Assembly: GCA_021166845.1 (NCBI GenBank)
Contig: JAJPEP010000058.1
Coordinates: 1 to 39,501, forward strand
Length of the DNA: 39,501 nt
Origin: Thiobacillus sp.
Lineage (GTDB): Bacteria > Pseudomonadota > Gammaproteobacteria > Burkholderiales > Thiobacillaceae
Direction of reading: 5' to 3'
The notes beneath the pieces are model-generated. The model searched no databases, was not told where the DNA came from, and worked only from the letters and a program-made list of their open reading frames with translations. The translations under genes were made by a program, and so were the position numbers. Shown in pieces: positions 1 through 39,501 of the stretch; the first letter of the stretch is position 1, and every line of letters begins with the position of its first letter.

Positions 1-114
1 TAGGAGCGGCTTCAGCCGCGATGCGGGCGGTAGCCCGCAAAGGTGGCGCGGCAAGACCCTGGCGAGCATTTGCTCTTTGCGCCTTGCGGCGCATCGCGGC
101 TGAAGCCGCTCCTA
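1..114. repeat. REP-like long hairpin
   Basis: Two 24-nt arms at 1-24 and 91-114 are perfect reverse complements and enclose a 66-nt loop. The core GCGGCTTCAGCCGC is itself nearly palindromic, so each arm can also fold alone. This is the form of a paired REP element (BIME). It lies downstream of the rpsT terminator and contains no credible gene. The left arm starts at the window edge, so the element may extend further. Confidence 0.75.
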
Positions 115-155
115 CAGGGCTGGCCGACACCAACAAATAACGGTGAAAGAGCCAT

Positions 156-187
156 AAAAAACGCCGCTGTCGCGGCGTTTTTTTTAT
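156..187 (-). terminator. rpsT rho-independent terminator
   Basis: A GC-rich stem (ACGCCGC paired with GCGGCGT, 4-nt loop, 161-178) is flanked by A and T runs. On the minus strand it ends in a T tract and lies about 45 nt beyond the rpsT stop codon. The A tract on the other side could let it work in both directions. Confidence 0.85.
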
Positions 188-225
188 TGCATTGCGCTGG
201 CCAGGCAGCGCGGAGCATCGGGCGC

Positions 226-492
226 TCAGGCCGCCATGCTTTTGACTGCCATGGACAGGCGGCTCTTGTGGCGTGATGCCTTGTTCTTGTGAACGATTTT
301 CTTGTCGGCAATGCTGTCGATCAGGCTCATGGAAGCCTGGAAAACCTGCTGTGCAGCGGCCTTGTCACCGGCTTCGATCGCCTTGCGCACTTTCTTGATC
401 GCGGTACGAAATTCCGAGCGCTGGCTCATGTTGCTGTCGCGCTGCGCGCTGGCTTGACGTGCGCGCTTGCGCGCCTGGGCGGAGTTCGCCAT
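226..492 (-). CDS. rpsT: 30S ribosomal protein S20
   Basis: The 88-residue product is the usual S20 length. It begins [13 protein letters not shown] and is rich in Lys, Arg and Ala throughout, as expected for this helical protein that binds the 5' domain of 16S rRNA in the small subunit. The C-terminal [13 protein letters not shown] segment is the typical S20 signature. I chose the ATG at 490-492 over longer in-frame starts because AGGAG lies at 501-505, about 8 nt upstream, and the protein then starts as the family does. It is a single-gene unit, divergent from murJ, with its own terminator downstream. S20 often represses its own translation, but nothing in the sequence shows that here. Confidence 0.97.
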
Positions 493-684
493 ATTTTCTG
501 CTCCTGATAAGCCCAGCCGGAGGCGGGGCATTGGGTCTCTAAGCGCCCTGCACAATGGGCAAGGCAAAAAATCAATCCTGAATCCGAAGCGCCCTGATTT
601 CCACGGGCGCCACTGGGCAGATTCACCAAAGCCCGCGATTGTACGGGAAACCCCCGCCACAAATCAAGCGGCTTTTGCATGTGG

Positions 685-713
685 TTGCAGTTGGCGCGCC
701 CGCCCCGCACAAT
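685..713 (+). promoter_or_regulatory. Candidate murJ promoter
   Basis: TTGCAG (685-690) and CACAAT (708-713) are separated by 17 nt and lie just upstream of the murJ ATG at 735. The fit to sigma-70 consensus is moderate and there is no independent support. The remaining rpsT-murJ spacer (493-734) shows no gene. Confidence 0.3.
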
Positions 714-734
714 GCGCGCAAAACGCCACCGCCC

Positions 735-2273
735 ATGAATCTCCTCAAAGCCCTCGCTGCGGTCAGCAGCATGACCCTGCTTTCCCGCATCCTGGGATTC
801 GCGCGCGACGCCATCATCGCCCGCGTGTTCGGCGCCGGCATGTTGACCGACGCCTTCTTCGTCGCCTTCAAGATTCCCAACCTGCTGCGGCGCCTGTTCG
901 CCGAGGGCGCGTTCTCGCAAGCCTTCGTGCCCATCCTCGCGGAATACAAGAGCCGCCGCGGCCACGACGCCACCCAGACCCTGGTCAACCAGGTCGGCAC
1001 TATCCTCACGCTGGCGCTGGTCGGGGTCGCCCTGCTCGGGGTGGTGGGGGCGCCGTGGGTGGCCTATGTCAGCGCGCCCGGGTTCCGCGCCGACCCGGAC
1101 AAGTTCGCGCTCACCGTCACCCTGCTGCGCATCACCTTTCCCTACATCGTCTTTATATCGCTGGTGGCGCTGGCGGCGGGCATCCTCAACACCCACAGCA
1201 AGTTCTCGGTGCCGGCATTCGCGCCGGTGCTGCTCAACGTCGCCATGATCGGCGCCGCGCTGTGGCTGGCGCCCTGGTTCGACCCGCCGGTGCTGGCGCT
1301 GGGCTGGGGCGTGGCGCTGGGCGGCGTGCTGCAGCTGGCGTGGATGCTGCCGCACCTGCTGAAGATTCGCATGCTGCCGCGCCCCACCCGGCATTTCGAC
1401 GACCCCGGGGTCCGCCGCGTCCTCAGGCTGATGGCGCCGGCCACGCTGGGCGTCTCGGTCGCCCAGATCAGCCTCCTGATCAACACCATCTTCGCGTCGT
1501 TTCTCGCCAGCGGCAGCGTGTCGTGGCTGTACTATGCCGACCGCCTGATGGAATTTCCCGCCGGCATGCTGGGGGTGGCGCTCGGCACCATCCTGCTGCC
1601 CAGCCTGGCCAGACATTATGCCGACGACAACCCGGGCGACTACTCGAAGCTGCTCGACTGGGGCCTGCGCCTGACCCTGCTGCTGGCGCTGCCCGCCGCC
1701 GCCGCGCTGGCGGTGCTGGCGGTGCCGCTCATCACCACGCTGTTTCATTACGGCGCGTTCACCGCGACCGACGTCGCCATGACCCAGCGGGCGCTGGTCG
1801 CCTACAGCGTGGGGCTGGTCGGCCTGATCCTGGTCAAGGTGCTGGCGCCCGGGTTTTACGCGCGGCAGAATATCCGCACCCCGGTCAAGGTCGCCCTCTT
1901 CACCCTGTTCGCCACCCAGATGATGAACCTCGCCTTCATCATCCCGCTCGGCCATGCCGGGCTGGCGCTGTCGATCGGCCTGGCGGCCTGCCTCAACGCC
2001 GGCCTGCTGCTGCACCTGCTGAAAAAACAGAAGATTTACCAGCCGCAGCCGGGCTGGACCGGCTATTTCCTGCGCGTGCTGCTGGCCGCCGCGCTGATGG
2101 CGGCGACGCTTTTCGCCACGATGGGCGAGACGCAATGGTGGCTGGCGGCCGGCTTCCTCGACCGCGCAATCAGACTGTCGCTGCTGGTCGGCGGCGGCAT
2201 CGCGCTGTATTTCGCCGCCCTCGGCCTGATGGGCTTCCGACCGCGGCAGTTCGCCCGCCGCGCGGCCGAATAA
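735..2273 (+). CDS. murJ: Lipid II flippase MurJ (MviN)
   Basis: This 512-residue polytopic membrane protein of the MOP/MVF family flips undecaprenyl-linked lipid II across the inner membrane for peptidoglycan synthesis. The N-terminus [20 protein letters not shown] and the following [15 protein letters not shown] are typical MurJ. Hydrophobic segments recur along the whole length, consistent with about 14 helices, and the loop [15 protein letters not shown] carries the conserved Arg/Glu-rich motif. A longer frame starts at 639, but its first 32 residues are Pro-rich and unlike MurJ, so I use the ATG at 735. No clear Shine-Dalgarno precedes it. It is followed by ribF after 62 nt, a common betaproteobacterial order. 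Confidence 0.95.
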
Positions 2274-2335
2274 GGCGCCGAATCGGCTAGAATTGCTCCC
2301 TTTCGGCGCCAGCGGCTTTATCGCACCCACCGGCA

Positions 2336-3274
2336 ATGCGCATCACCCACGGCTTCACTCCCCTCGGCACGCCCCACGCGGTCACCATCGGCAACTTCGA
2401 CGGCCTGCACCTCGGGCACCAGGCCATGCTCGCCCGCCTGCAGGACGTGGCGCGGGCGCGCGGCCTGCCGAGCTGCGTGCTGAGCTTCGAGCCGCACCCG
2501 CGCGAATTCTTCACCCCCGAGCAGGCGCCCGCGCGCCTGTCCAGCCTGCGTGAAAAAGCCGAGTGCCTGCAGCGAATGGGGATCGACCGGCTGCACGTGT
2601 TCCATTTCGACCGCGCGTTCTCGGCGCTTACCGCCGAGGCCTTCATCGAGCAGGTGCTGGGCACGACATTGCAGGCGCGCTACGTGCTGGTGGGCGACGA
2701 TTTCCGTTACGGCGCCAAACGCACGGGTGATTTTGCCCTGCTCAAGCAGGCCGGCCAGTCGCTCGGCTTCGACGCCGAATTCCTGCCCACGGTCGAAGTA
2801 GCCGGCGAGCGCGCCTCGTCGACCGCGGTGCGCCAGGCGCTCGCCGCGGGCGAACTCGAACACGCCGAGCGCCTGCTGGGCCGGCCCTACAGCATCTCCG
2901 GGCGGGTCGTGCACGGCGACAAGCTGGGGCGCGACATCGGCTTTCCCACCGCCAACATCCAGCTCAAGCACAACCGGCCGCCGCTGCTGGGGATTTTTGC
3001 GGTCGAGGTCTACGGCCTCAATGGCGAGCCGCTGCCGGGGGCGGCCAGCCTGGGCAAACGGCCCACCGTAAAAAACCCCGACGCCGTGCCGGTGCTCGAA
3101 GTGCACCTGTTCGATTTCAATGCGGAGATATACGGCCGCCGCGTGCGGGTGGACTTTCTGCACAAGCTGCGCGACGAAGAAAAATACCCCGACCTCGACA
3201 GCCTGGTCGCGCAGATCCGGCGCGACGTCGACCACGCCAAACAATTCCTGAAGCAGCGCCGTGCCCGACTTTAA
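2336..3274 (+). CDS. ribF: Bifunctional riboflavin kinase / FAD synthetase
   Basis: The 312-residue cytosolic enzyme phosphorylates riboflavin to FMN and then adenylates FMN to FAD. The N-terminal nucleotidyltransferase half has [13 protein letters not shown] near residue 17 (HxGH-type) and a later SSTAVRQAL motif. The C-terminal flavokinase half has [11 protein letters not shown] and ends in a typical [19 protein letters not shown] stretch. The start ATG at 2336 gives a family-typical N-terminus. A TAGAAT at 2288-2293, between murJ and ribF, could be a -10 element. The stop is 2 nt before the ileS ATG, so translation is probably coupled to ileS. Confidence 0.96.
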
Positions 3275-3276
3275 AC

Positions 3277-6069
3277 ATGCCCGACTATAAAAACACCCTC
3301 AACCTGCCCGACAGCCCCTTCCCGATGCGCGGCGACCTCGCCAGGCGCGAGCCGGGCTGGGTCAAGAGCTGGCAGGAAAAAAAGCGCTACGAAGCCATCC
3401 GCCGTGCCGCGGCCGGGCGCCCCAAGTTCATCCTGCACGACGGCCCGCCCTACGCCAACGGCGACATCCACATCGGCCACGCGGTCAACAAGATCCTCAA
3501 GGACATCATCGTCAAGGCCAAAACCCTGAGCGGTTTCGATGCGCCCTACGTGCCGGGCTGGGACTGCCACGGCCTGCCGATCGAATTGCAGGTTGAAAAA
3601 ACCCACGGCAAGGCCATCGCCCCGGCAAAATTCCGCGAACTGTGCCGTGAATACGCGACGGCGCAGATCGAGCGGCAGAAGGCCGACTTCATCCGCCTCG
3701 GCGTGCTGGGCGACTGGGACAATCCTTATCGCACCATGGACTTCCAGTTCGAGGCCGACACCCTGCGCGTGCTGGGGCAGATCCAGGCGGCCGGCTATCT
3801 GTATCAGGGCGCCAAGCCGGTGCACTGGTGCGTCGACTGCGGCTCGGCGCTGGCCGAGGCCGAGGTCGAGTACGAGGACAAGACCTCGCCGGCGATCGAC
3901 GTCGGTTTTGCCGTGGCCGACCGCGCCGACCTCGCGCGCCGCTTCGACATTGCGACGATCGACGAGCCGATCCAGGTCGTCATCTGGACCACCACGCCGT
4001 GGACGCTGCCGGCCAACCAGGCGGTGGCGCTGCACCCCGATTTCCAGTACGCGCTGGTGCGAACGGCCAAGGGCCTCTTGATCCTGGCCGAAAGCCTGCG
4101 CGAGGCGGCGCTGACACGTTACGGCTTGAATGAAGGCGCCGAAGTCATTGCGCACACCACCGGCCAGGCGCTCGAAGGCGTGCTGCTGTGGCACCCGTTC
4201 CAGCAGCGCGAGGTTCCGATCATCGTGGGCGACCACGTCACCGCGGATGCCGGCACCGGCGCGGTGCATACCGCGCCCGGTCACGGCCTCGACGACTACG
4301 TCGTCGGCAGCCGCTACGGTTTGAAGGTCGATAACCCGGTGGGCGACGACGGGCGTTTTTACGACAGCGTGCCGTTGGTCGGCGGCATGAGCATCTGGCA
4401 GGCGAATCCGCTGATTCTGGACACGCTCGAAGCCAGCGGCAACCTGCTGGCGCACGAGAAACTGCTGCACAGCTACCCGCATTGCTGGCGCCACAAGACG
4501 CCGATCATTTTCCGCGCGACGCGGCAGTGGTTCATCGGGATGGATTCCAGGGGTCAGGGATCAGGGGTGAGGGGTCAGGAGGGCTCGTTGCGCGAGCAGG
4601 CGATGGCGGCGGTCGAGGCGACTCAATTCTTTCCCTCGTGGGGGCGTGCCCGGCTGGAGGCGATGATCAAAAATCGTCCCGACTGGTGCGTGTCGCGCCA
4701 GCGCAACTGGGGGGTGCCGATGCCCTTCTTCACCCACAAGGAAACCGGCGAACTGCACCCGCGCACGGCGGAGCTGCTGGAAACCGTGGCGAAGCGGGTC
4801 GAAGCCGCCGGCATCGAGGCCTGGTTCGCGCTCGAACCGTCCGAGTTGCTGGGCGAGGACGCCGCGCACTACAACAAGACCGGCCATACGCTCGACGTCT
4901 GGTTCGATTCGGGCGTGACGCACGCCTGCGTGCTGAAGCGCCGCCCCGAGCTGGCCCACCCCGCGGACCTCTACCTTGAAGGCTCCGACCAGCATCGCGG
5001 CTGGTTCCAGTCGTCCCTGCTCACCGGCTGCGCCACCGACGGCCGTGCGCCCTACAAAGCCCTGCTCACCCACGGCTTCGTGGTCGACGGCCGCGGCCAC
5101 AAGATGAGCAAGTCGAAGGGCAACGTCGTCGCGCCGCAGAAGGTAATGGACCAATACGGCGCCGACATCCTGCGCCTGTGGGTGGCCACCACCGACTATT
5201 CGGGCGAGCTCACCATCTCGGACGAAATCCTCAAGCGCGTAGTGGAAGGCTACCGGCGCATCCGCAACACGCTGAAATTCCTGCTTGCCAACCTGTCGGA
5301 CTTCGATCCCAAGGCACACGCGCTGCCAGTTGATGACTGGCTGGAAATCGACCGCTATGCGCTGGCGATGACGCGAAAACTGCAGGGCGAACTGCAGGCG
5401 CATTACGACGCCTACGAATTCCACTTCATCGTGCAGAAGCTGCAATCTTTCTGCTCCGAAGACCTCGGCGGCTTCTACCTCGACATCCTGAAGGACCGCC
5501 TGTACACCAGCGGCGCCGACAGCCGCGCCCGCCGTGCCGCGCAGAACGCGTTGTTCCACATTACCCAGGCCCTTACCCGCTGGATGGCGCCGATCCTGTC
5601 GTTCACCGGCGAGGAAGTGTGGGGTGAACTCTCGGGCAGTTCGGACGATTCGGTGTTCCTGCATACCTGGCACGAACTGCCCGCGCAGGCCGGCGAAGCC
5701 GATCTTCTGGATCGCTGGACCCGCATTCGCGCCATCCGCGCCGAGGTGCAGAAAGAGCTGGAGACCGTGCGCGTCGCCGGTGCCATCGGCTCGTCGCTGC
5801 AGGCCGAAGTCACGCTCCAGACCGGTCCCGACACCCTGGCCCTGCTGGCGCCGCTGGGCGACGACCTCCGCTTCGTGCTGATCACCTCGCAGGCACAGAT
5901 CGTCGCGGCCGATACCGACCACGTTGAAGTTGCCCCGAGCGCAGCGAAGAAATGCGAGCGCTGCTGGCATTACCGCGACGACGTCGACGCCCACGCAGAC
6001 CACCCCGGCCTGTGCGGACGCTGCGTCAGCAACCTCTACGGCGACGGCGAAGCGCGCACGCATGCCTGA
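3277..6069 (+). CDS. ileS: Isoleucyl-tRNA synthetase
   Basis: The 930-residue class I synthetase charges tRNA-Ile. HIGH is at residues 65-68 and KMSKS at 609-613. The central editing domain contains [12 protein letters not shown], and the C-terminal zinc knuckle uses C893, C896, C913 and C916. The length is normal for the long bacterial form. Oddity: just after the conserved WFIGMD, at about residues 425-437, there is a short Gly/Gln/Arg-rich stretch ([13 protein letters not shown]). It is encoded by a degenerate TCAGGGG repeat, and I do not expect it in relatives. The frame stays open and all active-site motifs follow, so the gene should be functional. It lies between ribF and lspA. Confidence 0.97.
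4548..4582 (+). repeat. In-frame TCAGGGG repeat inside ileS
   Basis: About 35 nt consist of four degenerate copies of a GGGTCAGG / GGATCAGG unit on one strand, giving a strong purine/pyrimidine bias unlike the surrounding codons. The encoded residues are Gly, Gln, Arg and Ser. The position falls between the conserved WFIGMD block and the AMAAVEAT helix of the synthetase. The repeat keeps the reading frame. It differs in type from the palindromes inside thiO and the ELM1-like gene. Confidence 0.7.
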
Positions 6070-6079
6070 CGCATCAGCC

Positions 6080-6159
6080 GTCATTGCGAGCGCAGCGAAA
6101 CAATCCAGCGCTTCGAACGGCCTGCGGTTTCTGGATTGCTTCGCTGCGCTCGCAATGAC
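6080..6159. repeat. Palindromic repeat, family A (intergenic)
   Basis: Two 29-nt arms (6080-6108 and 6131-6159) are reverse complements with one mismatch, around a 22-nt loop. The arm begins GTCATTGCGAGCGCAGCGAA and ends CAATCCAG. Related arms occur at 9893-9921, 20171-20199 (in thiO), 22686-22715 (in the ELM1-like gene) and 39016-39044. It fills most of the ileS-lspA spacer and could act as an attenuating hairpin. Confidence 0.85.
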
Positions 6160-6217
6160 AGGGCGTGTAACGTTGGTCTTAAATCGTTCTCAGCCTCTGA
6201 TCCAATAATCTTTCAAC

Positions 6218-6712
6218 ATGAAATATTTCTCTGACCCCGCAATGCGCAAATGGCTGGGCCTCGCCCTCGCCGTCATCGTCCTGGACCACCTGACGAAATG
6301 GTGGGTATCCGCCACCCTCGACTACCAGGAAGCCATCCCGGTGCTGCCGTTCTTTTCGCTGGTGCGGGTGCACAACACCGGCGCGGCGTTCAGCTTCCTG
6401 GCCGACGCCGGCGGCTGGCAGCGCTGGTTTTTCATCGCGGTCGGCGTCATCGCCACCGTCATCATCGTGCGCCTGCTCAAGCGCCACGCGAGCGAGCCGC
6501 GGATGGCCTTTGCGCTGGCGCTGGTGCTCGGCGGCGCGCTCGGCAACGTGATCGACCGCGCCCTCCTGGGGCACGTGGTCGACTTCCTGTATTTCCACTA
6601 CAGCAGCTTTGCCTGGCCGGCGTTCAACGTGGCGGATTCCGCCATCTCCGTCGGCGCCGCCCTGCTGATCTGGGACAGCCTGTTCGGCAAAGACGCCGCA
6701 CGGAAATCATGA
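6218..6712 (+). CDS. lspA: Lipoprotein signal peptidase (signal peptidase II)
   Basis: This 164-residue inner-membrane aspartyl protease cleaves the signal peptide of diacylated prolipoproteins before the lipobox Cys. Four hydrophobic segments are visible. The two catalytic aspartates lie in the conserved GNVIDR and FNVADS motifs near residues 110 and 139, and VHNTGAAFSFL is also a family signature. The ATG at 6218 gives a normal N-terminus; the ATG at 6242 is a shorter alternative. The stop overlaps the fkpB start as ATGA, so the two are probably translationally coupled. The ileS-lspA-fkpB order is conserved in proteobacteria. Confidence 0.96.
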   Translation: MKYFSDPAMRKWLGLALAVIVLDHLTKWWVSATLDYQEAIPVLPFFSLVRVHNTGAAFSFLADAGGWQRWFFIAVGVIATVIIVRLLKRHASEPRMAFALALVLGGALGNVIDRALLGHVVDFLYFHYSSFAWPAFNVADSAISVGAALLIWDSLFGKDAARKS

Positions 6713-7146
6713 CCGATCGCGCCGTCGCCGCGGGCGACACCCTCCAACTCCGCTATGCCTTGCGCCCGCGCGGCGGCGACGACCTCATCTCCAACTTCGA
6801 CGATGCCGAACCGGACACCGTGACGCTCGGCGACGGCACCCTGGCGCCGATGCTGGAGCAATGGCTGATCGACATCCACCCCGGCGAGCGCCATGTATTC
6901 CTGCTCGACCCCTGGCAGGCCTTTGGCGAAAGCCAGCCCGACCTGGTCCAGACCCTGCCGAAATCCGACCTGCCAACCGATATGAAATTCGAGATCGACC
7001 AGCTGTTCGAATTCGCCATGCCCAACGGCCAGACCCTGGCCGGCCGCATCCTGGAAATCGGCGGCGACGCGGTGAAAGTCGACTTCAACCATCCGCTCGC
7101 CGATCTGTGCATCGAATTCGAAGTGGAAATCGAACGCATCCTGTAG
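6709..7146 (+). CDS. fkpB: FKBP-type peptidyl-prolyl isomerase (SlpA/FkpB)
   Basis: The 145-residue product is a small SlyD/SlpA-like FKBP with the inserted flap (IF) domain. It acts as a cytosolic prolyl isomerase and chaperone. LQLRYALR, a DGTLAPMLEQWLIDIHPGE segment and the C-terminal VDFNHPLADL / EFEVEIERIL strands match the family. The ATG at 6709 overlaps the lspA stop (ATGA). In relatives ispH usually follows at once. Here about 1.7 kb intervenes, and a diverged copy of the last 27 codons of this gene recurs at 8171-8251. Confidence 0.93.
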   Translation: MTDRAVAAGDTLQLRYALRPRGGDDLISNFDDAEPDTVTLGDGTLAPMLEQWLIDIHPGERHVFLLDPWQAFGESQPDLVQTLPKSDLPTDMKFEIDQLFEFAMPNGQTLAGRILEIGGDAVKVDFNHPLADLCIEFEVEIERIL

Positions 7147-7270
7147 CGCCTGCCCGCGGGAACCCGTGCCTGTGCCATGGCTGAAACGAGCAGCCCGGAA
7201 GCGCTAAACCAGGAGACCGCTGATTAATTCGTCATCGCGAGGTTCGCAGAGCCGTGGCGATCCACGGTGC

Positions 7271-7327
7271 GTAGGGTGCACTTCGTGCACCGATTGGCGC
7301 CTGATAGGTGCACGGAGTGCACCCTAC
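7271..7327. repeat. Inverted repeat, family B (GTAGGGTGCAC), copy 1
   Basis: The outer arms GTAGGGTGCACTTCGTGCACC and its complement enclose a short spacer, forming a long cruciform-capable palindrome. Each arm is itself palindromic around GTGCAC. Further copies lie at 20991-21046 and 25492-25546. Confidence 0.85.
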
Positions 7328-7360
7328 TCGATGCATCTCGCGCTTAATGGCGCCATTGCG

Positions 7361-7477
7361 AAGAGCGCAGCGACGTGGCATACGACTCCACGGGCTTCAG
7401 CCCATAGCGGATCGGAGTCCTTTAGGGCAATCCAGAAATGCCCGCTTAATCAATACGCTGGATTTTCGCTGCGCTCG
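7361..7477 (-). repeat. Long dispersed repeat, family C, copy 1
   Basis: Read on the minus strand, this segment matches 9900-10020 with roughly 90 percent identity and a few short gaps (aligned by eye). The shared core includes CCCTAAAGGACTCCGATCC and a hairpin around GGGCTGAAGCCC. A shorter piece recurs near 21107-21122. The two long copies are in inverted orientation and bracket ispH and its flanking toxin-antitoxin genes. Confidence 0.8.
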
Positions 7478-7534
7478 CTCATGCTCACTTACTTATGCTA
7501 AGGTAATACTTGTACATACTCACTGGAACGCGCC

Positions 7535-7825
7535 ATGAATACGACATCCATCCGCCCCGTAGCAATCAAAATCGACGAGGACACCAGGAATCGCGTCAAG
7601 CGCCTTGCCGAAGCGCGTCAACGCAGTTCGCACTGGATGATGCTGGAAGCCATCCGCCAGTACGTCGAGCGCGAAGAAAAGCGCGAGGCCTACCGGCAGG
7701 ACGGCATCAACGCATGGAATGAATATCAGAAAACCGGCCTGCACGTAAGCCAGGAAGAAGCGGATGCCTGGCTTGCCCAGCTTGAGGCGGGTAAGGACGT
7801 GGAACCGCCTGAATGCCACGTCTGA
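7535..7825 (+). CDS. Ribbon-helix-helix antitoxin (ParD/CopG-like)
   Basis: The 96-residue product has an N-terminal ribbon-helix-helix fold: a basic strand (RPVAIKIDEDTRNRVKRLAE) followed by a helix with SSHWMMLEAIRQYVE. The tail is acidic and Trp-containing, as expected for toxin binding. It would bind its own promoter as a dimer and neutralise the downstream toxin. GGAA lies about 6 nt before the ATG. The gene overlaps the toxin gene by 13 nt, typical of a type II toxin-antitoxin operon. The family assignment is by fold and context only. Confidence 0.85.
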   Translation: MNTTSIRPVAIKIDEDTRNRVKRLAEARQRSSHWMMLEAIRQYVEREEKREAYRQDGINAWNEYQKTGLHVSQEEADAWLAQLEAGKDVEPPECHV

Positions 7826-8103
7826 TTTGGGCGCCTTCCGCCCTGCTTGATGTCCAGCGCGCCTACCGTTTTCTGGCCACCAAAAACCTGGATGCAGCCA
7901 GGCAGGCCGTGAAAGCGATTCGCGCCGGCGTCAAGATCATCGCGCGACACCCCGAAATCGGGCGGCCCGCCGAGGACCTTGAACCCGAGTGCCGGGAGTG
8001 GCCGATCGGCTTTGGCGACAGCGGCTACGTCGTGCTGTACCGTCATGCCGGCGAACTCGTCACCGTGCTGGCGCTGAGGCACCAGAAAGAAGTTTCTTTT
8101 TAA
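7813..8103 (+). CDS. ParE/RelE-superfamily toxin
   Basis: The 96-residue product has a ParE-like layout: a start MPRLIWAPSALLDVQRAYRFL, a central helix with HPEIGRPAEDL, and a C-terminal YVVLYRHAGELVTVLALRHQ strand pair. The GRP followed later by a VLYR strand is characteristic of the plasmid-stabilisation toxin family. Whether it poisons gyrase (ParE) or cleaves mRNA (RelE) cannot be told. It is translationally coupled to the overlapping antitoxin gene. The stop (8101-8103) is 10 nt before the chimeric ispH'-fkpB' frame. Confidence 0.87.
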   Translation: MPRLIWAPSALLDVQRAYRFLATKNLDAARQAVKAIRAGVKIIARHPEIGRPAEDLEPECREWPIGFGDSGYVVLYRHAGELVTVLALRHQKEVSF

Positions 8104-8113
8104 GCCCACCTCC

Positions 8114-8251
8114 ATGACCCCCACCATTCTTCTCGCCAACCCCCGCGGACTCTGTTCCGGCGTCGACCGCGATGCGGTGAAGATCGACTTCGACCATCCG
8201 CTCGCTGGCCTGGCGATTGAACTCGAAGTGGAAATCGCCCGCATCCTGTGA
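8114..8251 (+). pseudogene. Chimeric remnant: ispH 5' end joined to fkpB 3' end
   Basis: A 45-codon open frame starts with 19 codons matching the start of ispH ([19 protein letters not shown], against [18 protein letters not shown] in the real gene). It continues in frame with 26 codons matching the end of fkpB (AVKIDFDHPLAGLAIELE, then VEIARIL and stop). The fkpB part is about 80 percent identical in DNA to 7066-7146. The order ispH'-then-fkpB' is what the joint of a tandem duplication of the fkpB-ispH junction would leave. It lacks all catalytic residues of either enzyme, so function is unlikely. Confidence 0.85.
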
Positions 8252-8265
8252 TGCCACTCTTCTAA

Positions 8266-8294
8266 TTGAGCTTGATTCAATAAAGCGCTACACT
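8266..8294 (+). promoter_or_regulatory. Candidate promoter of brnT/brnA/ispH
   Basis: TTGAGC (8266-8271), a 17-nt spacer and TACACT (8289-8294) form a reasonable sigma-70 promoter ahead of the TTG start at 8322. Immediately downstream, TGTAACTACA is a small inverted repeat that could be the BrnA operator. No closer promoter for ispH was evident. Confidence 0.45.
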
Positions 8295-8321
8295 TTTGTA
8301 ACTACATTTACGGAGTTACTA

Positions 8322-8606
8322 TTGTTTTCATGGGATGACGCCAAGAACGCCAAAAACCAACGCAAACACGGGGTCGGTTTTGAGGTCGCCACACTGGTTT
8401 TCGACGACCCGTTGCATGTCTCGCGGCTGGAGCGCATCGAAAATGGTGAGCCGCGGTAGCAAACGCTTGGTATGGCTGGCGGAGTAGTCCTGCTGCTGGT
8501 TGCGCATACGTGGCATGAAGCAGAGAGCGGCGCAGAACACATCCGCATCATCTCGGCGCGGCGTGCGACCCTATTGGAAAGGAAAATTTATGAACAAAAT
8601 ACCTGA
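8322..8606 (+). pseudogene. brnT: BrnT-family toxin gene with in-frame amber codon
   Basis: A BrnT-like ribonuclease toxin frame of 94 codons starts at TTG 8322-8324, with GGAG about 7 nt upstream. It opens FSWDDAKNAKNQRKHGVGFE, the classic BrnT N-terminus. Codon 46 is TAG (8457-8459), where the family usually has Trp (RWQTLG-type motif). After it the same frame continues without interruption through VVLLLVAHTWHE and [18 protein letters not shown], both normal BrnT sequence. A single G-to-A change therefore explains the break. The frame overlaps brnA by 17 nt. The toxin is probably inactive unless the amber codon is suppressed. Confidence 0.85.
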
Positions 8607-8862
8607 ATCCGTCCGCAAGGAACTGGCGGCGCTGGCCGCCAAGCCGGAACACGAAATCGACTTATCCGACCTTCCGGCCACAACCGAGAAAGACTGGCAC
8701 GACGCGACGCGCGGAAAATTCTATCGCCCGATCAAACAGCAATTGACCGTACGCATCGATGCTGACGTGCTGGAATGGTTGAAGAGTCAAGGCAAGGGCT
8801 ATCAAAGCCGCCTGAACGAGATTTTGCGGGCGGCCATGCTCGACAAGGAACGGCATCAGTGA
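8590..8862 (+). CDS. brnA: BrnA-family antitoxin, abutting ispH
   Basis: The 90-residue product has the BrnA C-terminal ribbon-helix-helix: [20 protein letters not shown] followed by [12 protein letters not shown]. This is a dimeric DNA-binding fold that normally represses the brnTA promoter and binds BrnT. AAAGGAAAATTT precedes the ATG. Its stop TGA (8860-8862) overlaps the GTG start of ispH (8859-8861), so ispH translation may be coupled to this antitoxin. The partner toxin upstream carries a nonsense codon, leaving the antitoxin as an orphan. Confidence 0.88.
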
Positions 8863-9785
8863 CTCCCACCATTCTTCTCGCCAACCCCCGCGGCTTCTGC
8901 GCCGGCGTCGACCGTGCCATCGCCATCGTCGAGTCGGCGCTTGCAAAATTCGGCGCGCCGATCTACGTGCGGCACGAAGTCGTCCACAATACCTACGTCG
9001 TCAACAACCTCAAGGCCAAGGGCGCGATCTTCGTCGAAGAACTCGACGAGGTCCCCACCGGCGCTACTGTCATCTTCAGCGCGCACGGCGTGTCGCAGGC
9101 GGTACGCATGGAGGCCGAGGCGCGCGGGCTGAACGTATTCGACGCCACCTGCCCGCTGGTCACCAAGGTGCACGTCGAAGTCAGCAAGATGCGCGGCAAG
9201 GGACTGGAAATCGTGATGATCGGCCACAAGGGTCACCCTGAAGTCGAGGGCACCCTGGGCCAGTCGAGCGGCGGCATGTACCTGGTCGAAACACCGGAAG
9301 ACGTCGCCAGCCTGCAGGTGACCGACCCCGACAAGCTCGCCTACGTCACCCAGACCACGCTGTCCGTCGACGATGCCGCGCGCGTGGTCGATGCCCTGCG
9401 CGCGCGCTTCCCCAACATCGCCGGACCGAAAAAGGACGACATCTGCTACGCCACGCAAAACCGCCAGGATGCCGTCAAGGCGCTGGCGCCGCAGTGCGAT
9501 GTGGTGATCGTGGTGGGCTCGCCCACCAGTTCGAACTCCAACCGGCTGCGGGAAGTTGCGAAGAACCTGGACGTAGCGGCCTACATGGTCGACAACGCGT
9601 CGGAAATCCAGCCCGAGTGGGTGGCGGGAAAAGACCGGGTCGGGCTCACGGCTGGCGCCTCGGCCCCGGAAATTCTGGTGCGCGCGGTGATCGAGCGGTT
9701 GAGTGAACTTGGAATCGGCTCGGTGGAAAATCTCGACGGCGCCGAGGAAAAAGTGGCGTTCGCCCTGCCGAAAGGCCTGGCTTGA
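8859..9785 (+). CDS. ispH: 4-hydroxy-3-methylbut-2-enyl diphosphate reductase (IspH)
   Basis: The 308-residue iron-sulfur enzyme catalyses the last step of the MEP pathway, reducing HMBPP to IPP and DMAPP. The three cluster cysteines are in [25 protein letters not shown] and [14 protein letters not shown]. The conserved [17 protein letters not shown] and [11 protein letters not shown] motifs are present. The start is GTG at 8859, with AAGGAA about 8 nt upstream. A longer frame from 8775 would run inside brnA and is rejected. The gene is complete and probably essential, yet its start is embedded in the brnA stop. A terminator follows at 9825. Confidence 0.95.
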
Positions 9786-9824
9786 ACGCCTGAACCATCC
9801 GGCAACACATTGCAATCCAAACAA

Positions 9825-9857
9825 AAAGGAGGCGCTACCTGGTAGCGCCCCTTTTTT
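9825..9857 (+). terminator. ispH terminator built from a REP palindrome
   Basis: GGCGCTACC and GGTAGCGCC are perfect 9-nt arms around a single T. They are preceded by AAAAGGA and followed by CCCTTTTTT. The structure is a good intrinsic terminator 40 nt after the ispH stop. Its core matches the GGACGCTAC REP family at 10063, 10676, 10789 and 12098. Confidence 0.8.
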
Positions 9858-9899
9858 AAACCTAAAAGAGCGCTGATTCATTCGATATGGCTGTCATTG

Positions 9900-10020
9900 C
9901 GAGCGCAGCGAAGCAATCCAGCGTATTGATCAAACGGGCATTTCTAAATTGCCCTAAAGGACTCCGATCCACTATGGGCTGAAGCCCACGTGGAATCGTA
10001 TGCCGCGTCGCTGCGCTCCT
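9900..10020 (+). repeat. Long dispersed repeat, family C, copy 2
   Basis: This is the inverted partner of 7361-7477. It is preceded directly by a family A arm (9893-9921), which partly overlaps it. The 9786-10139 spacer holds only the ispH terminator, this element, a GGTAGCGTCC palindrome and the brnTA promoter. I see no gene there. Confidence 0.8.
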
Positions 10021-10062
10021 CGCCCAGGCAGCGTCAAGCCTCGGGGCAACGCGCTCGCTGAG

Positions 10063-10095
10063 AAAAAAGGGTAGCGTCCGGTAGCGTCCCCTTTT
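10063..10095. repeat. REP element, family D (GGACGCTAC)
   Basis: AAAAGGG and CCCCTTTT flank two direct TAGCGTCC units, an imperfect version of the palindrome seen at 12098-12121. It lies just upstream of the brnT/brnA promoter. Confidence 0.7.
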
Positions 10096-10103
10096 AAGCA
10101 ATC

Positions 10104-10132
10104 TTGACCGAAATTATTATTGTACATACACT
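10104..10132 (+). promoter_or_regulatory. brnTA promoter, possibly leaderless
   Basis: TTGACC (10104-10109), a 17-nt spacer and TACACT (10127-10132) make a good sigma-70 promoter. The brnT ATG is at 10140, where transcription would be expected to start, and there is no Shine-Dalgarno. The mRNA may therefore be leaderless. The spacer contains TGTACATAC, also seen before the gene at 7535. Confidence 0.55.
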
Positions 10133-10139
10133 ATATTAG

Positions 10140-10418
10140 ATGGAAATCACCTACGACTCCGCCAAGAATGACCGCAACATACGCGAACGCGGGCTGTCCT
10201 TCGCACGGGTTTCGGAGGTCGATTTCAATACTGCGCTGATATTCCCGGACTCCCGGAAGGAGTACGGCGAAACCCGCTACATCGCCCTATGCTATCTGGA
10301 TGGCCGGTTGCATGTACTGTGTTTTACCGAGACCGGAATGGGAATACGGGTTATCAGTTTCCGCAAGGCAAACGCAAGAGAGGTAAAAAGACATGGCAAG
10401 CCGCAAACCATTGATTGA
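10140..10418 (+). CDS. brnT: BrnT-family ribonuclease toxin
   Basis: The 92-residue product begins MEITYDSAKNDRNIRERGLSF, matching the BrnT pattern of a short strand and an Asp-x-x-Lys-Asn-x-x-Asn helix. It continues with FPDSRKEYGETRYIALCYLD and IRVISFRKANAREV, the basic C-terminal strand and helix that carry the ribonuclease residues. BrnT is a RelE-like fold that halts translation by cleaving RNA. The ATG at 10140 follows a good promoter without a leader. The gene overlaps brnA by 26 nt. Unlike the copy at 8322, this one is intact. Confidence 0.88.
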   Translation: MEITYDSAKNDRNIRERGLSFARVSEVDFNTALIFPDSRKEYGETRYIALCYLDGRLHVLCFTETGMGIRVISFRKANAREVKRHGKPQTID

Positions 10419-10671
10419 CGAGGACGGCGAAGTCCGTGAACTGACTGCCGAAGAGTTGGGAAAATTCAGGCCCGCCGCCGAGGCGCTGCCGCCATCGCTC
10501 ATCAAAAAGCTTGGGGTACGCGGGCGCCCCAAGTCGGCGGTCACCAAAGAGCGCATTACCATCCGCTTATCCCGTGAGGTGGTCGAAACCTTCCGTGCAA
10601 CCGGCGAAGGCTGGCAAACCCGTATGGACGAAGCCTTGCGGGAATACGTCAAAGAGCACCGTTTGGGCTAA
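10393..10671 (+). CDS. brnA: BrnA-family antitoxin
   Basis: The 92-residue partner of the preceding toxin has a charged N-terminal half (LIDEDGEVRELTAEELGKF), expected to wrap the toxin. Its C-terminal ribbon-helix-helix, ERITIRLSREVVETFRATGE then WQTRMDEALREYV, should bind the brnTA promoter. It overlaps brnT by 26 nt. The stop is followed within 5 nt by a REP arm, which may end the transcript. Sequence similarity to the BrnA at 8590 is confined to the fold, so this is not a recent duplicate. Confidence 0.87.
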   Translation: MASRKPLIDEDGEVRELTAEELGKFRPAAEALPPSLIKKLGVRGRPKSAVTKERITIRLSREVVETFRATGEGWQTRMDEALREYVKEHRLG

Positions 10672-10675
10672 CAGC

Positions 10676-10805
10676 GGCAAAGGGGACGCTATGCAGCGGC
10701 TTGAGTACTGGTACCCGGTTGCAATCCGTCGTCGGTTGCAGGAACGGCAACCAGGTGAACATGGTTGGTCATGAGCACAAACAAAGGGTAGCGTCCCCTT
10801 TTGCC
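10676..10805 (-). mobile_element. REP pair enclosing a RAYT transposase remnant
   Basis: Arms at 10676-10691 (GGCAAAGGGGACGCTA) and 10789-10805 are reverse complements apart from one extra base. Between them on the minus strand is a 29-codon frame (10689-10778) reading VLMTNHVHLVAVPATDDGL. The MTNHVHLV block is the HUH active-site motif of REP-associated tyrosine transposases (TnpA_REP/Y1 family). Everything else of the enzyme, including the catalytic Tyr, is missing, so this is a decayed, non-autonomous unit. The same REP core is repeated nearby. Confidence 0.7.
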
Positions 10806-10881
10806 TGCAATGTCCCTAAAACGCTGCAAAATACTAAGCTGGAAACCGTGCTGACACAGACTAGCTACTAAAGGAGAAATC

Positions 10882-11127
10882 ATGACCATTGTGCAAATCA
10901 CCTTGCCCGACCAATTGGCGCAGGAGGCGAAGCAGGCCGGGCTGTTGTCGCAAACGGCGCTGGTGAAGCTGTTACGTGAGCAGTTGCAGGCAAGACACCA
11001 GGATGCATTTTTTGCGGCGATGGAGCGGATGGAGCAGTTCGAAGAACCGCCCGCGATGCCGCCAGAGGAAGTGGCCGGGGAGATTCGCGCCATGCGCGAA
11101 GCGCGGCGCGCCAAGGCCGCCGGTTGA
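10882..11127 (+). CDS. VapB-like antitoxin of a PIN toxin
   Basis: The 81-residue product starts MTIVQITLPDQLAQEAKQAG and continues with a helical LLSQTALVKLLREQLQ, which suggests a ribbon-helix-helix or related dimeric DNA-binding domain. The Glu/Pro/Ala-rich C-terminus (FEEPPAMPPEEVAGEIRAMR) would bind toxin. A strong AAGGAG precedes the ATG. Its stop overlaps the toxin start as TGATG. It is assigned as an antitoxin mainly from that coupling with a PIN-domain gene. The toxin is now frameshifted. Confidence 0.75.
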   Translation: MTIVQITLPDQLAQEAKQAGLLSQTALVKLLREQLQARHQDAFFAAMERMEQFEEPPAMPPEEVAGEIRAMREARRAKAAG

Positions 11128-11613
11128 TGCGGCTGGTGCTGGATACCAATGTGGTCGCCTCAGCGATGTTGTGGGGTGGCAGTCCGAAGCTGCTGCTTCA
11201 GGCGGGGCGCGAGAAGCGAATTGGGCTTTTTACCAGCGTGCCGATGCTGGCGGAATTGACCGACATCCTCGCCCGCCCCAAATTCGAGAAGAAGATCGCG
11301 GCTTCAATGCTGACGCTTGATCAATTGGTGGATGGTTACGCAGAGTTGGCGCGGGTGGTGCTGCCGACCCGCATCAAAATCGGCTCCATCACGTAGCCCT
11401 CCAACTGGTTACGCAGAGTTGGCGCGGGTGGTGCTGCCGCCCTCCACGCTGCGCATCGTGTCCGACCCGGACGACGATGTGGTGATCGGTACGGCGCTCG
11501 CAGCGAAAGCTGATCTGCTCGTGACCGGGGATCGAATGCTGCTCTCGGTGGCCAAGTATCAAAGTGTCAGGATCGTAAGCGTGGCCGAGGCGCTGCAAGT
11601 GATAGCGGCCTAG
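11127..11613 (+). pseudogene. vapC: PIN-domain toxin gene disrupted by a 73-bp duplication
   Basis: The frame opens MRLVLDTNVVASAMLWGGSP, a PIN nuclease start with the first acidic residue in DTN, and continues to a conserved Glu (MLAELTDIL). It is then thrown out of frame near 11366 and stops at 11396. The remainder, SDPDDDVVIGTALAAKADLL then TGDRML, with the later PIN acidic residues, is intact in the +1 frame to 11613. A 34-nt segment is present twice (11333-11366 and 11406-11439), offset by 73 nt. Removing 73 nt restores a single frame of about 138 residues. The active site is split, so the toxin is probably dead. Confidence 0.88.
11333..11439 (+). repeat. 34-nt direct repeat inside vapC
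   Basis: Identical 34-nt copies lie at 11333-11366 and 11406-11439. The 39 nt between them has no match elsewhere in vapC. The exact identity points to a recent event. Recombination between the copies would delete 73 nt and repair the gene. Confidence 0.9.
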
Positions 11614-11682
11614 CAATGACTCGGCGCGCTCAATAAGCCAAGCCTGACAACAGGCGTAAAAGGGGCCTCCAGACATAAGCTC

Positions 11683-11772
11683 GCCACCGTCATCTTCAGC
11701 GCGCACGGCGTGTCGCAGGCGGTTCGCGAAGAAGCTGGGGCGCGCGGGCTGAACGTGTTCGGCGCCACTTGT
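11683..11772 (+). pseudogene. Internal fragment of ispH
   Basis: Thirty codons ([20 protein letters not shown] then [10 protein letters not shown]) match ispH 9063-9152 at about 85 percent DNA identity, same orientation, ending exactly at the second cluster Cys before a stop. Sequence on either side is unrelated to ispH. It is a piece of a diverged ispH copy, not a simple recent duplicate of the gene at 8859. The surrounding 11614-11886 stretch holds no other gene. Confidence 0.85.
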
Positions 11773-11847
11773 AGACGCACACGCAAGGGGTAGGCCGCAG
11801 TTGCAAGGCCGCTGAAGCGGCACGGCACCCTCGCCGCAATTTTCGCG

Positions 11848-11871
11848 CCGATGTACTCTCCACTACATCGG
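11848..11871. promoter_or_regulatory. Operator-like inverted repeat before HTH gene
   Basis: CCGATGTA and TACATCGG are perfect 8-nt arms around an 8-nt spacer, placed just before the GAGGAA ribosome site (11875-11880) and the GTG start at 11887. The position is right for autorepression by the encoded HTH protein. Confidence 0.6.
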
Positions 11872-11886
11872 ACCGAGGAAATAATC

Positions 11887-12075
11887 GTGTCTGACCCTGA
11901 GGTTTCCCGGAAGCGCTTGGGGCTGAGCCAGGCCGAATTCTCGCAGCGGATCGATGTCCCGCTTGACACCATCCGCAACTGGGAACAAGGCAAACGCTGC
12001 CCGACCGGTGCGGCAAAAGCACTGCTCAAGGTGTTGAACAAAGCGCCAGAGGCGGCCTTGGCGGCGCTTGATTAG
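11887..12075 (+). CDS. Small HTH (XRE/HigA-like) regulator
   Basis: The 62-residue product is almost only a helix-turn-helix: SRKRLGLSQAEFSQRIDVPL then DTIRNWEQGKRCPTGAAKAL, as in the C-terminal half of HigA2/NadS-type antitoxins. I chose the GTG at 11887 because GAGGAA lies 6 nt upstream; an ATG at 11851 would place the operator inside the gene. No toxin gene is next to it, only an ispH fragment upstream. It is either a solitary antitoxin or an N-terminally shortened remnant. A perfect inverted repeat upstream suggests it still controls itself. Confidence 0.7.
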   Translation: MSDPEVSRKRLGLSQAEFSQRIDVPLDTIRNWEQGKRCPTGAAKALLKVLNKAPEAALAALD

Positions 12076-12097
12076 GGGGCAAAGGAAGAAGGGACAC

Positions 12098-12121
12098 AAA
12101 GGGGACGCTACTGTAGCGTCC
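12098..12121. repeat. REP element, family D, perfect palindrome
   Basis: GGACGCTAC and GTAGCGTCC are perfect arms around one T, preceded by AAAGG. It lies between the convergent HTH gene and pilE and could serve as a terminator for either. It is the cleanest copy of the family linked here to the RAYT remnant. Confidence 0.85.
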
Positions 12122-12161
12122 TATGCTCCTCTTTCCCCACCCTAACCTCATGATTCTGAAA

Positions 12162-12593
12162 TCACCAGCACCCGGCTGTAGTCGGCGTTTGCGCCCCGGT
12201 ATTTGACAGGGTCATGGTTCCGCAGCTGTCGTTGTCCTGCCCCGTGGTAGGAGCAGCCCGCAGGGTGAAGGTCGTCGCCGTTGGTCCTGCGGAAAAACTG
12301 ATGTTGTATTTGATCGCGCTTCCGGCCGCCCCCTTGGGCGACACATTCGACAACAAGGCCCCGCCGACATACGTACCGTTGGTCGTGAAATAGCGCTCCA
12401 TGAACTGCGCCGTTTCAGTGAGGACGGCCTGCGCCTCGGCGCGGTTCGCCCGCAGCACGTATTGCTGGTACGACGGGTAGGCAATAGCGGCCAATATTCC
12501 AATGATCGCGACGACGATCATGAGCTCAATCAGCGTGAAGCCAGATGCCTGTTTACGCGCACAAAAAGCGTGGCCCTCGTTCTTGTTTTTCAT
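12162..12593 (-). CDS. pilE: Type IV pilin-like protein PilE
   Basis: The 143-residue prepilin has a short leader ending in Gly, then [20 protein letters not shown], the class III signal with Glu5 and the hydrophobic helix. PilD would cleave after the Gly and N-methylate Phe1. Two C-terminal Cys (NDSCGTM and TAGCW) can form the D-region disulfide. I use the ATG at 12591-12593, with AGGA just upstream, and not the longer in-frame start at 12623 that overlaps the end of pilY1. It is the last gene of the minor pilin operon and is probably a minor pilin (PilE) incorporated with PilX/V/W and PilY1. Confidence 0.92.
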
Positions 12594-12622
12594 GCCTGTC
12601 CTTTCGATCATCGAATCGACCA

Positions 12623-15600
12623 TTACTGAAGCTGCCGCCAGGAACTGCGCGGATTGCTCGTTCCGGATTTTTCAGTGGTGACGCTGATTCCCTTCTTGAT
12701 ATCCGAATTGAATTTGAATTCCTTGGAACCCGCAGTGATGACGGTAGGCTGGTTGAGCGACATCGAACCAGATTTTTTGCCTGCGGCAGGGGATTCAATA
12801 TCATTACCCTTGGCATCTTTGCCGGTAACGACGTTGTCATCTTCATCGATTGAATTGTCGTTGTTCATATCCAAGGCGTTGTAAGTCAGATTGCCCCCCG
12901 TCGCGGCATCCAGCTCCATCAGCCAGCCCGTCCCCCCCAACACACAGGGATCAGCTGACGGAATGGACGTATTGAAGATCACCCGGCCGTAACGCAGCAG
13001 GGGTACGCTCAGAACACGCTCGCCCTGTGCCGTTTTTGAAGGTGGGAGCAGATCCAGATACCAGCCCTGCTGGGATTTCCAGTTCACGGTTTCGCTGCTC
13101 ACCACGCGGGCATTCGCGTCCTCATATTCGATGGTTTGCGCCTGCAAATTCTTGCTTAAAACCACCTTGTCTTCGTCCAGCAGACCGTAAAACGTTTGTT
13201 TCGTCTTGTCGAGTTCGTCACCGGCAAGCAGGTAACGTCCCGTGCCGAAATAGATCATCGCCTTGCCCGAAGAATCGGCTGGTGCAGGACCCACCTCAAC
13301 CGGTGCGGTAATGGGCTGCCCCACCGCGGTAAACATGGGGTCACCACCAAGCGCGATGCCCCATGTTCCCGTGGAAACATCGAATTTCCACAAATTCCCC
13401 AGCAGATCCCCGGCAAAGATCGCATCGATGATGCGGTCGCCGTCGTAATCGACCAGGCTGGGCGTTGACATGCCGTTCTGGGTCGTGGTCGAGGTACACG
13501 TCCCTTCTCCGGTGTCAAAGAAATTTACATTGGAAGGCGCATCGATCTGCACCATGAACAAGGCTGACCTGCAGTTCGCGCTACCATAGCCGTTGCCAAA
13601 CACAGCGTAATATTTCCCGTCATTGAAACGGCCGATTGCCGCGCTGCCCACGGGATAACCCATGTCATTGAGCGTGCTGCCAGCAGTGGCATTCGCGCCA
13701 TCAAACTCCCACAGCACGTCCGATCCATCAAAGTTATCCGTGGCGAAATTCTTGGTGATATCGAGTGCAAACACGCCACGCCCACCCGCGCCCAGCGGCG
13801 TGACCAGTACGGTTTTCCATGCACTTCCGCCATAGTAGACATCGCCCATGGTCGGCGCGCCGTCCACATAATATTTATGGCTATAGCTTGGCTTCGCCAG
13901 ATAGGGAAGATTTGCGTAAACCAGCGCAGGCACATAGGCGAACAACTCGCTGCCATCGCTGGCCTTGAACGCATGGAGCATTCCGTCATTGGCCCCCACG
14001 TAAATCATTGCGGCCTTGCTGGGTTTCCCTTCGAAATAAGTCACATAGTCCGTTCCCTCTGAACCGCTCAGCTTGTCATAGCCGAAATTCTCCTCGCTCA
14101 CGAACAGCGGGTCGGAGTTGACGATATCGCCCAGCAGGGAAGTGCGGTTGCGGAATGTGCATGTGCCGCAAGCGCTCTGCTCTTTGGTTTGATCGCCACG
14201 CAGGTAATCCAGCACATATTCGGAGCCCAAAACCGTTTGCTGAGCGCTGCTTATGCTGTCCCAGGAGAAATCCACGCCGGTCGAGCCATCGAACGTCTTG
14301 ATGTTGCGGCTGGCTGCAGCCGGGATATTGGCGCTGGCCGTCCACTGGGAGGCGCCCAAGGCGCCTTCGTCCGTAACCGCAAAAGCCTCCAGTTCCCCGG
14401 TCCAGTTTCCCGAGTCGAAACTCGCCTGGTAAATATTGGTGGTGGTATCAAGACGCCTGGAGTTGGTGGCGATCGACGCAGCTGACGAACTGCGGCTGAT
14501 GATGTTGTCCACCATGTCCTGCATGGCATCGCTGAGCGACTTGGGGTCTTCCGCGCTGAAGAACAGGCCGCGCCCGTTGATGGCGGCATGCCAGAGGTCG
14601 GCGACGTTGCCGGGCTTGCCTACGCTACCGGTTGTACCGACGGTAGTACCGGTATCGGGCCAACTGATCCCACCTGTAGCCAAGGCAAGGGAGGGATAGC
14701 TTCCTGTATAGGTGTCCCCTGCCCAGGTGAGTGCTGGACTCAAGGTGGGCAAGGTGGTGGTCAACCCCAGTCCAACGGTATACGTCACCATGTGCTGCCA
14801 GCTGGCAGGGTCGTTCTTTGGGTCGAAATAATCTGCTGTGGGGATGGTTTTGCCATCTTCGACCAGCTTGTCCAGCGCACGCGGGCTGCGCGGAACGTTG
14901 TCGGTCAGATTCGTGCGCAGGTCGTTGGCCCAGTAATAGAATGCGACATCGGCCAAAGACCCGGAGTTATTGTCGGCAAAGGGTGGGGCGGGTGAATAGC
15001 TGGTGCCGTCAGGCAATGTCTTGGATGTGTTATCCACATTTTCGCCATCCGTAGCCGGATTGCTGGCGGCACTGCCGTTCCATATCCCGTCCGTCATCAT
15101 GATGGTGTAATTTGACCGGCAGGAATGCTGGGTTCCAACGGTGACCTGGGGGTCCTCTGCGTACGGGCTGTTCACGACTGCGGTCGATTTGCTGTAATAC
15201 TCGCCAACCCGTCCCAATGCCAAACGCAATGGCGTGCCGCCGTTCGCCGGCAGCTTCTCTAGCCATTTGAAAAAGTTCTCCTTATGGCTGCTTGCGCTCA
15301 GAGCACGTATGCTATTGTTAACCTTTGTGCCATCCCAGCCCGCACACCCTGTGCCGGAGAAGTCATCGCAACTACTATTCAATGCCTGCCATGCCAAGCG
15401 CATGGAGCCCGGCAAGTTGTTGAACGCGCGCGTTGCCGCACTGACGGTAGCCAGGTTGCGTGTGCGATAAAAGGAATACCAGTTGGCGAAATTCTGCTGC
15501 TCACTGGCGCCGACTGCCGTGTACACGTAGCAGTCCTCGTTGGTCTTAGAAATGCCACCTCCGGTGCAGCTTCCGCCGCCCGTCTCGTAACGATAATAGT

Positions 15601-16144
15601 AAGCAGCGGCCTCGACCTCAGCGCCACTGAATCGCTTGTCGGATCCCGTATCAACAGCGGCATGCCGGGCAAAGCACTGATTGGACTTTGGCTGAAAACC
15701 AAATGAAGGCTGATAAGCACTGGCCAGGTTTACCGCCGTGGAACTGGTGTCAAAACCATTGGTATACGCGCTGCCGTAAGACGTGGTGTAAGGCGTCCCG
15801 TCGGATTTCAGCGGTGGCAGGTACGTGGTGCTGGGATTGTAGTACTGGACGTTGTAATCCCCGGACAGAAAGTATCTTTTGGTTTCGCTGCCATCGTAGT
15901 CAGAAAAAATCGAGTATTTACATACGCTGGTCACCCTTGCGTTTTTGCCCATTGTGTCCGGCACATAGCCCCAGGCCATCGAACCCGAGTCGTCCAGGGT
16001 CACCACCAGGTTGGGCGCGACCCCACCCGCCAGGTACAGGGGCGCGGACGGCAGCGCGATTGGAGCCACGGCCTGCGCGGTCAATGCGGGAAAAAGCAGG
16101 GCAGCCGCAAGGCTGAAAGACCGGATCGGATGGCAGGTTTTCAT
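12623..16144 (-). CDS. pilY1: Type IV pilus tip adhesin PilY1
   Basis: The 1173-residue secreted protein has a signal peptide (about 1-25, ending LTAQA) and an N-terminal von Willebrand A-like region with a DxSxS MIDAS motif (DDSGSM, D51/S53/S55). Its C-terminal PilC/PilY1 beta-propeller starts near [11 protein letters not shown] and includes [19 protein letters not shown]. Two Asp-rich calcium-type loops are visible: [12 protein letters not shown] near residue 896 and [12 protein letters not shown] near 1091. PilY1 works at the pilus tip in adhesion and surface sensing and supports pilus extension. AAGGAG lies about 5 nt before the ATG. The length is typical. Confidence 0.95.
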
Positions 16145-16175
16145 GACTACTCCTTGAGTATTGCAGCGTGGCTAC

Positions 16176-16709
16176 TTAAACGTTTCTACGGAAAGTGGTT
16201 TGCAAAATGACGCTGGAGGTGCCGTCGGCGCCGATGCCGCGCGTCGTGATGCGGAAGACCTCGCCGCCGCTGAGGGCTTTAAATGTCAAGCTGTCGTCGC
16301 CGCCACTCCCCCCATAGCCCGGCGGCAGCGCCTCGATGACAAAGCGCGCTTCCTTCACGCCGGCGAGAGCTCCGCTATACGCCACCGACTGCGCGGCCCA
16401 GTTATGGGTGCTTTTCCAGTAGTCGGCCGAAGCCCCATTGTCCAGTAGCGCGTAGTAGCCCACCGTGCTGCCGTTGAAGGGGGGCAAGCTCGGCTTTTCA
16501 AGTATTGCTTCGGCCGCGCGCACAGCCGCTTCCGCCCCCTGAAAAGCCGCATCGCGGCTGCGCGAATTGCCCGCCATGCGTTCTTCCAGCGTGGTCGACT
16601 GCATGGCGGCGAGGGCGATCAGGGTCAGCATCACCAGAAAAATCAGCCCCGTGATAAGGGCTACGCCAGCCTGCCGCTGTTTTCCGTTTTTGGATGGTTT
16701 GGTGTGCAT
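16176..16709 (-). CDS. pilX: Minor pilin PilX
   Basis: The 177-residue protein has a PilX N-terminus: a basic leader then GVALITGLIFLVMLTLIALA, with the cleavage-site Gly before Val but without Glu5, as in PilX/GspK-like pilins. It is followed by TTLEERMAGNSRSRDAAFQG AEAAVR, the typical PilX_N helix. It would prime pilus assembly together with PilV, PilW, PilE and PilY1. GGAGACAG lies just before the ATG. It is 31 nt upstream of pilY1 and 11 nt downstream of pilW, in one operon. Confidence 0.92.
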   Translation of the reverse strand: MHTKPSKNGKQRQAGVALITGLIFLVMLTLIALAAMQSTTLEERMAGNSRSRDAAFQGAEAAVRAAEAILEKPSLPPFNGSTVGYYALLDNGASADYWKSTHNWAAQSVAYSGALAGVKEARFVIEALPPGYGGSGGDDSLTFKALSGGEVFRITTRGIGADGTSSVILQTTFRRNV

Positions 16710-16720
16710 GGGTCTGTCTC

Positions 16721-17785
16721 CTACTGCGTTTTGTTACGCACACTGATGGTGGAGGTGAACACCTGGCGCAGCCGCCGATCCGGTGCTTCGACCAGGGCGC
16801 CGTTGTAGTTGTACTTTTGTTTGGACGTGGCGACGTTGTCGTCGTTACCCGTCACCAGCAGGCTGATGCGCACCGCGGCCACCTGGTTCCAGTCGGTGAC
16901 TGCATCGGCCTTGACGTAGCTCTCGACTACCCCCTCAGGGGCGCCGGGGGGATCGATGCCATACAGGATCTGCATGTTCTCCACGCCTTCCGTGATTTCC
17001 GCCGGGTTGACCCCGTTCACAACGGGCTTGTAATTGTCGAACTGCCACAATGCAGGCCTGCCGCTGGCGCCGTTGCGAATGAAATAGCTCTTGCTCTGCA
17101 TCTTGATGAGCTCGCCGCCACTCTTAGAATAATTCTCAACGAGGTCTTTGGTCGAATTGCCCGGCGTGCCAGCACCGGTATTGTGTACGACGTTCTCTTC
17201 GCCTTTGCCGTACGGCGCGGTGATTTGAAGTACGCTGGCAGCCTTGCAGTTCGTCACCATGACGATGTCGCCAGGCTCCAGGTCATTCGGCGCCGTCACC
17301 TTGATGTCAGCGGAGGTTTTGCCTGGCTCTTTCGTTACTGTCACGCCACCGCCAAACGCGCCGCGCAGGATGATGGCATCGGTCCCGGCCAGAATCGGCG
17401 GATTGGTAAAATTCAACCCTCCCGTATCGGCTGGCAGCGCCGGGGTCCAACCCACACCACCCCCATCGTAGCCGTTGATGGGCAAGCCGAAGTTATACGC
17501 GGTTGTGCCGCTGTTATTGAGCGTGTTGTTAAAATCTCCGCTCGAACTCGCGCACCCCCGATAGCCGGCCATGCGGATGTCACGCGACATGATCTCGAGC
17601 GCGTAACGCGCGCTTTCCTGCATGCGCGACAGATTGTCCATGCTGCGGAATGCCTGGCGGCTTTCGACATACAGGTATCCGATTCCAGCCAGAACGATGA
17701 AACCGATCGTCATGGCGATCATGAGTTCCACCAGCGAAAAGCCTCGCTGTCTTTCACACGGCATCAACTGGGCGGATGGGCTCAT
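16721..17785 (-). CDS. pilW: Minor pilin PilW
   Basis: The 354-residue prepilin has a leader ending RQRG, then FSLVELMIAMTIGFIVLAGI with Glu5, and a large C-terminal domain, as usual for PilW/GspJ-like subunits. The start at 17783-17785 overlaps the pilV stop as ATGA; an upstream alternative would extend into pilV. The region ESARYALEIMSRDIRMAGYRGC is a PilW hallmark. The product would sit in the tip complex with PilV, PilX, PilE and PilY1. Confidence 0.92.
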   Translation of the reverse strand: MSPSAQLMPCERQRGFSLVELMIAMTIGFIVLAGIGYLYVESRQAFRSMDNLSRMQESARYALEIMSRDIRMAGYRGCASSSGDFNNTLNNSGTTAYNFGLPINGYDGGGVGWTPALPADTGGLNFTNPPILAGTDAIILRGAFGGGVTVTKEPGKTSADIKVTAPNDLEPGDIVMVTNCKAASVLQITAPYGKGEENVVHNTGAGTPGNSTKDLVENYSKSGGELIKMQSKSYFIRNGASGRPALWQFDNYKPVVNGVNPAEITEGVENMQILYGIDPPGAPEGVVESYVKADAVTDWNQVAAVRISLLVTGNDDNVATSKQKYNYNGALVEAPDRRLRQVFTSTISVRNKTQ

Positions 17786-18231
17786 AGTTGTGTATCCACA
17801 ATGAATTGTTCGGCAGCGATCCCGCCGGTGCCTCTCGTATCGTTCCACTGGACGATGATCTTGACGACTCCACCTGCCGCGACTGCAATCGAACCGTCAC
17901 CTGCCGGCAGCGTGTTGGTCAATGCGGTGTCCCACTCGCCAAGATCGATCGCCGCCAGATCGCTCCCACCGGGGGCGGCCGCGCCCAGGGCAAGGTTATA
18001 GCCGCCCACCAACGCAACCTGACGATTCGCACGCATCCGGTCGAGCGCGTCATAGGCCAGCCAGGTTGCCTGGGTGCGCTGGTAGGCGCTGTGTGAATTT
18101 TTCAGGCTGGAGGCCATGAGTCCCGCCAGACCAAGCAGGCCGATGGACAGCACCACGATGGCCACGAGCACTTCAAGCAGGGTGAACCCTCGCATGGAAG
18201 GCCTGGCACCATGAACTTGATTGCTCTTCAT
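17782..18231 (-). CDS. pilV: Minor pilin PilV
   Basis: The 149-residue prepilin has leader ...RPSMRG followed by FTLLEVLVAIVVLSIGLLGL, with Glu5, a PilV/GspI-type signature. The conserved YQRTQATWLAYDALDRMRAN helix follows. The start ATG at 18229-18231 overlaps the upstream fimT stop as TAATG; a GTG at 18237 is less likely. Its own stop overlaps the pilW start, so fimT-pilV-pilW are tightly coupled. Confidence 0.92.
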   Translation of the reverse strand: MKSNQVHGARPSMRGFTLLEVLVAIVVLSIGLLGLAGLMASSLKNSHSAYQRTQATWLAYDALDRMRANRQVALVGGYNLALGAAAPGGSDLAAIDLGEWDTALTNTLPAGDGSIAVAAGGVVKIIVQWNDTRGTGGIAAEQFIVDTQL

Positions 18232-18746
18232 TAACACGTTGCGTCCCCCTTCTTCACGTAAGACCGACCCATGGCATTAATGCTGACAGTGCGGGAACCG
18301 GCTACGCCGTTCGTGTCGCATAGATTAAAAATATCGTTAAACCCGGTTGCGACCCCTGTGGCTGTAAATGTGATTTTCGTATTGGTTACGGTGTTGAGCG
18401 TGTTATTCCCGCCAAGCGCCGGCCAAACCCTCAGCACCGTCTCGCCAGCGTCAACCGTCCCATCCCCATCCGCGTCGGCAAACACCAGCCACCCGGTGGA
18501 CCAGTTCTTGGAGCCGGCACAGGCTGCCCCGCCATTGGTGGAGCACACCGTTGCGGGGACGGCACGCTTGACCGCCTCGCTGCGGGCGTAGTTGAGCGCA
18601 GTAATCACCTGATTGGCCTGCGCGGCGATGCGATTGTTGAGCACCATATTCTGGAAGCTGGGAATGGCAATCGATAAAAGGATGGCCAGCACCGCAATGG
18701 TGACCATCAATTCGATCAGCGTGAATCCGGTTTGTTTGGTCGTCAT
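18231..18746 (-). CDS. fimT: GspH/FimT-type minor pilin (copy 1)
   Basis: The 171-residue prepilin has leader MTTKQTG then FTLIELMVTIAVLAILLSIA. A GspH-like domain follows with NRIAAQANQVITALNYARSE AVKR, the family's best-conserved helix, and a C-terminal Cys. The calcium-like [12 protein letters not shown] loop stands out. The start at ATG 18746 has only a weak ribosome site; an in-frame GTG lies 9 nt upstream at 18755. It is the first gene of the tightly overlapping fimT-pilV-pilW set. A second FimT gene lies 378 nt further upstream. Confidence 0.9.
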   Translation of the reverse strand: MTTKQTGFTLIELMVTIAVLAILLSIAIPSFQNMVLNNRIAAQANQVITALNYARSEAVKRAVPATVCSTNGGAACAGSKNWSTGWLVFADADGDGTVDAGETVLRVWPALGGNNTLNTVTNTKITFTATGVATGFNDIFNLCDTNGVAGSRTVSINAMGRSYVKKGDATC

Positions 18747-19124
18747 GTTTTTCACGAGTGTTTACGAGCTTCAACTTAATCATCCAGGCATACAAACGCC
18801 AGCGTCTACTGACTGGCGGCCTGTTTTCCAGAACGAACGGCGATTTCGGGCTTTTTCACTGACTCACAACGATCTTGTTATCGGCACCAACAGCGCTGGC
18901 TTGAGTGTTGCACTGGCCTTATTCAACGCAGCCCCAAGACCCATTATTTGAGCGCGATGCAGCGAGCGAACCATCATGGGCCGCTGGCTGAGTCCCGTCA
19001 CCGCTGCTGCCGTGTGATTGGGCGAGCCGATTTCCGCGCGGGTGTTGCTTTTAAAATTGTGGGGAGAAAAAAACTGGCCGGGGTTCGAGGCGCTGGCGAC
19101 CGTCACGCCCAGGTTACGCGGCTC
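18747..19124 (-). other. Spacer between the two fimT genes
   Basis: This 378-nt interval has no recognisable gene. On the minus strand a GTG-initiated frame (19106-18864, about 80 codons) begins shortly after the upstream fimT stop and contains SQRPMMVRSLHRAQ. It lacks a pilin signal, a membrane segment or a good ribosome site, and I cannot assign it. The spacer breaks an otherwise overlapping operon, so it may carry the promoter for the downstream pil genes. Confidence 0.4.
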
Positions 19125-19640
19125 TCAGCATGTTCCTTTTTCAAGCCGGATACGCCCTGTGCTGTTGAGGATGATTTTCCTTAGCTCGCCAGCAAGGCAC
19201 AACGAAAATGTGCCATTCCCCAACCCGTTTGGCCCCTGGCTTCTGCCATGCGAAAGGAAACTAATATAGGAATTGAAATTACTGGCGGTGTATGTAATGT
19301 TACCGGGCCCATAAACACGCAAAATTTCGTCGGCACCATCTGTCATTCCTTTGGTGCCGCCATCCACAAAAATAATCCAGCCCTCCTGCCAAGCCGCCGC
19401 AGCATTGCACGAAGGCTGAGCAGCCATTGCGTTGCTGCTTTTGCAAACCGTTACCCGGGTAGCACGCTTGATTGCCTCGGATCGCGCAAGCTGCAATGAC
19501 GAAACGAGCGCGTTGGTCGCGGCCGCCAACCTGTTGGTGTTGACCAGAAATGCATAGCTGGGAATGGCAATCGCCAATAAAATTGCGCCCACCGCCAGCA
19601 CAACCAGCAGTTCCACCAGTGTGAATCCACGCCCATTCAT
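19125..19640 (-). CDS. fimT: GspH/FimT-type minor pilin (copy 2)
   Basis: The 171-residue prepilin has leader MNGRG then FTLVELLVVLAVGAILLAIA, the conserved NRLAAATNALVSSLQLARSE AIKRATRVTVC helix, and a C-terminal ending in Cys. The start at 19638-19640 is supported by a strong GGGGGAG ribosome site; the longer frame to 19700 has no pilin leader. Its length equals copy 1, but identity is moderate and mostly in the N-terminal helix, so the duplication is old. It diverges from thiO across an 80-nt spacer. Confidence 0.9.
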   Translation of the reverse strand: MNGRGFTLVELLVVLAVGAILLAIAIPSYAFLVNTNRLAAATNALVSSLQLARSEAIKRATRVTVCKSSNAMAAQPSCNAAAAWQEGWIIFVDGGTKGMTDGADEILRVYGPGNITYTASNFNSYISFLSHGRSQGPNGLGNGTFSLCLAGELRKIILNSTGRIRLEKGTC

Positions 19641-19720
19641 TTTCTCCCCCTTCGCTTTTTTGTTCAGGGTTGTCAGCTTGACACTCTGTTGGGGGCGCAT
19701 CTATACAACTTTAGTTGTAG

Positions 19721-20962
19721 GTGCAGCCTGTGCGTGAGGCAGCTGCACCGGGTTTGAAGGCGTCCACTGTCATCCTGGGCGCGGGCATCTCGGGCCTGAG
19801 CGCCGCGCTGGCTTTATTGCAGCACGGCCACCGGGTGACGGTGCTGGAACGCGGCGCCGTGGGCGGCGAGTCGTCCTGGGCGGGGGGCGGGATTCTCTCG
19901 CCGTTGCTGCCGTGGGGTTACACGGAGGCGGTTTCGGCGCTGGCCTTGCGGTCGATGGCGGGCTATGCGGACTGGGTGGCGGGAATCGAGGCGCTATCGG
20001 GGCGGGATGCGGAATTCTGGCGCTGCGGGATGCTGGCGCTGGAGGTGGCTGATCCGGAGCAGGCGATGGCATGGTGTGCAACGCACGGGATGCCGGCGGA
20101 GGCCTTCAGGCTGGGGGCGACACATCTGGCGTTCGATTCACTTAAAGCAGCGCTAAAAAACTCACCCTCCGTCATTGCGAACGAAGTGAAGCAATCCAGC
20201 GTGTCGGCGAAATCGAAGGCTTCCGGATCGCCGCACGGAATTGTTCCGTGCATTCCTGAAGAAAATCATATCTGGCTGCCCGGCATCGCGCAGGTGCGCA
20301 ATCCGCGCCTGGTGGCGGCTTTGCGCGCGGCGGTGGTGCAACTGGGCGGGGTGATACGCGAGCACTGCCCGGCCACCGGGGTGCTGACACAGGGCGGACG
20401 GGTGACGGCGGTGCGGACGGCAGCGGAAACTTTTCCGGCGGACAGCGTGGTGCTGGCAACCGGGGCGTGGTCGGGGCTGGGGCTGGCCGGGCTGGCGGCG
20501 ACGCCAAACGTTCGCCCGGTTCGCGGGCAGATGCTGCTGTTCAAGCTGGCGCCGGGCGTGCTGGATACGATTGTGTATCGCAACGGGCTGTATCTGATTC
20601 CGCGCCGGGACGGCCATGTGCTGGTGGGCAGCACGCTGGAGGACGCCGGTTTCGACAAATCGACCGACGACGCCACGCGCCGGCGCCTGCACGCCGAGGC
20701 GGCCGAACTGCTGCCCGCGCTGGCAGCCATTCAACCGGTGCGGCACTGGGCCGGCTTGCGCCCCGGTTCGCCGGACAATATCCCGGTGATCGACCGGCAT
20801 CCGGATTTCGGGAACGTGTTCGTCAACACGGGACATTACCGCTACGGGGTAACGCTGGCGCCCGCCGCGGCGGAACTGCTGGTCGATTTGATGGAAGGCA
20901 AGGCGCCGGCACTGGATCCTGCGCCATATCGCTGGCAGGCCGCTTTGGATCGGCATTGGTGA
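19721..20962 (+). CDS. thiO: FAD-dependent glycine oxidase ThiO, with inserted repeat
   Basis: The 413-residue DAO-family flavoenzyme has GxGxxG in VILGAGISGLSAALAL (about 17-32) and an ESSWAGGGILSPLLPW segment typical of ThiO. The C-terminal block GLRPGSPDNIPVIDRHPDFG is followed by NTGHYRYGVTLAPAAAELL. ThiO oxidises glycine to the imine needed for the thiazole of thiamine. At about residues 151-180 the frame runs through a family A repeat (VIANEVKQSS...SGSPHG), adding roughly 30 residues just before the conserved GIAQVRNPRL block. Family length is nearer 360-370. GTG at 19721 is the assumed start; GTG 19730 is possible. It is divergent from fimT, with no other thi gene in the window. Confidence 0.88.
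   Translation: MQPVREAAAPGLKASTVILGAGISGLSAALALLQHGHRVTVLERGAVGGESSWAGGGILSPLLPWGYTEAVSALALRSMAGYADWVAGIEALSGRDAEFWRCGMLALEVADPEQAMAWCATHGMPAEAFRLGATHLAFDSLKAALKNSPSVIANEVKQSSVSAKSKASGSPHGIVPCIPEENHIWLPGIAQVRNPRLVAALRAAVVQLGGVIREHCPATGVLTQGGRVTAVRTAAETFPADSVVLATGAWSGLGLAGLAATPNVRPVRGQMLLFKLAPGVLDTIVYRNGLYLIPRRDGHVLVGSTLEDAGFDKSTDDATRRRLHAEAAELLPALAAIQPVRHWAGLRPGSPDNIPVIDRHPDFGNVFVNTGHYRYGVTLAPAAAELLVDLMEGKAPALDPAPYRWQAALDRHW
20171..20256 (+). repeat. Family A palindromic repeat inserted in frame in thiO
   Basis: The arm at 20171-20199 (GTCATTGCGAACGAAGTGAA then GCAATCCAG) is the same element as at 6080 and 9893. The right part contains CCGGATCGCCGCACGG and a perfect 8-bp hairpin (GCACGGAA, TTCCGTGC). 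The element has no in-frame stop and keeps the thiO frame open. The encoded VIANEVKQSS differs in composition from the rest of the protein. Confidence 0.85.
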
Positions 20963-20990
20963 TCCGGGATTGTTCATTATTCGGAGTAAC

Positions 20991-21046
20991 GTAGGGTGCA
21001 CTCCGTGCACCTTCCGGCGTAAATCGGTGCACGGAGTGCACCCTAC
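20991..21046. repeat. Inverted repeat, family B, copy 2
   Basis: GTAGGGTGCACTCCGTGCACC and its complement surround a 14-nt spacer. It is nearly identical to 25492-25546 and close to 7271-7327. It sits 28 nt after thiO and could end its transcript. A short piece of family C (ATTGCCCTAAAGGACT, about 21103-21118) follows. Confidence 0.88.
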
Positions 21047-21123
21047 CCGCAAACGCGACGCCTGTATAAATGGAGCGCATCGATCAAGCAGTCAGTTCCG
21101 GATTGCCCTAAAGGACTTCGATC

Positions 21124-21153
21124 TTGACGTACACCGGAATGTACGCTTACATT
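21124..21153 (+). promoter_or_regulatory. Promoter with internal operator for phd-vapC
   Basis: TTGACG (21124-21129) and TACATT (21148-21153) are 18 nt apart. An inverted repeat CGTACA...TGTACG (21128-21145) fills the spacer. This arrangement would let the Phd-type antitoxin repress its own promoter. Confidence 0.6.
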
Positions 21154-21182
21154 GACATCATTATGTTCATTCAGCTAACGCC

Positions 21183-21419
21183 ATGAAACAAGCCACCTTG
21201 ACCGAAGTCCGCAACAACGCCAAACAGTATTTCGACATCGTTGAGTCTGGCGAATCCGTGCGCGTGCTGCGCAACGGCAAACCCATCGCCGACATCGTTC
21301 CCGTGTCGACTGACCTGCCTTCCTGGAAGCGGCGCCGCGCACAACCCCTGGTGCTTGACGGCGTATCGGTCAGCCGCATGATTCTCGAAGAGCGCGAAGC
21401 GGAGAAGCTGTCGGGCTGA
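21183..21419 (+). CDS. Phd/YefM-type antitoxin
   Basis: The 78-residue product begins MKQATLTEVRNNAKQYFDIV and contains GESVRVLRNGKPIADIVPV, the standard Phd/YefM fold in which the N-terminal half dimerises and binds the operator. The C-terminal tail (RMILEEREAEKLSG) should neutralise the partner. Its stop overlaps the toxin ATG by one base. A clear promoter/operator lies upstream. The pairing with a PIN toxin makes this a Phd-VapC hybrid module, as is common. Confidence 0.88.
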   Translation: MKQATLTEVRNNAKQYFDIVESGESVRVLRNGKPIADIVPVSTDLPSWKRRRAQPLVLDGVSVSRMILEEREAEKLSG

Positions 21420-21832
21420 TGCGTGTTTTTTTCGATTCCTCGGCTTTCGTAAAGCGCTATATCAGCGAAACCGGAACCGATGCCGTACTGGCGTGGTGCG
21501 ATCAGGCGACAGAAATCGGCCTGTCCGGCATTGCGTTGCCCGAGATTGTTTCGGCCTTTTGCCGCTTGCACCGGGAAACCCGGATCACCGAAGCCCAATA
21601 CCGACAACTGAAATCCCTGCTGCTGGCCGATATCGAAGACGCCGCCATTTGCGACCTGACCCCGGCAGTGCTGGCGCAGGCGGTGTCGAGCCTCGAAACC
21701 AATATCCTGCGCGGCATGGACGCCATTCATATCGGCAGTGCGCTAGCCTTGAACGCCGATGTGTTCGTCTCTGCCGACACGCGACAGATCCAGGCCGCCG
21801 CTCGCGCAGGATTGCGGGTAGAGACGGTGTAG
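21419..21832 (+). CDS. vapC: PIN-domain toxin VapC
   Basis: The 137-residue PIN ribonuclease starts MRVFFDSSAFVKRYISETGT, with the first catalytic Asp in FDSSA. A Glu follows in ALPEIVSAF, then Asp in RGMDAIHIGSAL and Asp in FVSADTRQ. All four acidic positions of a PIN active site are present, so it should be active, typically cleaving tRNA or rRNA. It is coupled to the preceding antitoxin. Confidence 0.9.
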   Translation: MRVFFDSSAFVKRYISETGTDAVLAWCDQATEIGLSGIALPEIVSAFCRLHRETRITEAQYRQLKSLLLADIEDAAICDLTPAVLAQAVSSLETNILRGMDAIHIGSALALNADVFVSADTRQIQAAARAGLRVETV

Positions 21833-21913
21833 CTCAACCCAGCCAAGCCACTCGCTTCATTTCATGCCGAATCAATAGGATAATCAGCGCGTCCAGCCAC
21901 CCGCTCACCCGCC

Positions 21914-22489
21914 ATGTCGCAAGCTCATGTCCATTCGCCTGTCGATGAAGCCGCTTATCTGCGTGGGGAAGAAACCGCGACCTCGAAACACGAGTTTGTG
22001 GGCGGCGAGATCTACGCCATGGCGGGGGCAAGCGAGCGGCACAACCGCATTGCGCTCAACATCGCTTTTCATCTGCGCAGCGCCACACGCGGCAAGCCTT
22101 GCCGCGCTTTCATGGCGGACATGAAGCTGCGACTGGCGGGTGGCACAACCTACTACTATCCGGACGCCATGCTGGTATGCGACCCGGCCGACGATCACCC
22201 CCTCTACAAGCAATCCCCCTGCCTCATCGCCGAGGTGCTGTCCCCCGCCACCGCCACGGTGGACGTGCGCGAGAAATGGACGGCTTATCGCGGGCTGGCC
22301 AGCCTGCGCTATTACCTGCTGGTGGATTCCGAACGGCTGTGGGCCAGGGTCTTCTTTCGCGACGAGCACGACGCCTGGTTCGAGCAGGAGTTGTCTGCCG
22401 AAGACCGTGTCGACGTGGTATGCGACGGCGCCAGGCTGACGCTGACGCTGGACGACCTGTACGAGGACACGGGGCTGCTCGTTGTCTGA
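21914..22489 (+). CDS. Uma2 family (DUF820) putative endonuclease
   Basis: The 191-residue product has the Uma2 restriction-endonuclease-like fold: KHEFVGGEIYAMAGASERHN near residue 25, then YYYPDAMLVCD and CLIAEVLSPATATVDVREKW with the PD...ExL...K arrangement of PD-(D/E)xK enzymes. Uma2 proteins are common in cyanobacteria and some proteobacteria and their role is unknown. The ATG at 21914 is 81 nt after vapC. Its 3' end overlaps the TTG start of the ELM1-like gene by 8 nt, suggesting cotranscription. Confidence 0.85.
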   Translation: MSQAHVHSPVDEAAYLRGEETATSKHEFVGGEIYAMAGASERHNRIALNIAFHLRSATRGKPCRAFMADMKLRLAGGTTYYYPDAMLVCDPADDHPLYKQSPCLIAEVLSPATATVDVREKWTAYRGLASLRYYLLVDSERLWARVFFRDEHDAWFEQELSAEDRVDVVCDGARLTLTLDDLYEDTGLLVV

Positions 22490-23564
22490 GGCGGCCGGCA
22501 AGCGTTCGCCGCTGATCGTCTGGATCGTCAGCGACGGCAAGCCGGGGCACGTCAATCAGTCGCGGGGGCTGGCCGAGGCGCTGGCGCGCGCAACCCCCAC
22601 CGAGATTCATACCCTCCGCGCCCTGCCGCGCTGGCGCGCCTGGCTGGCGCTTCTGCTGAAAACAAGGCTGAATCCCTCATGCTTCGTCGTTGCGAGCGAA
22701 GCGAAGCAATCCAGGATGCTTGCAGATGCGGCAACTTCTGGATCGCCACAGCCCTTCGGGCCTCGCGATGACGAGATCAACCAGCGCTCGCGCAACGCGC
22801 CAGACACTCCCCTTCCTAAACCCGATCTGATCATCGGCGCAGGTCACGCCACCCACCCGACGCTGCTGGCCGCACGGCGCGCGCACGGCGGCCGCGCAGT
22901 GGTGCTGATGAAGCCGAGCCTGCCGCGTCGCTGCTTCGACCTGTGCATTCTTCCCCGGCACGATGGCGTTGCGGCGGACGCGCATACGCTGGTGACCGAT
23001 GGCGCGCTGAACCGCGTCCGCCCGGCGACGACAAGCGATGCGAACCACGGTTTGATTCTGATCGGCGGCGCCTCGCCGCATTTCGAATGGGACAGCGACG
23101 CCGTCCAGGCGCAGATCAAGCGCATCCTCGCGCGCACGCCCGACATGCAGTGGACGCTGACCACATCGCGCCGCAGCCCGAAGGATTTTCTGGCGCTGCT
23201 GCCGCGGCATCCCAGGCTGAACATCGTCCCCCACACCGCCACCTCGCCCGACTGGCTGCCCGAACAACTGGCGCGATGCGGCACGGTGTGGGTGACGCCC
23301 GACAGCGCCTCGATGGTGTTCGAGGCATTGACGGCGGGCGCCGATGTCGGCGTGTTCGACCTGCCGGCCAACCCGAAAAGCCGCGTCGGCCGTGCGATTG
23401 CCCAGCTCGCCGAGTCGCAGCGCATCACCCGCTTCGCGAACTGGTGCGCGAACGATCAATTGCAGCCCAACACGCACCCGTTGGCCGAAGCGGATCGCTG
23501 TGCGCAAAGCATCCTGCAACGCTGGTTTGATGCGCATCAAACCCAGGCTGCATCCAGACGATGA
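22482..23564 (+). CDS. ELM1-family putative glycosyltransferase, with inserted repeat
   Basis: The 360-residue product belongs to the bacterial mitochondrial-fission ELM1 family (GT-B-like). It shows VWIVSDGKPGHVNQSRGLAE at the N-terminus, LIIGAGHATHPTLLAARRAH and VVLMKPSLPRRCFDLCI. Near the C-terminus, CGTVWVTPDSASMVFEALTA resembles a nucleotide-sugar site. Position next to glycosyltransferases supports an envelope-glycan role, but the substrate is unknown. A family A repeat is read in frame at about residues 69-98 (VVASEAKQSR...SGSPQPFG), so the protein is some 30-40 residues longer than expected. The start is TTG 22482, overlapping the Uma2 gene, and is uncertain. Confidence 0.8.
   Translation: MSEAAGKRSPLIVWIVSDGKPGHVNQSRGLAEALARATPTEIHTLRALPRWRAWLALLLKTRLNPSCFVVASEAKQSRMLADAATSGSPQPFGPRDDEINQRSRNAPDTPLPKPDLIIGAGHATHPTLLAARRAHGGRAVVLMKPSLPRRCFDLCILPRHDGVAADAHTLVTDGALNRVRPATTSDANHGLILIGGASPHFEWDSDAVQAQIKRILARTPDMQWTLTTSRRSPKDFLALLPRHPRLNIVPHTATSPDWLPEQLARCGTVWVTPDSASMVFEALTAGADVGVFDLPANPKSRVGRAIAQLAESQRITRFANWCANDQLQPNTHPLAEADRCAQSILQRWFDAHQTQAASRR
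22686..22773 (+). repeat. Family A repeat inserted in frame in the ELM1-like gene
   Basis: The left arm (22686-22715) starts GTCGTTGCGAGCGAAGCGAA and ends CAATCCAGG. The right arm (22737-22773) carries GGATCGCCACAGCCC and CTTCGGGCCTCGCGATGACG, the second arm type of this family (compare 7229-7265). There is no in-frame stop; conserved ELM1 sequence resumes after about ten more codons. Confidence 0.87.
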
Positions 23565-23611
23565 CAATCGCCAGCCGACTCTGTATATTGGCCATATTGG
23601 CCATATTGGTC
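23561..23611 (+). promoter_or_regulatory. phd-vapC promoter with three 9-nt tandem repeats
   Basis: ATGACA (23561-23566, overlapping the ELM1-like stop), a 17-nt spacer and TATATT (23584-23589) form a strong sigma-70 match. Three tandem 9-nt units follow (ATATTGGCC, ATATTGGCC, ATATTGGTC; 23585-23611). They overlap the -10 and probable start site. Their position suggests operator sites for the antitoxin. Confidence 0.65.
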
Positions 23612-23628
23612 ATTACAAGGTGAACATC

Positions 23629-23898
23629 ATGATTGCCGTAACTTCAGTTGAGGCACAGAGCCGATTTGGCGAGCTGATTGATCGGGCGCAACGCGAACCG
23701 ATCGAAATCACGCGCCGCGGCCGCACTGTTGCCTATGTGGTTTCCGAGCACGACCTTAAGGAACTGCAGGATATCCGCAAGCGCCGCGAGGATGCCGTCC
23801 GGTGGTATTCAAGCTACAAGCAACACTCCGCTCCCCTGCCTGACGCCGCATCGCTGACCGACGACGATATCAACCGCCTGGTCCATGAGCTTCGCTAG
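23629..23898 (+). CDS. Phd/YefM-type antitoxin
   Basis: The 89-residue product starts MIAVTSVEAQSRFGELIDRA and contains EPIEITRRGRTVAYVVSEHD, the Phd/YefM core. The longer C-terminal half (SYKQHSAPLPDAASLTDDDI) is probably the toxin-binding arm. I chose the ATG at 23629; the frame extends upstream through the end of the ELM1-like gene but only as an overlap in another frame. It overlaps vapC by 14 nt and is preceded by tandem operator-like repeats. Confidence 0.88.
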   Translation: MIAVTSVEAQSRFGELIDRAQREPIEITRRGRTVAYVVSEHDLKELQDIRKRREDAVRWYSSYKQHSAPLPDAASLTDDDINRLVHELR

Positions 23899-24301
23899 GT
23901 GGGTAATTCTGGATACGGGCATTCTGGTCAGTGCTGCAATCCGCCCGGATTCCATCCCCGCCCTGGCCCTGGAAAAAGCCATGCTGGATTTCGATGTCTG
24001 CGTAAGCCAGGAGACGCTGGCGGAACTGGAACTGGTATTGGGCCGATCCAAATTCGATCGCTATGCCCCCAAGGCCCAGCGCGAGGTTTTTTTAAGCGGT
24101 TTTCGTGAGCAGGCAACGATGGTCAATGTGTCGATCATCGTGACCGACTGCCCGGACCCCAAAGACAACATGTTTCTTGCTCTGGCTGAAACAGCGATGG
24201 CCGAGCTGATCATCTCCAGTGATCCACATTTAACAAACATGCATCCATGGCGCGGAATCCCCATCCTTCCGCCAGCGGCCTTTTTGGTCGGCATCAAATA
24301 A
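23885..24301 (+). CDS. vapC: PIN-domain toxin (COG1569-like VapC)
   Basis: The 138-residue PIN protein has WVILDTGILVSAAIRPDSIP (first Asp), TLAELELVLGRSKFDRY (Glu) and TDCPDPKDNMFLALAETAMA (two Asp), then ELIISSDPHL. This is the PIN subfamily often annotated as putative toxin COG1569, related to the broken copy at 11127. All catalytic acidic residues appear present. It overlaps its antitoxin and precedes the GT4 gene by 29 nt. Confidence 0.87.
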   Translation: MSFARWVILDTGILVSAAIRPDSIPALALEKAMLDFDVCVSQETLAELELVLGRSKFDRYAPKAQREVFLSGFREQATMVNVSIIVTDCPDPKDNMFLALAETAMAELIISSDPHLTNMHPWRGIPILPPAAFLVGIK

Positions 24302-24330
24302 AAGCCGGCATTGCACATCACTAATCGCAC

Positions 24331-25473
24331 ATGACCGCCGCCCGCAAACTGACCGTCCTGCAACTATTGCCCGCGCTGGAATCCGGCGGGGTGGAACGCG
24401 GCACGCTCGAAGTGGCGCAGGCGCTGGTCGAGCACGGCCACCGCGCGCTGGTGATGTCGGCGGGCGGGCGGCAGGTCGCATCGCTGCTTGCCTCGGGCGC
24501 CGAGCACTTCGCCTGGCCGATCGGAGAAAAGTCGTTCAAAACGCTGCGGCTCGTCGGCAGGCTGCGCAGGTTTCTGCTGGAGCAGAAAATCGACGTCATC
24601 CATGCGCGTTCACGCGTGCCGGCGTGGATTGCGTATCTGGCCTGGCGCGGCATGGATCCGGCGACGCGGCCGCGTTTCGTCACCACGGTGCACGGCATGT
24701 ATGGCGTCAATCGATACAGCCGCATCATGACGCAGGGCGAAGCCGTGATCGCCGTTTCCAACACCGTGCGCGACTACATCCTGTGCGAATATCCCGACAC
24801 GCCGCCATGGCGCGTTCAGGTCATTCATCGCGGCGTCGATGGGAAAGACTATCCGCACGGCTGGAAGCCCGACCCCGTCTGGCAGCAGGCGTTTTTTTCC
24901 CAGTTTCCGCGCGCCGCGGACAAGCTGCCGGTCACCCTGCCCGGCCGCATCACCCGGCTCAAGGGGCATGAAGACTTTATCGAGCTGATTGCACGGCTGA
25001 AACGGCGCGGCCTGCCGGTGCACGGACTCATCGTCGGCGGCGCGTCGGCGTCCAAGCAGCGCTATCTGCGCAAGCTGCGCTACCGCGTGCGCAGCATGGG
25101 GCTTGAAGCCGACGTCAGCTTCACCGGCCAGCGCGACGACCTGAAGAACATCCTGGCGATTTCCAGCCTGGTGCTGTCGCTCTCAACCCAGCCCGAATCC
25201 TTCGGCCGCACCACGCTGGAGGCGCTGCGACTGGGGGTGCCGACCGCCGGATACGATCATGGCGGAGTGGGCGAGATTCTCAGGGCCATGTATCCGCAAG
25301 GGTTGCTGCCGATTGGCGACATCGATGCGACGACGCAATGCATCGCATCCCTGCTGCAACAACCGATCCCTGTGCCTGAGGGCGATTACTTTCCGCTACG
25401 CGACATGCTGTCGCAGACACTGGATCTGTATGAACAGCTTGCCCGGACACCGCGCAGGCAGTCCGGGCAATAA
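24331..25473 (+). CDS. Glycosyltransferase family 4 (GT-B)
   Basis: The 380-residue GT-B enzyme starts with TVLQLLPALESGGVERGTLE, the acceptor-domain N-terminus typical of LPS GT4 enzymes. Its donor domain has LPGRITRLKGHEDFIELIARLK and STQPESFGRTTLEALRLGVP, the E-x7-E motif (PESFGRTTLEAL). It has no membrane segment and probably works at the inner face of the inner membrane. It likely adds a sugar to LPS core or O-chain; donor and acceptor are unknown. It is followed by a family B repeat, so it may be the last gene of the transcript. Confidence 0.9.
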   Translation: MTAARKLTVLQLLPALESGGVERGTLEVAQALVEHGHRALVMSAGGRQVASLLASGAEHFAWPIGEKSFKTLRLVGRLRRFLLEQKIDVIHARSRVPAWIAYLAWRGMDPATRPRFVTTVHGMYGVNRYSRIMTQGEAVIAVSNTVRDYILCEYPDTPPWRVQVIHRGVDGKDYPHGWKPDPVWQQAFFSQFPRAADKLPVTLPGRITRLKGHEDFIELIARLKRRGLPVHGLIVGGASASKQRYLRKLRYRVRSMGLEADVSFTGQRDDLKNILAISSLVLSLSTQPESFGRTTLEALRLGVPTAGYDHGGVGEILRAMYPQGLLPIGDIDATTQCIASLLQQPIPVPEGDYFPLRDMLSQTLDLYEQLARTPRRQSGQ

Positions 25474-25491
25474 TGAACCGGGATTCTTTGA

Positions 25492-25546
25492 GTAGGGTGC
25501 ACTCCGTGCACCTTCAGGCGTCAATCGGTGCACGGAGTGCACCCTG
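25492..25546. repeat. Inverted repeat, family B, copy 3
   Basis: This is the same palindrome as at 20991-21046, 18 nt after the GT4 stop. It probably serves as a terminator-like hairpin. The rest of the 25474-25731 spacer shows a weak GCCTG...CAGGC hairpin near 25637 and no supportable gene. Confidence 0.87.
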
Positions 25547-25731
25547 CGAACTACAAATCGCCAAACGGGCAATCCGGGATGAATTGTCATACCGCAGAGT
25601 CAACCGCTTCACGACCTATGCGACTAAAATCCAGCCTGCTTGAAAACAGGCACTCGTCCAAGAACACATGGCTGGTCATCCCGATGCTCATAGCCCTCGG
25701 CTTTCCGCATAAACCCGATTGAAAGTATCAA

Positions 25732-26925
25732 GTGCGAGCCCCTCCGTTACCCGCATTCCTCATTTCATCCGTCGGCACAACCAAAGCTTCGATCGCGGCA
25801 TTTTTCTTGCTATTCCTCCTGGCCTTCAACCTGCCTCCGAAATGGGTGACTTTGCACATTGCGGGACTTGGCCTGGTCGCCTCGGCAGGTTTCGCGCGCC
25901 GCGAAGACTGGCGCACTCCCGCGATGCGGACCTATCTGCTGTGCACCGCGCTGTGGCTGGTTCCGGTTCTGGTAAGCGCCGCACTGCAGCATGCGCTGGG
26001 GGTCCCCACCGCGCCCGACTGGACCGAACTTCCGGTACTCGTCCTGCGCATGCTCGGGATTGGCCTGGGCATCATCGTGCTTTTCCAGCGCGGATGGCTG
26101 ACTTTGCAATCCGCGACTGTCGCGCTGCTCTGCGCGTTGTCGATACATGTCGGTGCCGGCTTGGTCGACTTGCTTGTCGAGCCGAATGCAAGCGTGACAG
26201 GCTGGCGTCAGATACGCATCAGCGGACTGGTGTTCAACCCCAATCCTTTCGGCATGTTCATGGCCATTACGGCCATTCTGTCTGCCGGCCTTCTTCGCAA
26301 CCAGTCCTTGCATCGTCCAGCGCTCTGGGGGTTGCTGGTCGCAGCGCTGCTCTGCGTGTGGGCATCGGGATCACGCGGTGCGATTCTCACCGTCGCCACA
26401 GGGCTGGTGGTTTTGTACCCGCCTACCGGCCGGACGCGTCTGCTTCTTTACATAGGCGCCGCCCTGGCCACTTCGGTTTACCTGTACGGCGGCTTGCAGG
26501 CCCATGACATGCACAGCGACAACGCTCGCATGCAAATCATTTCATTTACGCTGGAACGGATTCGTCAGGCGCCGTGGCTCGGCTGGGGAATTGGGGCGTA
26601 CGAGCGCCTTCCCGGCCATGTAGTCAACGCGCCCCACAACATGTGGCTTGATCTGGCCGTAAGCAGTGGCCTGGTGGCACTGGCGGGTGGCCTGTTGTCG
26701 GCTGTGCTGCTGGTTGTCCGGCTATATCGTCAAAATCAATCCGCGGCGCGGTTGGCCTTGGCGATGTTCATGGCCGCTTTGGTGGCGGGCACACTGGAGT
26801 ATTCCATCCTGAATTCCACGCATTTCAGAGGGGTCTGGGTTCTCGTTGTGGCATTGGCGTGTTGCACCCTGAATGAATGTTGCACCCCGCGCGAGACGGC
26901 CAGTCGGGCAGCACGCCACGCTTGA
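25732..26925 (+). CDS. O-antigen ligase family membrane protein (WaaL/Wzy_C)
   Basis: The 397-residue polytopic protein has about 10-12 hydrophobic segments. The Wzy_C-type region includes GLVFNPNPFGMFMAITAILS, the conserved ASGSRGAILTV, and a large periplasmic loop ending APHNMWLDLAVSSGLVAL, whose His lies in the position important in WaaL. Such enzymes either ligate undecaprenyl-linked glycan to lipid A-core or polymerise O-units (Wzy). The start GTG at 25732 gives a plausible N-terminus. The only Wzy_C-type protein in the window, it could fill either role. Confidence 0.87.
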   Translation: MRAPPLPAFLISSVGTTKASIAAFFLLFLLAFNLPPKWVTLHIAGLGLVASAGFARREDWRTPAMRTYLLCTALWLVPVLVSAALQHALGVPTAPDWTELPVLVLRMLGIGLGIIVLFQRGWLTLQSATVALLCALSIHVGAGLVDLLVEPNASVTGWRQIRISGLVFNPNPFGMFMAITAILSAGLLRNQSLHRPALWGLLVAALLCVWASGSRGAILTVATGLVVLYPPTGRTRLLLYIGAALATSVYLYGGLQAHDMHSDNARMQIISFTLERIRQAPWLGWGIGAYERLPGHVVNAPHNMWLDLAVSSGLVALAGGLLSAVLLVVRLYRQNQSAARLALAMFMAALVAGTLEYSILNSTHFRGVWVLVVALACCTLNECCTPRETASRAARHA

Positions 26926-27124
26926 AATGCCTTTCGAGTTCCACCTGGGGGCGGGCGCTGGAAGACCTGCAGCAATGTGTTGATAAAATACGTCCGGTTC
27001 GGCACGTTGATTCCAGACCGCAGGCTTTCCAGGCGGCTCGGGAAGTTCCGCGTGTCTTGCCCAATGCAGGGTCGACTCGCTCCGCCCACCCTTTAGACCT
27101 TCCGGAAAGTCCACGTCCCGACCC

Positions 27125-27877
27125 ATGCCATACGTAAACATTCTTTGCCTGAAATGGGGCGCCCGCTACGGGCCGCATTACGTCAACATGCTTTATCGCG
27201 CCGTCGGCCGCAACCTGAACCGGCCATTCCGCTTTTTCTGCTGCACGGACGATGCAAGCGGGCTGGATGCGGGCGTGGAAACCATCCCGTTTCCTGCCAA
27301 CCCCGGCGTCAAGCGCGGCTGGCCGGACATTCTGGTCAAACTGGCGATTCTGCAAGACGGCTTTGGCGGCTTGCAGGGGCCCACGCTGTTTCTCGATCTC
27401 GACGTCGCCATCACGGGCCCGATGGATTGTTTCTTCGACTACAAGCCGGGCGAGTTCTGCATCATTCACAACTGGGTGAATTGGCGGAAAGCGGTGCTGG
27501 GGCGGCGTCCGGCAGTGGGAAATTCCTCCGTTTTCCGTTTCGAGGCCGGCCAGTCGAATTACGCCTACGAAACCTTTCTGCGCGAAATGCACCGCGCTGA
27601 AGATCGCGCCCAATTCAACACCGAGCAGGCTTTTTTGACGTATGCGCTGGGCAACCCGCAGTGGTGGCCGGAAGAGTGGGTCAAGAGCTACAAGTGGAAC
27701 TGCCGCCCGGCCTTTCCGCTCAACCTGTTCCGGGTGCCGCAACTGCCCGAGGGCTGCCGGATTCTGGTGTTCCACGGTCGCCCAGACCCGGACGAGGCGA
27801 TACAGGGGTATCGCGGGCGCAAACTCCACCACCGCACGCTCCCCGCGCCGTGGATCGCCAACTACTGGAAGCTGTAA
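27125..27877 (+). CDS. DxD-containing glycosyltransferase (GT8-like)
   Basis: The 250-residue GT-A-type product has MPYVNILCLKWGARYGPHYV at the N-terminus and TLFLDLDVAITGPMD near residue 88, the DxD metal/nucleotide-sugar site. A late LVFHGRPDPDEAI resembles the C-terminal HxxG-type motif of GT8. Length and layout fit a small GT8-like sugar transferase found beside GT25 and GT10 genes. Its stop overlaps the GT25 start as TAATG. The 199-nt spacer upstream (26926-27124) contains no gene. Confidence 0.78.
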   Translation: MPYVNILCLKWGARYGPHYVNMLYRAVGRNLNRPFRFFCCTDDASGLDAGVETIPFPANPGVKRGWPDILVKLAILQDGFGGLQGPTLFLDLDVAITGPMDCFFDYKPGEFCIIHNWVNWRKAVLGRRPAVGNSSVFRFEAGQSNYAYETFLREMHRAEDRAQFNTEQAFLTYALGNPQWWPEEWVKSYKWNCRPAFPLNLFRVPQLPEGCRILVFHGRPDPDEAIQGYRGRKLHHRTLPAPWIANYWKL

Positions 27878-28716
27878 TGCCGCAGCCGCAACGCGACGCC
27901 TTCTGGGACATGATCGACGGCGTGCTGGCGGTCAACCTGGACAGCCGTCCCGACCGCTGGCAGGACGTGCAAACCAGGACTGCCGGTTTCATTCCCGCCG
28001 ACAAATTGCATCGCCTCCCCGCTACGCTGGGCACGGCGCTGTCGGGATACGGCGCGCCGCCCTGGTTTCGCGGCCGCAAGCGCGACAAGACCTGGGCCGG
28101 GCGCGCCGGGGTCACGCTATCGCACCGCGCGGCGATCGCCCACGCGAAGTCGCACAACTGGCGCACGGTGCTGATTCTGGAAGACGATATCGAACTTGAA
28201 CCGACACTGGCCGAGGTGCTGGCGGCGCTGCCCGCTGCCTTGCACGCCAACGATTGGGACGTGTGCTATCTGGGGTTTACCGACCCGGTTTCACCCTTTC
28301 GGACGCTCGCCGAGCTGCCTGCGAGGCACAGCCTGTGCGCCGTCAGCGGTTGCAACACCGCGCACGCCTACCTATTACGCGACCGCACGTACGACAAACT
28401 GCTCGCACGCCTGCCCGAGGCTGCCAATATTTGGCACTGGATCAGCCGCCACCGCGCCATCGACCGCTGGTACTACCGCAATCTGGCGCGCTATTTCGAT
28501 GTGCTGGCGGTGTCGCCTGCACTGATCAATCAGCAGGGCGGTTTTTCCGACATTACCCAACGCCTGCACGAGAAGGTGCACACCACCCGCGTACCCGACG
28601 CACGACAGGGTGCGCTGAGCTTCCGGCTGTTGGGCACGCTGCGCTGGCTGGGCTACCGGCTGGCGGAGCCGCGCGACTGGCTGCGCGGACGTATCAAACA
28701 AGCGCGCGGATTCTGA
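27877..28716 (+). CDS. Glycosyltransferase family 25 (LPS)
   Basis: The 279-residue product is a GT25 LPS glycosyltransferase: GVLAVNLDSRPDRWQDVQTR near the N-terminus, GVTLSHRAAIAHAKSHNWRT, then VLILEDDIELEPTLAEVLAA with the EDD motif near residue 100, and later SGCNTAHAYLL. GT25 enzymes usually transfer galactose or glucose to LPS. The ATG at 27877 overlaps the preceding stop as TAATG; the frame upstream to 27661 is inside the previous gene and is not used. It is followed by GT10 after 6 nt. Confidence 0.9.
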   Translation: MPQPQRDAFWDMIDGVLAVNLDSRPDRWQDVQTRTAGFIPADKLHRLPATLGTALSGYGAPPWFRGRKRDKTWAGRAGVTLSHRAAIAHAKSHNWRTVLILEDDIELEPTLAEVLAALPAALHANDWDVCYLGFTDPVSPFRTLAELPARHSLCAVSGCNTAHAYLLRDRTYDKLLARLPEAANIWHWISRHRAIDRWYYRNLARYFDVLAVSPALINQQGGFSDITQRLHEKVHTTRVPDARQGALSFRLLGTLRWLGYRLAEPRDWLRGRIKQARGF

Positions 28717-28722
28717 GTACCC

Positions 28723-29793
28723 ATGACCGATCAACAAGTCTCACCTGCTCGCTTGCGCATCAAGTTTCTTGGCAAGTACAAGCCCGGCCACGACGGTGAG
28801 GGCTGGTTGAGATGCTTTCCCGGCAGGCAGCCGCGCTGGGGCAATTGCGACTTCATTTTCGACCGTGACTGCCGCGACTACGACTGGCTGGTGGTCTACG
28901 ACGATCTGCCCTCGGTAGCCGGCGAGCGCCACCCGCTGTGGGTGGAGGAGCTGGCCTGCCCGCCGGAAAACACCCTCTTGATCACCGTTGAGCCGTCTTC
29001 GATTAAAACCTATGGCAGAACCTACCTGCGCCAGTTCAACTGGCTGCTGACCACGCAGGAAGCGTGGGCGACGGGCAAACACCAGGGCCTGATTTTTCAG
29101 CAGCCCGCCCTCATCTGGTTTTACGCCAGCAGCTCGCCGCGTGGCGACTACGACAGCCTGCTGGCGCACGTACCCTTGGCCAAGACCGCAGATCTATCGA
29201 CGGTCTGTTCAAGTAAACGGCAGGGGCATACCCTGCACCGCGCGCGCTACGACTTCACCCAGTCGCTCAAGGCCAGACTGCCGTTCATGGAAATCTACGG
29301 CCACGGCGTGCGCCCGCTGGTCGACAAGGCCGACGCCCTCGACCCATACCGCTACCACCTGGCAATCGAGAACCACCTGGGCCCGCACCACTGGACGGAA
29401 AAGCTCGCCGACCCCTTCATCGGCGCCTGTATGCCGATTTACTACGGCTGCCCGAATGCCGAAGACTATTTCCCGCCAGAGAGTTTCACCCGCATCGATA
29501 TCGCCGATGTCGAGGCCGCCGCCGAGACCATCGAGCGCGCCATCCGCGACAAATTATGGGAAAAGAACCTGCCCGCGATTCTGGAAAGCCGCCGGCGGGT
29601 GCTGGAGGAATACGGGCCGATTGCCACCGTGGCGCGGTTGGTCAATGAACGACACGCCGCCAACCGCGCCCTGCCCTCGACTCCCGTCCACATCCAGAGC
29701 CGCCGCCGCCTGCATCGGCAATGGCTACCGGGCTTGCGCTACGGCCTGGAAAAACTCTACGTGCGCGCCCGCCACCGCTGGTCAGGCGATTGA
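28723..29793 (+). CDS. Glycosyltransferase family 10 (fucosyltransferase-like), copy 1
   Basis: The 356-residue GT-B enzyme has the GT10 C-terminal donor motif in YRYHLAIENHLGPHHWTEKL, followed by ADPFIGACMPIYYGCPNAED YFPPESF. This matches the alpha-1,3-fucosyltransferase pattern of ENS...TEK and a following G-C-x-N. An N-terminal part with NTLLITVEPSSIKTYGRTYL corresponds to the acceptor side. It is translated right after GT25 and converges, with 20 nt between, on a paralogue on the minus strand. The sugar donor (GDP-fucose or another 6-deoxyhexose) is not shown by the sequence. Confidence 0.87.
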   Translation: MTDQQVSPARLRIKFLGKYKPGHDGEGWLRCFPGRQPRWGNCDFIFDRDCRDYDWLVVYDDLPSVAGERHPLWVEELACPPENTLLITVEPSSIKTYGRTYLRQFNWLLTTQEAWATGKHQGLIFQQPALIWFYASSSPRGDYDSLLAHVPLAKTADLSTVCSSKRQGHTLHRARYDFTQSLKARLPFMEIYGHGVRPLVDKADALDPYRYHLAIENHLGPHHWTEKLADPFIGACMPIYYGCPNAEDYFPPESFTRIDIADVEAAAETIERAIRDKLWEKNLPAILESRRRVLEEYGPIATVARLVNERHAANRALPSTPVHIQSRRRLHRQWLPGLRYGLEKLYVRARHRWSGD

Positions 29794-29813
29794 GCGTTGC
29801 AACGTGTGAGGCT

Positions 29814-30800
29814 TCAGGCAAGTGCCTGGCGCAACCTGAACCAATGCCCACGCGGAAAACCGCGGAAAGCCTTGTGCGAACGCAACGTCAGCTGCCTTTC
29901 CGGCAAACCGGGTTGGTACAGACGTTCGGCCCAGTGCGCCGCCCAGGCGAAGGGGTTGTAGACGTTCAGCACGCGCCAGCGGGCTTCCGCCAGCGCGGCC
30001 TCGCGCCGGGAATCGAGCGGCTGGTCGAGCAGTTCGGCAATCCTCGTCGCTGCCGTGTCTGCGTCAAGATTATTGATGGACAGCAGCGCTTCCGTCGGCA
30101 GGTAAGCGTCCGCGTTCGGGCAGCCAAGATAAACCGGATACGCCCAACCCAGGTACGCATCGGCGAGTTTTTCAGTCCAGTAGTTGGGCTGCACGCAGTT
30201 TTCCAGCACCAGATGAAAGCGGTAAGGCAGGATCGCGTCCATCTTGTCGTCGATGGGCTCGAAACCGCGCCCGAAATGCACCAGCCGGTCGCCCAAACGC
30301 TGTTTCAGGCTTTCGAGCAGCACCAGCCGCTGACGCTGGCCTTCGGTCTTGCTGGCGTTCGAACACACCACGGCGATGCGGTTCTGCTTGTCCGGGCAGG
30401 CCAGCGCAGTCAAATAATCAAAACCGTACCGGTAGCGGTTGCTGCCGTGGTCCAGACCGACATGCCAGTTCAGTCCAAGTGCGCTGACATGCAGATGTGG
30501 GTGGCAAGACGCTGTGTGGCTATCGACCACATGGCCAAACTGCCGGTAGAAAACTTGCGGATAAAGCTTTTTTTCCAGCGGCTCGCCGGCAATGAACAGG
30601 GTGTTCTCCGGCGCGCAGACGAAGCGGTCACGCGGCTGCGCATTGCCCATCACCACGGCAAAATCCGCGCGGCCGCCCTCAACCGGGTTGAGATCGAAGC
30701 GGCAGCGCCCCCATCTCAGACTGCTGCCAGGCGTGAGTAGCTCCATGCCACCCGGTGAGCAGTCCATGTTGGAGCGGACCAGGATTTCGCGCTGGCTCAA
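29814..30800 (-). CDS. Glycosyltransferase family 10, copy 2
   Basis: The 328-residue paralogue of the preceding gene shares the donor site: YRFHLVLENCVQPNYWTEKL then ADAYLGWAYPVYLGCPNADA YLPTEALL. The N-terminal NTLFIAGEPLEKKLYPQVFY aligns with the NTLLITVEPSS block of copy 1. The annotated start is TTG 30798-30800, with a stop codon just upstream; the ATG at about 30767 is an alternative, and neither has a good ribosome site. It is downstream of the WbpM-like gene on the minus strand and converges with copy 1. The pair is too diverged for recent inversion-duplication. Confidence 0.87.
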   Translation of the reverse strand: MSQREILVRSNMDCSPGGMELLTPGSSLRWGRCRFDLNPVEGGRADFAVVMGNAQPRDRFVCAPENTLFIAGEPLEKKLYPQVFYRQFGHVVDSHTASCHPHLHVSALGLNWHVGLDHGSNRYRYGFDYLTALACPDKQNRIAVVCSNASKTEGQRQRLVLLESLKQRLGDRLVHFGRGFEPIDDKMDAILPYRFHLVLENCVQPNYWTEKLADAYLGWAYPVYLGCPNADAYLPTEALLSINNLDADTAATRIAELLDQPLDSRREAALAEARWRVLNVYNPFAWAAHWAERLYQPGLPERQLTLRSHKAFRGFPRGHWFRLRQALA

Positions 30801-30828
30801 AATTTAAATTGAGAATTGATTGGCGTTT

Positions 30829-32664
30829 TCACGGCGTTTTCGGCTCCGCCCGGTATTCCGGCACCCACGTTTGCAGCTGGCGCTTGACCGCCGCTTCATC
30901 GTAGGTGTCGGGGTGCGCCAGCCAGGTCAGACACTCGGCATACCAGCCGGCATCGGCTGCCCGCGCCTTCGCCACCCGCAACTTCGGATGCGGCGTCGGC
31001 AGCGTCGACTCGTCGTCGGCGAGGAGTTCCTCGTACAACTTTTCGCCGGGTCGCAGGCCGGTATATTCGATGCGGATACGGTCTTCGTCCGCGCCGGACA
31101 GGCGAATCATGAGTCTGGCCAGCTCGGCGATTTTCACCGGCTCGCCCATGTCGAGCACGAAAATCTCGCCGCCCTCGCCCATCAGGCCCGCCTGCAGCAC
31201 CAGCTGCGCGGCTTCGGAAATCGACATGAAAAAGCGCGTGATCTCGGGATGCGTCACCGTCACCGGCCCGCCCGCTTCGATCTGTTTCTGGAACTTGGGG
31301 ATCACGCTGCCGGACGAGCCGAGCACGTTGCCGAAGCGCACCGACACGAAGCGCGTGCCGCTCGGTTTCTGCATCGCCTGGCAGGTCATCTCGGCGAGCC
31401 GCTTGGTCGCGCCCATGACGTTGGTCGGGTTGACCGCCTTGTCGGTGGAGATCATCACGAACTTGCCCACCCCATGCGCCTGCGCCGCTGCCGCGACAAC
31501 CTGGGTGCCCAGCACGTTGTTGCGCACCGCCTCCCAGGCGTTGCAGCCCTCCATCAAGGGTACGTGCTTGTAAGCCGCCGAGTGGAACACCACGGCAGGT
31601 CGATGCTCGGCCATCACCTGATTCACCCAGACTGCGTCCTTCACATCGCCGATCACCGGTGCAATCTGCAAGCCATGGAAACGGGCCGACAACTCCTCCT
31701 CCATCGCATACAGCGCCAGCTCCGACTGCTCGAACAATACAAGTCTCGCAGGGTCGAAACGCGCAATCTGGCGACACAGTTCCGAGCCGATCGAACCGCC
31801 TGCGCCAGTCACCATCACCACCTGGCCGGTCAATAACTGGTGCAGGCCGCTGTCGTCCAGTTCCACCGGGTCGCGCCCCAGCAAGTCGTCAAGTTCGATG
31901 GGGCGCAAGCTGGACACCGATACCCGACCTGCCACCAGATCTTCAAGCGAGGGCACGGTCAGTACATTCAGCCCGGCTTCGGCGCATATCTGGGTAATGC
32001 GCTTGCGCACCTCATGCGCGGTCGATGGCAGCGCCAGCACCACATCATCGACGCCCATGCTTTGTGCGTAGGCCGCGACATCGTCCAGCGTTCCCAACAC
32101 CGGAATGCCCTGCACCAGCCGCCCCTGCTTGTCACGGCTGTCGTCCAGCAGACCCACCACATGAAACCCGGACGGATTGCGTGCCAGTTCGCGCAGCAAG
32201 AAGTCCGCCGCCGATCCGGCGCCAGCCACCAGCACCGGCTTGCTGTCCGGGTGCAGGACACTGGCCAGGCGATGCTCTTTCCAGGCCCGATAGGCCATGC
32301 GACTGCCACCCATCAGGATCACCAGCAGCAGCGGGTCGAGAATCAGCACCGAACGCGGCACGACCGCACTGACACCGAACAGGATCAACACCAGCGGAAT
32401 CAGCAGTGCCGCCAGGCCGATGGCCAGCACAATGCGCTTGAGGTCCGGCAGGCTGGCAAAACGCCAGATACCGCGATACAAGCCGAAGCGCCAGAATGCC
32501 GCAGCCTGCAGCGGCACCACCCAAACCAGCGTGGTCAGCGCCGCCGCCTGGAACTCGGCGGGCACATCCAGATTGAAGCGCAGCCAGTACGCCCCCAGCC
32601 AGGCGAAGAGCGCAGCCAGAATGTCGTGCAGGATGATGCCGACGGTGCGGGAACTAAGGTTCAT
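30829..32664 (-). CDS. WbpM/FlaA1/CapD-type UDP-sugar 4,6-dehydratase
   Basis: The 611-residue product has four N-terminal membrane segments (about 1-135), a CoA-binding/Rossmann-like region (VLVAGAGSAADFLLRELARN), then the SDR catalytic domain with VMVTGAGGSIGSELCRQIAR near residue 285. It has VMISTDKAVNPTNVMGATKR near 403, where Met replaces the usual catalytic Tyr, as in WbpM-type inverting or retaining dehydratases. These enzymes convert UDP-GlcNAc to the 4-keto-6-deoxy sugar for QuiNAc or FucNAc. The start ATG overlaps the end of the upstream WecA-like gene by 11 nt. Its place after a WbpL-like gene fits the wbpL-wbpM pairing. Confidence 0.93.
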   Translation of the reverse strand: MNLSSRTVGIILHDILAALFAWLGAYWLRFNLDVPAEFQAAALTTLVWVVPLQAAAFWRFGLYRGIWRFASLPDLKRIVLAIGLAALLIPLVLILFGVSAVVPRSVLILDPLLLVILMGGSRMAYRAWKEHRLASVLHPDSKPVLVAGAGSAADFLLRELARNPSGFHVVGLLDDSRDKQGRLVQGIPVLGTLDDVAAYAQSMGVDDVVLALPSTAHEVRKRITQICAEAGLNVLTVPSLEDLVAGRVSVSSLRPIELDDLLGRDPVELDDSGLHQLLTGQVVMVTGAGGSIGSELCRQIARFDPARLVLFEQSELALYAMEEELSARFHGLQIAPVIGDVKDAVWVNQVMAEHRPAVVFHSAAYKHVPLMEGCNAWEAVRNNVLGTQVVAAAAQAHGVGKFVMISTDKAVNPTNVMGATKRLAEMTCQAMQKPSGTRFVSVRFGNVLGSSGSVIPKFQKQIEAGGPVTVTHPEITRFFMSISEAAQLVLQAGLMGEGGEIFVLDMGEPVKIAELARLMIRLSGADEDRIRIEYTGLRPGEKLYEELLADDESTLPTPHPKLRVAKARAADAGWYAECLTWLAHPDTYDEAAVKRQLQTWVPEYRAEPKTP

Positions 32665-33628
32665 TTGGAATACGGTGCCAGCGCCAATCGATGGCCAGAA
32701 AGATCAGGAGATATATAGCGGCCGACAGTATAAGCAACCATGCGGTGTATTGGATATTACGCAGCAGCGCGAAGGCCAGCGCGGCGGCGGCCAGCATCAG
32801 CGCATAGGCCGCCAGGGCAAGCTGGCGATGCGACGCGCCGAGCAGCACAACCCGCTGATAATAATGCGAACGGTGCGCCCGCCAGACTCTTTCTCCGCGC
32901 AGCGCGCGACGGATGAGCGTCACGCTGGCATCGACGATGAACGGCAAGAACACCAGCAGGGGGAACAGCAACGGCCACACGTGCTGCATCGCGCCCGCAA
33001 TGCCCAATGACGCCGCCAGGAACCCAAGCGGAATCGACCCCGCATCGCCCATGAACACCCGCGCGGGCGGGAAATTGAAGCGCAGGAACGCCAGGGCTGA
33101 CGCCGCAATCGCCGCGCAAAACGCGGCCAGCCCCGGCGCATCGCCCAGCATTGCCGCCAGCGCCAGCGCGCCGAAGCCGATTGCGGCCATGCCGCCCGCC
33201 AACCCGTCCGTGCCGTCCATGAAGTTGTACAGGTTGGCCATCCAGACCACGGCCAGGGTCGCCCCGACCAGCGCCCAGCCGGTCAAGCCCAGCGCCAACA
33301 GGCATGCCACGGCCGCAACAAAATGCGCCAGCAGGCGCGCCGCCGTCGATAGGCTCCGCACATCGTCCAGCAGCGACAGCGCAGCCAGGGCAAACGCTGC
33401 CAGCATCGCTGGCAGCAGAACCGCGTCAGCCAGCCACAGGCTGGCGACGCCCACCCCGGCCATGATGCCCAGCCCGCCGATGCGCGGTGTCGGCGTTACA
33501 TGCAGCGAACGTTCATTGGGGTGGTCCATCGGCAGGCTTTTGCCGCGCTGTAGCAGCCCAGTCAGCGACAGCCAGCACGCCACAAAAGCAGCGAGCGGCG
33601 CCATCCATTCAACAGACGTCATCCCCAT
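32654..33628 (-). CDS. WecA/WbpL-type undecaprenyl-phosphate sugar-1-phosphate transferase
   Basis: The 324-residue polytopic protein of the MraY/WecA superfamily has SLHVTPTPRIGGLGI, then LSLLDDVRSL (the DD motif), NLYNFMDGTDGLAGGMAAIG and ARVFMGDAGSIPLGFLAASL, all membrane-cytosol loops of the active site. It would start O-unit synthesis by moving a HexNAc-type sugar-1-P onto undecaprenyl phosphate. I place the start at ATG 33626-33628, with AAGGA about 7 nt upstream. The frame continues to 33709 but those residues are encoded by a hairpin repeat. It overlaps the WbpM-like gene. Confidence 0.92.
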   Translation of the reverse strand: MGMTSVEWMAPLAAFVACWLSLTGLLQRGKSLPMDHPNERSLHVTPTPRIGGLGIMAGVGVASLWLADAVLLPAMLAAFALAALSLLDDVRSLSTAARLLAHFVAAVACLLALGLTGWALVGATLAVVWMANLYNFMDGTDGLAGGMAAIGFGALALAAMLGDAPGLAAFCAAIAASALAFLRFNFPPARVFMGDAGSIPLGFLAASLGIAGAMQHVWPLLFPLLVFLPFIVDASVTLIRRALRGERVWRAHRSHYYQRVVLLGASHRQLALAAYALMLAAAALAFALLRNIQYTAWLLILSAAIYLLIFLAIDWRWHRIPNEP

Positions 33629-33638
33629 CAGCCCGTCC

Positions 33639-33690
33639 TTCCGGCGCAGGCCGGAATCCAGCGGATTAAGCATTTCCCGCGCAAGCGGGA
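33639..33690. repeat. Double hairpin repeat upstream of the WecA-like gene
   Basis: Two adjacent hairpins, TTCCGGC-GCAG-GCCGGAA (33639-33656) and TCCCGC-GCAA-GCGGGA (33675-33690), form a GTCATTCCCGCG-type dispersed repeat. It begins 11 nt before the start codon and includes part of the ribosome site region, so it could affect translation. Confidence 0.7.
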
Positions 33691-33750
33691 CAACATGCGG
33701 GCATTCCATGAGCGCGCTTGCATATCAGAGCACTTTGCGTACGCCATGGC

Positions 33751-34137
33751 TCAAATCAGCCGCACCAGTTCCGAGTAGGGCGGGAGTGCCGAATCTGCGG
33801 TGAGCAACTGTGCAGGCATTAGCAGGGCTTGCGCAATCAACAGGCGATCAAACGGATCACGGTGATGCGGCGGTAAATGGGCGACCTTTGCGCCATGCGC
33901 CGCACTGACCGGTAATTCGACAAAGCCGGTTTCCTTGGCCGCTTGCGCGATGTCCTCTGGCGAAAAATGGAAATCGATTTTTCCCAGGGCCATCTTGATC
34001 GCAATCTCCCAAATACTGGCGGCGCTGAAATAGACCGTGGCTTCGGGGGATTCAATCTGCGCAGCAACATCTGGTGGCAAACGCTCAGGCGCATCCAACG
34101 CCCACAGCAGAATATGGGTATCGAGCAGAAGAACCAT
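33751..34137 (-). CDS. vapC: PIN-domain toxin VapC
   Basis: The 128-residue PIN protein opens MVLLLDTHILLWALDAPERL (first Asp in DTH), has SAASIWEIAIKMALGKI (Glu), DPFDRLLIAQALL (Asp pair) and LLTADSAL (last Asp). It is the YozE/VapC-type with a full acidic site. Its ATG directly follows the antitoxin stop (TAAATG). The module sits between the epimerase and WecA-like genes, splitting a set that is usually contiguous. Confidence 0.92.
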   Translation of the reverse strand: MVLLLDTHILLWALDAPERLPPDVAAQIESPEATVYFSAASIWEIAIKMALGKIDFHFSPEDIAQAAKETGFVELPVSAAHGAKVAHLPPHHRDPFDRLLIAQALLMPAQLLTADSALPPYSELVRLI

Positions 34138-34374
34138 TTAGCGGCCTTCGAACAGGGTCAATTCGTCGCCCGTCAACGGCGCGTCAAAATCATCCGGGAC
34201 ATTGAGCTTGCCCTTGAGCAGGCCAAGCTGACGCTTTTTCGGCGGAGCCTCAAGCGGAACCAAACGGGCGATCGGCTTACCCGCTTTTGCGATCACGATT
34301 TCCTCGCCCACCGCCACCTGTTCCAGCAGGCGCGAGAGATGGGTTTTCGCTTCATGGATGTTGATGGTTTGCAT
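34138..34374 (-). CDS. Phd/YefM-type antitoxin (VapB)
   Basis: The 78-residue product starts MQTINIHEAKTHLSRLLEQV and has GEEIVIAKAGKPIARLVPLE, the Phd core, with a toxin-binding tail LNVPDDFDAPLTGDELTLFE GR. It is immediately followed by vapC. A 14-nt perfect palindrome 16 nt before the ATG is the likely operator. Confidence 0.93.
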   Translation of the reverse strand: MQTINIHEAKTHLSRLLEQVAVGEEIVIAKAGKPIARLVPLEAPPKKRQLGLLKGKLNVPDDFDAPLTGDELTLFEGR

Positions 34375-34390
34375 GGCGCGCCCCGAACTT

Positions 34391-34404
34391 GACTAAGCTT
34401 AGTC
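34391..34404. promoter_or_regulatory. Operator palindrome upstream of the VapB gene
   Basis: GACTAAGCTTAGTC is a perfect 14-nt palindrome 16 nt before the antitoxin ATG. TTGTCA (34410-34415 on the minus strand) just upstream may be part of the promoter. The site is suitable for autorepression by VapB or the VapBC complex. Confidence 0.6.
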
Positions 34405-34459
34405 TAGCATGACAACCGGTGCGGGCCAAAAAAAACCGTTACCCCAACCCGCCAGGCCT

Positions 34460-35410
34460 CTAAGCTCCCTCAAAGGCCGCGACCGTCGCGTCGAGCCCCT
34501 GCCGCCGCGTATACGGCGGTGACCAGCCCAGGCGCGAGCGTATGAGCGAACTGTCCACCCACAACGAACCCGTCAGACGAGCTACGGCGGCGCGTTTTCC
34601 GAAAAGTACGCCGGCAAATTCGATCACCCTCACTGGAACCGCCGGCAGGCGCGCTGTCCGGCCCATGGCATGCGCCACTGCGCGAATCAGCTCTGGTGTC
34701 GAAACCGCCTCGCCATCGTCCAACAGAAAAGCCTGCCCCGCGGCGGCCGGGTGCTCGACGCACAGCCGGATCGCATCGACTAAATTACCCAGATACAACA
34801 GGCTGCGGCGATTGCGAATCGCCCCCAGCGGCAACGGCCAGCCCTTTTGAATCAGCTGCATCAACCGCAGGAAATTCGCCTTCACACCAGGACCGTACAC
34901 CAGTGGCGGGCGCAGGATGACAACTTCCAGTCCGGTTTCCCGGGCGATTCGCCGCAAGCCCTGCTCGGCCTCCCATTTTGAAATCGCATATGCATCCGCA
35001 GGCGCCGGCACGTCGGCTTCACGATAAGGCGCATCGCGCCCTTCGCCGTTGACCTTGACCGTGCTGATAAAGACGAAGCGCTTCACCCCGGCTTCGGCCG
35101 CCTGGCGGGCAAGATTGAGGGTGGCATCGGTATTGACGGCCCGATACAACGCCAACGGATTCTGGGCTGTTTCAGCCATCACATGGGCACGAGCTGCCAG
35201 ATGCACCACCGCGTCGCAACCTGCAAGCAGCAGACGCCAATCCGTCGAGGATTCGATATTTCCGACCACAACCTCATTCGGAAAACCCGCTTTACTCCGC
35301 ACAGCTGGGATAAGCGCATGGCCAGCCGCCATCATTTGTCGACACAGTGCGCGGCCGACAAAACCAGTGGCGCCTGTGACCAACACGCTTGAATGGCTGG
35401 AACCCATCAT
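34460..35410 (-). CDS. NAD-dependent sugar epimerase/reductase (WbpV/WbpK-like)
   Basis: The 316-residue extended SDR has VLVTGATGFVGRALCRQMMA at the N-terminus and the catalytic Ser in FVFISTVKVNGE, with YxxxK in DAYAISKWEAEQGL. It resembles the UDP-sugar 4-reductases/epimerases (WbpV, WbpK) that follow WbpM in making UDP-QuiNAc or UDP-FucNAc; the exact stereochemistry is not shown. The start is at ATG 35408-35410, overlapping the upstream GT2 stop (ATGA); a longer in-frame start at 35443 would enter that gene. The toxin-antitoxin module at 33751-34374 separates it from its partner genes. Confidence 0.87.
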   Translation of the reverse strand: MMGSSHSSVLVTGATGFVGRALCRQMMAAGHALIPAVRSKAGFPNEVVVGNIESSTDWRLLLAGCDAVVHLAARAHVMAETAQNPLALYRAVNTDATLNLARQAAEAGVKRFVFISTVKVNGEGRDAPYREADVPAPADAYAISKWEAEQGLRRIARETGLEVVILRPPLVYGPGVKANFLRLMQLIQKGWPLPLGAIRNRRSLLYLGNLVDAIRLCVEHPAAAGQAFLLDDGEAVSTPELIRAVAHAMGRTARLPAVPVRVIEFAGVLFGKRAAVARLTGSLWVDSSLIRSRLGWSPPYTRRQGLDATVAAFEGA

Positions 35411-36183
35411 TGCCAAGTACCCGTTTTCGGCAAGCGCAACCAATGCTTCACCAGATAGCGGGCCATACTGGCAGCATGCCAGCGCATGTGACGCGGATTG
35501 CGCCGGCTTGCGCGGCGTGCATCATGAATCGCCTGCGCCTTGGGACAGGCCAACACCCCCCGGCCAGCCTTCCATAGGCGTATGCAGATATCGACATCTT
35601 CGTAATACAGAAAAAAACCCTCGTCGAAACCACCCACGCGCTGGAAATCCTCTGCGCGGAACAGCATGAACATACCGCCCACCCAGTCCGCCGCGAAGGT
35701 CTCATCGCCGATCGCAAATGAATATCGACCATCTCCTCGGCCCAGCATTTTCCTAACCAGAGAAAACGGTGTCGGAAACCGCCGGATGCTGTCCTCCACC
35801 CGGCCTGTCGACGAAAGCACCGCAGGCGCAATCACGGCTGCCTGCCGCCGAGAAAGCGCATTCAACAAAATAGGGAATGGGTTCGCCGGCATGCGGATAT
35901 CCGGGTTCAGGACACCAAACCACTCCCCCGCCGCGTGTTGAAAGGCGGCGTTGTGATTGGCGCCGAATCCTGCTGGCACGGCATTCTCTATGACCTTTAC
36001 AGGATATGGAAAGTCCTCAATGGAGAATGGAAACAGCTCCGGGAGATTCTTGGTCAGGATGACCTCGACATGCATCAAATTGCCAAAGCGAGCGAGGTCA
36101 GCCAGAATCCCGCCGACAAGTTTGCCTTGCCCGTGGCTAACGATCGAAATCGTAATGGATGGTAGCGTGTCAACAGAGGGCAT
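35407..36183 (-). CDS. Glycosyltransferase family 2 (copy a)
   Basis: The 258-residue GT-A enzyme has PSITISIVSHGQGKL at the start and GFGANHNAAFQHAAGEWFGV LNPDIRM, with the donor-site D in NPD. FAADWVGGMFMLFRAEDFQR and GFFLYYEDVDICIRLWKAGR follow, with the ED motif near residue 200. This is the rhamnosyltransferase-like GT2 type found in O-antigen clusters. The ATG at 36181-36183 is used; a TTG at 36219 is possible. A small frame upstream (36170-36382) overlaps its start. Its stop overlaps the epimerase start. Confidence 0.87.
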   Translation of the reverse strand: MPSVDTLPSITISIVSHGQGKLVGGILADLARFGNLMHVEVILTKNLPELFPFSIEDFPYPVKVIENAVPAGFGANHNAAFQHAAGEWFGVLNPDIRMPANPFPILLNALSRRQAAVIAPAVLSSTGRVEDSIRRFPTPFSLVRKMLGRGDGRYSFAIGDETFAADWVGGMFMLFRAEDFQRVGGFDEGFFLYYEDVDICIRLWKAGRGVLACPKAQAIHDARRASRRNPRHMRWHAASMARYLVKHWLRLPKTGTWQ

Positions 36184-36382
36184 CAAGGAATTGCCCGCAT
36201 GCGTTCTGAGTGTACGCAAGATGAATTACCGAACACCGGCGAGCTTTGCCCAGCTTGAGTCCAACATAATAGCCAACCGCATCACCCATATCCTTCCAAA
36301 ATGTTCGGTGATGCAATTGACTGGATTCAGGCAAGTCGATCCCGGAAAAAGCCCGGATAGAAATAATGGCAAGGGTTTTCAT
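36170..36382 (-). CDS. Small unassigned ORF before GT2a
   Basis: A 70-codon frame starts at ATG 36380-36382, with CGGAG about 10 nt upstream, and overlaps the GT2a start by 14 nt. It begins MKTLAIISIRAFSGIDLPES and continues HHRTFWKDMGDAVGYYVGLK. There is no recognisable domain, signal or membrane segment. It may be a genuine coupled small gene, or the shortened N-terminus of a lost enzyme. I cannot assign a function. Confidence 0.35.
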   Translation of the reverse strand: MKTLAIISIRAFSGIDLPESSQLHHRTFWKDMGDAVGYYVGLKLGKARRCSVIHLAYTQNACGQFLDALC

Positions 36383-36420
36383 TTTTCAGTACTCCGGCCA
36401 AGCCTGAAACATCGACACAT

Positions 36421-37329
36421 TCACTCAAGATGCGGCACACTTAAATTTCCGGTCTTACGCATTAGGCCATGCCACACACCCAACGTCATCATGCGCAAGT
36501 GTGCCATGCGCGGCTTTGCAAATAGCGAATAAAAAACGTACTTAAGGCACAAGCGCCAGCCATCCACCAACTTCCAGTTCAATGGCACCCACGGCTCTTT
36601 GTATAAGAACACCGCGTTACGAAAATGGTAGTAGTGCCGGAGCGGGCTATGCAAAGGAATATTTTTGCCAAAGAACTCGATAGGGTGATCCCCAAGACTG
36701 TGCTGCATATGAGCAGAACAAACCCCATAACCTTGAAAACCGTGATGGCGTGCGCGCAAGCCCCACTCGATGTCCACATAGTCGATAAACAGCCACTCAC
36801 GCATCACGCCTACTGCATCGAGGGTTGACATCGGTATCAGGCAACCTGACGAAATCAGGTAATCCACATCCACAATGGAATTGGACTTATCGCAAACCTG
36901 CCGCAATAACTTGAGGCCTTGCACCCGGATGAAAGGCGGTGGATTGTCTTGCCGCTCATCCAGGTATCGGGGCCCCACAGCAGCCACCTTACAGCCTTCT
37001 GCCTGTTTTACCTGGACAGCCTCGACCAGACAGCGAACCATGTCGGGCGCAGGCAGGCTGTCCTGATCGAACAGCACAACGCTGTCAGTTCCCTGACGCC
37101 GTGCCCAATCGATCCCCGCATTTTGAGCGGCCGCCACCCCAGTGTTAGAACCCAAAAAAATGCCATGAATGCTGTGTGCATGATATTTTTCTAGCCAGTC
37201 GCCAAAATAATCTTCTGAGCCGTTATCCACCACAACCACAGAATTAACCTGAGGGACCAGCGCATCCAATAATGCGCCAAGGCCCTCTAACCGAGGTTGA
37301 TAACTAACGATAACAGCGACAACATTCAT
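36421..37329 (-). CDS. Glycosyltransferase family 2, rhamnosyltransferase-like (copy b)
   Basis: The 302-residue GT2 enzyme has MNVVAVIVSYQPRLEGLGAL, VVVVDNGSEDYFGDW and GVAAAQNAGIDWARRQGTDS. The DxD-like FDQDS is near residues 87-91. LIPMSTLDAVGVMREWLFID YVDIEWGLRARHHGF, the acceptor/catalytic block, is typical of RfbF/WbbL-type rhamnosyltransferases. It is probably cytosolic and bound to the membrane face, acting on lipid-linked O-unit. Base composition is lower in GC than neighbouring genes, suggesting transfer. It is upstream of the small ORF and GT2a on the same strand. Confidence 0.88.
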   Translation of the reverse strand: MNVVAVIVSYQPRLEGLGALLDALVPQVNSVVVVDNGSEDYFGDWLEKYHAHSIHGIFLGSNTGVAAAQNAGIDWARRQGTDSVVLFDQDSLPAPDMVRCLVEAVQVKQAEGCKVAAVGPRYLDERQDNPPPFIRVQGLKLLRQVCDKSNSIVDVDYLISSGCLIPMSTLDAVGVMREWLFIDYVDIEWGLRARHHGFQGYGVCSAHMQHSLGDHPIEFFGKNIPLHSPLRHYYHFRNAVFLYKEPWVPLNWKLVDGWRLCLKYVFYSLFAKPRMAHLRMMTLGVWHGLMRKTGNLSVPHLE

Positions 37330-37495
37330 GAATATCTAGCAGCCTGTCGGACTTGAAGTCATGCTGCGAGGATGGCCATGATGAACATGGGCAACTCGAC
37401 CGAACGGCAACAGCAGGAAGGGCCAGACGAGGACGACTGGCGACCACGAGGGGAGATTGAACGCTGCGGGGAATCTCATGCCACCTTCCCCTCGT
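37330..37495. other. Short spacer with an IS-end-like segment
   Basis: This 166-nt stretch contains AGCAGCCTGTCGGACT (near 37338-37353), similar in look to ends of some transposons, and a GC-rich segment without a credible gene. A minus-strand frame gives a hydrophobic VVLVWPFLLLPFGRVAHVHH stretch, but with no start of its own. I cannot assign it. Confidence 0.3.
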
Positions 37496-37930
37496 TCAAT
37501 CCGCAAAATTCCGGATGACCATAAAGCCTTCGCGCTCGGCCGCCAGACCCAAGCGCGTATCCAGGCATACGAATTGCCAACCTTTCGGCCTGTGCTCGCA
37601 GACAAGCAGCGCTGCTGCCAATTGCAGTGAATCGGCGGCGCGCAAAGGGTGAAGCCGCAGCAGGCGTTGAGCGACTTGATGCACGCTGTCCAGGGGTTGC
37701 ACTTCATGCCAGGCTGCCTGCAGCGCTGCCAATTGACCCAGCGCCCGCGTGATTTCTGTTGGATCCAGCTTGGCTTCACGTTCGAGCCTGGCCAGGGCGA
37801 AAGCGCACTCGACCGGGGTTCCCCACCATGCAACGATTTCCGGGTTGTTTTGGTAATAGCCGAGTGCTGAGGGCGTGCTCGCTTCTTCAACCAGCAACGG
37901 CAAGATTGCAGAGCTATCCCAGAATTTCAC
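37496..37930 (-). CDS. vapC: PIN-domain toxin VapC
   Basis: The 144-residue PIN protein starts MKFWDSSAILPLLVEEASTP (first Asp in WDSSA), has WGTPVECAFALARLER (Glu), LRAADSLQLAAALL (Asp) and FVCLDTRLG (Asp). All four acidic active-site positions are seen. It overlaps its antitoxin by 4 nt (ATGA). Confidence 0.9.
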   Translation of the reverse strand: MKFWDSSAILPLLVEEASTPSALGYYQNNPEIVAWWGTPVECAFALARLEREAKLDPTEITRALGQLAALQAAWHEVQPLDSVHQVAQRLLRLHPLRAADSLQLAAALLVCEHRPKGWQFVCLDTRLGLAAEREGFMVIRNFAD

Positions 37931-38211
37931 CGCCCCGGCTCGCGTTCTTCCAGCAAAGCCTGAAGTGCGCTGGCATGCTGCTGTGGCACGGAGGGCGGTG
38001 CCAAACGACAGGCCGTTCCATGGCCTCGCCGCAGGATGCCTTTGCGTTCCAGAAGCGCAAGCTCGTCCGATTGGCCATTTTCACTCCCGACCGGGATGAG
38101 CCGGGCGACCGGCCGATCGTGGTCGGTGATGAGGATGGTCTCGCCGTGGCGCACTTGTTCAATCAGCGCACTCAACTGATTTTTGGTCGTGGATATTGAG
38201 GCGGTTTTCAT
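37927..38211 (-). CDS. Phd/YefM-type antitoxin
   Basis: The 94-residue product begins MKTASISTTKNQLSALIEQV and contains GETILITDHDRPVARLIPVG, the Phd/YefM core, then a Leu/Glu-rich tail (HASALQALLEEREPGR). It is coupled to vapC through a 4-nt overlap and has TATAAT six bases before its ATG. It lies 33 nt downstream of hisG. Confidence 0.9.
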   Translation of the reverse strand: MKTASISTTKNQLSALIEQVRHGETILITDHDRPVARLIPVGSENGQSDELALLERKGILRRGHGTACRLAPPSVPQQHASALQALLEEREPGR

Positions 38212-38217
38212 TTGGCC

Positions 38218-38223
38218 ATTATA
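38218..38223 (-). promoter_or_regulatory. -10 element of the phd-vapC module, leaderless candidate
   Basis: On the minus strand a perfect TATAAT lies six bases before the antitoxin ATG (38211), so transcription would start at or near the ATG. No Shine-Dalgarno fits in between. A second TATAAT is 13 nt further upstream. The -35 is not clear. Confidence 0.45.
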
Positions 38224-38244
38224 GCCACAATTATACGAAGGCCG

Positions 38245-38907
38245 TTACGCAGCGCCGCGCGCGCCGACCGCCGACGAGAAGCCATCGATCACGGGCTGGA
38301 TCAATCCGCGCTTGAGCTTGAGCGCAGCCTGGTTGACCACCAGACGCGAGCTGATGTCGCTGATGTGCTCAACTGCGACGAGGCCGTTGGCCTTGAGGGT
38401 GCCGCCGGTGGAAACGAGGTCGACGATAACGTCGGACAGCCCGACCAGAGGGGCGAGTTCCATCGAGCCGTAGAGCTTGATGAGGTCGATGTGCACGCCC
38501 TTGGACGCGAAGTGGTCGCGCGCCGCATTGACGTATTTGGTGGCGACGCGGATGCGTGCGCCCTGCTTCACGTTGCCGGCGTAGTCGTAGCCTTCGCGCA
38601 CGGCGACCATCATGCTGCAGCGCGCGATCCGCAGGTCGAGCGGTTGATAGAGGCCGTTGCCGCCGTGTTCGTTGAGCACGTCCTTGCCGGCGATGCCGAG
38701 ATCGGCGGCGCCGTATTGGACGTAGGTGGGGACATCGCTGGCGCGCACGATAATGAGCCGCACGTCGGCGCGGTTGGTGCCGATGATGAGCTTGCGCGAG
38801 GACTCGGGGTTCTCGGACGGCGTAATGCCGGCCGCCGCCAGCAGCGGCAGGGTTTCTTCGAAGATGCGGCCCTTGGACAGGGCGAGGGTGATTCCGGTGT
38901 AGGTCAT
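38245..38907 (-). CDS. hisG: ATP phosphoribosyltransferase, short form (HisG)
   Basis: The 220-residue product catalyses the first step of histidine synthesis (ATP + PRPP to PR-ATP). It has [20 protein letters not shown] at the N-terminus, the [13 protein letters not shown] block and a PRPP site in [14 protein letters not shown]. It lacks the C-terminal regulatory domain, so as a HisG-short it would need HisZ, which is not in this window. The start is at ATG 38905-38907; a TTG at 38931 gives an atypical N-terminus. It follows murA, but hisD and the rest of the pathway do not follow; a toxin-antitoxin module does. Confidence 0.95.
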
Positions 38908-39015
38908 GTTGGATTGTGTTGGAGATTGCAACGATTCATCCCGGATGATCCATTAAACGCGACCGCGCCCACAGGTGCGCGTGGCGATCCAGGGTGCTTC
39001 GATCCCGTCGCCTTT

Positions 39016-39044
39016 CCGGATTGCTTCGCGTTGCTCGCAATGGC
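39016..39044 (-). repeat. Family A repeat arm between hisG and murA
   Basis: CCGGATTGCTTCGCGTTGCT then CGCAATGGC is the complement of the GTCATTGCGAGCG...CAATCCAG arm, with a GTGGCGATCCAGG segment nearby (about 38980-38992). It fills the murA-hisG spacer. Confidence 0.7.
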
Positions 39045-39054
39045 CTGCATGGCT

Positions 39055-39501
<447 letters not shown>

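What the first reader, a model, noticed from the sequence alone, without database searches (positions are those of the whole stretch)
20171..22773. Palindromic repeats read in frame inside thiO and an ELM1-like gene
The element that is intergenic at 6080-6159 and 9893-9921 also occurs inside two conserved genes, 2.5 kb apart (20171-20256 and 22686-22773). In both it keeps the reading frame, has no stop in that frame, and adds about 30 residues (VIANEVKQSS..., VVASEAKQSR...) between conserved blocks. The two genes read the left arm in the same frame, giving nearly the same peptide (V-x-A-x-E-x-K-Q-S). This recalls the Rickettsia palindromic elements that enter proteins, but the sequence family and host group are different. 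Selection for one tolerated frame is the interesting possibility.
Basis: partly seen in the sequence, partly recalled or inferred. Interest (0 to 1): 0.85.

Follow-up and report, generated by a model that had tools for sequence, protein, structure and literature searches.

The report
Mobile palindromes translated inside Thiobacillus genes
Two ordinary genes of a sulfur-oxidising bacterium carry a small piece of jumping DNA that happens to fit the reading frame, so the gene still reads through it as extra, probably floppy, amino acids.

Summary
Both genes carry a palindromic repeat, in frame and stop-free, that most sampled relatives lack. Net insertion is 131+4=135 bp, exactly 45 codons, so it is frame-neutral anywhere. 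Of two subfamilies only B has a stop-free consensus, in one of six frames. That largely explains, passively, why both genes give nearly the same peptide. Some diverged copies are open in other frames, so a residual preference is not excluded. Host ThiO is under purifying selection (dN/dS 0.18); its insert is nearly neutral (0.72). Both inserts model as disordered and have lost the palindrome fold. The same frame recurs inside an acyl-ACP-synthetase-like protein, SucB and PepN, and near the start of phosphoketolase and BioH. In-frame CGTC repeats, including Rickettsia RPE-4/RPE-6, are known. The Thiobacillus cases and the IS5-type vehicle, a candidate for the transposase these repeats were said to lack, were not seen in my limited literature searches. 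Translation is unproven.

The parts
19721..20962 (+). thiO, glycine oxidase, host gene of insert 1
   Evidence: PF01266 224 bits; TIGR02352 272.5 bits over a cut-off of 250.8
20142..20145 (+). TTAA, left copy of the YTAR target duplication
   Evidence: directly 5' of the element
20146..20255 (+). MITE remnant (subfamily B) inside thiO, right part shortened and changed, ThiO residues about 142-178
   Evidence: start anchored on the 131-bp unit, end placed by eye; same site by eye in 8 of 47 ThiO sequences; single-strand DNA fold of 20146-20276 z 0.17, palindrome lost
20171..20199 (+). short CGTC-REP arm, read VIANEVKQS
   Evidence: A8-T14 variant of the inner hairpin pair
20256..20259 (+). CTGA, probable decayed right copy of the target duplication
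   Evidence: placed by eye against CTAA+AGAAAA in L371
22482..23564 (+). ELM1-family gene (Mito_fiss_Elm1), host gene of insert 2
   Evidence: PF06258 243.6 bits
22661..22791 (+). MITE remnant (subfamily B, 131 bp) inside the ELM1-family gene, residues about 60-104
   Evidence: orthologous insert in G003, absent in 28 of 30 loci; fold z 0.22; no target duplication recognisable
22686..22714 (+). short CGTC-REP arm, read VVASEAKQS
22739..22773 (+). long CGTC-REP arm, opposite orientation, read SGSPQPFGPRDD
6080..6159 (.). intergenic CGTC-REP dimer just after a 930-aa ORF that ends at 6069 (probably ileS, recalled, not scanned), intact palindrome
   Evidence: 29-nt arms, 97% complementary; fold z -9.95
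7213..7465 (-). composite intergenic copy, inverted relative to 9866-10039
   Evidence: inverted repeats I1 and I3; terminal repeat at 7213
9866..10039 (+). intergenic long-form copy, CTAA directly 5', terminal repeat (4 mismatches) at 9866
39019..39040 (-). diverged arm near the window end
   Evidence: 2 mismatches

Best explanation
Each insert is an old copy of a 131-bp non-autonomous element moved by an IS5-family transposase. The element has GGAARCRCTGATTNATTC-type ends and a core of two facing CGTC-tagged REP hairpins. It goes into YTAR and duplicates those 4 bp, so a gene gains 135 bp = 45 codons and stays in frame wherever it is hit. Of the six ways to read the subfamily B consensus only one has no stop, codons x-YT|AR-G in the orientation with the short arm first, read (K/R)ETLINS..VIASEAKQS..SGSPRPCGPRDDGINQRF(P/L). 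Fresh insertions that survive in genes therefore tend to share peptide and frame. They persist where the protein tolerates a disordered loop and then decay by substitution and in-frame length change while purifying selection keeps the rest of the gene. Shown: element structure, duplications, partner IS, empty sites, open-frame counts, dN/dS. Inferred: the transposition reaction, that the peptide is made, that the loop is harmless.
For: 77 sequence-distinct units with both terminal repeats, 46 of exactly 131 bp; 43 of 77 with identical 4-bp flanks, 38 of them YTAR. Partner IS with a PF01609-type transposase and ends 2 to 5 mismatches from the 18-nt query: complete copies in L458 (1214 bp, CTAA both sides) and L459 (1229 bp, CTAG both sides). 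B consensus: 0 stops in one frame, 1-5 in the others; A: at least 1 in all six; 17 of 21 B copies are open end to end in that frame. Empty sites for ThiO and ELM1 and the acyl-ACP-synthetase-like gene. Of 20 long ORFs through the repeat that were scanned, 8 of 9 in the VIA frame have Pfam domains and 0 of 11 in other frames. ThiO dN/dS 0.72 insert, 0.18 rest. Insert pLDDT below 50 in both models.
Against: The transposase was not found at E up to 1e-20 in the window's genome, G006 or G002, where copies are numerous; the window's genome is 86% complete and insertion sequences assemble badly (recalled). ELM1 keeps no recognisable duplication. ThiO carriers need 6 changes on the tree (2 forced), so one gain with several losses is not proven. 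The frame rule holds for the consensus, not every copy: of 46 131-bp copies 18 are open in the VIA phase and 2, 2 and 1 in three other frames; of 38 B copies without flanks 27 are open in the VIA frame and 10, 1, 6 and 6 in four others. SucB and PepN carry single arms without terminal repeats, so the rule does not explain their frame. No proteomic data. My confidence was 0.85 before I set these counts against the claim.
Confidence: 0.8

Rival explanations
1. The element is under selection to be readable: subfamily B kept an open frame because copies that could sit harmlessly in genes survived and seeded new copies.
For: 27 of 38 B copies with an 87-nt core are open in the one frame, against 18.7 (sd 3.0) in a simulation from the consensus; 7 of 2000 runs reach 27. 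B copies differ by 23% on average and 17 of 21 full-length ones still share the frame. Other frames are open in some copies (10, 1, 6 and 6 of 38), yet the five internal genic cases all use the VIA frame, two of them single arms without terminal repeats.
Against: The 38 include genic copies and orthologous pairs, so they are not independent. Substitutions are flat over codon positions (296/341/342). Among private substitutions 1 stop was seen against 1.74 expected. Subfamily A has the same 131-bp length but no open frame in its consensus, so length alone shows no coding selection.
Confidence: 0.18
2. The insert peptide does something useful for ThiO and the ELM1-family protein.
For: Kept in 8 distinct ThiO sequences of the genus; pooled insert dN/dS is slightly under 1 (0.72).
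Against: Insert dN/dS is about four times that of the rest (single-pair pN/pS 0.51 to 1.21), length is fluid (33 to 56 residues over a 17-residue loop), near relatives of carriers lack it, model disordered, and the same peptide sits in unrelated proteins.
Confidence: 0.05
3. The two genes are decaying pseudogenes that happen still to be open.
For: A decayed second thiO stretch exists in G002 and thiO fragments in G006.
Against: Rest of ThiO has pooled dN/dS 0.18 across 28 carrier pairs; full-length domain matches; glycine oxidase fold in the model, top hit 4ysh, TM 0.74; carriers in several genomes, each held as a different species.
Confidence: 0.03
4. The hairpins are moved by a REP-associated tyrosine transposase (RAYT), as proposed for GTAG REPs, and the outer repeats are chance.
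For: Y1_Tnp matches occur in 33 of 40 genomes of the genus.
Against: No CGTC arm (up to 4 substitutions) lies in any of the 30 Y1_Tnp loci held, which are part of the matches listed; the outer repeats have a fixed distance and YTAR duplications and match an IS5-family element.
Confidence: 0.05

Closest known systems
CGTC-tagged REPs (Di Nocera et al. 2013, PMC3733652; abstract, sections 6, 7, 14, 15, 17 and passages read)
   Same: CGTC/TGTC tag, stem beginning A-T, CCA tail, opposed dimers, some inside ORFs; dimers or grouped repeats coding 20-30 aa are reported there
   Different: The paper has no word beginning Thiobacillus (0 hits) and says the repeats seem to lack a dedicated transposase. 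It notes one case of dimers inside a 41-bp palindrome (H. neapolitanus) without calling it IS ends. My hairpin has 5+2 pairs and a GNA triloop, not a plain 8-9 bp stem.
[quoted passage not shown] Ogata 2002 not held, Ogata 2000 and 2002 seen only as cited)
   Same: Palindrome read in frame inside conserved genes, solvent-exposed regions, orthologues share the site, ATGAC motif, similar length
   Different: Thiobacillus instead of Rickettsia; a defined IS5-type vehicle with target duplications; the frame largely follows from stop codons
IS5-family MITEs (general kind; YTAR duplication recalled)
   Same: Short, non-autonomous, terminal repeats matching an autonomous IS5-family element, 4-bp duplication
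   Different: Cargo is a CGTC-REP dimer; no sequence shared with the IS beyond the ends (by eye)
Coxiella QMITE1/QMITE2 (PMC5896051, passages read)
   Same: A MITE family (QMITE2) whose short forms are REP elements; protein ends changed by insertion
   Different: Longer direct repeats (7-11 nt) for QMITE2; in the table rows seen the insert ends the protein with a stop

Membership tests
MITE of the IS5 family | terminal inverted repeats at fixed spacing | tested here: met
   77 units, 46 of 131 bp
MITE of the IS5 family | 4-bp YTAR target duplication | tested here: met
   38 of 77 units have identical YTAR flanks, 5 more have other identical flanks; that YTAR marks IS5 elements is recalled
MITE of the IS5 family | autonomous partner with same ends and a DDE transposase | tested here: met
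   L414, L458, L459
MITE of the IS5 family | mobilised in trans by that transposase | not testable with these tools
   needs a cell assay
CGTC-tagged REP | CGTC (or TGTC) tag, A-T first stem pair, CCA tail | tested here: met
   arm listing against the criteria
CGTC-tagged REP | 8-9 bp stem and 4-5 nt loop | tested here: inconclusive
   5 outer + 2 inner pairs with a GNA triloop; the inner pair covaries (A-T for G-C in 12 of 250 arms, 1.1 expected; 74 unique arms, Fisher p 0.0015). The DNA fold of one arm showed only the 5 outer pairs. The paper's figure of consensus sequences is not held.
CGTC-tagged REP | reported property: not associated with transposase genes | tested here: inconclusive
   no arm in the 30 Y1_Tnp loci held, in line with the paper; but the dimers ride between IS5-type ends
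Rickettsia palindromic element (RPE) | in-frame insertion in conserved genes at sites empty in relatives | tested here: met
Rickettsia palindromic element (RPE) | found in Rickettsia | tested here: not met
   closest named relatives are mostly Thiobacillus; so it works like an RPE but is not filed as one
Rickettsia palindromic element (RPE) | match to a curated RPE peptide model | tested here: not met
   0 NCBIfam families for both insert peptides at E up to 10; that NCBIfam holds RPE models is recalled

The most novel reading that the evidence does not exclude
CGTC REPs, long without a known transposase, spread as cargo of IS5-type MITEs, and subfamily B became a 'frame-neutral' element: unit plus duplication is exactly 45 codons and one orientation and phase is free of stops, so that copies landing in genes add a tolerated loop instead of a knock-out, and selection has kept it so.
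Probability: 0.2. Interest if true: 0.8.

Novelty: new variant of a known kind. Interest (0 to 1): 0.58.

Why it matters
Protein-coding palindromes are best known from Rickettsia (recalled, and PMC10969869 passages). Here empty and filled sites, target duplications, complete copies of a partner IS and a simple stop-codon rule for the frame are all visible in one genus outside Rickettsia. It also offers a candidate answer to how CGTC REPs move, which PMC3733652 left open. Both points are testable in E. coli K-12.

Tried and rejected
Rfam scan of the window: 0 matches. Literature search for the arm sequence: 8 papers, all judged unrelated from titles and abstract starts. RAYT as vehicle: rejected, see rivals. 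A 2-bp TA duplication was considered first and dropped when the outer bases of the 133-bp unit proved to be part of YTAR. Long ORFs in other frames through the repeat looked like genes but none of the 11 scanned had a Pfam domain; 7 further other-frame rows of the 33 were not scanned. FolC, MltB and NHL cases were first counted as genic; in each the repeat lies before the domain homology, and in the last two before a signal-peptide-like stretch read by eye, so they are not counted as internal. One VIA-frame ORF (L302) had no Pfam or NCBIfam match. Six further B-copy ORFs were scanned for gene-end cases; phosphoketolase and a phospholipase D ORF matched, four did not. BioH empty sites could not be checked. 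ELM1 fold search gave only weak GT-B-like hits (query TM 0.32 to 0.53 among the 50 listed). Plasmid search: 6 records of Novosphingobium, Methylosinus and Methylobacterium, none covering 80% of the unit. In one search two of five ranges (L062, L371) were misplaced (shown) and are not used. Stop-depletion test: see rival 1. On rereading my calls I lowered the main confidence from 0.85 to 0.8 and raised rival 1 from 0.15 to 0.18, because copies open in other frames had been left out.
Full report
What was checked. The window is contig C98 of a 3.22-Mb, 115-contig genome, 86% complete and 6% contaminated; the closest named relatives of its thiO are mostly labelled Thiobacillus or Hydrogenophilales MAGs. 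Genome-wide there are 41 arms at up to 2 mismatches, none with the reversed pattern. Both host ORFs are full-length members of their families.

Empty sites. In an alignment of 30 same-genus loci each, the ELM1 insert is present only in the window and in G003; the ThiO insert is in the window, G006, G002 and G007. In a wider set of 67 ThiO sequences, 47 of them distinct, 8 of 47 carry it, all at the same point and in the same frame by eye. The tree needs 6 changes, 2 forced by well-supported branches, so one gain with several losses fits but is not proven. The G003 ELM1 protein is exactly 45 residues longer than that of G006 at this point, the window's 44 (counted). ThiO of G063 (L371) is +45 over a 17-residue loop, but the loop varies in length even when empty (4 to 21 residues).

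What the unit is. Context of the arms showed an outer repeat. Pairing the outer repeats gave units of mostly 133 bp whose first and last base belong to a 4-bp duplication. With that correction there are 77 sequence-distinct units, 46 of 131 bp; 43 of 77 have identical 4-bp flanks, 38 of these YTAR. Of 20 stretches fetched by terminal repeat alone, 9 hold a 131-bp pair, all 9 with matching YTAR flanks; they came in before the count of 77 was made and are not independent of it. A PF01609 transposase gene in G004 starts right inside the same kind of terminal repeat. A search with it found relatives in 10 of 56 genus genomes at E up to 1e-20, not in the window's genome, G006 or G002. L458 and L459 hold complete elements of 1214 and 1229 bp with CTAA and CTAG on both sides; their ends are 2-3 and 2-5 mismatches from the 18-nt query; L458 has a 338-residue frame. 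Further in I saw no similarity between unit and IS. The unit is therefore an IS5-type MITE carrying a CGTC-REP dimer.

The hairpin. Within each short arm ATTGC-GA-GC-GNA-GC-GAA-GCAAT, the inner pair 8-14, left free by my search pattern, is G-C in 226 of 250 arms and A-T in 12, against 1.1 A-T expected if the sides were independent; on 74 unique arms Fisher p is 0.0015. The loop is GNA in 224 of 250, though the pattern favoured G and A there. That d(GCGNAGC) hairpins are very stable is recalled; the DNA fold of the window's ThiO arm showed only the five outer pairs, z -0.95. Whole-unit single-strand DNA folds are strong for copies outside known genes (z -9.95 at 6080-6159, -4.60 and -2.32 for L297 and L157), weaker in the acyl-ACP-synthetase-like copy (-1.63) and gone in the window's ThiO (0.17) and ELM1 (0.22) copies. 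So in these two genes the frame is kept while the palindrome is not.

Why one frame. The 131-bp copies fall into A (24 copies, mean pairwise difference 0.119) and B (21 copies, 0.234; one of these reads like A, and one site is present twice as orthologues); the one remaining copy was not assigned. With YTAR on both sides, the A consensus has at least one stop in every one of six frames. The B consensus has none in a single frame and 1 to 5 in the rest; 17 of 21 B copies are open in it. In the other two codon phases of that orientation the terminal repeat (TGA) or the duplication itself (TAR) gives a stop. This gives the VIASEAKQS frame without an appeal to selection. The rule is for the consensus: of all 46 131-bp copies 18 are open in this phase and 2, 2 and 1 in three others; of 38 B copies, taken without flanks, 27 are open in it and 10, 1, 6 and 6 in four others. 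Both subfamilies have the same length, so the mod-3 fit is not evidence of coding selection. A simulation expects 18.7 (sd 3.0) open B copies against 27 seen, with 7 of 2000 runs as high, but the set includes genic and orthologous copies. Substitutions are flat across codon positions, and private substitutions gave 1 stop against 1.74 expected. I read selection on the element as unproven.

How often it happens. Among 250 unique short arms, 33 stop-free frames (all six frames searched) span the repeat with at least 60 residues on both sides: 15 in the VIA frame and 18 in others. The VIA rows include 4 ThiO and 2 ELM1. I scanned the other 9 VIA rows and 11 of the 18 others: 8 of 9 and 0 of 11 have Pfam domains. 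Looking closer, the repeat is internal in a PP-binding/AMP-binding protein, acyl-ACP synthetase by my reading (shared by G000 and G006, absent in the 5 other homologues aligned, in a variable linker; a distant sixth was not aligned), in SucB between lipoyl and catalytic domains and in PepN (profile covers both sides; these two are single arms). It is near the start of BioH (flanks CTAA/CTAA) and of phosphoketolase (CCAA/CCAA), the latter found in a list restricted to the VIA frame. In FolC, MltB and an NHL protein it probably lies before the true start. All five internal cases (ThiO, ELM1, acyl-ACP synthetase, SucB, PepN) use the VIA frame. For the two single arms the terminal-repeat rule does not apply, and their frame stays unexplained.

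Effect on the protein. Pooled over 28 non-independent carrier pairs, ThiO has dN/dS 0.72 in the insert and 0.18 elsewhere; single-pair pN/pS in the insert runs from 0.51 to 1.21. AlphaFold2 models, from 28 and 30 sequences, give mean pLDDT 76.1 and 81.5. Residues 147-177 of ThiO and 68-107 of ELM1 are below 50; ThiO has other low stretches (1-10, 47-55, 133-135, 309-312), ELM1 only 1-4. The ThiO model still matches glycine oxidase (4ysh, TM 0.74). ThiO is functional by selection, and both inserts look like tolerated loops. I did no dN/dS for ELM1.

What is known. PMC3733652 (abstract, sections 6, 7, 14, 15 and 17 and passages read) describes CGTC REPs, in-frame copies in genes, the identity of RPE-4 and RPE-6 with CGTC-4 and CGTC-1, and the apparent lack of a dedicated transposase. 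Rickettsia japonica work (abstract and passages) gives the ATGAC motif and solvent-exposed sites for RPE-4/6/7. Searches listed no paper that I recognised, from titles and abstract starts, as linking CGTC REPs to an IS5-type element or as describing this in Thiobacillus: 5 of 5 papers listed; 20 of 34; 20 of 1,488; none of the 20 held the word Thiobacillus; 20 of 25; 20 of 21; 20 of 62. The library is open-licence only, so this is weak evidence of absence. Verdict: real, largely explained, a new variant of a known kind.

Noticed in passing
window 1-25 and 90-114: Perfect 25-nt inverted repeat TAGGAGCGGCTTCAGCCGCGATGCG, looks like a GTAG-type REP pair.
   Followed up: no
window 7255-7330, 20991-21044, 25492-25545: A second REP-like family (GTAGGGTGCACTCCGTGCACC and its complement), also found directly after a CGTC arm elsewhere in the genome (L018).
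   Followed up: no
window 8115-8249 and 11682-11771: Partial copies (82-91% identical) of stretches at 7058-7144, 8860-8914 and 9062-9151, apparently decayed duplicates of neighbouring genes.
   Followed up: no
window 21184-22489: Between the two host genes lie an antitoxin-like ORF (by eye, not scanned), a PIN-domain gene and a Uma2 gene; G006 has the same block before its ELM1 gene.
   Followed up: partly
G002:C43:203225-203728 and G006:C64:193-484: Extra decayed or partial thiO copies; the G002 stretch has five stops and a CGTC arm inside it (203401-203423).
   Followed up: no
arms in L006, L161, L174, L324: Many single short arms are followed by another repeat ending like GTTGGCCGGGGGTAGCCCGGCGGCTAGT, a second vehicle or composite element.
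   Followed up: no
L344:492-2024: A phospholipase D-domain ORF of 511 residues ends four codons into a B copy, so the element supplies its stop.
   Followed up: partly
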